Positions 1 to 48,133 of a DNA stretch of 48,133 bases are shown here, piece by piece. Position numbers and translations under genes: made by a program. Positions within the stretch are counted from its first letter, which is position 1; each line of letters opens with the position of its first letter. The notes beneath the pieces were generated by a model. That model saw only the letters and a list, made by a program, of their open reading frames with translations. It was not told the DNA's origin and made no database searches. Location of the stretch: the NCBI GenBank assembly GCA_018433345.1, contig JAHDRK010000064.1:1-48133 (forward strand). Reading direction: 5' to 3'. The stretch comes from Syntrophobacterales bacterium (lineage in GTDB: Bacteria; Desulfobacterota; Syntrophia; Syntrophales; UBA2210).

Positions 1-3000
1 GTCGTTGACCGGCCCGGGGAAGTACTTGCCCTTACCTATACCGACAAGGCGGCGGGAGAGATGCGCGCTCGAATCGTTGAAGCCTTGCAGAAGGCGAAAA
101 AAGGCGCCGAACCGACAGGTGAAGCGGAGGCGAGACTGCTCGAAGCCGCCGCGGAGGCCCTTCACCGGCACGGTGACCGGGTCGACCTGGCTGCGACGCC
201 GCAGGCTCTCAATATCATGACCTTTCACGGATTCTGTTTTTATCTTGCCGCACGGGCCCCCCTCGAAGCGGGCATGGCACCCGGTTTCGCCATAGCCGAC
301 GAAACGGCGCAGAAACGTATGGCAGCCGAATCCGCCGCACGCACTATCGAGAGGCTAAAGGGTTTGACCGGCGAAGACTCTCGCCATAGAGCCTTAGAAA
401 ACAGGGCCCTTCACCGCGACAACAATTGGAAAATGCTTACGGAAGAGCTGGCGGACATAATCATGCGCAGAGACCGGTTCTTCGATCTCGTAAACACGAT
501 AAGTCGAGCCGGATCGACCGATCTTTCGCTTCTCGAGAAGGCCATGAGAGAACGGCTGGGTTTTTACGTTGAAAAACACCTGGAGAAACTGAGAGAGGCC
601 TTTTCAAAGTCGGATATTGGAAAGTCCTGGGTCGGCCTTGTCCGCGACCTGGAGGACCATAAAGCCACGGTCGCGACGAATTTACCTGAAGAGATTCCCG
701 GCGTCGGATGGAAAGACCTCGCAACATGGAAGACCATGTCGGACTGCCTTCTCACGAAGGGCGGTGATCCCCGAAAATCGTTGGGACCGAAAACGGGATT
801 TTACAAGGGTTATTCAAACTCGATCTGGGCTTCGCTCATCAAGGATATGCCGCCGCAGGTGGTCGAGTTGCTCAAGAAAACACGGAACCTGCCTACCGAA
901 GAAGAACCGATAACCGACATGGATGTCCTTGCGGATCTCATCTTGCTCGGAGCGGAGGCAATCAGGGATTACAACCGTATGTGCACCGCAAGATCAGTCG
1001 TGGATTTCGTCGGAATCGAGCAGTGCGCCCTGCGGGTCCTGGGTTCGTCTGAACCCACCGAAATGCTCCTCCATCTCGACCATCGCCTCACACATATCCT
1101 TGTCGACGAATTCCAGGACATCAACAGGACTCAATGGGAACTCCTGCAGAAGCTGGTCAGCGGCTGGGAACCGGGCGACGGAAGAACTGTGTTTATAGTG
1201 GGCGATCCCAAACAATCGATTTATGCCTTCCGCAACGCCGAGGTAAGCCTCTTCTTCGAAGCGAAAGAAGGCATCCCTCGCCCCGGTTACGGACCACTGG
1301 TGCCGGAAAGCCGCACACTGCAAACAAATTTCCGGTCCGGCGCCGCACTGGTGAATTGGGTGAACGACCTCTTCGGCCGCACAGTCATGGCTGATCCGGA
1401 CTTCGATGCCGACGAAGTGCCCTTCAGACCTTCCGTCGCGGGAAGCGAAGACGAAGACGAGGGTAAAGCGTCGCTCGCCCTTTTCGGTGACGAGGATGGA
1501 GAAAAGGCCCTCGAGAGGGAGGCGGCTTGGATGGCCTCGCTCGTGGAACGTGAAATGGCTGAAACAGGAGGATCCCGAAGCATCGGCATACTCCTTTTCA
1601 CCAGGAAGAGACTGTCCCGATACCTCGCCGCACTGCGTGAAAGGAACGTTCCCGTTCAGGTCCAGGAAGGACTGCAACTGGCGAAGAGACCCGAGGCTCA
1701 ACACATGCTGATGCTGGCGCGTCTTCTGGCATGTCCCCACGACGACCTTGCCTGGGCGTCTCTCTTGCGTTCGCCCTGGTCCTGGTGTGACCTGTCGACC
1801 CTTGTCGAGGCGTCCCTCGCTCCCGGAACCGCCTGGATAGACAAGTTACGCGGTCTTGCTCCCAAAGGGGGGGATATCGGTCGAATCGTCGGAGAGTTGG
1901 ACAAGGCGCTTGCGCGAATCGGCAGGGACACTACCGGTAGCGTGACAAGAAAATTATGGGAGGCACTCGACGGCCCGGCGCGAACGGCCGCCATGTACGG
2001 AACCCGCGGCGTAGCCAATTGCATTCATATCTGCAAGCTCATCGACGAACTCGACGAGGGCACCCCCCAGGAAACATTGTCCAGCTTGGAATCGGTGCTC
2101 GACTATCTTTATGAAAAACCCGATCCCGCCACGTCCCGTTCACCGGTACAACTCATGACCATCCACAGGGCGAAGGGACTGGAATTCGATGTTGTTTTTC
2201 TTCCCTTCCTGGACTGGGAACCCAGGTCGGGAAACGACGAACCCTATCTTCTGGAGAGGGTTCCTGGAGCGGGAGGAGAGCATCTTATCGCCATGAAAAA
2301 GGATCGCCGCGCGGAGGGCCACGACCCCCTGTACCGTCTCCTTTCCCGTTTCCGCAAGGATCGGTCTCTCGGGGAGGCGAAAAGGTGGTTTTACGTGGCA
2401 GTGACCCGGGCAAGGTCACGTTTGTACATGAGCGGGGTGGCCGATGTAAAGGACGGCGTGCTCGTTCCACCTTCCAGGAGCCCTCTCAAGTGGATCTTTC
2501 AGCATGAAGGACTATGGGGGCTTCCGCACCTTTCCGATGCAGGCACCCTTGGTTCCGAGACAAACGCCCTTTCCCTCACGGTAAACCCGGCGCCCGCGAC
2601 CTCTTCCCGGGAAAGCGATTCCGAAACCGCGCAGATGGAAAGAAACATTCCCGAACCCCTGGAAATAAAACCGGAACGGCCGGAGATCACCGTAACCACG
2701 CCGACCTCACCGTCCATTGAACCGCAAGAACCTACATTTTACGAGGCGACATCCTCGTCGTCCAACGAAGCTGAAAGAAACGACAACGCCTGTTCGATTG
2801 CCGCCCTTCGCGGCACCTTTATACATAGACTTCTGAAAAGATACGTGGAACGGAAGGAATTCCCTTTCCCGGAGGCGGTCGCCACGGCCCTGATAAAGGA
2901 AGGACTCCCCAAAAAAGAAGCAGATAGGCTTGCCGGGGAGATACTGGGGGAGGCCGTGACAACCGTGAGATCGCCCTTCATATCCGGTCTTCTCAAGGGG

Positions 3001-3309
3001 AGCGAAAAGCGGATTATTTCTGAATGGAAACTAGAACGGTCCCTGTCCGCCTCCTCGGTGGTATCCGGGACCGTAGATCTCGCGGTTTTCGACGGATCAA
3101 CCTGGTGGATCATCGACTTCAAGACCGGCACCCCCGGTATAAGTCAGGACATAGATGACTTTATGTCCGAGGAAATGGAACGATACAGGGAGCAGCTTGC
3201 CGGTTACGCGAGACTTCTCGAAGACAGTCTCGGTGTGGAAACCCAAGGCATCCGCTTCGGAATCTTCTTCACCTCTCTAGGACTTTGGCAGGAACTATCG
3301 TCACCCTGA
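1..3309 (+). CDS. UvrD/AddA/RecB-like ATP-dependent helicase-nuclease (5' end outside window)
   Basis: The reading frame is open from base 1 and already shows helicase motif Ia (LALTYTDKAAGEM) at codons 10-22, so the gene starts upstream and its Walker A motif is not in view. Further superfamily 1 motifs follow in order: VDEFQD (motif II, near 1105), VGDPKQSIYAFRN (III, near 1198), TNFRSG (IV, near 1324), TIHRAKGLEFD (V, near 2158) and YVAVTRARSRL (VI, near 2395). The C-terminus has a PD-(D/E)XK nuclease signature: GTFIHRLLK near 2809, GTVDLAVFD near 3067 and IIDFKTG near 3112. This layout is that of AddA or RecB, the double-strand-end resection helicase-nucleases that feed RecA recombination. 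The visible 1102 residues fit AddA length. A partner addB or recC would lie upstream and cannot be seen, so I give no symbol. Confidence 0.93.
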   Translation, partial: VVDRPGEVLALTYTDKAAGEMRARIVEALQKAKKGAEPTGEAEARLLEAAAEALHRHGDRVDLAATPQALNIMTFHGFCFYLAARAPLEAGMAPGFAIADETAQKRMAAESAARTIERLKGLTGEDSRHRALENRALHRDNNWKMLTEELADIIMRRDRFFDLVNTISRAGSTDLSLLEKAMRERLGFYVEKHLEKLREAFSKSDIGKSWVGLVRDLEDHKATVATNLPEEIPGVGWKDLATWKTMSDCLLTKGGDPRKSLGPKTGFYKGYSNSIWASLIKDMPPQVVELLKKTRNLPTEEEPITDMDVLADLILLGAEAIRDYNRMCTARSVVDFVGIEQCALRVLGSSEPTEMLLHLDHRLTHILVDEFQDINRTQWELLQKLVSGWEPGDGRTVFIVGDPKQSIYAFRNAEVSLFFEAKEGIPRPGYGPLVPESRTLQTNFRSGAALVNWVNDLFGRTVMADPDFDADEVPFRPSVAGSEDEDEGKASLALFGDEDGEKALEREAAWMASLVEREMAETGGSRSIGILLFTRKRLSRYLAALRERNVPVQVQEGLQLAKRPEAQHMLMLARLLACPHDDLAWASLLRSPWSWCDLSTLVEASLAPGTAWIDKLRGLAPKGGDIGRIVGELDKALARIGRDTTGSVTRKLWEALDGPARTAAMYGTRGVANCIHICKLIDELDEGTPQETLSSLESVLDYLYEKPDPATSRSPVQLMTIHRAKGLEFDVVFLPFLDWEPRSGNDEPYLLERVPGAGGEHLIAMKKDRRAEGHDPLYRLLSRFRKDRSLGEAKRWFYVAVTRARSRLYMSGVADVKDGVLVPPSRSPLKWIFQHEGLWGLPHLSDAGTLGSETNALSLTVNPAPATSSRESDSETAQMERNIPEPLEIKPERPEITVTTPTSPSIEPQEPTFYEATSSSSNEAERNDNACSIAALRGTFIHRLLKRYVERKEFPFPEAVATALIKEGLPKKEADRLAGEILGEAVTTVRSPFISGLLKGSEKRIISEWKLERSLSASSVVSGTVDLAVFDGSTWWIIDFKTGTPGISQDIDDFMSEEMERYREQLAGYARLLEDSLGVETQGIRFGIFFTSLGLWQELSSP

Positions 3310-3355
3310 CACACTACCATTGCAACAAGTCGGTCTCACAATCGGTTCGATCAAT

Positions 3356-3383
3356 TTGACAACTATGCGGCATGTATTATATT
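3356..3383 (+). promoter_or_regulatory. Sigma-70-type promoter for the small sigma-region-4 gene
   Basis: TTGACA at 3356-3361 is a perfect -35 box. TATATT at 3378-3383 serves as the -10 box with a 16-base spacer. The implied transcript starts about 80 bases before the GTG start at 3472. The position between two co-directional genes suggests the small gene has its own promoter. Confidence 0.6.
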
Positions 3384-3471
3384 AATTTGAGTTTCAGCTA
3401 TCGAAGCGCTCTGCTTTCAGGAAGTTGTACGGGCGGGCGCTTTATTACAATTGAAGAAAGGAAACGGGCGG

Positions 3472-3747
3472 GTGACCAGTCTCTATCGATGCAAGAAAAC
3501 AAAGAACGTTATCGTCGAACCCTGCGAGGACACAACCTGTGATTGGTGGCTCAAAACAGACACATTTTGTAACTGCACGTGGGTTGCCTGTAACTATGGT
3601 CCATTCACCCTTGAGGAAGTAGGCGAAATGATGGGCGTGACCCGAGAGCGGATACGTCAGATAGAAGCAAAGGCCCTAAAAAAACTCCAACATAAAAAAC
3701 GCAAAGACCAGTTGTTGGACTTTGCAAGCCAGCTTTACGAAGAGTAA
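3472..3747 (+). CDS. Small Cys-rich protein with sigma-70 region 4 helix-turn-helix
   Basis: A 91-residue protein. I choose the GTG at 3472 because AGAAAGGA lies about ten bases upstream; a TTG at 3451 would add seven residues. The C-terminal half ([19 protein letters not shown], then [10 protein letters not shown]) is the sigma-70 region 4 helix-turn-helix that normally reads the -35 element. Region 2, needed for -10 recognition and core binding, is absent, so this is not a full sigma factor. The N-terminal half carries six cysteines within about 40 residues (including CEDTTC and CNC), suggesting a metal or Fe-S site; that is inference. It has its own upstream promoter and its 3' end overlaps the convergent enoyl-CoA hydratase gene by 13 bases. 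A role as transcription regulator is likely; the target is unknown. Confidence 0.8.
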
Positions 3748-4529
3748 GGAAGGCTATTTTTTTTACGTTCTTTGAGATCGTCTATAAATTTTCGCATGTG
3801 TTCCTTGCTTTCCTTGAGGGTAAACAGGAGTGCGGTTATTTCAAATTCGTGCTCCAGGGCGGTTTTCTTGTCCAATCGATGAACGATATCGGACAACTTC
3901 TTTACCGCCTCGATGGCTCGAGTGGGACGGTTTGCCAGTTCCCCTGCCATGGTTTTCGCTTCTTCCATGAACCGCTCCGGAGGCAGAACCTTGTTCACCA
4001 ACCCAATGCGCAGGGCTTCCCGAGCGCCGATCGGTTCTCCCAGCATGGTTATTTCCTTTGCCTTCGCCGTCCCCACGAAGCGTGACAGGGGATCGAAAAG
4101 TGGATTCAAACCGAATTTCAACTCCGGGTGGCCGAAAATGGCCGTTTCGGAGGCGATGATTAGATCGCAGACCGTAACAAGGTTGAATCCGCCGCCAAGG
4201 GCTATCCCGCTTACAGCCGCTATGACGGGTCGCTTGAAGGTGTAAATCTGCTGAAGATACTTGATCATGGAGGTGATGTAGCGGCCGTCGTCATCCTTGC
4301 GCGTCAGGGTGTTGAGCTCCTTCAGGTCCATGCCGGCGGAAAAGATATAATCTCCGCCGGTTATGATTACGGCCCTCACTCCGTTGTCATCCTCCATCCG
4401 GTTGAAACAGTCGATCAACTCGAGCTGCATTTCCCTGGAAATGGCATTCATTTCCTTCGGGCGATTCAACATCACCGTGGCGAAGCCATCTTCCCTGGTA
4501 ACTTTTATAGTATTGTACGATTCATTCAT
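3735..4529 (-). CDS. Enoyl-CoA hydratase/isomerase family protein (crotonase fold)
   Basis: A 264-residue crotonase-family protein starting at the ATG at 4529 ([10 protein letters not shown]); a GTG at 4547 would add six residues and has no better ribosome site. The family motifs are clear: [10 protein letters not shown] near the N-terminus, the oxyanion-hole segment [10 protein letters not shown], and [19 protein letters not shown] followed by the E/G-rich [10 protein letters not shown]. These proteins hydrate or isomerise CoA-bound enoyl groups in beta-oxidation and related pathways; the exact substrate cannot be read from sequence. It lies 150 bases downstream of sppA on the same strand and may be co-transcribed, although it has no functional link with the sppA-rpsA-cmk block. 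Its stop overlaps the end of the convergent sigma-like gene. Confidence 0.9.
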
Positions 4530-4679
4530 TATCACTGTAATTATCACTGTTCCCAGGATTCATATCGTTCATTTTCCTGATTCACGATCATATCGTGCAT
4601 AGACACAATCTTTCCCGCCCCGGCAAGTTACAGACCTGACGTGGATATTTGCAGACACCGCGGATTTCTTATAGTTTTA

Positions 4680-5576
4680 TCAGTTCCCAGGTGGTAAGTC
4701 ATTGTGGTAGAGGTAATTTATTCCCCGGTTGTTCTTCATCAGGGCGTCGGCTACGCCGGACGTGGTTTCGCTGACAAGATACCGGAGCAGACCCATCCGC
4801 CTTTTTGGATACACCACCCTCGGCTCACCTTCGATACCGGCCATCTCCGCCGCCATAGCGATGGCGTCCTCGAGCCCTCCCAGTTCATCCACTAGTCCTT
4901 GTTTCAATGCCTGGCGTCCCGTAAATATTCTCGACTGGGAGACACTCGTCAACTGCTCCGCGCTCAAGGGGCGATTGGCCAGGACAGCCTCGATAAACTG
5001 GTCATGAATGTCATCCACCACCTCCTGGAGCAGTCTCACTTCTTCATCGGTCATCCCTCTAAGGGGGGATCCCGTATCCTTGAACTCCCCGCTCTTGATA
5101 ACGCTCGCCTTCAGCCCGATCTTTTCGAGCAGTTCTTTCACGTGTGAAAATTGCATGATCACCCCTATACTGCCGGTGAGGGTGCCGGGATTTGCCATGA
5201 TGCGATCCGTGGCGGCGGCGATGTAATATCCTCCCGATGCGGCCACTATCCCCATGGATGCAACGACGGTCTTTTTTTCTTTGACCTTCATTATCTTGTC
5301 GTAGATCTCCTGGGAGGGAACAACGCCTCCTCCGGGTGAGTTGATTCTAATTACAACCGCCTTGATTTCATTGTTCTTTTCGTACTCATTCAGTTGCTCG
5401 ACGATCTCCCTGGAATCGCTTATCACGCCTTCCACAAGGACAACCGCGACCTTGCCTCCACCCTTTCCCGCCACAAGTTCGCCCGAAAGATCACGGACAA
5501 TGTATGCCGCGGCAACGAGCAACATGCCTATTACCGCGAGCAATACGAGGCCTGTCAATATGGGGTGTTTTCTCAT
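4680..5576 (-). CDS. sppA: Signal peptide peptidase SppA (S49 family)
   Basis: A 298-residue S49 protease of the short (36K-type) form. Residues 8-27 form an N-terminal membrane anchor, so the catalytic domain should face the periplasm. The Ser-Lys dyad is visible as S114 in VAASGGYYIA and K166 in KSGEFKDTGSP; the 52-residue spacing equals that of the Bacillus enzyme. The INSPGGGV segment forms the substrate loop. SppA removes remnant signal peptides from the membrane after signal peptidase cleavage. It follows rpsA by about 45 bases on the same strand, and cmk-rpsA-sppA is a recurring order in deltaproteobacteria. No strong ribosome site is seen before the ATG. Confidence 0.93.
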   Translation of the reverse strand: MRKHPILTGLVLLAVIGMLLVAAAYIVRDLSGELVAGKGGGKVAVVLVEGVISDSREIVEQLNEYEKNNEIKAVVIRINSPGGGVVPSQEIYDKIMKVKEKKTVVASMGIVAASGGYYIAAATDRIMANPGTLTGSIGVIMQFSHVKELLEKIGLKASVIKSGEFKDTGSPLRGMTDEEVRLLQEVVDDIHDQFIEAVLANRPLSAEQLTSVSQSRIFTGRQALKQGLVDELGGLEDAIAMAAEMAGIEGEPRVVYPKRRMGLLRYLVSETTSGVADALMKNNRGINYLYHNDLPPGN

Positions 5577-5621
5577 TTTCTAAGCCTACACATGCCTGAG
5601 GGGGAAGGTCAAGCCGCGATC

Positions 5622-7379
5622 TTAAAATTTTATGTTGGCCAAAATGTCTCCCAGGTTGGAAACCACTTTTTCTTCGTTATTGACATACTGACGCTGGGAG
5701 GAAGGTTCGGCCGTCTGCATTTCGTAATCCCTGATGCTTAAACCCACCTTCTGGTTTTCGAGATCTATACTCTTGATAACCGCGGTCACCCTGTCACCCT
5801 CGCGTACCACGTCGCTTGCCGACTTAACACGGTTCCTGCTCAGTTCCGATATGTGAACAAGTCCTTCTACATCCTCTTCAATTTCAACAAATACACCGAA
5901 ATCGGTCACATTCGTCACCACGCCGCTGACGACTCCGCCTATACCGTATTTCTCTTTCAGAACCTCCCACGGATTGGGTTCCAGTTGCTTGATGCCCAGG
6001 GAAAACTTGCCGTTCTCGACATCGATATTGAGAACCACGGCCTCTATTTCCTGGCCCTTCTTGTAAAGTTCCGATGGATTCTTGATCCGCTTTTTCCAGG
6101 TTAGATCAGAAATATGAACCAAACCGTCTATTTCTTCATCGACACCCACAAAAATTCCAAAATCGGCGATGTTCTTTATCTTGCCTCTTATGACAGTTCC
6201 CTCCGGATACCGCTCCTTTATCTGCTCCCAGGGGTTCGGCAGGGTCTGTTTCAAGCCGAGGGAAATCCGCTTGTTCACCGAATCGACATCAAGCACCTGG
6301 ACCTTCACTTCATCACCCACGCTGACCAGCTTCGAAGGATGACGGATTTTTTTGGTCCAGAACATTTCCGACACGTGAACCAGTCCTTCGACACCCGGCT
6401 CCAGTTCCACGAAGACTCCATAATCCATGATACTCACGACCCTTCCCTCTACGATGGACCCGATGGGATATGTATCGACGATGGTTTCCCATGGATTCGC
6501 CGTCAGCTGCTTGAGCCCTAGCGACACCCTCTCCTTTTCGGTATCAAAGCTTAGGACCTTAACCACGATCGAATCGCCCCTTGAATATTTTTCAGAGGGA
6601 TGCCGAATCCTGCCCCAGGACATGTCCGTGATATGGAGAAGGCCGTCTATCCCCCCAAGGTCCACGAACAGACCGTAGTCGGTAATATTCTTCACCACGC
6701 CTTCCATGACCATCCCTTCTTCTATGGCCTCCAGGACTTGTTTTTTCCGTTCTTCCCGTTCGCGCTCGAGAATCGTTTTCCTGGAAACAACGACGTTGTT
6801 TCTTTTTCTGTCGTATTTGAGAACCTCAAACTCCATCGTTTCTCCGATGTACCCTTCAAGATCGCGAACGGGTCGCGTGTCGACCTGGGAGCCGGGGAGA
6901 AAGGCCGAGCATCCGCCCATGTCCACCGTCAACCCTCCTTTGACTTTTCTCACGATGGTTCCTTCGATGAGTGTCTTGTTGTTATAGGCTTCGACTATTT
7001 CGTCCCAGACCCGCGTCCTTATTGCTCTATCATGTGAAAGAATCAGGTCTTCTTCCGTTTTTCGGTCAACCACCACCTCTATCTCATCACCTATGGAACA
7101 TGTGATCGCACCACTTTCATCCTTGAATTCGGAGGCGTTCACCCGACCCTCGGTCTTGTATCCCACGTCCACCATGATCGAATCGCTTGTTATTTCAACC
7201 ACCCGACCGGTGACTATATTGCCGGGCGCTATGTCCTGTATGCTTTGCTCAAACAGTTCATCAAAGGACATGCCCTCACCCTTATCCTTATCCTGCGCGG
7301 CTTGCCCGTCTCCGAATTTTACTTCCTTTTCCTCTGTTTCTTTTTTCTGTTCATCTGTAATGTTGTCATCGTTAACCAT
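5622..7379 (-). CDS. rpsA: 30S ribosomal protein S1
   Basis: A 585-residue protein with six consecutive S1 (OB-fold) RNA-binding repeats. The last four are best conserved, each ending in a segment like SLGLKQL followed by NPWE. S1 unfolds and recruits mRNA to the 30S subunit. I start it at the ATG at 7379 (MVNDDNITDEQ) because AGGGGG lies about ten bases upstream; an in-frame extension to 7439 would add 20 residues that look unlike S1. The acidic N-terminal stretch before the first repeat is common in this lineage. It lies downstream of cmk (gap about 90 bases) and upstream of sppA. Confidence 0.96.
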   Translation of the reverse strand: MVNDDNITDEQKKETEEKEVKFGDGQAAQDKDKGEGMSFDELFEQSIQDIAPGNIVTGRVVEITSDSIMVDVGYKTEGRVNASEFKDESGAITCSIGDEIEVVVDRKTEEDLILSHDRAIRTRVWDEIVEAYNNKTLIEGTIVRKVKGGLTVDMGGCSAFLPGSQVDTRPVRDLEGYIGETMEFEVLKYDRKRNNVVVSRKTILEREREERKKQVLEAIEEGMVMEGVVKNITDYGLFVDLGGIDGLLHITDMSWGRIRHPSEKYSRGDSIVVKVLSFDTEKERVSLGLKQLTANPWETIVDTYPIGSIVEGRVVSIMDYGVFVELEPGVEGLVHVSEMFWTKKIRHPSKLVSVGDEVKVQVLDVDSVNKRISLGLKQTLPNPWEQIKERYPEGTVIRGKIKNIADFGIFVGVDEEIDGLVHISDLTWKKRIKNPSELYKKGQEIEAVVLNIDVENGKFSLGIKQLEPNPWEVLKEKYGIGGVVSGVVTNVTDFGVFVEIEEDVEGLVHISELSRNRVKSASDVVREGDRVTAVIKSIDLENQKVGLSIRDYEMQTAEPSSQRQYVNNEEKVVSNLGDILANIKF

Positions 7380-7472
7380 TAACTTGATACCCCCTGGGCT
7401 TATTGTAGAGCACCTTGCTCGAAATTTCCTTGCTAGCATAGCAAAAATGAAATATCAAGGCAATTTGCCGGT

Positions 7473-8186
7473 TTATAAAGATGAATCACGCATTTGATCC
7501 ACTTTCGACCGAACGATATTCACCAGGGCATCTACAACTTCACCGATGGTCAGGTGCGTGGTATCGAGGACGACGGCGTCAGGGGCCGGCTTCAGGGGGG
7601 CCGCGGTTCTATTGCGATCCTGTTCGTCACGAAGAATGATATCATTCAGGACATCTTCGTAATCAACCTTCTCGCCGCGATCTACGAGCTCCAGTAAACG
7701 GCGTCGGGCCCTCTCCGCCGGTTCGGCGTCGAGAAATATCTTTATGTCCGCATCGGGAAACACCACCGTTCCCATGTCTCTTCCTTCCGCTATGATGCCG
7801 CCTGATTCTCCGGCCTTCCTCTGGAGGTGGAGCAGGGCCCTTCTAACACCCGGAAAGCGAGACACCAAGGAAGCCGCCATCCCCATGTCTTCGCTCCGTA
7901 TCTGGGCCCCTATCTCTTCCCCGTCCGCCTGGATTCGAATTTTACCCGATACCTCTTCCCTTATCATGGTGATACCGTTGCACAGACCGACCAGACCACT
8001 CTCGTCGTAAAGGGAAATATCCCTGGACAACGCCCGCCATGCCACCGTCCTATAGAGGGCCCCCGTGTCGAGACAGCAATATCCCGTGGCTTCCGCTAAA
8101 ATCTTGGCAACCGTGCTTTTGCCGACCCCCGACGGCCCATCGACCACGATAACATATCGTCGGCCTGCCTCTCCCATTTTGCCCAT
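7473..8186 (-). CDS. cmk: Cytidylate kinase
   Basis: A 237-residue protein with the P-loop GPSGVGKST at residues 17-25 and CMP-kinase signatures LDTGALYRTVAW, IIAEGRDMGTVVFPDADIKIFLDA, and the lid segment with RDEQDRNRTAAPLKPAPDA. It phosphorylates CMP and dCMP to the diphosphates in the cytosol. Length matches the family. The start at 8186 is supported by AGGTGA about seven bases upstream; a second in-frame ATG sits three codons later. It is the first gene of the leftward cmk-rpsA-sppA block, so the block's promoter should lie in the spacer upstream of 8186. Confidence 0.96.
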   Translation of the reverse strand: MGKMGEAGRRYVIVVDGPSGVGKSTVAKILAEATGYCCLDTGALYRTVAWRALSRDISLYDESGLVGLCNGITMIREEVSGKIRIQADGEEIGAQIRSEDMGMAASLVSRFPGVRRALLHLQRKAGESGGIIAEGRDMGTVVFPDADIKIFLDAEPAERARRRLLELVDRGEKVDYEDVLNDIILRDEQDRNRTAAPLKPAPDAVVLDTTHLTIGEVVDALVNIVRSKVDQMRDSSL

Positions 8187-8628
8187 ATTTCACCTCGTGC
8201 CGCGTCCCGTAAGGGCGCAACAAGCTCTCATCGGTTTGCCCGCGGCCGTCATTATAATTTTTTCATATCAAAGAGGCCGCTCATAATGATCATAATGAGG
8301 ACCCCCGGGGCTGAGACAATTTTCTTGACATTGGTTTTTTTATGTTATTAGCATATACATTCAAATTGACGCTCAGAATAGCATTTTTCTATCCCGGTTC
8401 TCACAACCGAAATCCACAACAACCAAAATCGATCACTTCCTCAGAACATCCAAGCGAAGCAGAACCAATCTACCCGCAATATTTTATTTTGGGTATAGGC
8501 AAGGAGGTGATGCCCGGTTCTTATCACGCCATTTTGCGTAAGCGCAACATCTGTTGAATGAATGAAGGAAAGGGAACCACCTTCACTCTTCAATGAACCA
8601 ACCAAATGAAAAAAGGAGGAGTTAAACA
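8187..8628. other. Divergent intergenic region between cmk and the lipoprotein gene
   Basis: No gene is supported in these 442 bases. A tandem 9-mer TCATAATGA occurs twice at 8281-8298. A -35-like TTGACA lies at 8325-8330, pointing rightward, with TATTAG at 8346 as a poor -10 at 15-base spacing. If used, the leader of the 8629 gene would be about 270 bases long. On the other strand ATTATA-rich sequence near 8250-8260 could hold the cmk promoter. A perfect Shine-Dalgarno string AAGGAGGTGA (8501-8510) overlaps the ATG of a 15-codon ORF, too close for normal initiation. Confidence 0.4.
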
Positions 8629-9453
8629 ATGTCGGTTTTCTCGAAACGAATCATCACCCTGCTCATCGCTGTCGCGGCGATGTTTCTCTTCGCCGCCTGC
8701 GAGCCGTCGGGATATCAAACCTATGATATCAGCTATACCGGTACCGGTGTCAGCTCGGCGCGGGTATTTTATCCCTCTAATATCGACCAGTTGAGCAACG
8801 TCCCGGCCACAACGCTGTCAAGCGGCATGGGCGGAACCAAGGAGGGTATGTACTGGCTGGCGGAACCCCTGGCGGAGGCGGGTATAGTCGTCATCGCCGT
8901 GAGCGCCTCAGATAACATGACCGTTCTCGGTTACGAAAGGGCGCACAAAGGAGGGCTCGACATCCTCGCATCTGAAAACAACCGCACCGGAAGCCCCATA
9001 CGGGGAAAGGTGGGCCAGCGAGGAATCATCGGCTATTCTAAGGGCGGCGGCGCCGTGATCAACGTGGCCTCCGAACTGGGTAGCGCCGTCAAAACCTGCG
9101 TCGCCCTCGCCCCCTGGTCTCCGAGCCCCACAAGTAATCATAAAGCGGCTACCATGATTTTTACCGGCACGCTTGACGTCATTGCCCCCGCTTACATGGG
9201 CTCCGGCGCTTACAACAATCTCCCCTCGGGGGTACCCAAGCTTTATGCTTCCATGGTCGGTAAAGATCACATGTACTGGCATAATCTTAGCAGCACCGGG
9301 AGCGAGACGGAGTTCATCAAGGCCTGGATCAAGTATTACGCAGGTGGTGATGCCTCCGCCTACGGCGTCTTCGCCAACGGCCCCGGCAGCGGCATGACCG
9401 ATTATCGCTTTGATCCGGCCACAGGCCAATCGAACGGCGGCGGATGCAACTGA
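8629..9453 (+). CDS. Secreted lipoprotein alpha/beta hydrolase, PET hydrolase/cutinase-like
   Basis: A 274-residue protein with a lipoprotein signal: basic start, hydrophobic residues 8-21, and a lipobox-like LFAAC with the lipidated Cys at 24. The mature part matches the polyesterase-lipase-cutinase type of alpha/beta hydrolase. The nucleophile elbow GYSKGG places Ser137. The acid is Asp183 in TLDVIAP, the counterpart of the DTIAP segment in PET hydrolases. The base is probably His214 in GKDHMYW. SGMGGT near residue 65 may form the oxyanion hole, and APWSPS follows strand 6 as in this family. It should hydrolyse esters outside the cytoplasm; whether polymers are substrates cannot be told from sequence. 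A strong AAGGAGG ribosome site precedes the ATG. The gene stands alone, convergent with the MFS/SpeE gene. Confidence 0.85.
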   Translation: MSVFSKRIITLLIAVAAMFLFAACEPSGYQTYDISYTGTGVSSARVFYPSNIDQLSNVPATTLSSGMGGTKEGMYWLAEPLAEAGIVVIAVSASDNMTVLGYERAHKGGLDILASENNRTGSPIRGKVGQRGIIGYSKGGGAVINVASELGSAVKTCVALAPWSPSPTSNHKAATMIFTGTLDVIAPAYMGSGAYNNLPSGVPKLYASMVGKDHMYWHNLSSTGSETEFIKAWIKYYAGGDASAYGVFANGPGSGMTDYRFDPATGQSNGGGCN

Positions 9454-9582
9454 CAGTGGACAGTGGCGGCGATTCCCCGACACATGTAAAAAGACTCGGC
9501 GGGAATAGCCCTTTTGAAAACCAACGGCGGCCAGCGGCCGACTCGCCGAACGCCTCGGCCCGGACACCATAACAGTTTGACG

Positions 9583-9613
9583 CCCGGCCCTTCCTCCTTG
9601 GGGAAGGACCGGG
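9583..9613. terminator. Convergent hairpin, probable bidirectional terminator
   Basis: Twelve-base GC-rich arms at 9583-9594 (CCCGGCCCTTCC) and 9602-9613 (GGAAGGACCGGG) pair with one mismatch around a 7-base loop. A short T-rich tail (TGTTTCTC) follows on the plus strand. It sits between two convergent genes, where a shared terminator is expected, but the U-tract is weak. Confidence 0.5.
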
Positions 9614-9658
9614 TGTTTCTCATCCTTCGTGGATCGACCTCCCTGTCGAGCAGGTCGG

Positions 9659-12600
9659 TCATCGTCTCGTGTCACGTCTATCCCCGAGACGGCCTTCGAT
9701 AATCGGCGTCAATTCCTCCCGTCCCGATTCCCGAACCAACTTCAGTGCTTGGTCGACGATTTGTCGCGCCGATGTTTCACGACCGGCCTCGCGGTAGGCA
9801 CGGGCGAGGACGGCTAGTGTTTCCGGGTTCCTCCCCCCCGTCAGCTCCACCGCCTGCCTCGCGTGATAAACGGCACCCCCGGGATCGAAAACCTCCTCCT
9901 CGGTGGCCAGGATCCACCCCAAACTCTCGTGGGCCTCGGCCATCCGGGGCTCGAGCCGGATCGCCCGTCTGAGATGGGCCGCGGCCTCAACTGGATCACC
10001 CGACCGATCCAAGATACGGCCCGCCTGGTAATGGGCCTCCGCCGAATCGGGATGCCTGCGCAGGACTTCCCGGAAGTATCGGAGGGCCTCTTCGTTTCTT
10101 CCCGTTTCAAGGTAAACGTAGGCGGCGTTTCCGAGGGCCTGAAGAAAGCCGGGCCTCAGTTCGAGTGCCCGTTCGAAGCACTCCAGCGCCTCGTCGTACC
10201 TCCCCATTTCGTAAAGGACGTATCCCAGATCGTTGCGGCCCTGGGCGTCAAAAGGTTCCTCCTCCAGACCTTTTCGGTAGTGCACGACGGCCTCCTCCAG
10301 TTCTCCTTCCTCGGCCAATAGGGAACCGAGATAGATGTGGGCGGAGGCCTTGTATTCCATGGAAGGCAATCTTCTCTTTATAGATTCGATCTGAACCAAT
10401 CGAAGTCTGCGGGTCTGTCTTTCGTCTTCTATCAAGTCAAAGTCCAGAGGATTTCTTGAACAATATTCCTCCAACAAGGCCTCGTACCTATCCCTCTGCT
10501 CCCTCGCCGCCGACGAAAGATCGACCATGCCCTCAAAGGGGGAATAGACTGACAGGGCATAAGCTGCAAAGTCGATCTGGGCGTCGACCGATTCCAGCAT
10601 TGCTTCGAAATTGAGACGGGTTTCAGGACTCAAGCGTCTCCGGTCCAGCAGGCGTCGCAATAACGCAAGCTGGACTTCTTCACCTTGGTGCATGAGCCGC
10701 GGAGCCGCGTACTCCAGCAAGGGCCGGTTTACTTTGTTCATGGGACCTGGACCGAATACTTCGTCCAGGTTTTCCGATACTATCATTCGATAAAGCAGCT
10801 CGGGGTAGGCCAGGTCCATGTTGTCTGTCTTTCGGGTGTAAGAAATGTTACGCTGCGCCCGTTCCCAGTTCGGTCCTTTTTCACCCTTGAACCCTACGAA
10901 GAGAAAATCACCGGAAAGCCCGCCGGGTTCACAGGACACCAGCAAGCTGTCCGGAAAAACGTCGGCAAAGGTCCGACCAACCATGGCAAAAGTATCCCAG
11001 TCCATCTGGTAACAGTGAAACCATTGGACATAGATCCCGTCATCGGTCAACCGGTCCCGCGCGTTTTCGAAAAACTCCCGGGTAAAAAGCGCCGCCTGTC
11101 CCGCCATCCAAGGATTCGACGGTTCAGATATAATAACGTCGTAACTTGTGCGTGTAAGCACCAGGTGCGCCAGACCATCCTGCAAAATAGGACGAGTCCG
11201 CGGATCATTGAGCACCTTGTTGTTCCAAGCATCGAAGAAACGGACGGCCTCGAAAACCCTGTCATTGATATCGACAACGTCAACCGTCTGCACCGGGTAA
11301 TGAAGAACTTCACCCGCCGTTATGCCGCTTGCCAAACCGAGGACCATCACATTTTTCGGGTCGTTCGAAAAGAGCATGGGAAAATGGGCGAGTAGTGTCT
11401 GGGTCTTCATGTCGCCCCTCGACGAAGCGTCCATCTTACCGCTGTTCGCCATGGAATACTCGGCTTCGCCGAAGGGGCCGTGATATTTCAGAACGGTGGT
11501 GAAACCGCCTATGCCTTCCCCGTAATACACCAACTCTCCCCTTTCCATGGTCGCAAGGATGTCCGCCCCCGAAACGGCGGTCCGCCACCACCCCATGGTT
11601 TCGATGACCTCTGCTGCCACCGCCCTCTCCAAACGGTGATACTTCCCCGTCGCCAGCACGTGACGGTTCCAGGAAGGATAAGTGGTGCACAGCGCCAGGC
11701 CTGCGCCCAAAATGACGGCGAATGTCGCTTTTTTCCTCAGCTTTCCTTTTCCTTTCCACGGCATTACAACGAGCACTGCAACCAGGGCCGTCGCCGCCTG
11801 CAAAGCTATAACGATACTCAGACCGGTTTCCTTCCCCACAAGCGGAATAAGGATAAAGCCGGCGCAAAATGAACCAAGCACGGCGCCGGCGGTATTCATG
11901 GCATAGGCGAAGCCGATAGACCAACCGACGGTGGCCAGGGAACGGGTGTGGATTTTAGCAACCAATGGAAAGGTGGAACCCAGGAAAAAGGTGGGAAGTA
12001 TCATGAATCCAAAAAGAACCGCGGCCTTAACCAAAAAAAGGACCGCAAACTCGTCACTGAAACTGTTGATGAGTTTGGCGAAGAAAAGCTGGCTGTTACC
12101 GAAAAACTGGCTGACGAATAAAGCGAACACGGCTGCCGCCGCCTGGCCGGAGATGAGAAGACCGAAAAGATCCTTGGTTTTATCCGCCCACCTGCCGAAA
12201 ACCATGTTCCCCAAGGCAAGACCGACGATAAAGGTCACCAGGACGATCGTAAAAGAGTAGGTGGTGGGTCCCACTATCAATCCGAGAAGCTTCGTCCAGA
12301 AAACCTCGTATGCCATGGCGCAGAAACCGGACACCATAAAAACTACAAGGGAATAGTATACGACCGACGGCGGATGATAATCCCTTGCCGTCCCGACGGC
12401 CGTCGGTATTTCTTTTTTATCTTTTCCTTGAGCCGTCGTCGCGCTTCCTTCCACCTTGGCATTATCACCCTTCAGCGCCAAGGCGAGACACGTCAGGCCG
12501 ATGGCGCAATTGACGACAACGGCCGCCAAAATCGCACCCAGTACTCCAATGTTGTTTATCATCCAGAAACCGCATAGCAAGGCCCCCGTCGCTGCGCCGA

Positions 12601-13198
12601 TGGTGTTGATGCCGTACAAGATACCCGCGCTGGAACCCAGCCGTGACAGATTGTCCACTGAATATTTGCATAGGACAGGCAGGGTCGCCCCCATGCACAC
12701 GGTGGGGAACCCGAACGCCAGGGACGTCCCGGCAAAGACGAAGAAATTATAAAGAAGGGTGTGTTCATAAAGACTGTTGTATAGAATTCCGTAGAAACCA
12801 GGGAACGGCAGAAGCAAGAGAGGAACAACAAGGGCGTACAGTCCCACGGCAAGCTCGAGAGCACCGTAAATTCCAACCAGTCTGAGTCCCTTGAAACGAT
12901 CGATGGTCTCGGCGGCCAGGAAACTTCCCACTCCCAGTCCTCCCATAAAAACGACCAGGATGGCGGCGACTGCAAAGGGGGCTCCACCGATGACCTGGGA
13001 GATCAATCTCATCCAGATGATTTGGTATACCAGTCCTGTCGTCCCGGAGAGGAAAAAGAAAACCAGGATCATCGACTTCATTCGATTTGCCGCGGAAACA
13101 TACACCATTCCTTCTATTGTTTCCTCTTGTACGTTTATAAGGGGGATCGGAACTCGAACAATCGGGTCGGAGGTGGAAATGTTTTTTCTGTACCACAT
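9659..13198 (-). CDS. Fused membrane transporter-like / spermidine synthase-like / TPR protein
   Basis: A 1179-residue three-part protein. Roughly residues 40-560 hold many transmembrane helices in two MFS-like halves, starting with FFLSGTTGLVYQIIWMRL, the signature of fused MFS/spermidine synthase proteins. Residues 560-800 form a Rossmann methyltransferase-like domain of the spermidine synthase family (VMVLGLASGITAGE, VDVVDIN, DVIISEPSNPWM). Residues 930-1170 contain tetratricopeptide repeats (GRNDLGYVLYEMGRYDEAL and similar). Such fusions occur widely in deltaproteobacteria and planctomycetes, and their substrate is unknown; polyamine synthesis should not be assumed. The start is uncertain: an internal ATG at 13108 has AGAGGA 13 bases upstream and begins nearer the first helix. 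Base use resembles the neighbours. Confidence 0.88.
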   Translation of the reverse strand: MWYRKNISTSDPIVRVPIPLINVQEETIEGMVYVSAANRMKSMILVFFFLSGTTGLVYQIIWMRLISQVIGGAPFAVAAILVVFMGGLGVGSFLAAETIDRFKGLRLVGIYGALELAVGLYALVVPLLLLPFPGFYGILYNSLYEHTLLYNFFVFAGTSLAFGFPTVCMGATLPVLCKYSVDNLSRLGSSAGILYGINTIGAATGALLCGFWMINNIGVLGAILAAVVVNCAIGLTCLALALKGDNAKVEGSATTAQGKDKKEIPTAVGTARDYHPPSVVYYSLVVFMVSGFCAMAYEVFWTKLLGLIVGPTTYSFTIVLVTFIVGLALGNMVFGRWADKTKDLFGLLISGQAAAAVFALFVSQFFGNSQLFFAKLINSFSDEFAVLFLVKAAVLFGFMILPTFFLGSTFPLVAKIHTRSLATVGWSIGFAYAMNTAGAVLGSFCAGFILIPLVGKETGLSIVIALQAATALVAVLVVMPWKGKGKLRKKATFAVILGAGLALCTTYPSWNRHVLATGKYHRLERAVAAEVIETMGWWRTAVSGADILATMERGELVYYGEGIGGFTTVLKYHGPFGEAEYSMANSGKMDASSRGDMKTQTLLAHFPMLFSNDPKNVMVLGLASGITAGEVLHYPVQTVDVVDINDRVFEAVRFFDAWNNKVLNDPRTRPILQDGLAHLVLTRTSYDVIISEPSNPWMAGQAALFTREFFENARDRLTDDGIYVQWFHCYQMDWDTFAMVGRTFADVFPDSLLVSCEPGGLSGDFLFVGFKGEKGPNWERAQRNISYTRKTDNMDLAYPELLYRMIVSENLDEVFGPGPMNKVNRPLLEYAAPRLMHQGEEVQLALLRRLLDRRRLSPETRLNFEAMLESVDAQIDFAAYALSVYSPFEGMVDLSSAAREQRDRYEALLEEYCSRNPLDFDLIEDERQTRRLRLVQIESIKRRLPSMEYKASAHIYLGSLLAEEGELEEAVVHYRKGLEEEPFDAQGRNDLGYVLYEMGRYDEALECFERALELRPGFLQALGNAAYVYLETGRNEEALRYFREVLRRHPDSAEAHYQAGRILDRSGDPVEAAAHLRRAIRLEPRMAEAHESLGWILATEEEVFDPGGAVYHARQAVELTGGRNPETLAVLARAYREAGRETSARQIVDQALKLVRESGREELTPIIEGRLGDRRDTRR

Positions 13199-13285
13199 GA
13201 GAACTCTTCGTTCAAAAGATAAAAAGATAAAAGGTCAGTCCCTGCACGTAAGATCATGACAGCATGATTGACCTTGGGGGGTCAC

Positions 13286-13314
13286 TTGATTGAAATCAAA
13301 GGAAAGGTTACTAT
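13286..13314 (+). promoter_or_regulatory. Probable promoter of the M48 protease gene with overlapping palindrome
   Basis: TTGATT (13286-13291), a 17-base spacer and TACTAT (13309-13314) form a moderate sigma-70 promoter. The -35 box is half of a perfect inverted repeat TTGATT-GA-AATCAA (13286-13299) that could serve as an operator. The CDS starts about 40 bases further on. Confidence 0.45.
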
Positions 13315-13354
13315 ATGCGGGTAAATTATAGGAATACTTGTAATAGGAGTATCG

Positions 13355-14749
13355 ATGAAATACGTTTCGATCACCTTTAAATCCCTGCTGGCGTTGTCCA
13401 TGCTCGTCTTTTTCGCGGCGGCCGGGTCAACACCTGTTCACGCCTTCACCTACGAAGAAGAACGACAATTGGGCAAGGAAATATACGAAAAGATCAGAGA
13501 CGCTGGACTTTTGATCGAAGACGAAGAACTAAATTCATATATCACCGAAATCGGCAAAAGACTACTAAGCTACGACAACGTATATCCCTTCGATTTCACC
13601 TTTTCCGTGATACGAAGTTCCGGCATCAATGCATTTGCTACTCCCGGAGGTTATGTATACCTGTACACCGGTCTTATCAACCTCGCGGAAAACGAGTGTC
13701 ACATCGCCGGGGTTATGGCTCATGAAATTGCGCACGTGAATGCCCGTCACGTGGCGCGCATGATAGAAAAATCCAAACGTCATACCATCGGAACACTGGC
13801 GGCAATGGTCGCCGGCGCCTTTCTTGGAGGGGGAGAGGGACTTGCCGCCGCCACCGGGCTTGCGACGGCCACCTCGGTCACCATGAGCCTGAAATACAGC
13901 CGTGAACATGAAGAAGAGGCCGACCGTCTCGGCATGGCCTATTTGACGGGCGCGGGCTACGACGGCAAGGGCATGCTCGACTTCCTTAAAATAATGGATT
14001 TCAACCAGTATTATTCCTCTTCCATTCCCACCTATTTCCTGACTCACCCGGAGACCTCTGAACGCGTAAGGTACCTCACCCTGCTTCTGCAGACCAGGTA
14101 CAACCAGGAAGGGGCGGGGGAAATCTTCGGAGGGCTCGAAAGGTATCAAACGAGACTACGACTGCGTTATCATCAGCCTCGTGACAACGTACGTTACTTT
14201 TCAGAGCGGGTTTCGCGTAACCCGGACGACCTCGAAGCCCTTTACGGCCTGGCCGTGTCGCAGCACAGAATGGGGGAAGTCGGGCCGTCCCGGCGTAATT
14301 TCTCCAGAGCCCTGGAACTGAACCCGAATGACTGGGAAATTTTGCGTGATTTCGGCATCCACCTTTTCCAACAGGGAAGCATTGAAGAAGCACTGGGCCC
14401 GCTGGAAAAAGCCCGATCCTTGAAAGGTGACGACCGTGACATATTGTTCTATCTGGGACGAACCTATGAGTCTATCGGAGAATACGGAACCGCCCTAGAT
14501 ATCTTCAAAAAAATCAACGAAATGGATGCCGAGGATAAAGACACCTATTATCACCTTGCCATGATTTATGGAAAGATGGATCAGTTGGGAGAATCGCACT
14601 ATCATTTCGGCCAGTTTTTCAAACGCGCCGGCAAGAAAGAAAGCGCCATGTTTCACTTCAAGACGGCGCTTGGATATTTTCCGGAGAGTAGTCCCCGGGT
14701 CGTCGAAATACGACGGGAAATGGAATCACTGCAACCGGATGAAGGTTGA
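13355..14749 (+). CDS. M48 family metalloprotease with C-terminal TPR repeats (BepA-like)
   Basis: A 464-residue protein with a cleavable signal peptide (residues 1-30, ending near VHA), so it acts in the periplasm. The zinc motif HEIAH gives ligands H123 and H127 with catalytic E124. The third ligand is probably E186 in YSREHEEEAD. Residues from about 270 to the end form tetratricopeptide repeats. This architecture is that of BepA (YfgC), which degrades or assists misfolded outer-membrane proteins during assembly. AGGAG lies six bases before the ATG and a promoter candidate sits upstream. The leucyl aminopeptidase gene follows 91 bases later on the same strand, so the pair may share a transcript. 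Confidence 0.93.
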   Translation: MKYVSITFKSLLALSMLVFFAAAGSTPVHAFTYEEERQLGKEIYEKIRDAGLLIEDEELNSYITEIGKRLLSYDNVYPFDFTFSVIRSSGINAFATPGGYVYLYTGLINLAENECHIAGVMAHEIAHVNARHVARMIEKSKRHTIGTLAAMVAGAFLGGGEGLAAATGLATATSVTMSLKYSREHEEEADRLGMAYLTGAGYDGKGMLDFLKIMDFNQYYSSSIPTYFLTHPETSERVRYLTLLLQTRYNQEGAGEIFGGLERYQTRLRLRYHQPRDNVRYFSERVSRNPDDLEALYGLAVSQHRMGEVGPSRRNFSRALELNPNDWEILRDFGIHLFQQGSIEEALGPLEKARSLKGDDRDILFYLGRTYESIGEYGTALDIFKKINEMDAEDKDTYYHLAMIYGKMDQLGESHYHFGQFFKRAGKKESAMFHFKTALGYFPESSPRVVEIRREMESLQPDEG

Positions 14750-14840
14750 ATCCTTCAATAAACAAACTTCCTGTGGTAATGGATACCAGGCCGGGCGTTA
14801 CTACGCTCGTCGGAATTAACCCGCAGGGGACCACGTCATC

Positions 14841-16361
14841 ATGAAACTTTCAGTGATCAGAAAGGCACCGATCCAGTGCGAGACAGAAGCGCTGATCGTG
14901 GGTCACCATGAAAATTCGCAGTATTTCGAAGGCGCAGCCAAGGCACTCGACGAGGTGTCAGGCGGGTTGCTTTCATATCTGCTCGACACGGGTGACTTCA
15001 GGGGCAGGAAAAACGAGACCGTACTTCTCTACAGCCGGGACCTTTTGCCGGCCAAGCGGGTTTTGTTGGTCGGTCTCGGTAAAAGGGACGATCTGACCGA
15101 AGAAAAACTGAGGGTGGCCATGGCGGGAGCTTCCAAAAGGATCCGCGAACTGAAAGTGAAGGAATTTGCCCTTTCCCTCGATTTCGGTGACTGCAAAGTA
15201 CCCGCCGAGCGGGCGGCCCAAGCCGCGGCAGAAGGAATAATGTTGGGTCTCCACCGTTTTTCGGCCTACAAGAAAGAAGACCCCGATTCCATCGAAATCC
15301 TTTCGGCAACCATAATCGATCAAAGGGCTGCGCATGTGAAAATAATGAAGAGCGCGGTACGGGAGGCCGAGACCATATGCAACGCCGCGATTCTCGCAAG
15401 GAACCTCGTCGCCACTCCGCCATCGGAAATGACGCCCGCGCTATTGGCGAGGGAGGCCCGCCGCATGTGCAGAAACACATCGATCCCAATCAAGGTGCTG
15501 GAACCACCGGCCATGAAGAGAATGGGAATGCACGCCCTTCTCGCCGTCGGCCGGGGAAGCGCCCATCCGCCACGGCTGGCCATCATGGAATACCAAGGCG
15601 CCGGCAGGGGTAAACGGCCGGTGGTACTTGTAGGTAAAGGCATCACTTTCGACAGCGGCGGGGTCAACCTCAAACCTGCGTCCGGCATGGAACAAATGAA
15701 AGACGACATGGCCGGCGCCGCAACGGTGATAGCCGTGCTCAAGGCCGCCGCCGAACTGGAACTTCCCATAAACCTCGCGGGGATCGTTCCCGCCGCTGAA
15801 AACATGCCGGACGGCCAGGCTTACAAGCCCGGCGATATCCTGAAATCCTACTCGGGGCAAACCATCGAGGTCGTCAGTACCGACGCCGAGGGACGGTTGA
15901 TCCTTGCCGATGCCCTTAGCTATGCAAAGCGATTCAAGCCTGCCGCCCTCATCGACATTGCAACCCTGACGGGCGCCTGCGTTATCGCCCTAGGTGACTA
16001 CCTGACGGGCATGTTGGGAAATGACGACAGAATCAAGGAAGGGATAAGGGCTGCGGCCGAGAGGACAGGGGAAGTCGTATGGGAACTTCCCCTATGGGAA
16101 GAATACGAGGACCTTATCAAGAGCGACATCGCGGACATGAAAAACACGGGAGGCCGCGCTGCGGGGACTATCACGGCGGCGCTGTTTCTCAAAAAATTCG
16201 TCGAAGACGGCATACCATGGGTTCACCTTGATATAGCGGGTACATCGTTTAGTCCCAAGGACAAGGGATACTTGCAAAAAGGGCCTACCGGCACCGGCGT
16301 CAGACTGCTTGTCGATTTTCTGAAGAACTGGACCTACAGGACTGATGGACCGAATTCTTGA
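14841..16361 (+). CDS. pepA: Leucyl aminopeptidase (M17 family)
   Basis: A 506-residue cytosolic M17 aminopeptidase. The C-terminal catalytic domain shows the two-metal signature: K266 and D271 in VGKGITFDSGG, D289 in MKDDMAGA, and D348 with E350 in STDAEGRL. The N-terminal domain is the usual poorly conserved macro-like domain. The enzyme removes N-terminal residues from peptides and in some bacteria also binds DNA; only the first role follows from sequence. AGGGGA lies about ten bases before the ATG. Its 3' end overlaps the following peptide-ABC ATPase gene by 17 bases, so the two are translationally linked and may work together in peptide use. Confidence 0.96.
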   Translation: MKLSVIRKAPIQCETEALIVGHHENSQYFEGAAKALDEVSGGLLSYLLDTGDFRGRKNETVLLYSRDLLPAKRVLLVGLGKRDDLTEEKLRVAMAGASKRIRELKVKEFALSLDFGDCKVPAERAAQAAAEGIMLGLHRFSAYKKEDPDSIEILSATIIDQRAAHVKIMKSAVREAETICNAAILARNLVATPPSEMTPALLAREARRMCRNTSIPIKVLEPPAMKRMGMHALLAVGRGSAHPPRLAIMEYQGAGRGKRPVVLVGKGITFDSGGVNLKPASGMEQMKDDMAGAATVIAVLKAAAELELPINLAGIVPAAENMPDGQAYKPGDILKSYSGQTIEVVSTDAEGRLILADALSYAKRFKPAALIDIATLTGACVIALGDYLTGMLGNDDRIKEGIRAAAERTGEVVWELPLWEEYEDLIKSDIADMKNTGGRAAGTITAALFLKKFVEDGIPWVHLDIAGTSFSPKDKGYLQKGPTGTGVRLLVDFLKNWTYRTDGPNS

Positions 16362-17319
16362 AATAGCTAACCTGCAAACCATTTTCCACACCCGCCGAGG
16401 CATCGCCAAGGCCCTGGACGGCGTCGATCTCGTGCTTAAGAGGGGGGAGACACTGGGAATCGTGGGGGAATCGGGGTGCGGTAAAACTGTTCTAGCCCTC
16501 TCAATCATGCGCCTGATTCCGCGTCCACCGGGAGAGATCGCCCGCGGTTCAATACGCTTCAAAGAAAGCGAGCTTCTAGCGCTCAGCGAAAAAGAGATGA
16601 GAAGTCTGCGCGGCAAGGAGCTGTCCATGATCTTCCAGGAACCCATGAACTCTCTCAATCCTGTCCTTAAAGTCGGCGAGCAGATCGCCGAGGCGATCCG
16701 CCTCCACCAGAGTTTATCGCGGTCTGACGCCCTGGACAAGGCTCTCGAAATGTTGAAGCTGGTCAGCATGCCCTCTGCGGAAGAAAGGCTCAATAACTAC
16801 CCCCACCAGCTAAGCGGCGGCATGCGTCAGAGGGTGATGATCGCCATGGCACTGTCGTGCAGTCCAACCCTCATGCTGGCGGACGAACCCACCACCGCCC
16901 TCGACGTCACCATACAGGCGCAGATTCTCGACCTCATAAACAAGTTGAAAGAGGAATCAGGGACATCGGTCATCCTCATAACCCACGACCTTGGAGTCAT
17001 CGCCGAATCTGCCCAGTACGCCGCTGTCATGTATGCGGGTAAAATTGTCGAATATTCCGCCGTGGAGGAACTTTTCTTCAGGCCGATGCACCCCTACACG
17101 GTAGGACTGATGGAATCGACACCGCGCATGACCGTCATAGATGGTCGGGAGGGAGAACTCAAGGCCATTCCCGGAACGGTTCCGAGCCTGTTCGAACTGC
17201 CCCGGGGTTGCAGTTTCCAGGACCGTTGTTCCCACACCATGCCCGTGTGCCGGAATGACAACCCGCCTATAACCGCGATTCGACCCGGACATGAAGTCCG
17301 GTGCTGGAAATACCATTAA
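16345..17319 (+). CDS. dppD: Oligo/dipeptide ABC transporter ATP-binding protein (DppD/OppD-like)
   Basis: A 324-residue ATPase with Walker A GESGCGKT (residues 41-48), signature YPHQLSGGMRQR, Walker B LMLADEPTTALD and the H-loop ITHDLG. The C-terminus has the Cys-rich extension typical of the Opp/Dpp family (GCSFQDRCS then MPVC). It would power import of di- or oligopeptides together with the next gene as a heterodimer. It starts inside the end of pepA. No substrate-binding protein or permease gene is adjacent, which is unusual: those parts must be encoded elsewhere or the pair serves another permease. The assignment to Dpp rather than Opp is by similarity of type only. Confidence 0.88.
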   Translation: MDRILEIANLQTIFHTRRGIAKALDGVDLVLKRGETLGIVGESGCGKTVLALSIMRLIPRPPGEIARGSIRFKESELLALSEKEMRSLRGKELSMIFQEPMNSLNPVLKVGEQIAEAIRLHQSLSRSDALDKALEMLKLVSMPSAEERLNNYPHQLSGGMRQRVMIAMALSCSPTLMLADEPTTALDVTIQAQILDLINKLKEESGTSVILITHDLGVIAESAQYAAVMYAGKIVEYSAVEELFFRPMHPYTVGLMESTPRMTVIDGREGELKAIPGTVPSLFELPRGCSFQDRCSHTMPVCRNDNPPITAIRPGHEVRCWKYH

Positions 17320-17328
17320 GGGGAATCG

Positions 17329-18354
17329 GTGAACAGGGAAAGGGCTCACCATATATCCACGACCGACACCGCTGGAGAAACCTTCTCCTTGGATGCCTTC
17401 GTCGATATCGTAAATATCAGAAAGCACTTTCACGGCCCGGGCGGCTTCTTTTCGGGGCGGAAGTCCGTTATACGGGCGGTCGAAGGAGTATCGCTGAAAA
17501 TCAGGAGGGGAGAAACACTGGGGTTGGTCGGAGAAAGCGGATGCGGAAAAACCACCCTGGGTCGCATGGTGGCACGGCTTGAAACACCGACGGACGGAGA
17601 AATCCGTTTCAAAGGGGTGGACATCGTGGGCCTTGGCGGTAAGGATCTCAGAAATTTCAGGAAGAATGTTCAACTGATTTTTCAGGATCCCTACTCCTCG
17701 CTCAATCCGCGAATGAGCGCGGGCGCGATCATCGGTGAAGCGATGGGCATTCACGGAATCGCACGGGGGGAAGAGAGAAAGAGGCGGGTGGCGGAACTTA
17801 TGAAAACCGTGGGACTATCGGAAGAGCAGATGGGCCGCTACCCTCACGAGTTCAGCGGCGGCCAGCGCCAGCGCATAGGAATAGCCCGGGCCCTGTCGGT
17901 CAATCCTGACCTCATCATTGCCGACGAACCCGTTTCCGCCCTGGACGTCTCGATTCAAGCCCAGATATTAAACCTCCTGAAACGGCTCCAGAGGGAACTC
18001 GAACTGACCTACCTGTTTATAAGCCATGACCTGGGCGTCGTGGGCCACGTCAGCGACCGCATAGCCGTCATGTACCTGGGAAAATTAGTGGAACTTGCAA
18101 AGAAAAACCAGATTCTCCAGGAGGCGCGTCACCCTTACACCAAGGCTCTTCTTTCGGCCGTGCCCGTACCAGACCCTCGCCGGAAACGGCAAAGAATCCC
18201 CCTGGGCGGCGACATCCCCAGCCCCATAAACCCACCTTCGGGTTGCACCTTTCATCCCCGTTGTTCAAGCAGCGTTGAAATATGCAGATCCGTCGTTCCT
18301 GAATTGACGATGGCCGCCGATGGGCACCTCGTCGCCTGCCATCGTCATACATAG
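17329..18354 (+). CDS. dppF: Oligo/dipeptide ABC transporter ATP-binding protein (DppF/OppF-like)
   Basis: A 341-residue ATPase starting with GTG at 17329, preceded by GGGGAA and only nine bases after the previous stop. It has Walker [10 protein letters not shown], signature [19 protein letters not shown], Walker [19 protein letters not shown], and the family's C-terminal Cys motif ([16 protein letters not shown]). The extra 20 residues at the N-terminus before the first strand are of low complexity. It pairs with the upstream ATPase to form the nucleotide-binding dimer of a peptide importer. It ends with TAG, which shows that amber is an ordinary stop in this genome. Confidence 0.9.
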
Positions 18355-18381
18355 GTGGATAAGGAAAATGCCAAAAAACAC

Positions 18382-18410
18382 TTGACTGATGAGTCTCAAA
18401 AGATTAATAA
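18382..18410 (+). promoter_or_regulatory. Promoter of the tRNA-Arg/tRNA-Lys unit
   Basis: TTGACT (18382-18387), a 17-base spacer and TAATAA (18405-18410) make a good sigma-70 promoter about 67 bases before the first tRNA. It lies just after the stop of the peptide-ABC ATPase gene. Confidence 0.65.
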
Positions 18411-18476
18411 AAGTTTCCAATTTTCAGAACCCCAAGGTGGTTCTCGATCAAGGGACAATAAGAATTTTTGATATAC

Positions 18477-18553
18477 GCGCCCGTAGCTCAGCTGGATAGA
18501 GTGGCAGACTTCGAATCTGTTGGTCGTAGGTTCGAATCCTACCGGGCGTACCA
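18477..18553 (+). tRNA. tRNA-Arg (anticodon TCG)
   Basis: 77 bases including an encoded CCA. The acceptor arms GCGCCCG and CGGGCGT pair with one G-U at the end. The anticodon stem GCAGA/TCTGT encloses loop CTTCGAA, giving anticodon TCG. The T arm GTAGG-TTCGAAT-CCTAC is perfect. It is co-transcribed with the next tRNA. Confidence 0.97.
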
Positions 18554-18600
18554 AATATTAAAACAAAATAATCGTTCGTTTTTCTTTATTTAAAATAGAT

Positions 18601-18676
<76 letters not shown>

Positions 18677-18686
18677 AGAAATCAAG

Positions 18687-18717
18687 GGGTTACGTCAATT
18701 GCGATGTAGCCCTTTTT
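18687..18717 (+). terminator. Rho-independent terminator of the tRNA unit
   Basis: Ten-base arms GGGTTACGTC (18687-18696) and GATGTAGCCC (18703-18712) pair with two G-U pairs around a 6-base loop and are followed at once by five Ts. It lies ten bases after the tRNA-Lys CCA. Confidence 0.8.
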
Positions 18718-18920
18718 CGCATTTCGGCTCGCACAACCGCCGTGTGACCCACAGGCACACATAAAACCGCCTGGGCTCGATACGATGATGACACCACGCA
18801 CGACCGCTTATGGCGCTCGACGCCCGGCGCTCCACAATATCGGGCCAGTACGGGGTCCGTTCCGCTCGTGTCATGAAAACTCATCCCGTCATGGAAATCA
18901 GTCATGACTGGAGGTATGAC

Positions 18921-19006
18921 GGTATAAAGCCTAATTTCCCGTCCAAATTGTGACTATGCCGGTTGTGATACATAGCCACAATTCGAGCGGGAAATGAGGT
19001 ATAAAG
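18921..19006. repeat. Imperfect inverted repeat flanked by 9-bp direct repeats
   Basis: Two 29-base arms (18930-18958 and 18971-18999) match as an inverted repeat with five mismatches, around a 12-base loop. The sequence GGTATAAAG occurs directly at both ends (18921-18929 and 18998-19006), the right copy overlapping the arm by two bases. This looks like a very small non-coding inserted element with a target duplication, or a long regulatory hairpin. No transposase is present. Otherwise the stretch from 18718 to 19071, between the tRNA terminator and the 3' end of the HD-GYP gene, shows no gene. Confidence 0.5.
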
Positions 19007-19071
19007 GGAATCAGGACGGTAGTGAAAGATGGGTTGGTCGTACGGTTACTTCCGACGGAGTTATTTGCATA

Positions 19072-20112
19072 TCAGCGAGGGTCCCCGAAGCTGTAGCGGC
19101 CTTCTTGGAAAAGCCGCAGACAGACATCAACCACGTCCGCATCGTACAGGATCCCACGGTTGTTTTCAATCTCGTCGAGCGCCGTATCAATCCCCATGCC
19201 CGGCCGATATGGTCGATGAGAAGCCATGGATTCCACCACGTCCGCCACGGCAAGGATGCGTGATTCAAGGAGCATATCCCGTCCCTTCAGACCCTGCGGA
19301 TAACCCGAACCGTCGAGCCTTTCGTGATGCTCCAATACCATCCTGGCAATGGGCCAGGGGAATTCTATGTCTTTGAGGATTGCGTATCCCGCCCTTGGAT
19401 GGTCCTTGATAAGGTTGAATTCCATGTCCGTCAACTTCGATGGCTTGGTGAGAATTTCAGCGGGTATGGATATCTTGCCAATGTCATGGATCGCGGCGGC
19501 CATCTGAAGACCCTCGATAACTTCCTTGTCAAGTTTCATTTCCTCGGCGATCGAGAGCGAGAGCTGGGAGACGCGTCGCTGATGCCCCGCTGTGTAAGGA
19601 TCTCGCGTTTCCACGATCACTGCCATTGCATTAACAATGGCCTCCAGCACCTTGCGCATCTGCTTGAAGCTGTGGAACAATTCCTTGGTTCTCAAGGCAA
19701 CTTCGGCTTCAAGTTTCGTTCGCAGACGATTCAGTTCCAAGTGGGTTCTAACGCGGGCTATCAGCTCGTCGGCATGATAAGGCTTTGAGATGAAATCCAC
19801 GGCACCCAGGTCGAATCCGCGTATCTTTTCTTTGTGGTTGTGCACGCCGCTGACGAAAATAATGGGAATGCCGCAGTATCTCACATCGGCCTTGAGTTTC
19901 TCGCAGATCTCAAAACCGTCGATTCCAGGCATATTTATATCAAGAAGGATCAGGCTTGGTGCCTTCGTCGTTATGGCTTCCAGGGCCGATCGACCGCTCC
20001 CGGCCGACAGAACCTTAAGGTTTTCTCCAGCCAGAATCTCACTTAAAAATTCCAACGAATGGGGATCGTCATCAATTACCAGGACACGGTCACGGTTTGC
20101 GGGCATTTGCAT
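19072..20112 (-). CDS. Response regulator with HD-GYP domain (probable cyclic-di-GMP phosphodiesterase)
   Basis: A 346-residue two-domain protein. Residues 8-125 form a receiver domain with the acidic pocket VIDDD, phosphoacceptor Asp58 in LLDINMPG, and the conserved Lys110 in FISKPY. A helical linker follows, then an HD-GYP domain from about residue 155: AGHQRR, metal-binding H209-D210 in HDIGKISIP, DHPRAGY, EHHERLDGSGYP with the GYP at 270-272. HD-GYP domains hydrolyse cyclic-di-GMP, so the protein probably lowers that messenger when phosphorylated. No histidine kinase gene is next to it. The ATG at 20112 has GGGAA seven bases upstream; a second ATG sits two codons later. Confidence 0.93.
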   Translation of the reverse strand: MQMPANRDRVLVIDDDPHSLEFLSEILAGENLKVLSAGSGRSALEAITTKAPSLILLDINMPGIDGFEICEKLKADVRYCGIPIIFVSGVHNHKEKIRGFDLGAVDFISKPYHADELIARVRTHLELNRLRTKLEAEVALRTKELFHSFKQMRKVLEAIVNAMAVIVETRDPYTAGHQRRVSQLSLSIAEEMKLDKEVIEGLQMAAAIHDIGKISIPAEILTKPSKLTDMEFNLIKDHPRAGYAILKDIEFPWPIARMVLEHHERLDGSGYPQGLKGRDMLLESRILAVADVVESMASHRPYRPGMGIDTALDEIENNRGILYDADVVDVCLRLFQEGRYSFGDPR

Positions 20113-20302
20113 AGGAAATTCCCTTTCTTCCCTTTTTAGGGAGGGAGAGGATATCGGCGATCGGAAAGTCCCTTTCCATTCTCTATATCTTCATTTGTTA
20201 AAACGAATATTTGCTTCAGATTACAAAATTTTCAGTGGCTTTCCAATAAAAATTATTTTTGACTGTGAACGGTCTCACATTGCCTACAGAAGCATAAAGC
20301 AC

Positions 20303-21649
20303 TCACCGGGGAGGTGAAGCTGCGCGGGAAAACCTTATGTAAGGAGCGACACGGGAGTTTATGTTCGACTGGGTTCCATCGTAATTTAGCGTTTGGAACT
20401 TATGGATATTCGCCCTGTTGTTATGGTTCCTGAAAGTTCCGGCCGCCGCCTCTATGCGGGTTTCATATCCAACACTGGAATCGTGTTCATCGAGTTCCAA
20501 CACCAGATAGGGCTTTCCATGGCTATCCATGATCCGCCTGAAATACTCAAGCGTAAAGGAATCCGGGCCGCACTTGAAAGAGGTGACATACACCGGATAT
20601 AGTCCCGGGGTTCGTGCGGCGTAGAGCGCCGATTCTAAAATTCGAGCGGGGTAATTCCAGTGTATCCTTTTCAGCAAAAGATCTATCTCGATCGGCACTT
20701 CTTCATTATCCACTGGAAGCATGTCCTGGTAGAATGTTTTTACTCCCAGTGAAGTAAAAATTTCCGGGATTCTCTTGTTCATCGACGGTTCCATGACAGT
20801 GTAGGGGCGGCCGAGAAGGACAACGTTTATTTCTTCAGAACCGGGTTTTTCCCGGTGATAGATGTTTTGAAGGTTACTCTTGGCTTCTTCGAACCACGAC
20901 AGGGCCGTCTCGTAAGCACTGTACATTTCCCAATAGCCCACTTTCAGGACGGGCTTGAGTACGGAAAAAAGCTCTATGCGAAACTGAAAGGATCCGTGAT
21001 CGATGACAGGCATGAGGGGCTTGTTTTTCAGGTCAAGGCTTCGCATTCCCGCGGCGAGCGATGGGGCGAACTGGCTGCAATAACAATAGTAACGATATCC
21101 TTCCTCCTTCCTGCGCGGCGCTTCGAGATAGAAAGGCAAAAACAGGAAGTCACACTTGTCGGCCAGGTTGTGAACATGGCCGAAAAATGCATTCATTGGG
21201 GCGCAGAACTCCGCTCTCGACAGTTTTCTCCCCTCGGAAACGGCCCCCTTCAGTTTCTCCGACGTCAACGTCTCCACTCCCAGTGCATTGAAAAAATACT
21301 TCCATAATGGAACTTGCTCCGCCAAGTTAAGAGCCGCGGTAATACCAATGCTCGGTTTTTTCCGGGGAAAAGCTTGTTTTTTCATGGGTTGAGTCAACAC
21401 TTTTTTTCTGTAAGTGATGGGATCGAAGACTTTTTTCAAGCCTTCCCGGTACCGGTTCGTGTCGTAATCGCGGCCGCAAAGAAAACCGAAGGCCGCTGTT
21501 TCGCCCCTCACGGTAACCTTGTTTATTTTGCAGTTGTTTTGACAAAGAGAACATATCTCATGCTCCACAGGGATGTCGTCGGCGTAAAGTGAGACGCCTC
21601 GAAAGCTTGATATTTTTATTTCATTATCAGCCAGTGTATGAGAGCGCAT
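20303..21649 (-). pseudogene. Acyl-CoA dehydratase activase-related, DUF2229/HgdB-like part (3' piece of broken gene)
   Basis: A 448-residue ORF that matches the middle of the giant BadF/HgdC-type fused proteins. It begins with a junction (SSFRGVSLYADDIP), then a Cys motif (CSLCQNNCK with a later FLCGRDYD) and the DUF2229/2-hydroxyacyl-CoA dehydratase-like region (GIPxxL-type start SIGITAALNL, ending LELDEHDSSVGYETRIEA). In the family this part follows the second ATPase domain in one polypeptide. Here it is shifted by one base relative to the preceding ORF and overlaps it by 34 bases. The usual C-terminal segment beyond the LDEH motif seems absent; the last 35 residues look unrelated. It may be translated on its own from the ATG at 21649, but I see no good ribosome site. 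Confidence 0.7.
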
Positions 21650-22257
21650 CCCAGAGCGCCCGCCAGATGGCAGAAAGGAGACACGAAGATCGGCCTTCCC
21701 AGGCGCTGTTCAAAGGCGGCAACGAGGGCTCGATTACGGGCTGTGGCCCCCTGAAAACAGATATCGTCACCGATGGAGGCTTCCACGGCGACTTTTGCCA
21801 GGTAATTTTCGCACACGGAGTGTAGGACGGCGGCCAGGACCTCATCCACGGAATAACCCTCCGTGATGTAATTGTTTATATCCCGTTCCATGAAAACGGT
21901 ACATCGGTTGCTTGCCACAGGTGCGGGCATGTTCATGGCGCGGTTCGCGTATTCGCTTAAAGGAACCCCGAGTTTCCTGGCCTGTTCCTCTATGAAGCTG
22001 CCGGTGCCGGCGGCGCAAACGTTGTTCATAACCGAGAAAGTGACCACACCCTCCGTCATGGTGGTAAACTTCGAGTCCTGACCTCCGATTTCGATGATCG
22101 TATCCGTTTCACTGTTGAGTTCCCAGGCTGCACGTGCGTGGGCCGTGATTTCGTCGATAACCAGGTCTGCGTTTATTATTACGCCGACAAACTTTCGTCC
22201 CGAACCTGTGGTTCCCACGCCTTCGAAAATGAATTCACAGGAATGATCACCGGCCAT
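21616..22257 (-). pseudogene. Acyl-CoA dehydratase activase, second ATPase domain (middle piece of broken gene)
   Basis: The frame is open from 22299, just after an amber codon, to 21616; the first ATG is at 22257. It carries the phosphate and adenosine motifs and the cluster cysteine of an HgdC/BadF ATPase domain: FEGVGTTGSGR, IIEIGGQDSKFT, VCAAGTGSF and NRCTVFMERD. These activases hold a [4Fe-4S] cluster and use ATP to drive an electron into 2-hydroxyacyl-CoA dehydratase or benzoyl-CoA reductase. The piece lacks the first phosphate loop of the domain (MGIDIGSTSTK), which lies before the amber codon. It ends at GCALIHW, where the family would continue in frame into the DUF2229 part. Confidence 0.75.
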
Positions 22258-22299
22258 CCGGTCGATAGCCTCGAAAATTGCCTGTACGGCTTTTACCGG

Positions 22300-23403
22300 C
22301 TACCCGGCGGTCTGGGTGTACAGGCCGGCAAGAACATTATTGTCTTTGTCCTTACGGAGGAGAACCGCCTTGGTGCTGGTGGAACCGATATCTATCCCCA
22401 TGTAGACCTTCTGCCGTGAATTTATGAGACGGTAGATGTCTACCTCCACGGGGGCATGGGCTATGGTGGGTTCGAAATTGTAGCGCACGAGGCTGGTGAA
22501 ATGGGGATAGGTAGAACGAACCAGTTCAAGTGGTGGATGGCCGTAAGTCTTCTCTCTGCTTTTCGTTACGAACAAATCTAGCCAGTCGTCACCTTCCAGG
22601 GGCATCGGATCCCTTTCCTCAAGAAACAGAAGCGCCGCGCCGATGGCGCCGTAAAGATGACCGTGATCATCTGTTACCGGTTCGATCCCTATCAGGTCGT
22701 GGATGTGCCGTACCACCGCCCGGTTCATTGAAACGCCGCCGGCAAGAATCAATGGGGCACGAATCCGAGAGTCGGCCAGGAGGGTATCGATGATGTTCTT
22801 CGCAATCCCCTCGCAAATACCGTCACTAATCTGTCCCGGCGAATACCCCTGCTGTTGAGCGTGGACGAGGTCAGTCTTGGCGAATACTGCGCATCGAGTG
22901 ACGACCTTCGGCCTTTCATCGTGATTGCAGAAGGCCATATCACTCAATGTCTCGATGCTCTTCAGATTGAGCCTCCAGGCCTGCTGATCGAAAAAGCTTC
23001 CGGTCCCGGCTGCGCAGGACGAGTTTGAACGGAAACGCTCGTAATCTCCTGTGCCATTGAAGGTGATGAGCCCGAATTTCTCACCGCTCACAAACAGCAG
23101 ACTACCCGCCATTTCATAAAATCGCTTGACTGCGGTGATCATGGCGATCTGCGTGTCATAACGGGCTGCGTTATGTACAACATCGGGACCTGAGAGCGTC
23201 ATCGCTATGCCGCCGACCCGTGAAAAAGGAATGGCCTGGAGCATTGATCGGAGGGTTTCGCCGATGGCACCCCGGTGAAACCGATAAAAAGAGCTCGTTA
23301 CGGCCCCTGTCCTGTCGAGAGTCACTATAGATACAGCGACCGAGCCGATATCGATTCCTACTGTCAGCATGTGGTCGATTCCCGCCGCCTGCGCAAAACC
23401 CAT
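22300..23403 (-). pseudogene. Acyl-CoA dehydratase activase, first ATPase domain (5' piece of broken gene)
   Basis: A 367-residue ORF with a complete first BadF/HgdC-type ASKHA ATPase domain: VGIDIGSVAVS, SSCAAGTGSFFDQQ, TRCAVFAKTDLVH and LAGGVSMNR. From about residue 335 it begins a second domain with MGIDIGSTSTKAVLL and then stops at a TAG (complement 22300-22302) inside GLYTQTAG-stop-PVKAVQ. Translation beyond the TAG in the same frame continues the family sequence without a gap, so a single nonsense codon splits one gene. A start at 23370 (MLTVGIDIG) is as plausible as 23403. The gene is in the same strand run as the HD-GYP and glgP genes. Confidence 0.8.
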
Positions 23404-23487
23404 TCAGCCGTTCTATTTTTGTGGATTTACAAAGGTATTGGATTACTTTAACCGTTAGTACATGAAATTGCTTGACGCTTCAAGATA

Positions 23488-25632
23488 TCATTTTGCTTCC
23501 GATGATGAGGCAAGGGCCGCCGGTTTGTATAAAAGTTTTACATAATCCATTGCCATGCGGTCACTATTGAATCGCCAACCGAGAGTTTGCATGGCATGTT
23601 TCATCCGCCGTACCCAGCCGAGGGGGATTCCGTTACCCTGTTTATTATAATAAAGCGGTATCACCTCGTTTTCCAAGGCATCAAAAAGAAAATCGGAATC
23701 ACGCTGATATTGCACGGCCGGGTCGTCGTGCATACCTCCGTAGCCGATTGAGAATCCATTTGATCCATCGAATGCCTCGTTCCACCATCCGTCAAGTACG
23801 GACAGGTTGAGTCCTCCGTTGAGCACGGTCTTTTGACCGCTTGTGCCGCAGGCTTCAAGGGGGCGTTGGGGGTTGTTGAGCCACACGTCCACGCCTTGGA
23901 CAAGGTGGCGGGCCAAATTATAATCATAATTTTCTATGAAAACGATCCGATGTCGCAAGGTTTCGTCAAAACTGCACCGGGCTATCTTCTGGAGTACCCG
24001 TTTGCCTTCCTCATCCCGCGGATGAGCCTTCCCGGCGAATATGATCTGGATGGGACGGTCGACATCATGAATGAGCTTCAACAGGCGATCGTACTGTGAC
24101 AGAAGGAGGTCGCCCCGCTTGTAGGAAGCGAACCGTCGCGCCGAACCTATGGTGAGCACGTTTGGGTGCAGTATGGTGTTGATCGACTCGATCGTATCTT
24201 GATGACCAAGGCGCTCGGACTGGCCGATAAGACGACGTCTAACGAACTGGATTAGACGCACTTTGAGGATTTGGTGGGTTTCCCATAGTTCTCCGTCGTC
24301 TATTTCCGACAGCTGGTTCCATGTATCGGGATTGCACATTTCCAACGACCATCGGCTGCCCAGACGTGCGTCGAACAATTGCATCATCTGCGGGGCAAGC
24401 CATGAAAGAACGTGAATGCCGTTGGTTATGTGGCCTATGGGAACGTCCTCCTCGGGCCGGCCGGGCCACAGACCCCGCCACATGTGACGGCTCACCGTTC
24501 CGTGTATGGCCGAAACACCGTTGGCCTTGCGACAACTTTTAAGGGCAAGAACGGTCATGCAGAAGGGTTCTGATTTATCCGCCGGGTTTTCCCTTCCCAG
24601 CGCCATGAGATCGTCATGGGAAAGGCCTATTTTTTCCCGCAGTAGGCCCAGATGTTCCTCCACGAGGTTGGCATGAAATCTGTCATGGCCGGCCGCAACG
24701 GGCGTGTGCGTCGTAAAGATCGTATATAGAGAGACCCGGCGATGGGCACGCTTGAAGGAAATGTTTTCATATTCCATTAGCTGGCGTGCTTCCTGGAGAA
24801 CAGCGAAAGCGCTGTGTCCCTCGTTAAGATGGAGAACGCCCGGACGGATGTTCAGGCACCGAAGAAGCTTGGTACCGCCTATTCCCAAGAGAAGTTCCTG
24901 GCGGATTCTAAGCCGGTCGTCGCCGCCGTACAGGCGGGATGTAAGATCTCTATCCTCCTCTGAATTCTCCGCGACGTCGGAATCGAGGAGCATCAGCAGC
25001 ACTCTGCCCACCTGTATTCTCCAGACGCGGGCATGCAGAACCCCCGTCCGTGTTTCGATCCGAACCATGACGGGATTGTTATTTTCGTCACGTATAAGTT
25101 CCAGGGGCTGATTGTCCCAGTCGAAATCCGTGTAGACCTCTTCCTGCCAACCATCGGCGTTCAGGCGCTGATCGAAATATCCTTGGCTGTATAAAAGGCC
25201 TACGCCTATGAGGGGAATGCCGAGATCAGAGGAACTCTTGAGGTGATCTCCCGCGAGGATGCCCAACCCCCCCGAATAGATAGGCAGCGACTCGTGAAGA
25301 CCGAATTCAGCCGAAAAGTACACCACCGGCCACTTGTTTATGTTGCCGCAATTTACGAACCCCCATGTGTCTCGGGATTCCATGTATTCCTTTAGGCGGT
25401 GAAATGCGTAGTTGATTCTACTTTGAAGGACTAGTTCCGCCGCCCGCGCCTCGACCTCCTCGGGCGATATGGTGTTTAGAAACTCTATGGGATTATGTCC
25501 CGTTCTTCTCCAAAGAGACGTGTCCAGGTCTCTAAAAAGGTTGATTACTTCCGGATGCCAGGTCCACCATAGATTCATGGCAAGCATCCTGAGCCTTTCG
25601 TGCATTTGTTGTGATTTTTGATTCACGTACAC
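23488..25632 (-). CDS. glgP: Alpha-glucan phosphorylase (GT35, TIGR02094-type)
   Basis: A 714-residue protein. It opens with a DUF3417-like segment (LAMNLWWTWHPE), followed by GT35 signatures: FSAEFGLHESLPIYSGGLGILAGD, NEGHSAF, TTHTPVAAGHDRF, and the pyridoxal-phosphate lysine K601 in EACGTSGQKTVLNGG. It phosphorolyses alpha-1,4-glucan to glucose-1-phosphate. The length fits the shorter bacterial type, which lacks the N-terminal control region of animal enzymes. The start is either GTG at 25632 or the GTG at 25626, which has GAGG at better spacing. No other glycogen gene is adjacent. Confidence 0.94.
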   Translation of the reverse strand: MYVNQKSQQMHERLRMLAMNLWWTWHPEVINLFRDLDTSLWRRTGHNPIEFLNTISPEEVEARAAELVLQSRINYAFHRLKEYMESRDTWGFVNCGNINKWPVVYFSAEFGLHESLPIYSGGLGILAGDHLKSSSDLGIPLIGVGLLYSQGYFDQRLNADGWQEEVYTDFDWDNQPLELIRDENNNPVMVRIETRTGVLHARVWRIQVGRVLLMLLDSDVAENSEEDRDLTSRLYGGDDRLRIRQELLLGIGGTKLLRCLNIRPGVLHLNEGHSAFAVLQEARQLMEYENISFKRAHRRVSLYTIFTTHTPVAAGHDRFHANLVEEHLGLLREKIGLSHDDLMALGRENPADKSEPFCMTVLALKSCRKANGVSAIHGTVSRHMWRGLWPGRPEEDVPIGHITNGIHVLSWLAPQMMQLFDARLGSRWSLEMCNPDTWNQLSEIDDGELWETHQILKVRLIQFVRRRLIGQSERLGHQDTIESINTILHPNVLTIGSARRFASYKRGDLLLSQYDRLLKLIHDVDRPIQIIFAGKAHPRDEEGKRVLQKIARCSFDETLRHRIVFIENYDYNLARHLVQGVDVWLNNPQRPLEACGTSGQKTVLNGGLNLSVLDGWWNEAFDGSNGFSIGYGGMHDDPAVQYQRDSDFLFDALENEVIPLYYNKQGNGIPLGWVRRMKHAMQTLGWRFNSDRMAMDYVKLLYKPAALASSSEAK

Positions 25633-26046
25633 CTCATGTTATTCATCACATCTAAAGTAAAGAGGATATCCACCATATCCCACCATATCCCATATCCGGT
25701 TAACAATTTTCGGGGATTCTTGTGCAGATAAAAAAACAAACGCCATAGGGACGCAAGCTAAACCCTTCAATCGCCTATGTCAAGAGAAAACGTTATTGCC
25801 GTTAAAAGGTCATAACAGCAATGCGGAGCTTGCTTTTGTATCGGCCGAAAACTATTCAACAGAATCACTCAGGAAAACTACTTATTTATTGTGACATTAA
25901 ACACATAATAATTAAGTGTTGCATTTTGTATGCGAGGTTTTTAATTTCATTCGGTACGGATATTCAGTAAAGCGCCTTTCCGAAAGGGAACGCGCCGCTT
26001 CACATTCTGATACTTATTTATATAACAGGAAGGAAAGGAGACGAAT
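25633..26046. other. Divergent intergenic region between glgP and the KH gene
   Basis: No gene is supported here. The motif CCATATCC repeats three times near 25670-25695. At 25744-25779 a GGGACGCAAG / CTAAACCC core is enclosed by the perfect 6-base complement CATAGG...CCTATG, recalling a GEMM (cyclic-di-GMP-I) riboswitch core but without its usual helices. A partial palindrome AACAC...GTGTT spans 25900-25920. A GC-rich hairpin CCTTTCcgAAAGG lies near 25975-25990, in the likely leader of the KH gene. Confidence 0.35.
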
Positions 26047-26280
26047 ATGCTGAAGGATTTGATCAAGATGATGGTGCAGGCGTTGGTAAGCAATCCGGGG
26101 ATGGTTCACGTTGAAGAGATGCAAGGAGAGAATATTTCCGTCTACGAACTCACCGTGGCCAAGGAAGACCGCGGCAGGATCATAGGAAAAAACGGACAGA
26201 CGGTAAAATCGATCCGAACGATCATCAACGCTGTTTCATCACGGTCGAATCGCAAAGCGGTTCTGGAGATCGTTGAATAA
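26047..26280 (+). CDS. KhpA-like KH-domain RNA-binding protein
   Basis: A 77-residue single-KH-domain protein with the GxxG loop in IIGKNGQT (residues 56-63) and the family start MLKDLIKMMVQALVSNP. It matches KhpA (YlqC) in length and layout. KhpA usually acts with KhpB/Jag as an RNA chaperone affecting small RNAs and cell-envelope growth. AAGGAAAGGAG just before the ATG is a strong ribosome site. KhpA genes normally lie between rpsP and rimM; here the gene stands alone with long spacers on both sides, so it may be a second copy or a relocated one. Confidence 0.9.
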   Translation: MLKDLIKMMVQALVSNPGMVHVEEMQGENISVYELTVAKEDRGRIIGKNGQTVKSIRTIINAVSSRSNRKAVLEIVE

Positions 26281-26628
26281 GACTCAGATCCTCAAAGGGC
26301 GGCATGGCATTTCAAAATACGAATGCCTTACCATGCCGAACGGTCTAGGTACCAACATCTCGCGATTTACTATGTATTGTAAGGGTTCCCGGCCGTCACG
26401 CTCTTATAATTAATACTTTCTTTTGCACAGATCACCGTGCTTTCGGTATATCCGAAAGTAAAAGTGATTTTGTGTTCTTTTGTCATATTTCCCCGTACAT
26501 AGGGCACAAATAAATAATAGATTTGCTTTATTTTACCCAGTGCACCGTGATTGTACCGATATATCCCACTGTGGTATTATGAAAAAAGAAACACTCATCG
26601 TTCTGAAAATCCGAAAGGAGCCAACTCT
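26281..26628. other. Intergenic region with long composite hairpins
   Basis: Just after the KH gene, GGCATGGCATT and AATGCC...CCATGCC (26300-26340) form a hairpin without a T-tract. At 26426-26474 nested arms CACA, ATCAC and CTTTCGG pair with CCGAAAG, GTGAT and TGTG around loop TATAT, followed by T-rich sequence. This could end a transcript or form a regulatory structure. No ORF is supported. Confidence 0.4.
26551..26580 (+). promoter_or_regulatory. Candidate promoter of the SnoaL-like gene
   Basis: TTGTAC (26551-26556), an 18-base spacer and TATTAT (26575-26580) make a fair sigma-70 promoter about 40 bases before the ribosome site of the 26629 gene. Confidence 0.4.
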
Positions 26629-27024
26629 ATGACACAAAACACCACCATACAGGAATGGCACAGAATAGTTGAGGAACTTGACTTGGACGGACTTGATCGC
26701 ATCCTTACAGAAGACGTGGTTTTTTCGTCTCCCGTTGTATACCGGCCCCAAGAGGGGAAAGCCGTAACTTTCAAGTATCTGACCACGGCGTTCCAGGTTC
26801 TCAACAACGACTCGTTCACATATCTACGTGAAATAGTGGACGGAAATAACGCGGCACTCGAGTTCCAGACCGTCATCGATGGAATAACGGTCAACGGCGT
26901 TGACATGATCGCCTGGAGAGAAGACGGGCGCATTTATGATTTCAAGGTCATGATACGTCCCCTGAAGGCGATCGATATCGTTCATCGGAAGATGGGCGAA
27001 ATGTTGGAGAAAGTGAAGCAGTGA
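26629..27024 (+). CDS. SnoaL-like / NTF2-like fold protein
   Basis: A 131-residue protein. I start at the ATG at 26629 because AAAGGAG lies eight bases upstream; the frame extends to 26551 but those residues look non-coding. The pattern EWHRIVEELDLDGLDRILTED, then SPVV, then VNGVDMIAWREDGRI and YDFKVMIRP is that of the SnoaL-like polyketide-cyclase/ketosteroid-isomerase superfamily, a cone-shaped fold used for many small-molecule reactions. No specific activity can be named. The gene has its own promoter candidate and no obvious operon partner. Confidence 0.75.
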   Translation: MTQNTTIQEWHRIVEELDLDGLDRILTEDVVFSSPVVYRPQEGKAVTFKYLTTAFQVLNNDSFTYLREIVDGNNAALEFQTVIDGITVNGVDMIAWREDGRIYDFKVMIRPLKAIDIVHRKMGEMLEKVKQ

Positions 27025-27143
27025 CTTGCAATTCGTAACGCGGGATGAGTGTTGTGGTTTTGGGGTTTTGAAAATTTGACATGTCAAGTATTTCACATCT
27101 ATCCGGAGCGGAAAGAATTCGACAGAACTCTACGTAAAAAAAC

Positions 27144-28310
27144 ATGGATCTGAAAAGACGACACTTTATTGCCGCTATGGCTGCGGTGGGGGGGACATCC
27201 GTGCTCGACGGATACGGGCTCTTGAGAACATCGGCGGGAGCATGGGCAACCGCCTTCAAGGCAGACGGCAACCCCAGCAGGAGAATAGAGGATCATCCGC
27301 ATATCTTGGACGTGATCCCTTCCAGGGATATGCACCGTTACTTTTCCCTGATTGTAGACGCCTGCGCCGCCCCGGGAACAAACTACCTGGCGAAGATACC
27401 TTTTCTAACCGAGCTTGAAGTCGCCAAGATCTGGAACGAATCCAGGTTTGAATGGGATGCAGTGTCAGTCGTCGGGGCTGCGGGGCTGCAACAATTGATG
27501 GTCGCCACCGCACGTGAATACGGTCTTGTTGTCGTCGACACCCCCGAACTCCTGGAGTTCGAAAGATGTATCATCGATCATGGACGCCTGAGATCCGACT
27601 CGGCGGTCACCCGGCAGAAACTGTACCGCTTGGTGGAATCGGACGGAGGCTCTATTTCCGAACAGACAGTCGAACGAATGAATGCCCTTCGATCGGAACT
27701 GGCGGAGATAGACACAAAGAGGGAAAAGGCATATCAAGATCTTCTCGCCGCACGGAAGACCTATATAGAAAAGATTCATGCCCTGGACGTAGACCGTCGC
27801 AGAACAACCGACGGGCGATTCGTACCGGAAGAGTGTGTTCCTGTCGGCATGAAGCACCTCGCCAAAGGAATACTCGAATGCAAAAGGTTTTTCGGGGGGC
27901 CCGTCGAAATGAACGTCTGGAGGGGAATAGCCGCCTACAATTCGGGATTGTCCCGGGTGAAAACCTGGGGAGGTCTGCCTTTCATAGAGGAAACTGTGTA
28001 CTTCACCAGAAATGTTGTTTCAGATCTTACACGGGTGCTGGAAATGAAATACGCCTATGCCACAGGCGATCCCGCCATAATTGCTGAAACAAGGGCGAGG
28101 ATAAGGCTGAGGGACGCGTACTTCATCTATGTAGTAAAAGTGGGGGATAATTTTTTCAGAATCGTACGCGAACAAATCATGGAGCGTTATGGGCTTTCAT
28201 ATTCAGAGGCCTTGCACTACATAAAGAACGAGCGCGGCGATGAGATCGGCCCCGACAATATGTCGCTCATACTTCCGAACCAGAAATTCAGGATATACGT
28301 TCCCCAATAG
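27144..28310 (+). CDS. Lytic transglycosylase with split SLT domain and C-terminal LysM-like segment
   Basis: A 388-residue protein with a twin-arginine-like signal (KRRHFIAAMAAVGG), implying export by the Tat route. The SLT catalytic glutamate is E99 in IWNESRFEWD, followed by VGAAGLQQLM and ATAREYGL. The second half of the domain appears only about 100 residues later: GMKHLAKGILECKRFF, then GIAAYNSGLSRVKTW. The intervening stretch (about 140-235) is charged and helical, probably coiled coil. The C-terminus (YFIYVVKVGDNFFRIVRE to LILPNQKFRIYVP) resembles a LysM peptidoglycan-binding module. It should cleave peptidoglycan glycan strands. The upstream palindrome TTGACATGTCAA (27076-27087) overlaps a possible -35 box. 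The ribosome site is weak. Confidence 0.82.
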   Translation: MDLKRRHFIAAMAAVGGTSVLDGYGLLRTSAGAWATAFKADGNPSRRIEDHPHILDVIPSRDMHRYFSLIVDACAAPGTNYLAKIPFLTELEVAKIWNESRFEWDAVSVVGAAGLQQLMVATAREYGLVVVDTPELLEFERCIIDHGRLRSDSAVTRQKLYRLVESDGGSISEQTVERMNALRSELAEIDTKREKAYQDLLAARKTYIEKIHALDVDRRRTTDGRFVPEECVPVGMKHLAKGILECKRFFGGPVEMNVWRGIAAYNSGLSRVKTWGGLPFIEETVYFTRNVVSDLTRVLEMKYAYATGDPAIIAETRARIRLRDAYFIYVVKVGDNFFRIVREQIMERYGLSYSEALHYIKNERGDEIGPDNMSLILPNQKFRIYVPQ

Positions 28311-28605
28311 ATATTGCCGGTCCAAGAAATTCCTGTAATTACCTCTATTCAAAAACGGCTTTCCGGAAGGTTGATCTTCCAGCACCACCTGCCGTTCAAC
28401 ACACGTCGGATATAACCTCGGAGATGAAAGGCCAAAGCGCCGTGGCCGGTCGACACATGTCAAAAAAAGACCGGCAGGCGGAGACATCGTTTGCAAAAAA
28501 AAGATTATTGTGGGAAAAGGAGTTCCGCTCGGCGGCGTCGGTCATCGCCGGCCGGGGGTTCGATCCCCTTGTCCGCGGGTAATTTTTTGGTGAGAATCAT
28601 CGTCA
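28311..28605. other. Intergenic region with tRNA T-arm-like sequence
   Basis: No gene is supported. At 28552-28585 the string GGGG-TTCGATC-CCC followed by TCCGCGG resembles the T arm and 3' acceptor strand of a tRNA, and a T-run follows. No matching 5' acceptor strand (CCGCGGA) or D arm is found upstream, so it is at most a fragment. Confidence 0.3.
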
Positions 28606-28992
28606 ATGAACGTCGTGGAAGAAATCAGACTTGCAAACGGCCTGCTGGTACGGATAATTGACAGGTCGAAACTGATCGCAGCCGGTACCACCAAGGTAAT
28701 CGTGGAGATCGCTGTACCCGTTCCCTTGGATCCGGAGTATTTCGATAATCTGGAGGATTTCGGACTCGTGAAATCGTTTTTCGGGGATCCTCTACAGTTC
28801 ACTGTCGTCAAAGAAAGGACCTTCGTGGAAAACAAAAATCGGCAGGCAGTATTCGATGGACTGGTCGAAGATTTCAAGCGCGATACCCTCCCCTACATAG
28901 AACGGGAATCCTTTCCATCGCGGCTCGCCCGATCGAAGCTTTCAGATATAAAAAGGCGCCCCCACCGATACCGTTTACGAAGAATCAAATAG
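28606..28992 (+). CDS. Hypothetical protein, 128 residues
   Basis: I do not recognise a family. The N-terminal half is rich in beta-type segments (EIRLANGLLVRIIDRSKL and TTKVIVEIAVPVPL), while the C-terminus is strongly basic (KRRPHRYRLRRIK), which could bind nucleic acid. There is no signal peptide or membrane segment. It lies 53 bases before mdh on the same strand and may share its transcript. Its stop is TAG. A weak GGTGAG lies 12 bases before the ATG. Confidence 0.65.
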   Translation: MNVVEEIRLANGLLVRIIDRSKLIAAGTTKVIVEIAVPVPLDPEYFDNLEDFGLVKSFFGDPLQFTVVKERTFVENKNRQAVFDGLVEDFKRDTLPYIERESFPSRLARSKLSDIKRRPHRYRLRRIK

Positions 28993-29045
28993 AACCTTCG
29001 GCCGATGGAGGCGATGGAACGAAATACCTATAAAAGGAAAAGAAA

Positions 29046-29969
29046 GTGAAAAAGAAAATCGCCGTCATAGGGGCCGGTTTTGTAGGAACCATGGTCGCCC
29101 AACGCGTAGTTGAGAGAAATCTGGCCGACGTCATCCTGGCGGATGTAGTCGATGGTATTCCCCAGGGCAAGGCCCTCGATATCGCTCAGTCTTCGGCCAT
29201 TGAAGGGTTCGACGCCGTTATCCGTGGAACATGCGATTTTTCGGAAATCGAGGGTTCTTCAATAGTTGTCGTAACGGCGGGATTCCCCAGGACTCCCGGC
29301 ATGACAAGAGAAGATTTGGCCCGGAAAAACGCCGGTGTAATCACCTCCGTTATGGACAACGTCCGCCGTTTTGCTCCCTCGTCAATCGTCATTGTGGTTA
29401 CCAACCCTCTCGACGTAATGGCTCACTTGTCATGGATAAGATCCGGCTTTCCGCCTGAACGTGTGTTCGGCATGGGCGGCGTGCTCGACGAGGCGCGGTT
29501 CCGGTATTTTCTGTCGCTGGAATTGAAGGTGTCGCCGCGCGACATAGAAGCGTTGGTGCTGGGAAGTCACGGCGAGGCCATGCTTCCCCTCGAAAGCCAT
29601 ACCACGATGAAAGGCATTCCCGTGAGAAACATCCTTTCGAAGGAGCGGTTTGCCGAAATCGTGGAAAGGACAAGACAGGGAGGCGCTGAAATCGTGGAAC
29701 TGCTGAAGACGGGCAGCGCTTGGCACGCCCCGTCGGCGGCGGTTGTAGCCATGATAGAGGCCGCACTACACGACAGCAAGCGCATGATGTCGGCATCGGC
29801 TTATCTGGACGGGCAATACGGCATCAGTGACATTCATATCGGCGTTCCGGTCGTGGTGGGCTCCGGCGGCATAGAGCGGGTATGCGAGCTTCCCCTGAAC
29901 AAGAACGAGATGGAGGCGCTACGGCGAGCGGCGGACATCGCCAGAGAAATGGTTGCGCGGCTGGAGTAA
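29046..29969 (+). CDS. mdh: Malate dehydrogenase (NAD-dependent, LDH-like type)
   Basis: A 307-residue enzyme beginning at GTG 29046, with AAAGGAAAAG just upstream. The Rossmann motif is GAGFVG (residues 9-14). Asp in VILADVVDG binds the NAD ribose. Substrate residues are visible: Arg pair in FPRTPGMTREDL, the NPLDVM segment, and the catalytic His in LGSHGEAMLPL with Asp in GVLDEARFR. The Arg in place of Gln in the mobile loop (FPRTPGMTR) marks malate over lactate specificity. It interconverts malate and oxaloacetate in the citric acid cycle. The radical SAM gene begins seven bases after its stop, so the two are probably co-transcribed. Confidence 0.95.
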   Translation: MKKKIAVIGAGFVGTMVAQRVVERNLADVILADVVDGIPQGKALDIAQSSAIEGFDAVIRGTCDFSEIEGSSIVVVTAGFPRTPGMTREDLARKNAGVITSVMDNVRRFAPSSIVIVVTNPLDVMAHLSWIRSGFPPERVFGMGGVLDEARFRYFLSLELKVSPRDIEALVLGSHGEAMLPLESHTTMKGIPVRNILSKERFAEIVERTRQGGAEIVELLKTGSAWHAPSAAVVAMIEAALHDSKRMMSASAYLDGQYGISDIHIGVPVVVGSGGIERVCELPLNKNEMEALRRAADIAREMVARLE

Positions 29970-29976
29970 AATCCCG

Positions 29977-32475
29977 ATGAGTGACAGTTCCATCGAAACA
30001 ATTCTCCCGCTGGTTAAGAAACCAGCCCGCTACATAGGAGGAGAAACAAATATTGTTTACAAAACAGCGGACAGGTGCACTCTTTCGTTCGCCCTCGCCT
30101 TCCCCGATGTCTATGAGGTGGGTATGTCCCACCTGGGCTTACGTATTTTGCACGGTATCCTGAATAGCCGCCCCCGATGGAGGGCCGAGCGTGTGTACGC
30201 CCCTTGGCCCGACATGGAGGAACGGCTTAGAACCCGAAGGATCCCCCTTTCGTCGCTGGAATCGGAAACACCTCTTCACCGCTTCGACGTGGTAGGATTT
30301 TCCCTCCAATACGAACTTTCATGTACGAACGTCCTTGCCATGCTCAATCTCGGCCGAATACCAATAAAAGCGGCGGAAAGAAAAGAGGAACATCCGTTGG
30401 TCGTCGCCGGTGGGCCATGCGCGACAAACCCGGAACCTCTCTCCCCCTTTTTCGATGCCTTTGTCATAGGCGAAGGCGAAGAGGTCATTGTCGATATAGC
30501 CCGTTCAGTGGAAGAGGGTAAGGCAAGGGGCCTTAAACGGCGTGATCTCCTGGAGCGACTCTCTGGAATCGAAGGAATCTACGCTCCAGCCTTTCATGAT
30601 AATACCCCCGTGGTTCACCGGCGGGTCATGTCCGACTTGGACAAAGCTTTCGTACCCAGTCGCCCAATAGTCCCCCTGATCAGGACCATCCACGACAGGA
30701 TCACCCTGGAAATCGCGCGGGGCTGTACAAGGGGATGCCGATTCTGCCAAGCGGGGATGGTTTGGCGTCCATACCGGGAACGCGACCCAGGTCTGATCAT
30801 GCGGCAGGCGGAACAGGCCCTGCAAGCCACGGGATACGATGAAGTATCTCTCCTGTCCCTCAGCGCCGGCGATCATTCCTGCATCGGTTCGCTTATCAGG
30901 AATATGATGAATCGTTACGCGGACCGACACATCAGTCTCGCGCTCCCTTCTCTTCGTACAGAGACATTGACCGAGGACCTCATCGACCAAATCAAACGGG
31001 TGCGAAAGACAAGTTTCACACTGGCCCCCGAGGCGGGCACCCAGCGACTAAGGAATGTAATCAACAAGGGAAACCGGGAAGAAGATCTGCTTCACACGGT
31101 TCGAAGCGTCTTCGAGGCGGGCTGGAGATCGATCAAGCTTTATTTTATGATTGGTCTTCCCACGGAACGTAAAGAAGATCTCGAGGGCATTGTAGACCTG
31201 GCATTCAGGGTATTGCACAAAGGTGAAAACCGCCGCAGGGTGACAGTGAGCCTCTCTACATTTGTCCCAAAACCCCATACCCCCTTTCAGTGGGAACGCC
31301 AGATCGATCTGGAGGAAACCGAGGATCGGCAACGATACTTCAAAGACAGTTTACGGCACGGGAACTTGAACCTCAAGTGGCATGACCCGCGCATGAGTTT
31401 TCTCGAAGGCTCGATCAGCAGGGGGGACGCAAACCTTGCCCCCGTCATTGAACGAGTTTACGAACTTGGAGCGCGCTTCGACGGGTGGAGCGACCTGTTT
31501 CATTTCGAACTCTGGGAACGGGCCTTCAAAGACCGGGGCATCGACCCGCTGCCATTCCTGGAAAGGCGTGATACGGCATCAAACCTGCCATGGGATTACG
31601 TCGACGTCGGCGTGAGCAAGGCCTTCCTTCTCGATGAGCTGCACAGATCGAGACAGGAAAAAACAACGGAGGACTGCCGGGTTTCCGATTGCGTCGCCTG
31701 CGGGGCGTGCGGCGGCGATGTTATGATTCGTGAGGCTTCGTCCATGAATGACTCTGAGGGGCACGCCGATCCCTTGGAACCGTCCCTTTCTTTCGATCCG
31801 AAAGAGGTGCGACAACTCCGTCTTCATTACAAAAAAACGGGAAAATCCCGCTTCCTATCTCACCTGGATACGGCATCGGCCCTCATAAGGGCCATTGCAC
31901 GAAGCGGCTTGCATTTTGAATATTCGAAAGGATTTCATCCAAACCCCAAGATATCATTTCCCTGCGCCACAGCCCTGGGCATCGAAAGCGAATCGGAATA
32001 CGCGGATATCTGGATCAGGACGCGGGATGAAAAAGAGGTCGCGACGCTGAAGGAGACGATAAACGACTCACTCCCCGAAGGAATGGCCGTACTGTCCGTA
32101 AACGCCGTCCGCGAACATGAAAAAAAACTTTCCAAACTCATCCTTGGCTTCGTATATGAAATGTATATTGACAGTCTTGACGACGATAGGAGAAAAGAAA
32201 TAAAAGAGCGAGTGGGTACCTTCATGAATTCCCCCTCTTTCATCGTTGAAAAGGCCCTGGAAGGGAAAAGCGGGACTCGAGACTTGAGACCACCGGTAAA
32301 GTCGCTCGTCTGTAACGATAAAGGTTTTATACGCGGCGTATTCCTCTTCAGCGAAAAGGGAGGCGTGAGGCCCGTCGACATTATTACCGAAGTACTCGGA
32401 ATGACAAAAGACGAGGCGCGGACAGTGAGGATCGTAAAAAAACAAACGCTTTTGGCAACAACGGTTCCGGAGTGA
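29977..32475 (+). CDS. B12-binding-type radical SAM protein fused to DUF2344-like domain (TIGR03960/TIGR03936 type)
   Basis: An 832-residue protein. I start at ATG 29977 (MSDSSIETIL); an upstream TTG overlaps the mdh stop. Residues 30-200 form a cobalamin-binding-like domain (FPDVYEVGMSHLGLRIL, VVGFSLQYELS). The radical SAM cluster motif CxxxCxxC is C250, C254 and C257 in ARGCTRGCRFCQAG. A Cys cluster (DCRVSDCVACGACGG) near residues 565-580 may hold a second cluster. From about residue 610 follows a DUF2344-like domain (LHYKKTGKSRFLSHLDT, GFHPNPKISF). The family often precedes RNase G, as here, seven bases before rng. It is suspected of RNA or ribosome-related modification, but the substrate is unknown. 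Confidence 0.93.
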   Translation: MSDSSIETILPLVKKPARYIGGETNIVYKTADRCTLSFALAFPDVYEVGMSHLGLRILHGILNSRPRWRAERVYAPWPDMEERLRTRRIPLSSLESETPLHRFDVVGFSLQYELSCTNVLAMLNLGRIPIKAAERKEEHPLVVAGGPCATNPEPLSPFFDAFVIGEGEEVIVDIARSVEEGKARGLKRRDLLERLSGIEGIYAPAFHDNTPVVHRRVMSDLDKAFVPSRPIVPLIRTIHDRITLEIARGCTRGCRFCQAGMVWRPYRERDPGLIMRQAEQALQATGYDEVSLLSLSAGDHSCIGSLIRNMMNRYADRHISLALPSLRTETLTEDLIDQIKRVRKTSFTLAPEAGTQRLRNVINKGNREEDLLHTVRSVFEAGWRSIKLYFMIGLPTERKEDLEGIVDLAFRVLHKGENRRRVTVSLSTFVPKPHTPFQWERQIDLEETEDRQRYFKDSLRHGNLNLKWHDPRMSFLEGSISRGDANLAPVIERVYELGARFDGWSDLFHFELWERAFKDRGIDPLPFLERRDTASNLPWDYVDVGVSKAFLLDELHRSRQEKTTEDCRVSDCVACGACGGDVMIREASSMNDSEGHADPLEPSLSFDPKEVRQLRLHYKKTGKSRFLSHLDTASALIRAIARSGLHFEYSKGFHPNPKISFPCATALGIESESEYADIWIRTRDEKEVATLKETINDSLPEGMAVLSVNAVREHEKKLSKLILGFVYEMYIDSLDDDRRKEIKERVGTFMNSPSFIVEKALEGKSGTRDLRPPVKSLVCNDKGFIRGVFLFSEKGGVRPVDIITEVLGMTKDEARTVRIVKKQTLLATTVPE

Positions 32476-32482
32476 ACATACC

Positions 32483-34000
32483 ATGTCAAAGGAAATGATT
32501 TTCAACTGTAACGATTACGAAGCGCGGATCGCCATAGTGGATAATGGAACCCTTACAAATCTGTATGTTGAACGATGGAACGAGCGGTCGATCGCGGGCA
32601 ACATTTACATGGGAAAGGTCGTCCGGGTTCTACCGGGGATGCAGGCCGCCTTCGTGGATATAGGACTGGAAAGAACCGCCTTTCTATATGTGGCCGACGC
32701 TTTTTGCAATATCTGCGGTATAGATTTTTCACCTGGGAATTGGTTGGAAAACGGCGACGACAGGGATGCAGGGAAAACCATCTGCTATCAGAACAATTAC
32801 GCCATCGAGGACATCCTTCGTGAAGGACAGGAGATACTTGTCCAGGCATCGAAAGAACCATTGGGCACAAAGGGAGCCAGGGTGACTACCTACATTTCCC
32901 TTCCGGGTCGCAACCTCGTAGCCATGCCCTCCGCCCATCATGTCGGCATCTCGCGCAAAATCACAGATGAAAACGAACGGGGACGCCTCCGCCATATTAT
33001 TGAAGAACTACGTCCCTCGGACATAGGATTCATCGCCAGGACAGTGAGCGAGGGCAAATGCCGGGAGGAAATAGAGAAAGACGTGGAATACCTGTTAAAG
33101 CTCTGGGAAACCATTCAGGACAAACGATCCCGCGTAGGTGTCCCGGGGCTCGTTCACAAGGAATTGAGCATGACCCTCCGTGCGATTCGCGACCTGTACA
33201 CGGAAGACATGGATCGCATCGTCATCGACTCAGAAAGCGAATATGAAAAGATAGATGATTTTATGAAACGGCTTATGCCGCGCGTCAAGTATCACCTTGA
33301 ACTCTACGGGGGGCAGGAACCCATTTTCGATCATTTCGGGATTGAAGTGGACGTGGAAAAACTTTTCGACAAGAGGGTCTGGCTGAAGTCCGGAGGATTT
33401 ATAATCATCGAAGAAACAGAGGCCCTCTGTTCCATCGATGTCAATACCGGGAAATACGTGGGCAAGCGGAACCTGGAAGACACCATACTGAAAACAAACC
33501 TTGAGGCGGTGAAAGAAATAGCCCACCAGCTCAGGGTGAGGAATATAGGCGGCATCATAATCATCGACTTTATTGACATGGAAAATGAAGCAAACCGCGA
33601 GTTGGTTTACAACGCCCTGGTCGCCGAACTCAAAAAGGATCGGAGCAAGACAAGCATTCAGAAGATCTCCGAACTCGGCCTTATTGAAATGACGCGCCAG
33701 CGCCAGCGTCGCAGCCTCTCAAAAATAATGTGCGAGCCCTGCCCTTACTGCTCGGGGCGGGGGATAGTCAAGTCCCGCACCACCATGCATTACGAAATAT
33801 TGAGGGAACTTGAGCGCCACGCCGCCCGCGACATGGCCCGTTCTATGTGTGTTTTGCTCAATCCCGACATAGCCAAACTCCTGCTCAACGACCGCCGGGA
33901 ATTACTGGAAAAGCTGGAGAGGAAATACGGGAAGAAGATCATTGTCCAAACGGACAACAGCTTTTACCAGGACAACTACGAAATCATCCCCATGCACTGA
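32483..34000 (+). CDS. rng: Ribonuclease E/G family protein (RNase G)
   Basis: A 505-residue endoribonuclease without the long C-terminal scaffold of RNase E, hence RNase G type. The S1 domain starts at IAGNIYMGKVVRVLPGMQAAFVDIG and contains an insertion of about 40 residues with two Cys (FCNICG) before EGQEILVQ. The catalytic core shows the magnesium-binding Asp in CSIDVNTGKYVG and Asp in IIIIDFIDM. The CEPCPYCSGRG segment is the zinc-link-like Cys motif. It processes rRNA 5' ends and takes part in mRNA decay. GGAGTG lies nine bases before the ATG. In related genomes rplU-rpmA often follow; here they do not. Confidence 0.94.
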   Translation: MSKEMIFNCNDYEARIAIVDNGTLTNLYVERWNERSIAGNIYMGKVVRVLPGMQAAFVDIGLERTAFLYVADAFCNICGIDFSPGNWLENGDDRDAGKTICYQNNYAIEDILREGQEILVQASKEPLGTKGARVTTYISLPGRNLVAMPSAHHVGISRKITDENERGRLRHIIEELRPSDIGFIARTVSEGKCREEIEKDVEYLLKLWETIQDKRSRVGVPGLVHKELSMTLRAIRDLYTEDMDRIVIDSESEYEKIDDFMKRLMPRVKYHLELYGGQEPIFDHFGIEVDVEKLFDKRVWLKSGGFIIIEETEALCSIDVNTGKYVGKRNLEDTILKTNLEAVKEIAHQLRVRNIGGIIIIDFIDMENEANRELVYNALVAELKKDRSKTSIQKISELGLIEMTRQRQRRSLSKIMCEPCPYCSGRGIVKSRTTMHYEILRELERHAARDMARSMCVLLNPDIAKLLLNDRRELLEKLERKYGKKIIVQTDNSFYQDNYEIIPMH

Positions 34001-34020
34001 CAGTTTCAATAGGGGATACA

Positions 34021-34038
34021 AACAAGGCAAGCCTTGTT
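34021..34038 (+). terminator. Hairpin after rng, possible terminator
   Basis: AACAAGG-CAAG-CCTTGTT forms a 7-base stem with a tetraloop about 20 bases after the rng stop. No U-tract follows, so it is only a possible transcript end. Confidence 0.3.
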
Positions 34039-34191
34039 CCCTTGGGTTAAAATACCTTTTCGCTCGCATAAACCATTCGCTGCATGGATTCACATGGAAG
34101 AACCGAAGGTATCCCGGGAGACATACATAAACAAGAAAGATAAAACAAAGTTTCACATAAATTCAAAGCTTCTACAGAAGGGAGAAAGACC

Positions 34192-34980
34192 ATGAATTCA
34201 AAGAAGTTTTCCCTCGAAGGCAAGGTGGCCCTCGTGACAGGCGGAAGCCGGGGGATAGGAAGGGCCGGCGCCCTCGCAATGGCCGAGGCCGGAGCAGACG
34301 TGGTCGTCAGCAGCCGGAAAATAGACGGCCTGAAACCGGTGGCCGATGAAATAAAAGCCTTGGGCGTCAGGGGCGAGGCCATCGCCGCCCATAACGCGAA
34401 GATCGAGGATTCGAGAGCTCTTATCGATCAGGTCATGGAGAAGTTCGGACGCCTCGACATCCTCATGAACAGCGCCGGCACCAATCCATACTACGGACCG
34501 CTCATGGAACAGGACGAAAAGACCTGGGACGTGACATTCAACGTGAACCTAAAAGGCCTCTTCTTTTTGAGCCAACTTGCGGCCAAGGTAATGAAAAAAC
34601 AGGGAGGGGGAAGCATAATCAACGTATCCTCCATCGGCGGCCTTCGCGCCGGCGACCTGGGATGCTACTGCGTTACCAAGGCGGGGGTCATTATGCTGAC
34701 TCAGGTCATGGCCAAGGAGTGGGGGCAGTTCAATATCAGGGTCAACGCCGTAGCGCCCGGCATAATAAAGACACGCCTCAGTGAAGCCCTCTGGAAGGAT
34801 CCCGAAGTCCACGAAGAGGCTGTCTCTTCCATCCCCCTCATGCGCCTCGGTGAACCGGATGAAATAACCGGAGCCGTTCTGTATCTCGCTTCCGATGCGG
34901 GAAGCTATACCACCGGCGCCACCATAGTGGTGGACGGCGGCAGGATGCATGGAGGTCCGGCTCACCTGAAAAAGTATTGA
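34192..34980 (+). CDS. SDR family NAD(P)-dependent oxidoreductase
   Basis: A 262-residue classical short-chain dehydrogenase. The cofactor motif is TGGSRGIG (residues 16-23). The catalytic set is visible as Ser in INVSSIGG, Tyr and Lys in CYCVTKAG, and NSAG for the structural Asn-Ser-Ala-Gly motif. The C-terminus ends with TTGATIVVDGG typical of FabG/3-hydroxyacyl dehydrogenases. The basic SSRK after strand 2 suggests NADP preference. It could act on 3-hydroxyacyl or other alcohol groups; the substrate is not readable. GGGAG lies eight bases before the ATG. It stands alone between rng and the tungstate operon. Confidence 0.93.
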   Translation: MNSKKFSLEGKVALVTGGSRGIGRAGALAMAEAGADVVVSSRKIDGLKPVADEIKALGVRGEAIAAHNAKIEDSRALIDQVMEKFGRLDILMNSAGTNPYYGPLMEQDEKTWDVTFNVNLKGLFFLSQLAAKVMKKQGGGSIINVSSIGGLRAGDLGCYCVTKAGVIMLTQVMAKEWGQFNIRVNAVAPGIIKTRLSEALWKDPEVHEEAVSSIPLMRLGEPDEITGAVLYLASDAGSYTTGATIVVDGGRMHGGPAHLKKY

Positions 34981-35045
34981 TTGACCGTAATAAATGTGGT
35001 AGCGTTCCGTAATCAATTGAAATATTTTAAAAAGGAGGCCTTACC

Positions 35046-35891
35046 ATGATAAAACGTTCTTACATTGTCTTTCTCACCGTACTGCTCATGGTGATATTTA
35101 CAGGATCTCTCTCGTACGCCCGAGAGGCGAGTTCGGGCGTACTCATGATGGCCACCACTACCAGTACCGACAACACGGGCCTCCTTGAATACCTGGCGCC
35201 TATCTTTAAAGAAGACACTGGCATAGAACTGCGGTGGACGGCTACGGGGACAGGCAAAGCCATCGCCTTGGGACGGAACTGCGACGTCGACATTGTATTC
35301 GTTCACGCGCCCGACGAGGAAAAGAAATTCGTGGAGGACGGATTCGGTATAGAGCGTGTTGAAGTCATGTACAATGACTTCATAATCGTGGGGCCGCCTG
35401 ATGACCCGGTCGGAATCCGTGGAAAATCCGCGATCGAAGCCCTTGAAATGATAGCGCGCACCGAGTCGCCGTTTGCAAGCAGGGGGGACAAATCGGGAAC
35501 GCACGTGAAAGAACTCGAGCTCTGGAAAGCTTCATCCGTATCGATCCCCGAAAAAGAAAGCTGGTATATTCAGACGGGCCAGGGCATGATCAACACGCTT
35601 GTCGTCGCCCAGGAACGGGATGCCTATTGCCTCACCGACAGGGGGACCTACATTACCTGGGAATCCCGCTTCCAAGATGAACCACCACTCGTCATTCTTG
35701 TGGAAGGCGATGCCGCCCTCCGCAACCAGTACAGTGTCATAGCCGTAAACCCCGAGAAATGCGAAAACGCAAAGAGCGATCTAGCGAAGGCTTTCATCGA
35801 CTGGATCGTATCGCCCAAGGGTCAACAATTGATCGCCGATTTCAAAATTCTTGGGAAGCAGTTGTTTGTTCCCAACGCGGGCGACGAATAG
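35046..35891 (+). CDS. tupA: Tungstate ABC transporter substrate-binding protein
   Basis: A 281-residue periplasmic binding protein with a signal peptide (residues 1-25, cleavage near SYA). The oxyanion-binding signature is clear: ATTTSTDNTGLLEYL, TATGTGKAIALGRNCDVDIVFVHAP, and SRGDKSGTH. These match TupA rather than molybdate ModA, so tungstate is the likely ligand. Tungsten serves formate dehydrogenases and aldehyde oxidoreductases in anaerobes, which fits the lineage. AGGAGG lies eight bases before the ATG. It is the first gene of a three-gene operon. A spaced inverted repeat ATTGATT/AATCAAT (34976-35017) lies upstream and may be regulatory. Confidence 0.94.
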   Translation: MIKRSYIVFLTVLLMVIFTGSLSYAREASSGVLMMATTTSTDNTGLLEYLAPIFKEDTGIELRWTATGTGKAIALGRNCDVDIVFVHAPDEEKKFVEDGFGIERVEVMYNDFIIVGPPDDPVGIRGKSAIEALEMIARTESPFASRGDKSGTHVKELELWKASSVSIPEKESWYIQTGQGMINTLVVAQERDAYCLTDRGTYITWESRFQDEPPLVILVEGDAALRNQYSVIAVNPEKCENAKSDLAKAFIDWIVSPKGQQLIADFKILGKQLFVPNAGDE

Positions 35892-35923
35892 AAATGTAAT
35901 CCCGTCTTCTGTGACTGCTTATC

Positions 35924-36613
35924 ATGGACTATATTTTACAGGGGTTCCTGGAGGGGTCGAGGCTTCTTCTTGCAGGCGACAATGAAACATACACGGTGGT
36001 TTTCACCACCGTCAAAGTATCGTCACTTTCCATCACCGCGAGTCTATTGATCGGCGTTCCCCTGGGATTTCTTCTGGGATACTTCGAATTCCCGGGGCAA
36101 CGCCATATCAAGACCGTGGTGGACACACTCCTGGCACTTCCCACGGTAGTGGTGGGGTTGTTTGTTTATGCCTTCGTTTCCCGTCAGGGCCCCCTGGGGG
36201 AACTTGGATTACTGTTCACCATTCCGGGAATCGCTATCGCCCAGACGATTCTTGTAACTCCCATAGTTGTATCTCTCACGGCTACGGCCATCGAGAGTCT
36301 CGACCGCCGCCTACGACCGACACTGGTGGCCCTCGGGGCGCGGGGGAACCAGATTCTACTCACGAGCGTTATGGAGGCGCGCCACGGGATAGCTGCAGCG
36401 GCGGTTACGGCCTACGGCCGCGCAATATCGGAGGTCGGCGTTTCCATGATGATCGGCGGCAACATCAAGTGGCACACAAGGACTATAACGACGGCAATTT
36501 CCCTAGAAACGGCAAAGGGTGAGTTTGCCTTGGGCATGGCCCTGGGCATGGTGCTTCTGTTACTTGCCCTGATAGTCAACGCTATGCTCATCGCCTTAAA
36601 GAAAAAAGCATGA
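35924..36613 (+). CDS. tupB: Tungstate ABC transporter permease
   Basis: A 229-residue membrane protein with five to six hydrophobic segments and the binding-protein-dependent permease EAA-like loop (LGARGNQILLTSVMEARHGI). Start VVFTTVKVSSLSITASLLIGVPLGFLLG shape is typical of TupB and related short permeases. It lies 33 bases after tupA and its stop overlaps the start of the ATPase gene (ATGA), which indicates coupled translation. Confidence 0.93.
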   Translation: MDYILQGFLEGSRLLLAGDNETYTVVFTTVKVSSLSITASLLIGVPLGFLLGYFEFPGQRHIKTVVDTLLALPTVVVGLFVYAFVSRQGPLGELGLLFTIPGIAIAQTILVTPIVVSLTATAIESLDRRLRPTLVALGARGNQILLTSVMEARHGIAAAAVTAYGRAISEVGVSMMIGGNIKWHTRTITTAISLETAKGEFALGMALGMVLLLLALIVNAMLIALKKKA

Positions 36614-37650
36614 TGGAAACAACCGCCGGATTACCGTTATACCTTGTTGAAAACATCGAACACCGTCTCAGTGAACACTTTGAACTTCGCGTCCCTCGGC
36701 TGGTTGTCAATCGGGGAGAGTCACTGGGAGTGGCTGGGCCAAGCGGAGGCGGTAAAAGCACCCTACTGTCCCTCCTTGCTTTCCTCGACAAGCCGCAACG
36801 GGGACGCATCATGTTCAACGGACATGATGCATGGTATGACAAGAGCGACAATTCCAACAAGGGAGTCACCCACCTGTCGCAGGAGCCATACCTCCTTAAA
36901 AGAAGCGTCTTTGACAATGTGGCCTATCCATTGAAAATAAGGGGGCGCTACGGATCGATAAAAAAGAAGGTTTATGAAGCCCTCGACATGGTCGGCCTAA
37001 AACCGAATGTATTCGCCTCAAGACGGTGGTACGAGCTATCGGGAGGAGAGGCCCAACGGGTCGCCCTTGCCGCCAGGCTGGTGCTCAAACCCCAAGTATT
37101 GATCCTAGACGAACCGACATCGGGCATCGACCAGACAAACGCACTCCTTATCAAGGAAGCCATCACTTCTTTCAGGAAGGCATACGGGACATCACTTATC
37201 ATGGCAAGCCACGACACGCTCTGGCTCGCGGGCGCAACGGACCGCGTAATCAAGCTTTTCGACGGACGCATTGTGACGACTGAATCGGCCAACTTGATCC
37301 CCGGACCCTGGATAAAACAGGAGAAGGAACTATTCGCCAAAAAGCTGGCCGATGAACGGTTGATCTACGCCGTCACACCGCCGCACAGCGAAGCCACGGG
37401 CATCCTCGATCCATCGGATATCATTATAGCACTCGAACCGCCTATGGAAGTTTCCGCGCAGAACATTCTCCCCGGGCGCATCAGCCGCATGACCGCCCGA
37501 GGTAAAGAACGGGCCATCATCGTCGAGGTCATAGTGGCCGACATTCCCCTCTCTTGCCGGGTCACACGCCAAGGAGCGCGACAACTGGGGCTGTTGCCGG
37601 GAAAAGAAGTATGGCTGGTTTTCAAGGCGTCATCCATACGGTGGGAATAA
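36610..37650 (+). CDS. tupC: Tungstate ABC transporter ATP-binding protein with C-terminal TOBE/MOP-like domain
   Basis: A 346-residue ATPase with Walker A GPSGGGKST, signature YELSGGEAQRVALAARL, Walker B VLILDEPTSGID and the H-loop ASHDT. Residues from about 270 form a TOBE/MOP-like domain (ALEPPMEVSAQNILPGRI ... VWLVFKASSIRW), which in molybdate and tungstate ATPases binds the oxyanion and can inhibit transport. TupC proteins often lack this domain, so the extension is worth noting. It overlaps tupB by four bases and closes the operon. Confidence 0.92.
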   Translation: MMETTAGLPLYLVENIEHRLSEHFELRVPRLVVNRGESLGVAGPSGGGKSTLLSLLAFLDKPQRGRIMFNGHDAWYDKSDNSNKGVTHLSQEPYLLKRSVFDNVAYPLKIRGRYGSIKKKVYEALDMVGLKPNVFASRRWYELSGGEAQRVALAARLVLKPQVLILDEPTSGIDQTNALLIKEAITSFRKAYGTSLIMASHDTLWLAGATDRVIKLFDGRIVTTESANLIPGPWIKQEKELFAKKLADERLIYAVTPPHSEATGILDPSDIIIALEPPMEVSAQNILPGRISRMTARGKERAIIVEVIVADIPLSCRVTRQGARQLGLLPGKEVWLVFKASSIRWE

Positions 37651-37721
37651 ACTGAAAAGAGAGTGGATTTTAAGTTCCTTCCAAATATTCACAGTGGCCG
37701 CGGCCGTGGTCCCGAAGGGCG

Positions 37722-37843
37722 AATCAAGATTTTTTCGATAACTGTTCCCATCGAAGCGAAACGACCGCGCCTCGAACTGTCCGAGCCCGAAGGGCGGGTT
37801 TCGAGGCGCGATGCGAGATCCGGAACTGTCGAAAAAAGATTCT
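37722..37843. repeat. Composite intergenic palindrome (REP-like)
   Basis: Nested inverted repeats: outer arms AGATTTTTTCGA...GTTCC (37727-37748) and GGAACTGTCGAAAAAAGAT (37822-37840), a perfect 11-base stem CGCGCCTCGAA/TTCGAGGCGCG (37766-37776 and 37800-37810), and inner GCCC-GAAG-GGC. A related smaller palindrome CCTTCGACAGGGCTC/GAGCTTGTCAGGG lies at 37922-37952. No ORF is supported in the whole 37651-38128 spacer. Such elements are typical dispersed intergenic repeats. Confidence 0.65.
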
Positions 37844-37970
37844 GAGACCGAGGAATCATGGCCACGAAATATTATTTCGCAAAATCCCGATCCCCCCTTG
37901 CCGGGTCCTACCCCGTTACATCCTTCGACAGGGCTCTCCTGAGCTTGTCAGGGATATTTACGACCCCTCA

Positions 37971-38066
37971 CCCATAGCCTCTAGCCCATAGCCTCTAGCC
38001 CATAGCCTCCGGCAAAGCCGCACCTTTTACCCTTCACCCTTTACCCCTTACCTGCGGCAAAGCCGC
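37971..38066. repeat. Short tandem and duplicated repeats
   Basis: CCCATAGCCTCTAG occurs in tandem at 37971 and 37985, with a third diverged copy at 37999. The motif GGCAAAGCCGC then occurs twice (near 38011 and 38055), separating runs of CCTTTACCC/CCTTCACCC. The whole looks like slippage-grown non-coding sequence. Copy number could vary between strains. Confidence 0.7.
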
Positions 38067-38128
38067 GCCCCTCGCCCATATCTTTTTCCCCAAATGTCAA
38101 GTTTAAAGATTTGACCCCCATTCTTCCA

Positions 38129-38863
38129 TTATATCCCCTGCTTCGCCGCTGCTGCGTAAGCGCCGATCAACCCTTCGTCGGCAAAACTAAAATAACGGTT
38201 GTCGCCTATGATAATGTGATCGAAGCAGGTTATGCCCGTTGCCGTGGCGGCAATGACCAGGTTGCGTGTAAAGGTCTTGTCCTGGTCACTGGGCTGGATT
38301 GAACCGGATGGATGGTTGTGGGCTACAATTATGGAGGATGCGTTTTTACGGATCGCCGCCTGGAGAATTTCCCTGATGTGGGGATTGACCTGATCCACTG
38401 TTCCGTTATCAACGTCTATCATATCACTGATGACATTTTTTCTGTCCAGGAGGAGAAGAACGAACCGTTCCTTTTTCAGGTCTCTCATGATGGGCATTAA
38501 GCGCTGCGCCACGTCGGATGAGTGGCGCACGGGATCGCTGGTGCTTTTTTCTTCGCTCTGCATGCGACGTCCCAACTCTATGGCCGCCTTGAGTTGGGCT
38601 ATTTTCGCTTCTTTCATGCCACCGATCTCCCGGAATTCACTCACGTCGACACCGCTCATGACCCTGAGCGATTTAAAGCGATGCAATAGTTCGCGGCCTA
38701 TATCGACGGCGCTCCGGCCCCTCGTGCCGGTCCTGATGATGATGGCGATTAGCTCGGCATTGCTCAACGTCTGCTCGCCGTACTTGAGCAGTTTTTCTCT
38801 CGGCCTATCCTCCTCGGACCATTCCCTGATGGCAACAGTATAATTTGAATCCTGTTCACCCAT
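38129..38863 (-). CDS. radC: RadC family JAB/MPN-domain protein
   Basis: A 244-residue protein. The start at 38863 (MGEQDSNYTV) is fixed by GGAGGTG five bases upstream; the frame extends further but without support. The N-terminal part has an UPF0758-type helix-hairpin-helix region (LSNAELIAIIIRTGTRGRSAVDIG). The C-terminal JAB1/MPN+ metal site is complete: HNHPSGSIQPSDQD gives the two His and Asp of the JAMM motif. Despite its name the family's role in DNA repair is not settled; the domain is that of a metallo-isopeptidase or hydrolase. It stands alone next to the repeat-rich spacer. Confidence 0.94.
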   Translation of the reverse strand: MGEQDSNYTVAIREWSEEDRPREKLLKYGEQTLSNAELIAIIIRTGTRGRSAVDIGRELLHRFKSLRVMSGVDVSEFREIGGMKEAKIAQLKAAIELGRRMQSEEKSTSDPVRHSSDVAQRLMPIMRDLKKERFVLLLLDRKNVISDMIDVDNGTVDQVNPHIREILQAAIRKNASSIIVAHNHPSGSIQPSDQDKTFTRNLVIAATATGITCFDHIIIGDNRYFSFADEGLIGAYAAAAKQGI

Positions 38864-39114
38864 GACGCACCTCCCCTTGTGGCTCGAGCGGTCCTTCCCT
38901 TCAAGCGTTGGGAACAGTGGAACCGGAACATGACATCGGTGGCGGTCCAAGTATTCAATGAAAAATCAAGCATTCTGTAAGTGACGATAATGACCAGGGA
39001 TAAAGGAACTCTATCGGGATGAGAGGATGACTCAATAGCAACAAGATCTCAAAAAGTCAACAGATATTCCCACCGAAAATCACGAACACTCCCAAGACAG
39101 GCAACCGTCGCGCA

Positions 39115-40113
39115 TTACTTGAAGACCCGGTCGGCCGCCTTCCGAGGCTTGAAACCCAGGCGCTCCAACATCTCCAGGTCATCCTGCAGTGATCTCCCCG
39201 CGGTGGTTAGATAGTCGTCGGTCATAACGCCGCTCGCCCCGGCATAAAATACAAGGGGGTGCATGTCCCTCATCGCGCTTTCACGTCCCCCGCAAACCAG
39301 TATGTCTGCGCCCGGAAGAATGAAACGAAGCACGGCTATAATCTTCAGGCACCGGAGAGGACTTATAGGTTCGCTTTCCCCGAGCCTTGTTCCGGGAATG
39401 GGAACGAGAAAATTGACCGGCACGGCATCCACTTGGAGTTCCTTGAGCGCCAGACCCAGTTCGATAACCTGTTCGTCGGTCTCACCCACGCCGAAGATGC
39501 CGCCGGAGCAAATGGAGAACCCGGCGCTGCGGGCCGCCTCTACCGTGGCCACCCGTTCCCTGTAGGTGTGCGTGGTACAGATGTGTTCGAAGTGACTCTC
39601 GGCGGTCTCCAGGTTGTGATGATATCGAGTAACCCCCGCTGCCTTGAGAATCCGAAAGTCCTCTTCCCCGAGGATGCCCAAAGACGTGCAAAGACCGATC
39701 CGCTCACCCTTGAGACCTTCCAGGGCCTCTGCCACCGCATACACTTCGGCCCGCGGGATCCTGCGGCCGCTTGTAACAACGGCATATCTGTCCACGGGAG
39801 CAGCCGCCACTCTTGTGCCGCCTTCTCGCATCTTTTCCGCTTCAAGGAGGGGATAGACAGGGGCATCCGTGCCGGCGACCTTCGACTGGGAGCAGAAGGC
39901 ACAATCCTCGCTGCAACGGCCCGACTTACCGTTACAGATGGCGCATAGGTGAACATGTTTCCCGAAATAACGATCCCGTATAAGGTCGGCACCCGCGAGA
40001 AGCGTAAAAAAGCGGCTTTCCGGAAGCGTTGCGAGATCTCGGTATGCCTCGCTTCCCGGATCCTGTCCTTCGGCGATGCATTCAGCCAATTCGATCAGGT
40101 TTTTTCGATCCAT
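39115..40113 (-). CDS. bioB: Biotin synthase
   Basis: A 332-residue radical SAM enzyme. The cluster motif is CxxxCxxC in GRCSEDCAFCSQS, preceded by HLCAICNGKSG. Other BioB landmarks follow: RYHHNLETAESHF, TYRERVATVEAARSAG, CSGGIFGVGET and a conserved Arg in VCGGRES. It inserts sulfur into dethiobiotin, the last step of biotin synthesis. I start at ATG 40113; TTG at 40134 is possible and would overlap the upstream gene. It looks intact and is the last gene of a leftward unit after the bioA-bioD chimera, 17 bases away. Confidence 0.95.
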   Translation of the reverse strand: MDRKNLIELAECIAEGQDPGSEAYRDLATLPESRFFTLLAGADLIRDRYFGKHVHLCAICNGKSGRCSEDCAFCSQSKVAGTDAPVYPLLEAEKMREGGTRVAAAPVDRYAVVTSGRRIPRAEVYAVAEALEGLKGERIGLCTSLGILGEEDFRILKAAGVTRYHHNLETAESHFEHICTTHTYRERVATVEAARSAGFSICSGGIFGVGETDEQVIELGLALKELQVDAVPVNFLVPIPGTRLGESEPISPLRCLKIIAVLRFILPGADILVCGGRESAMRDMHPLVFYAGASGVMTDDYLTTAGRSLQDDLEMLERLGFKPRKAADRVFK

Positions 40114-40130
40114 CGTATCGTGTATTCCCC

Positions 40131-40886
40131 TCAAACAAAGTTGCGGTAAAAACAGTCGGTCAACGCCTTCGCGTTGAGCCTTTCCATCGGCTCCACCTCG
40201 GCCAGGACTTCGGTTTTGCCGTAAAATTCCAGTGCTTCCCTGTTTTCCCTGTTGACGTCACCGTTCATAACGATCCCCGCGACTGAAATCCCCCGTCTTC
40301 TCAACTGTTCCAGCGACAACAGCGTATGATTGATGGTTCCCAGCCCGCTCCCGGCCACCAACAGGACCGGAAGCCCGAACCGCGCCATCAGATCAATCAT
40401 CATTGCTTCTTCGTTCAGTGGAACCATTATGCCGCCCGCCCCCTGCACCCCCGGTTCGATCATCACTGCCGCCAGTTCCCCGTGACGTTTCTCCATGATT
40501 TTTTTGAAATCGCTTATATATTCTTCATCCCAGGGATCATCGAATCGACAACGCGGGGTTTCGGCAAAATAATGCCGCGACAGGAGGGACGTAAAATGTT
40601 CGTGCATGCCCGTCACGGGATCACAAAGAGCCATGGCTCCGAATGTATCGCCGTGATAACCCCCGCGGACCGTAAGAAAGCGGTTCTTTTCGGGACGTCC
40701 GGATCCTTGCCAATATTGGATGGCCATCTTCAGGGCAACTTCGACGCTCACCGATCCGGAATCGGCGAAAAATAGAAGCGCCACAAGGACGATCTGTCGT
40801 CTGAATATGGCGATCCACTGCAGACAAGATACTTGTTTATACCTCTTTGCCGTGTTATTTATACAAATGGAAAATCGATACTTCAA
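40131..40886 (-). pseudogene. bioA-bioD: Deletion fusion of bioA (aminotransferase middle) and bioD (dethiobiotin synthetase C-terminus)
   Basis: The 251-residue ORF is a chimera. Residues from about 40 to 160 are BioA (FFADSGSVSVEVALKMA, GGYHGDTFGAMA, AVMIEPGVQGAGG), and the rest is BioD (VPLNEEAMMIDLMARFGLP, AGSGLGTINHTLLSLEQL). The join is at GAGG (complement 40431-40442), a motif in both families. Lost are the BioA C-terminal half, with the PLP lysine, and the BioD N-terminal half, with the P-loop. The BioA start is also missing: the first 40 residues match nothing. A short reading in another frame (ending near 40827, SAVDRHI) faintly resembles a BioA N-terminus. Neither activity can survive. 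The order bioA-bioD-bioB suggests a former biotin operon that suffered two deletions. Confidence 0.85.
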
Positions 40887-40910
40887 TTAAAATAATAGAG
40901 GAGCCGAACA

Positions 40911-41879
40911 ATGACCGACATCGTAATGGACGGGCTTTATCGTATTGAAGTCCCTCTCCCGAACAGCCCCCTGAAGGAGCTGAATTCATTCGTCATCATG
41001 AGCGACAACCGCAACCTTGTGATCGACACGGGATTCAACCGGGAAGTCTGTTTCGAGGCCATGAAGAAGGGAATCGCCGACCTTGACTTGGATCTCTCGA
41101 AAACAGATTTTTTCATAACCCACATGCACGCCGATCATTCGGGTCTGGTAACGAGACTGGCGACGGAAACAAGCAGGATTTATTTCAGCAGAATAGACGC
41201 ACGGGTTTTCGACAAGGACTCGGACTGGCGACCCATGCTGGAGTTCGCTGGAATCAATGGTTTCCCCGCGGAAGAACTTGCCAGGGCACTAAACAGCCAC
41301 CCCGGTTTCAAATACAGCCCCAAGGGCGTTCCAAATTTTGAACTGGTGGACGAAGGCAGTATAATCACCATCGGAGACTTTCGCCTCCAATGCCTTTTGA
41401 CGCCGGGGCATACCCAGGGTCATATCTGCCTTTATGACGAAGAGAAAAGGCTGTTGTTTTCAGGCGATCACATCCTCTACGACATAACACCCCACATCGA
41501 GTCCTGGGCATATCAGGTGAACGCCCTGCAGGACTACCTGGATAGTCTCGATCGAGTTTATGACCTCTCTGTAGGGCTGGTTCTGCCGGGCCACCGCACC
41601 TTCTTCACAGATCTCAAGGGAAGAATCGACGAACTCAAGAAACATCACGAAGAACGAGCCTCCGAAGTGTTGGAGGTTATGAACGGTCGCACAATGAACG
41701 CTTACGAAATAGCGGCGGAAATGACCTGGGACATTGATTGCGATAGGTGGGAGGACTTTCCCGTCGCCCAGAAATGGTTTGCCACCGGCGAGGCCATCGC
41801 CCACCTTCGATACCTCGAAAGCGAAGGACGCGTCCGCCGCAATGTCGGATCTGACGTAATCACCTTTTCGGCGGCATGA
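40911..41879 (+). CDS. MBL-fold metallo-hydrolase
   Basis: A 322-residue metallo-beta-lactamase-fold protein. The zinc motif is THMHADHSG near residue 70. Further ligands are in LTPGHTQGH and LFSGDHIL, with a final His in VLPGHRTFF. After the MBL core an extra C-terminal helical domain (about residues 245-322) resembles the winged-helix-like cap of LACTB2-type hydrolases. GAGGAG lies eight bases before the ATG. It is divergent from the bioA-bioD remnant. The substrate cannot be named; thioesters or nucleic acids are both known for the fold. Confidence 0.9.
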   Translation: MTDIVMDGLYRIEVPLPNSPLKELNSFVIMSDNRNLVIDTGFNREVCFEAMKKGIADLDLDLSKTDFFITHMHADHSGLVTRLATETSRIYFSRIDARVFDKDSDWRPMLEFAGINGFPAEELARALNSHPGFKYSPKGVPNFELVDEGSIITIGDFRLQCLLTPGHTQGHICLYDEEKRLLFSGDHILYDITPHIESWAYQVNALQDYLDSLDRVYDLSVGLVLPGHRTFFTDLKGRIDELKKHHEERASEVLEVMNGRTMNAYEIAAEMTWDIDCDRWEDFPVAQKWFATGEAIAHLRYLESEGRVRRNVGSDVITFSAA

Positions 41880-41889
41880 AATGAACTAA

Positions 41890-41918
41890 AGGGGCGGTGA
41901 TGAAAGCCGCCCGCCCCT
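41890..41918. terminator. Hairpin between convergent genes, possible terminator
   Basis: AGGGGCGG (41890-41897) pairs perfectly with CCGCCCCT (41911-41918) around a 13-base loop, between the MBL gene and the convergent MaoC gene. No U-tract follows on either strand. Confidence 0.35.
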
Positions 41919-41973
41919 CCGCCTCCAAAATCAACGGCGTCAGACCGCCCAAGGAAGCCCCGGAACATATCTC

Positions 41974-42432
41974 CTAGAAAAACAACATCGACAATGTCTC
42001 GGCGACACAGGCCGGCTTTTCCGCGCCCTCGATTTCGATCGTATGGTTATGGGTCATCAGTATCCGATTGCCCGGTCTTTCCTCCAGATCTAGAAGAACG
42101 ATGCGGTCCCTGATACGTGAACCGGAGGGAACGGGGTTGAGAAACCGTACCTTGTTGAGACCGTAGTTAACGCTCATGAGAGCCCCCTCGAAGCGCATGG
42201 GCACCTGATAGCTGAAATAGGGAATGTGTGACAGCGTAAGGAATCCATGTGCAATGGTGGTCCCGAAGGGACCCGCGGCGGCCTTTTCCTGGTCTACGTG
42301 AATCCACTGGTGATCCCTGGTGCAGTCCGCAAACTGATTTATCTGCTCTTGGGTGATTTCCACCCAGTCTGAACAGAAGATTTCTTTACCTATGAGTTCT
42401 TTTTTTTCTTCAATGGCTTCGGCTACTGACAT
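41974..42432 (-). CDS. MaoC-like (R)-specific enoyl-CoA hydratase / dehydratase
   Basis: A 152-residue hot-dog-fold protein. ATG 42432 is chosen because GAGGAGG lies eight bases upstream. The hydratase motif is complete: FADCTRDHQWIHVD supplies the catalytic Asp and His, followed by GPFGTTIAHGFLTLS. MaoC proteins hydrate 2-enoyl-CoA to the R-3-hydroxy form, in fatty-acid or polyhydroxyalkanoate metabolism. A nodulation-type NodN relative is an alternative name for the same fold. It is a single gene, convergent with the MBL hydrolase. Confidence 0.92.
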   Translation of the reverse strand: MSVAEAIEEKKELIGKEIFCSDWVEITQEQINQFADCTRDHQWIHVDQEKAAAGPFGTTIAHGFLTLSHIPYFSYQVPMRFEGALMSVNYGLNKVRFLNPVPSGSRIRDRIVLLDLEERPGNRILMTHNHTIEIEGAEKPACVAETLSMLFF

Positions 42433-42947
42433 GACGATGACCTCCTCGATATTTTTTGCCTTTCTTGTCAACTTTATAGGCGTTCCGGACGATACGTCGG
42501 CCGATCACAAATATATCCAGCGGCTGGTGAACCGTCGCAAATCCCGACAAGCAGTGCAAAACCGCCGCCTAAGACTGCCGGGGGCAGGCGTGAGACAAAA
42601 CTGAGGTCCTTCCGCAGTCCTTCTCCATGAACAACCTCAACCCGCAATCCCCACCGGAAACGTCATGTTTTTACGCGGCTTTGATCAGTTGCTATATACG
42701 GCCCCCGGAAACCGGTGTCAAGTCCGGCGAGCTGTCCGAAGAATGCCGCCAGGTTGACGGTCCCCCTACAATTACGGTGAGTAGATAGGGCGGCCCGGCA
42801 GAAAACCCGGTGTCTCCCCCAAAGGGGCGGACGAAAGATCATGAAAACAAAGGATATTTCTTGAAAAAGCCTGAATTTTAAACTATTTGATAAAAAATAA
42901 ATGCGATAGTGGATGAAATCTTTCGGCGTCGGGAAAGGACGAGAGCC
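42433..42947. other. Divergent intergenic region between MaoC and cupin genes
   Basis: No gene is supported in this 515-base stretch. At 42705-42736 the string GGAAACCGGTGTCAAGTCCGG then CGAGCTGTCC recalls the central GAA-CCGGTG-AA-TCCGG hairpin of cobalamin riboswitches, but the flanking conserved blocks are not recognisable. A weak promoter TTGAAA (42861), 17-base spacer, TATTTG (42884) precedes the cupin gene. Confidence 0.35.
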
Positions 42948-43292
42948 ATGATGATCAAGAAACTGGAGGGGGTCCCCTTAGCCGACTCTACAGGTTACGA
43001 GGGAGTCGTCAAACGTATCGTCATCGGCCCCGATGACGGATCGGATGAGATTGTGTTACGATACTTCAGCTTGGAACCGGGGGGTAAGACCCCTTATCAC
43101 GCACACGATTTTCCTCACCTGGTGAAAATCGATGCCGGAGAGGGGATCTACACAGACGCGGAAGGACAAGAACACCCGTTGCACAGGGGCGATTTTGTTT
43201 TTATTCCGGCGAATGAAACTCACAGCTTCACCAACAGGACCAAGGGGCACTTTGATTTCATCTGCATAGTGCCGCGTAGAGGCGAAACATGA
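42948..43292 (+). CDS. Cupin domain protein
   Basis: A 114-residue single-domain cupin. ATG 42948 (MMIKKLEG) has AAAGGA eight bases upstream; an earlier ATG at 42909 lacks one. The metal-binding motif 1 is PGGKTPYHAHDFPHLVKIDAGEG, and motif 2 is GDFVFIPANETHSFTN. Such small cupins bind a metal and serve as isomerases, dioxygenases or sensors. The gene is convergent with the helicase and has no operon partner, so its role is open. Confidence 0.9.
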   Translation: MMIKKLEGVPLADSTGYEGVVKRIVIGPDDGSDEIVLRYFSLEPGGKTPYHAHDFPHLVKIDAGEGIYTDAEGQEHPLHRGDFVFIPANETHSFTNRTKGHFDFICIVPRRGET

Positions 43293-43325
43293 GCCGAGAG
43301 GACGGCTCCGCCGACGATCCACTTA

Positions 43326-44918
43326 TCAATCTTTACAAAGTGCCGCCTCCAGGATCCGGTTTACGTTGAAGACCCTCTTCCCGCCACGCAAAAGACACCA
43401 GGCATTCAAACCCGTAAAGGAATGACCGTTGAATTCCATTTCACCCACCGAGATCGGGCGAATCCGCCGACGGGTTTTTTCGTCCTTCGCCTTCAGGTAG
43501 AGTATCTCGAGGTCTTTATTCTTCTCGATTGCCTCGCGGATCAGGGCGATCTTGTCCTCCAGGGAAAACCGCTTGCCCGCCTTTTCATATTGGAGGCCCG
43601 TCAGAAATCGCACAACCTTCCAGTCCATCATGATATGACGTTTCTCGAGCGGCCGGCGCAGAACTATCCCGTCGAGGGACACGCATCTGGAAAGAGCGAC
43701 GTACATCTGGCCATGCGCGAAGGTACCCCGACCCACGTCGATGAGCGCCCTCTCGAAGGTCTTCCCTTGGCTCTTGTGAATGGTGACGGCAAAGGCAAGC
43801 CTCAAGGGGTACTGTGTAAAGGAACCCACCGGCTCGGAAGCAAGTTCTCCGTTTTTCAGAAAGTACTGATAGATCTCCCAGGTATAGGGCGCAATCTCAA
43901 CTTCCTCGCCATTCTCGAGCACCGCCGTGATGAGCTCCTCTCCTTCCTCGTCCTCGACAAACCCGGTCACTTTTCCAATCGTTCCATTTATCCAGCGGCC
44001 ATATGAATCATTGTTTAGCAACATGACCTGTGCGCCTTTTTTCAGTTTCAGTTCCAGCGCCGTGGGGAGATACTCCTTCTCGAATTTTCCTTCCACGTGT
44101 CCCCTGTATTTCCATTCCTTTCCCGGCAAGCGGGCTAGTCCCGCATCGTTAATTTCGTCGGCCGTGGCATTGACACTGGTTAGAGCAATGTAAAAATCGT
44201 CCTCGGTCGGTTCGAAGCGGGGATCGCAACGTCTGTTTAGAATCTCCAGGTCGTCGTCGGTAATGGTGCGGTTGCGGATGCCGTTGAGAAGGCGGATGAA
44301 TTCCTCATCCTTTTGACGGTAGACCTTCTCCAGTTCCACGAATTCAAGGTCAATCTCTCCAAATACCTTGGCGCTGAAAAAGTAAGGGGTGTCGTAGTAA
44401 TCTTCAAATATCCCCCGTTCCCGGCTCGTAACCACCGGGGGAAGCTGGTAAAGATCTCCCATAAAGATCATCTGGACCCCGCCGAAGGGACGCTTCGGAT
44501 CGGGACCGTTACAGCGCAAGAACCGATCGACGCAGTCCAGCAGATCCGCTCGAACCATGGAGATTTCGTCGATAACGATAGTGGTGAGTTTCTTGTAAAC
44601 CGTTGGTTTGTCAGAATCGTTCCGCCTTTTCTTTTTGATAGACGACGGCGTCACGTTGGGTTTGAACTTGAAAAATGAATGGATGGTCTGGCCGCCCACG
44701 TTTACGGCGGCCACGCCCGTGGGCGCCAGGATCACCACGTTTTTTGTAGTATGGAATCGAAAATACTGAAGCAGCGTAGACTTGCCGGTCCCCGCCCGCC
44801 CCGTGACAAACACGTGCCGGTCCGTCTTTTCCATGAGCTCGAAAGCCCGGTTGAACTGGTGATTGAAGTCGATATCCGTGGGAATTCCCTGTCGTCTCAT
44901 GGCAACGATAGTAACCAT
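43326..44918 (-). CDS. PIF1-like DNA helicase with C-terminal WYL domain
   Basis: A 530-residue SF1B helicase. Walker A is GRAGTGKST (residues 40-48) and Walker B is IVIDEISMVRAD. FGGVQMIFMGDLYQLPPV is the PIF1-type motif III, and VTIHKSQGKTFERALID with YVALSRC are motifs V and VI (UvrD_C_2 type). Residues about 454-530 form a WYL domain: IREAIEKNKDLEILYLKA, RRRIRPISVGEME and LNAWCLLRGGKRVFNVNRI. WYL domains bind nucleic acids or nucleotides and regulate partner domains, often in phage-defence settings. The fusion suggests a ligand-controlled helicase. The start is either 44918 (GTG or ATG context weak) or ATG 44900; neither has a strong ribosome site. No defence genes adjoin it. Confidence 0.9.
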   Translation of the reverse strand: MVTIVAMRRQGIPTDIDFNHQFNRAFELMEKTDRHVFVTGRAGTGKSTLLQYFRFHTTKNVVILAPTGVAAVNVGGQTIHSFFKFKPNVTPSSIKKKRRNDSDKPTVYKKLTTIVIDEISMVRADLLDCVDRFLRCNGPDPKRPFGGVQMIFMGDLYQLPPVVTSRERGIFEDYYDTPYFFSAKVFGEIDLEFVELEKVYRQKDEEFIRLLNGIRNRTITDDDLEILNRRCDPRFEPTEDDFYIALTSVNATADEINDAGLARLPGKEWKYRGHVEGKFEKEYLPTALELKLKKGAQVMLLNNDSYGRWINGTIGKVTGFVEDEEGEELITAVLENGEEVEIAPYTWEIYQYFLKNGELASEPVGSFTQYPLRLAFAVTIHKSQGKTFERALIDVGRGTFAHGQMYVALSRCVSLDGIVLRRPLEKRHIMMDWKVVRFLTGLQYEKAGKRFSLEDKIALIREAIEKNKDLEILYLKAKDEKTRRRIRPISVGEMEFNGHSFTGLNAWCLLRGGKRVFNVNRILEAALCKD

Positions 44919-45060
44919 TCGGCCGCGGAAGCTTCAACTACAAATTTGGCAGTTCCATCATAATTGATTAAAAATCGCCCACGGTAAATTACCTGTCATC
45001 CTGACCCTCAAAGTCTTTGCGAATTTTCTAACAAGGGCTCACACGCCTCTGTGACCGATG

Positions 45061-46752
45061 TTATTGAGAACCTTTAAGGGCGATTTTCGCCCAGGAATCC
45101 CTCAATGGCACGATCCGGTTGAAAACGGGCATTCCCACTTTCGAGTCTTTTGAATCCAAACAGAAGTAACCGAGACGTTCGAACTGGTAACCAACGCCCG
45201 GTTTCGCTTCATTCAGGCTCCTTTCCAGGAAACATGGGAAGAGCCTTATCAACGACTCGGGATTCAGATGATCGGCGAAGTCACCTCCCTCCCCAAGCGG
45301 TTCAGGGATGTCGAACAATCGGTCGTAAAGACGAACATCGGCGGCGACGGCATGGTCCGTCGAAACCCAGTGGATAACGCCTTTTATCTTGCGACCATCC
45401 GAAGGCGGATTCTCCAGCGTTTCTGGATCGTAGGTACAGCGAAGCTCAACGATCTCTCCCGTGTCCTCGTCCTTTACGGCCCTCTCGCACCGGATGACAT
45501 AGGCGTTTCTCAGGCGCACTTCCCTGCCGGGGGCCAGCCGATGGAACTTGCCCGGAGGATCTTCCATGAAATCATCCCGTTCAACGTAAAGCTCCTTGGA
45601 GAAAGGAATCCTGCGGGTCCCCATCTCCGGTTTCCCGGGATGGTTAGGCGCCTTCAATTCCTCCACTTTCCCTTCGGGATAATTTTCGATGACAACCTTT
45701 AGAGGTCTCAAAACGGCCATGGCACGAGGGGCTCGTTCGTTCAAGTCGTCCCGCACACAGTGTTCTAGAACCGATACATCGACCAGGTTGTCGTTCTTTG
45801 CCACTCCGATAACTGCGCAGAAGGACCGTATCGATTCGGGCGTGAATCCGCGACGCCGCATGCCGGCGACGGTCGGCATCCGTGGATCATCCCAACCGTT
45901 CACGATGTTTCGGCGCACCAGCTCGATAAGCACCCGCTTGCTGAGAACGGTGTAACTCAAGTTGAGCCTGGCAAACTCGATCTGCCGCGGACGGGTTCCT
46001 TTTTTGATGAGGCGCTCGACAAACCAGTCATACAGAGGCCGATTGTTTTCGAACTCCAAGGTGCAGATTGAATGGGTGACGCCTTCCAGGGCGTCGGAAA
46101 GACAATGGGCGAAATCATACATGGGATAGATGACCCAGTCCCCGCCCCGCCGGTAATGAGGTTCCCGCTTGATACGGTAGATTACGGGATCACGCATGAC
46201 TATGTAGGGGGAGGCCATATCGATCTTGGCTCTAAGGACACGCGACCCATCGGGGAATTCCCCCCATCTCATGCGGGCGAAAAGATCCAGGTTTTCTTCC
46301 ACGGAACGATTGCGCCAGGGACTTTCACGGCCGGGTTCCGTGAAGGTGCCCCTGTACTCGCGGATCTGCTCGGCATCGAGGTCGCACACGTATGCCTCAC
46401 CCCTTTTTATGAGCTCCACCGCGAAATCATAGAGGGCCTCGAAATAATCGGATGCAAAGTACAGGCGGTCCCCCCAATCGAAACCGAGCCACTTCACGTC
46501 TCCGATGATGGATTCGACGTATTCCATGGACTCTCCTGCGGGATCGGTGTCATCCATCCTAAGGTTGCATCTACCGCCGTATTGGGCCGCTATGCCGAAA
46601 TTGAGACATACCGACTTGGCATGACCTACATGGAGATAACCGTTGGGCTCTGGTGGAAAACGGGTAACAACGGAATCGACCTTCCCCAGACGAAGGTCTT
46701 CGTCAATGATGTCCCTGATAAAATCGCCGGAGGTATGATCATCGCCACTCAT
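45061..46752 (-). CDS. glnS: Glutaminyl-tRNA synthetase
   Basis: A 563-residue class I synthetase. HIGH is HVGH at residues 41-44 within [21 protein letters not shown] appears as VLSKRVL. GlnRS rather than GluRS is indicated by the eukaryote-like [10 protein letters not shown] opening, by [24 protein letters not shown], and by the C-terminal beta-barrel anticodon domain ([30 protein letters not shown]). It charges tRNA-Gln directly with glutamine. AAGGAGTG lies about ten bases before the ATG. It is followed by no gene in the same run and is preceded by the csp terminator. Confidence 0.96.
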
Positions 46753-46875
46753 TTACTGGCAACACTCCTTCCTTGATTCCATATTCACTTTATGGCTCCC
46801 ACGTCAAAATTGTAAGCATGTATCACGTCAGTCTGCCAACCCGAAAGCCCTTTCGGCAGCTTTTCCTGTATGTGT

Positions 46876-46915
46876 AAAAAAAAAAGCGCTTCCGACCCCC
46901 GCCGGAAGCGCTTTT
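46876..46915 (-). terminator. Rho-independent terminator of the cold-shock gene
   Basis: AAGCGCTTCCG and CGGAAGCGCTT form an 11-base GC-rich stem with an 8-base loop. On the minus strand it is followed by ten Ts, directly after the csp gene; on the plus strand five Ts follow, so it can also act in the other direction. Confidence 0.9.
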
Positions 46916-46936
46916 TGGTTTTTTCAGGGAACCTTC

Positions 46937-47137
46937 TTACAGAACCGTCACGTTCGCGGCAGAGGGGCCTTTTTTGCCCTGTTCGATGTCAAAGCTTACA
47001 CGCTGATTCTCGTGAAGAACCTTGAAACCTTCCGCCTGGATGGCGCTGTAGTGAACAAATACGTCTCCGCCTTCATCGTTCTGGATGAAGCCGTAGCCCT
47101 TGCTTTCATTGAACCATTTCACCACACCGGTTGACAT
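46937..47137 (-). CDS. Cold-shock protein (CspA family)
   Basis: A 66-residue cold-shock domain with both RNA-binding motifs: KGYGFIQ and VFVHYSAI. It starts [16 protein letters not shown], typical of CspA-family RNA chaperones. GGAGG lies a few bases before the ATG. A promoter (47306-47333) implies a leader of about 160 bases, the length seen for E. coli cspA, where the leader acts as a thermosensor; here that is inference. A strong terminator follows, so it is a single-gene unit. Which csp paralogue it is cannot be said. Confidence 0.95.
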
Positions 47138-47305
47138 AGCAGCAATCCTCCTTTTTAGATTTTCCTAAAGTTGGATCGGCCACATATGAAAGGAACTGAC
47201 AATCGAAACATGTTTTGTTCAACTTCATACTTCAAAATGTTTCAACCCAAACTTTACCGCGCCCAGCCACCCGCCTGAAGTGCCGTCAACGCTGAGAATG
47301 GACGG

Positions 47306-47333
47306 ACTTTAACGTTTTTTTTATAAATGTCAA
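47306..47333 (-). promoter_or_regulatory. Promoter of the cold-shock gene
   Basis: On the minus strand, perfect -35 TTGACA (complement 47328-47333), 16-base spacer and -10 TAAAGT (complement 47306-47311). Transcription would start near 47300, leaving a leader of about 160 bases. The -35 boxes of this and the rightward promoter lie 14 bases apart, back to back. Confidence 0.65.
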
Positions 47334-47347
47334 GATATTTTTAGCCG

Positions 47348-47375
47348 TTGACCGGGGAAACGATGGGTATATAAT
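47348..47375 (+). promoter_or_regulatory. Promoter of the alpha/beta hydrolase gene
   Basis: TTGACC (47348-47353), a 16-base spacer and a perfect -10 TATAAT (47370-47375) precede the ATG at 47409 by about 33 bases. It is divergent from the csp promoter. Confidence 0.75.
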
Positions 47376-47408
47376 CACTCACCGAATAAAATAGAAAAAG
47401 GGGAGGAC

Positions 47409-48133
47409 ATGAAAAACTATCGGCGCAGTGATGAAAAGCCGGCCAGGCTACCCTCGGGGATTGTCCTCGCATACGACACCTTCGGCGATCCTTCGTCCGA
47501 CCCTATCCTGCTTATACAAGGTCTCAGTTGGTCAATGATCCTCTGGGACGAAGATTTCTGCAGCAGGCTTGCCGACAGGGGATACTTTGTCATACGCTTC
47601 GACAACCGTGATATAGGGCATTCTACGAAACTCGAATCCTTAGGAACACCAAACATCCGCGAATTGATCCGGAACGTCATGGATGGAAAAGCCGTTTCGG
47701 CCCCTTACCTGCTTTCGGATATGGCGGGTGACGCATTCGGGCTCCTCGATCACCTGGAAATCGAGTCGGCCCACGTGGCGGGCATATCAATGGGAGGAAT
47801 GATCGGTCAGACCATGGCGATCGAGAGACCGGAACGAGTCCGCTCCCTTGCCTCGCTCTGTTCCACCACCGGCCATCCCTCCCTTCCTCAACCCACGCCC
47901 GAGGCCATGAAGGTCATCACCGTTCCGCCTCCGTCCGACCGGGAGGGTTTTATCGCTCATTTTATGCAAAATTGGCGGATTCTTAGCGGTCCCCGCTTCC
48001 CCGTGGATGAAAAACGTGTTCGAGTTTACGCGGAACAATCCTTTGGGCGGGGATTCTCCACCCCCGGCGTGGCCCGCCAGATCGCGGCGGTCAACGCCTC
48101 GGGCAGCAGGCGCGAGGCGTTACAATCGTTAAA
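47409..48133 (+). CDS. Alpha/beta hydrolase, RdmC/aclacinomycin methylesterase-like (3' end outside window)
   Basis: I read this frame directly: it begins MKNYRRSDEKPARLPSGIV at 47409 and runs open to the last base (241 codons). GGGGAGG precedes the ATG closely. The pattern is that of the RdmC-like alpha/beta hydrolases: ILLIQGLSWSMILWDEDFC with the oxyanion region, VIRFDNRDIGHSTKL, DMAGDAFGLLDHL, nucleophile elbow VAGISMGGMIGQ, and SLCSTTGHPSLPQPTPE. The catalytic Ser is in GISMGG; the Asp and His lie beyond the window. It is probably an esterase or a related hydrolase of small molecules. It has a strong promoter of its own. Confidence 0.9.
   Translation, partial: MKNYRRSDEKPARLPSGIVLAYDTFGDPSSDPILLIQGLSWSMILWDEDFCSRLADRGYFVIRFDNRDIGHSTKLESLGTPNIRELIRNVMDGKAVSAPYLLSDMAGDAFGLLDHLEIESAHVAGISMGGMIGQTMAIERPERVRSLASLCSTTGHPSLPQPTPEAMKVITVPPPSDREGFIAHFMQNWRILSGPRFPVDEKRVRVYAEQSFGRGFSTPGVARQIAAVNASGSRREALQSL

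Follow-up and report, generated by a model that had tools for sequence, protein, structure and literature searches.

A bioA-bioD fusion reading frame beside an intact bioB, the probable remnant of a recent deletion in a bioA-bioF-bioD-bioB operon

Bacteria that carry bioB without the other late biotin genes are known as desthiobiotin auxotrophs; they account for ~20% of 1068 aquatic genomes, and bioB-only strains grew on desthiobiotin (PMC9561691). The genome analysed here has the gene content that defines this group, with bioB present and at least one of bioF, bioA and bioD absent from a MAG that is 93% complete. Like the described auxotrophs, it has kept bioB and lost the function of bioA, bioF and bioD. 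It differs from them in that a broken remnant still lies beside bioB, that no BioY was found in the assembly, and that its state is predicted from sequence. The remnant is a chimeric open reading frame (ORF) of 251 codons on the complementary strand, at 40131-40886 of the window, i.e. the whole stretch of 48,133 nucleotides that was analysed; the TTG listed as its start is unlikely to be the true one.

One comparison is with Arabidopsis BIO3-BIO1 (PDB entries 4a0f and 4a0g), a natural fusion of dethiobiotin synthetase and BioA. In both cases the same two enzymes are joined in one chain. The order is opposite, however, and both domains of the plant protein are complete and active, whereas both are truncated in the fusion described here, for which a bifunctional role of the BIO3-BIO1 type was rejected for this reason. 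Bacterial deletions between short direct repeats offer the second comparison, as they leave a junction inside a short sequence common to both ends. The shared stretch at the fusion is, in contrast to such repeats, a protein motif, and the reading frame is therefore kept automatically. Literature searches for bioA/bioD fusions and for microhomology deletions in bacteria yielded nothing useful.

The ORF matches profiles of both families. Pfam Aminotran_3 covers fusion residues 23-157 (profile positions 74-209 of 403, E 5.5e-27) and AAA_26 covers residues 147-240 (profile positions 104-197 of 198, E 1.9e-28). The two matches meet at a GAGG motif, in agreement with an earlier note on this DNA, which had read the ORF as BioA sequence running into BioD. 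The NCBIfam bioA model TIGR00508 is matched at positions 93-213 of 419 with 148 bits (cut-off 405), and the bioD model TIGR00347 at positions 105-166 of 166 with 67.6 bits (cut-off 83.3); both scores remain under the whole-protein cut-offs because each half is a fragment. The BioA part extends over about fusion residues 37-152, and the BioA-derived slice at 40431-40769 (complement) corresponds to approximately residues 110-222 of full BioA, from FFADSGS to VQGAGG. The BioD part, defined by the Pfam and NCBIfam profiles and by homologue alignment, comprises residues 147-251 (40131-40442, complement), the C-terminal half of BioD including its own stop codon. Judged by alignment position, the C-terminal half of BioA, the site of the PLP-binding lysine, and the P-loop region of BioD (GTDTxxGKT) are both absent, as the earlier note had stated. 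Hence, neither a BioA nor a BioD enzyme can be encoded by this ORF.

The crossover site, at 40431-40442 (complement), consists of the GAGG codons GGG GCG GGC GGC, which are common to BioA and BioD; the breakpoint lies at the coordinates claimed before. Across the junction the sequence reads EPGVQGAGGIMVPL (VQGAGGIMVPL). BioA homologues have EP[IV]VQGAGGM, nearly always VQGAGGM, and BioD homologues have EGAGG, mostly followed by [LVI]MVP. The Q before GAGG is of the BioA type and the IMVPL after it of the BioD type, so that the joint lies inside the four GAGG codons. This Q, a BioA residue, is the sole departure from the conserved columns in the BioD part. GAGG itself is carried by 80 of the 87 BioA and 32 of the 37 BioD homologues in the set analysed, which bears out its description as a motif found at that place in both enzymes.

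Intact operons of other genomes serve as a model of the parent. Genomes from other families of the same phylum contain the closest matches to the BioD part, and three of them (L205, L207 and L208) hold bioA-bioF-bioD-bioB on one strand as overlapping genes, all four complete, with bioF above the curated cut-off in L205 and L207. The fusion locus has the same order and strand, with bioD next to bioB, and its BioD part and BioB are 55-59% and 51-55% identical to theirs; only bioB is complete in it, whereas the three operons have four complete genes. GAGG is present at the corresponding place in both bioA and bioD in all three operons, and the two sites are 2,124 (L205), 2,140 (L207) and 2,124 bp (L208) apart. 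With this spacing of ~2.1 kb and bioF in between, a single deletion between the sites would join bioA and bioD and take out bioF entirely. The junction falls within sequence common to both parent sites, as in microhomology-mediated deletions, with 11-14 of 15 nt alike in the three operons: 14 in L205, where this is the best 15-nt match between bioA and bioD, and only 12 in L207 and 11 in L208; the operons are from other families and do not give the exact microhomology length of the true parent. For a random in-frame junction, the probability of at least four shared residues was computed as 1-2e-4 for the three operons, whose bioA and bioD products also share a few other four-residue words, two of them (AEIE and MEQI) being found in both of the most similar operons.

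From these data we conclude that the ORF is very probably a recent deletion relic, i.e. a pseudogene, of a bioA-bioF-bioD-bioB operon, joined from GAGG to GAGG. A RecA-independent event, possibly replication slippage or microhomology end joining, would have brought the GAGG codons of bioA and bioD together and removed ~2.1 kb, comprising the 3' half of bioA, bioF in full and the 5' half of bioD. Since the two motifs share a frame, the product would be an in-frame fusion retaining the 3' end of bioD and the ribosome-binding region of bioB, and a separate event would have taken away the start of bioA. The junction residues and the GAGG spacing thus support the earlier proposal of a deletion through the shared motif. 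Its joining of bioA and bioD at GAGG stands, while the loss of bioF, evident from the intact gene order and from the gene content of the assembly, had been overlooked.

Elsewhere in the assembly (2.13 Mb, 112 contigs), inspection of the PF00202 and AAA_26 matches revealed no second bioA or bioD; in a MAG, unassembled second gene copies are possible. The other PF00202 proteins were rejected as bioA, EctB by profile and, by reading, ArgD and also HemL, which is truncated where its contig ends; the remaining AAA_26 protein was read as CobB. Nor was bioF found in the assembly. These results support the predicted loss of the late biotin pathway with bioB, which is full length, being kept. The assembly does encode a biotin ligase of the BirA type as well as a biotin carboxylase, hence biotin is presumably needed. 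The organism probably requires either exogenous dethiobiotin, which would be converted by BioB, or biotin.

The fusion shows hardly any decay. Of 43 near-invariant BioA positions a single one differs, the junction residue is the only change at conserved BioD positions, and the 251 codons contain neither a stop nor a frameshift; a relaxed-selection test on the ORF detected no excess of changes, so that old decay gains no support from it. This leaves a recent deletion, a fault in the assembly, or an ORF that is kept. In the case of an assembly artefact, ~2.1 kb between similar sites would have been skipped, or strain variants merged, and the real genome would have the full operon. The nearly undecayed halves and the fragmentation of the MAG into 112 contigs speak for this. 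However, the usual assemblers use k-mers longer than the 12 shared nucleotides, which are too few to lead them astray, there are no Ns, and no other contig carries bioF or the missing halves. The ORF has, in addition, a second, unrelated junction at its 5' side, and in a congener (G002) bioB likewise sits on a contig devoid of bioA and bioD. The shortness of the match, the absence of the missing parts from all contigs and the congener's bioB lead us to regard the fusion as real and a misassembly as unlikely.

If the ORF were instead kept by selection, it might serve not as an enzyme but as a short leader ORF translationally coupled to bioB, a reading we hold to be very improbable. It would account for the frame being open across the junction and through all codons, for the good conservation of both halves and for the mere 11 nt that separate the bioD stop from the bioB ATG, and bioD and bioB overlap in the intact operons. 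Nevertheless, a motif shared in frame yields an in-frame product without selection, a recent origin explains the missing decay equally well, and the fusion occurs in no relative. That the fusion was retained as a translated leader coupling bioB to translation of the operon, the shared motif permitting a deletion that cuts three genes and yet does not silence the needed one, is similarly a quite improbable extension. The same open, undecayed frame could also suggest a new functional protein with an unknown activity. Each half, though, is an incomplete fold that lacks its catalytic part, and the same junction was found in none of the 154 other genomes of the class (155 including the fusion genome), leaving this reading a practically negligible probability. 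Relatives with the same ORF conserved, which would have spoken for a real enzyme according to the earlier note, were thus looked for in these 154 genomes and not seen.

Returning to the deletion relic, we infer from the near absence of decay that the deletion is recent. As a pseudogene the locus is instructive yet of an ordinary kind, the bioB-only state having already been described in bacteria (PMC9561691); it contributes one more example and no new principle. What it offers is a base-resolution view of one route from a full bioAFDB operon to a bioB-only genome, a single deletion via an in-frame shared motif, with the remnant of the step still in place.

The adjacent bioB (39115-40119, complement; ATG at 40119) encodes an intact biotin synthase. 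It scores 370 bits against TIGR00433 (cut-off 225, positions 6-307 of 307), its product matches biotin synthases in the PDB, and the CxxxCxxC radical SAM motif is present as CSEDCAFC, aligned to biotin synthase 8vdw. Compared with the bioB of G002, a genome of the same genus, it is 67% identical, with dN 0.27 and a saturated dS of 2.5; over 331 codons, the first, second and third codon positions differ at 89, 62 and 198 sites. The BioB protein is under strong constraint by purifying selection.

Within the genus, bioB is present in two of five genomes, the fusion genome and G002. On the G002 contig no remnants of bioA or bioD were found alongside the gene, which stands alone (L157 7097-8110, G002:C52); its upstream ~2.4 kb are without clear genes, and a short transposase-like ORF precedes it. 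In G001 and G003 the MBL and MaoC-like neighbours are present but bio genes are not. Upstream of the MBL gene, the sequences of G001 and the fusion genome cannot be aligned. At the place of the bio remnant, divergent from the MBL-fold gene, G001 has a gene that reads as a CoA-transferase/hydrolase (L158 13947-15563, G001:C46). Outside the genus, the closest bioB genes (51-55%) are in bioA-F-D-B operons of other families, while those of the same order reach 36-48%; the closer match to other families suggests, without proving it, that the bio operon was acquired by transfer.

At the 5' end of the fusion, the first hundred or so BioA residues are missing. This truncation is real, as had been seen in the earlier note, which put it down to a second deletion; neither its mechanism nor the source of the joined sequence was found. 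The joined sequence upstream of the BioA slice (40770-40910, complement) bears no likeness to a BioA N-terminus and is unique in the genome; for the segment 40755-40912, no second copy was detected in the genome or genus. A weak promoter-like TTGAAG-17-TATAAA at 40886-40858, pointing into the ORF, was read by eye; a scan did not report it. A search of 36500-42500 for riboswitches or other Rfam RNAs was negative.

Two dispersed repeats were also noticed in the window. For an intergenic element of ~165 bp at 37698-37868, about a dozen additional copies of nearly full length (86-91% identical), as well as partial ones, exist elsewhere in the genome. It has a central GC-rich hairpin (DNA fold z-score -2.6) and no Rfam match, and resembles dispersed repeats of the REP or MITE kind. 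The second intergenic repeat, at 37963-38128, has ~40 partial copies in the genome and contains tandem copies, with a spacing of 14 nt, of a unit containing CCCATAGCCTCTAG.
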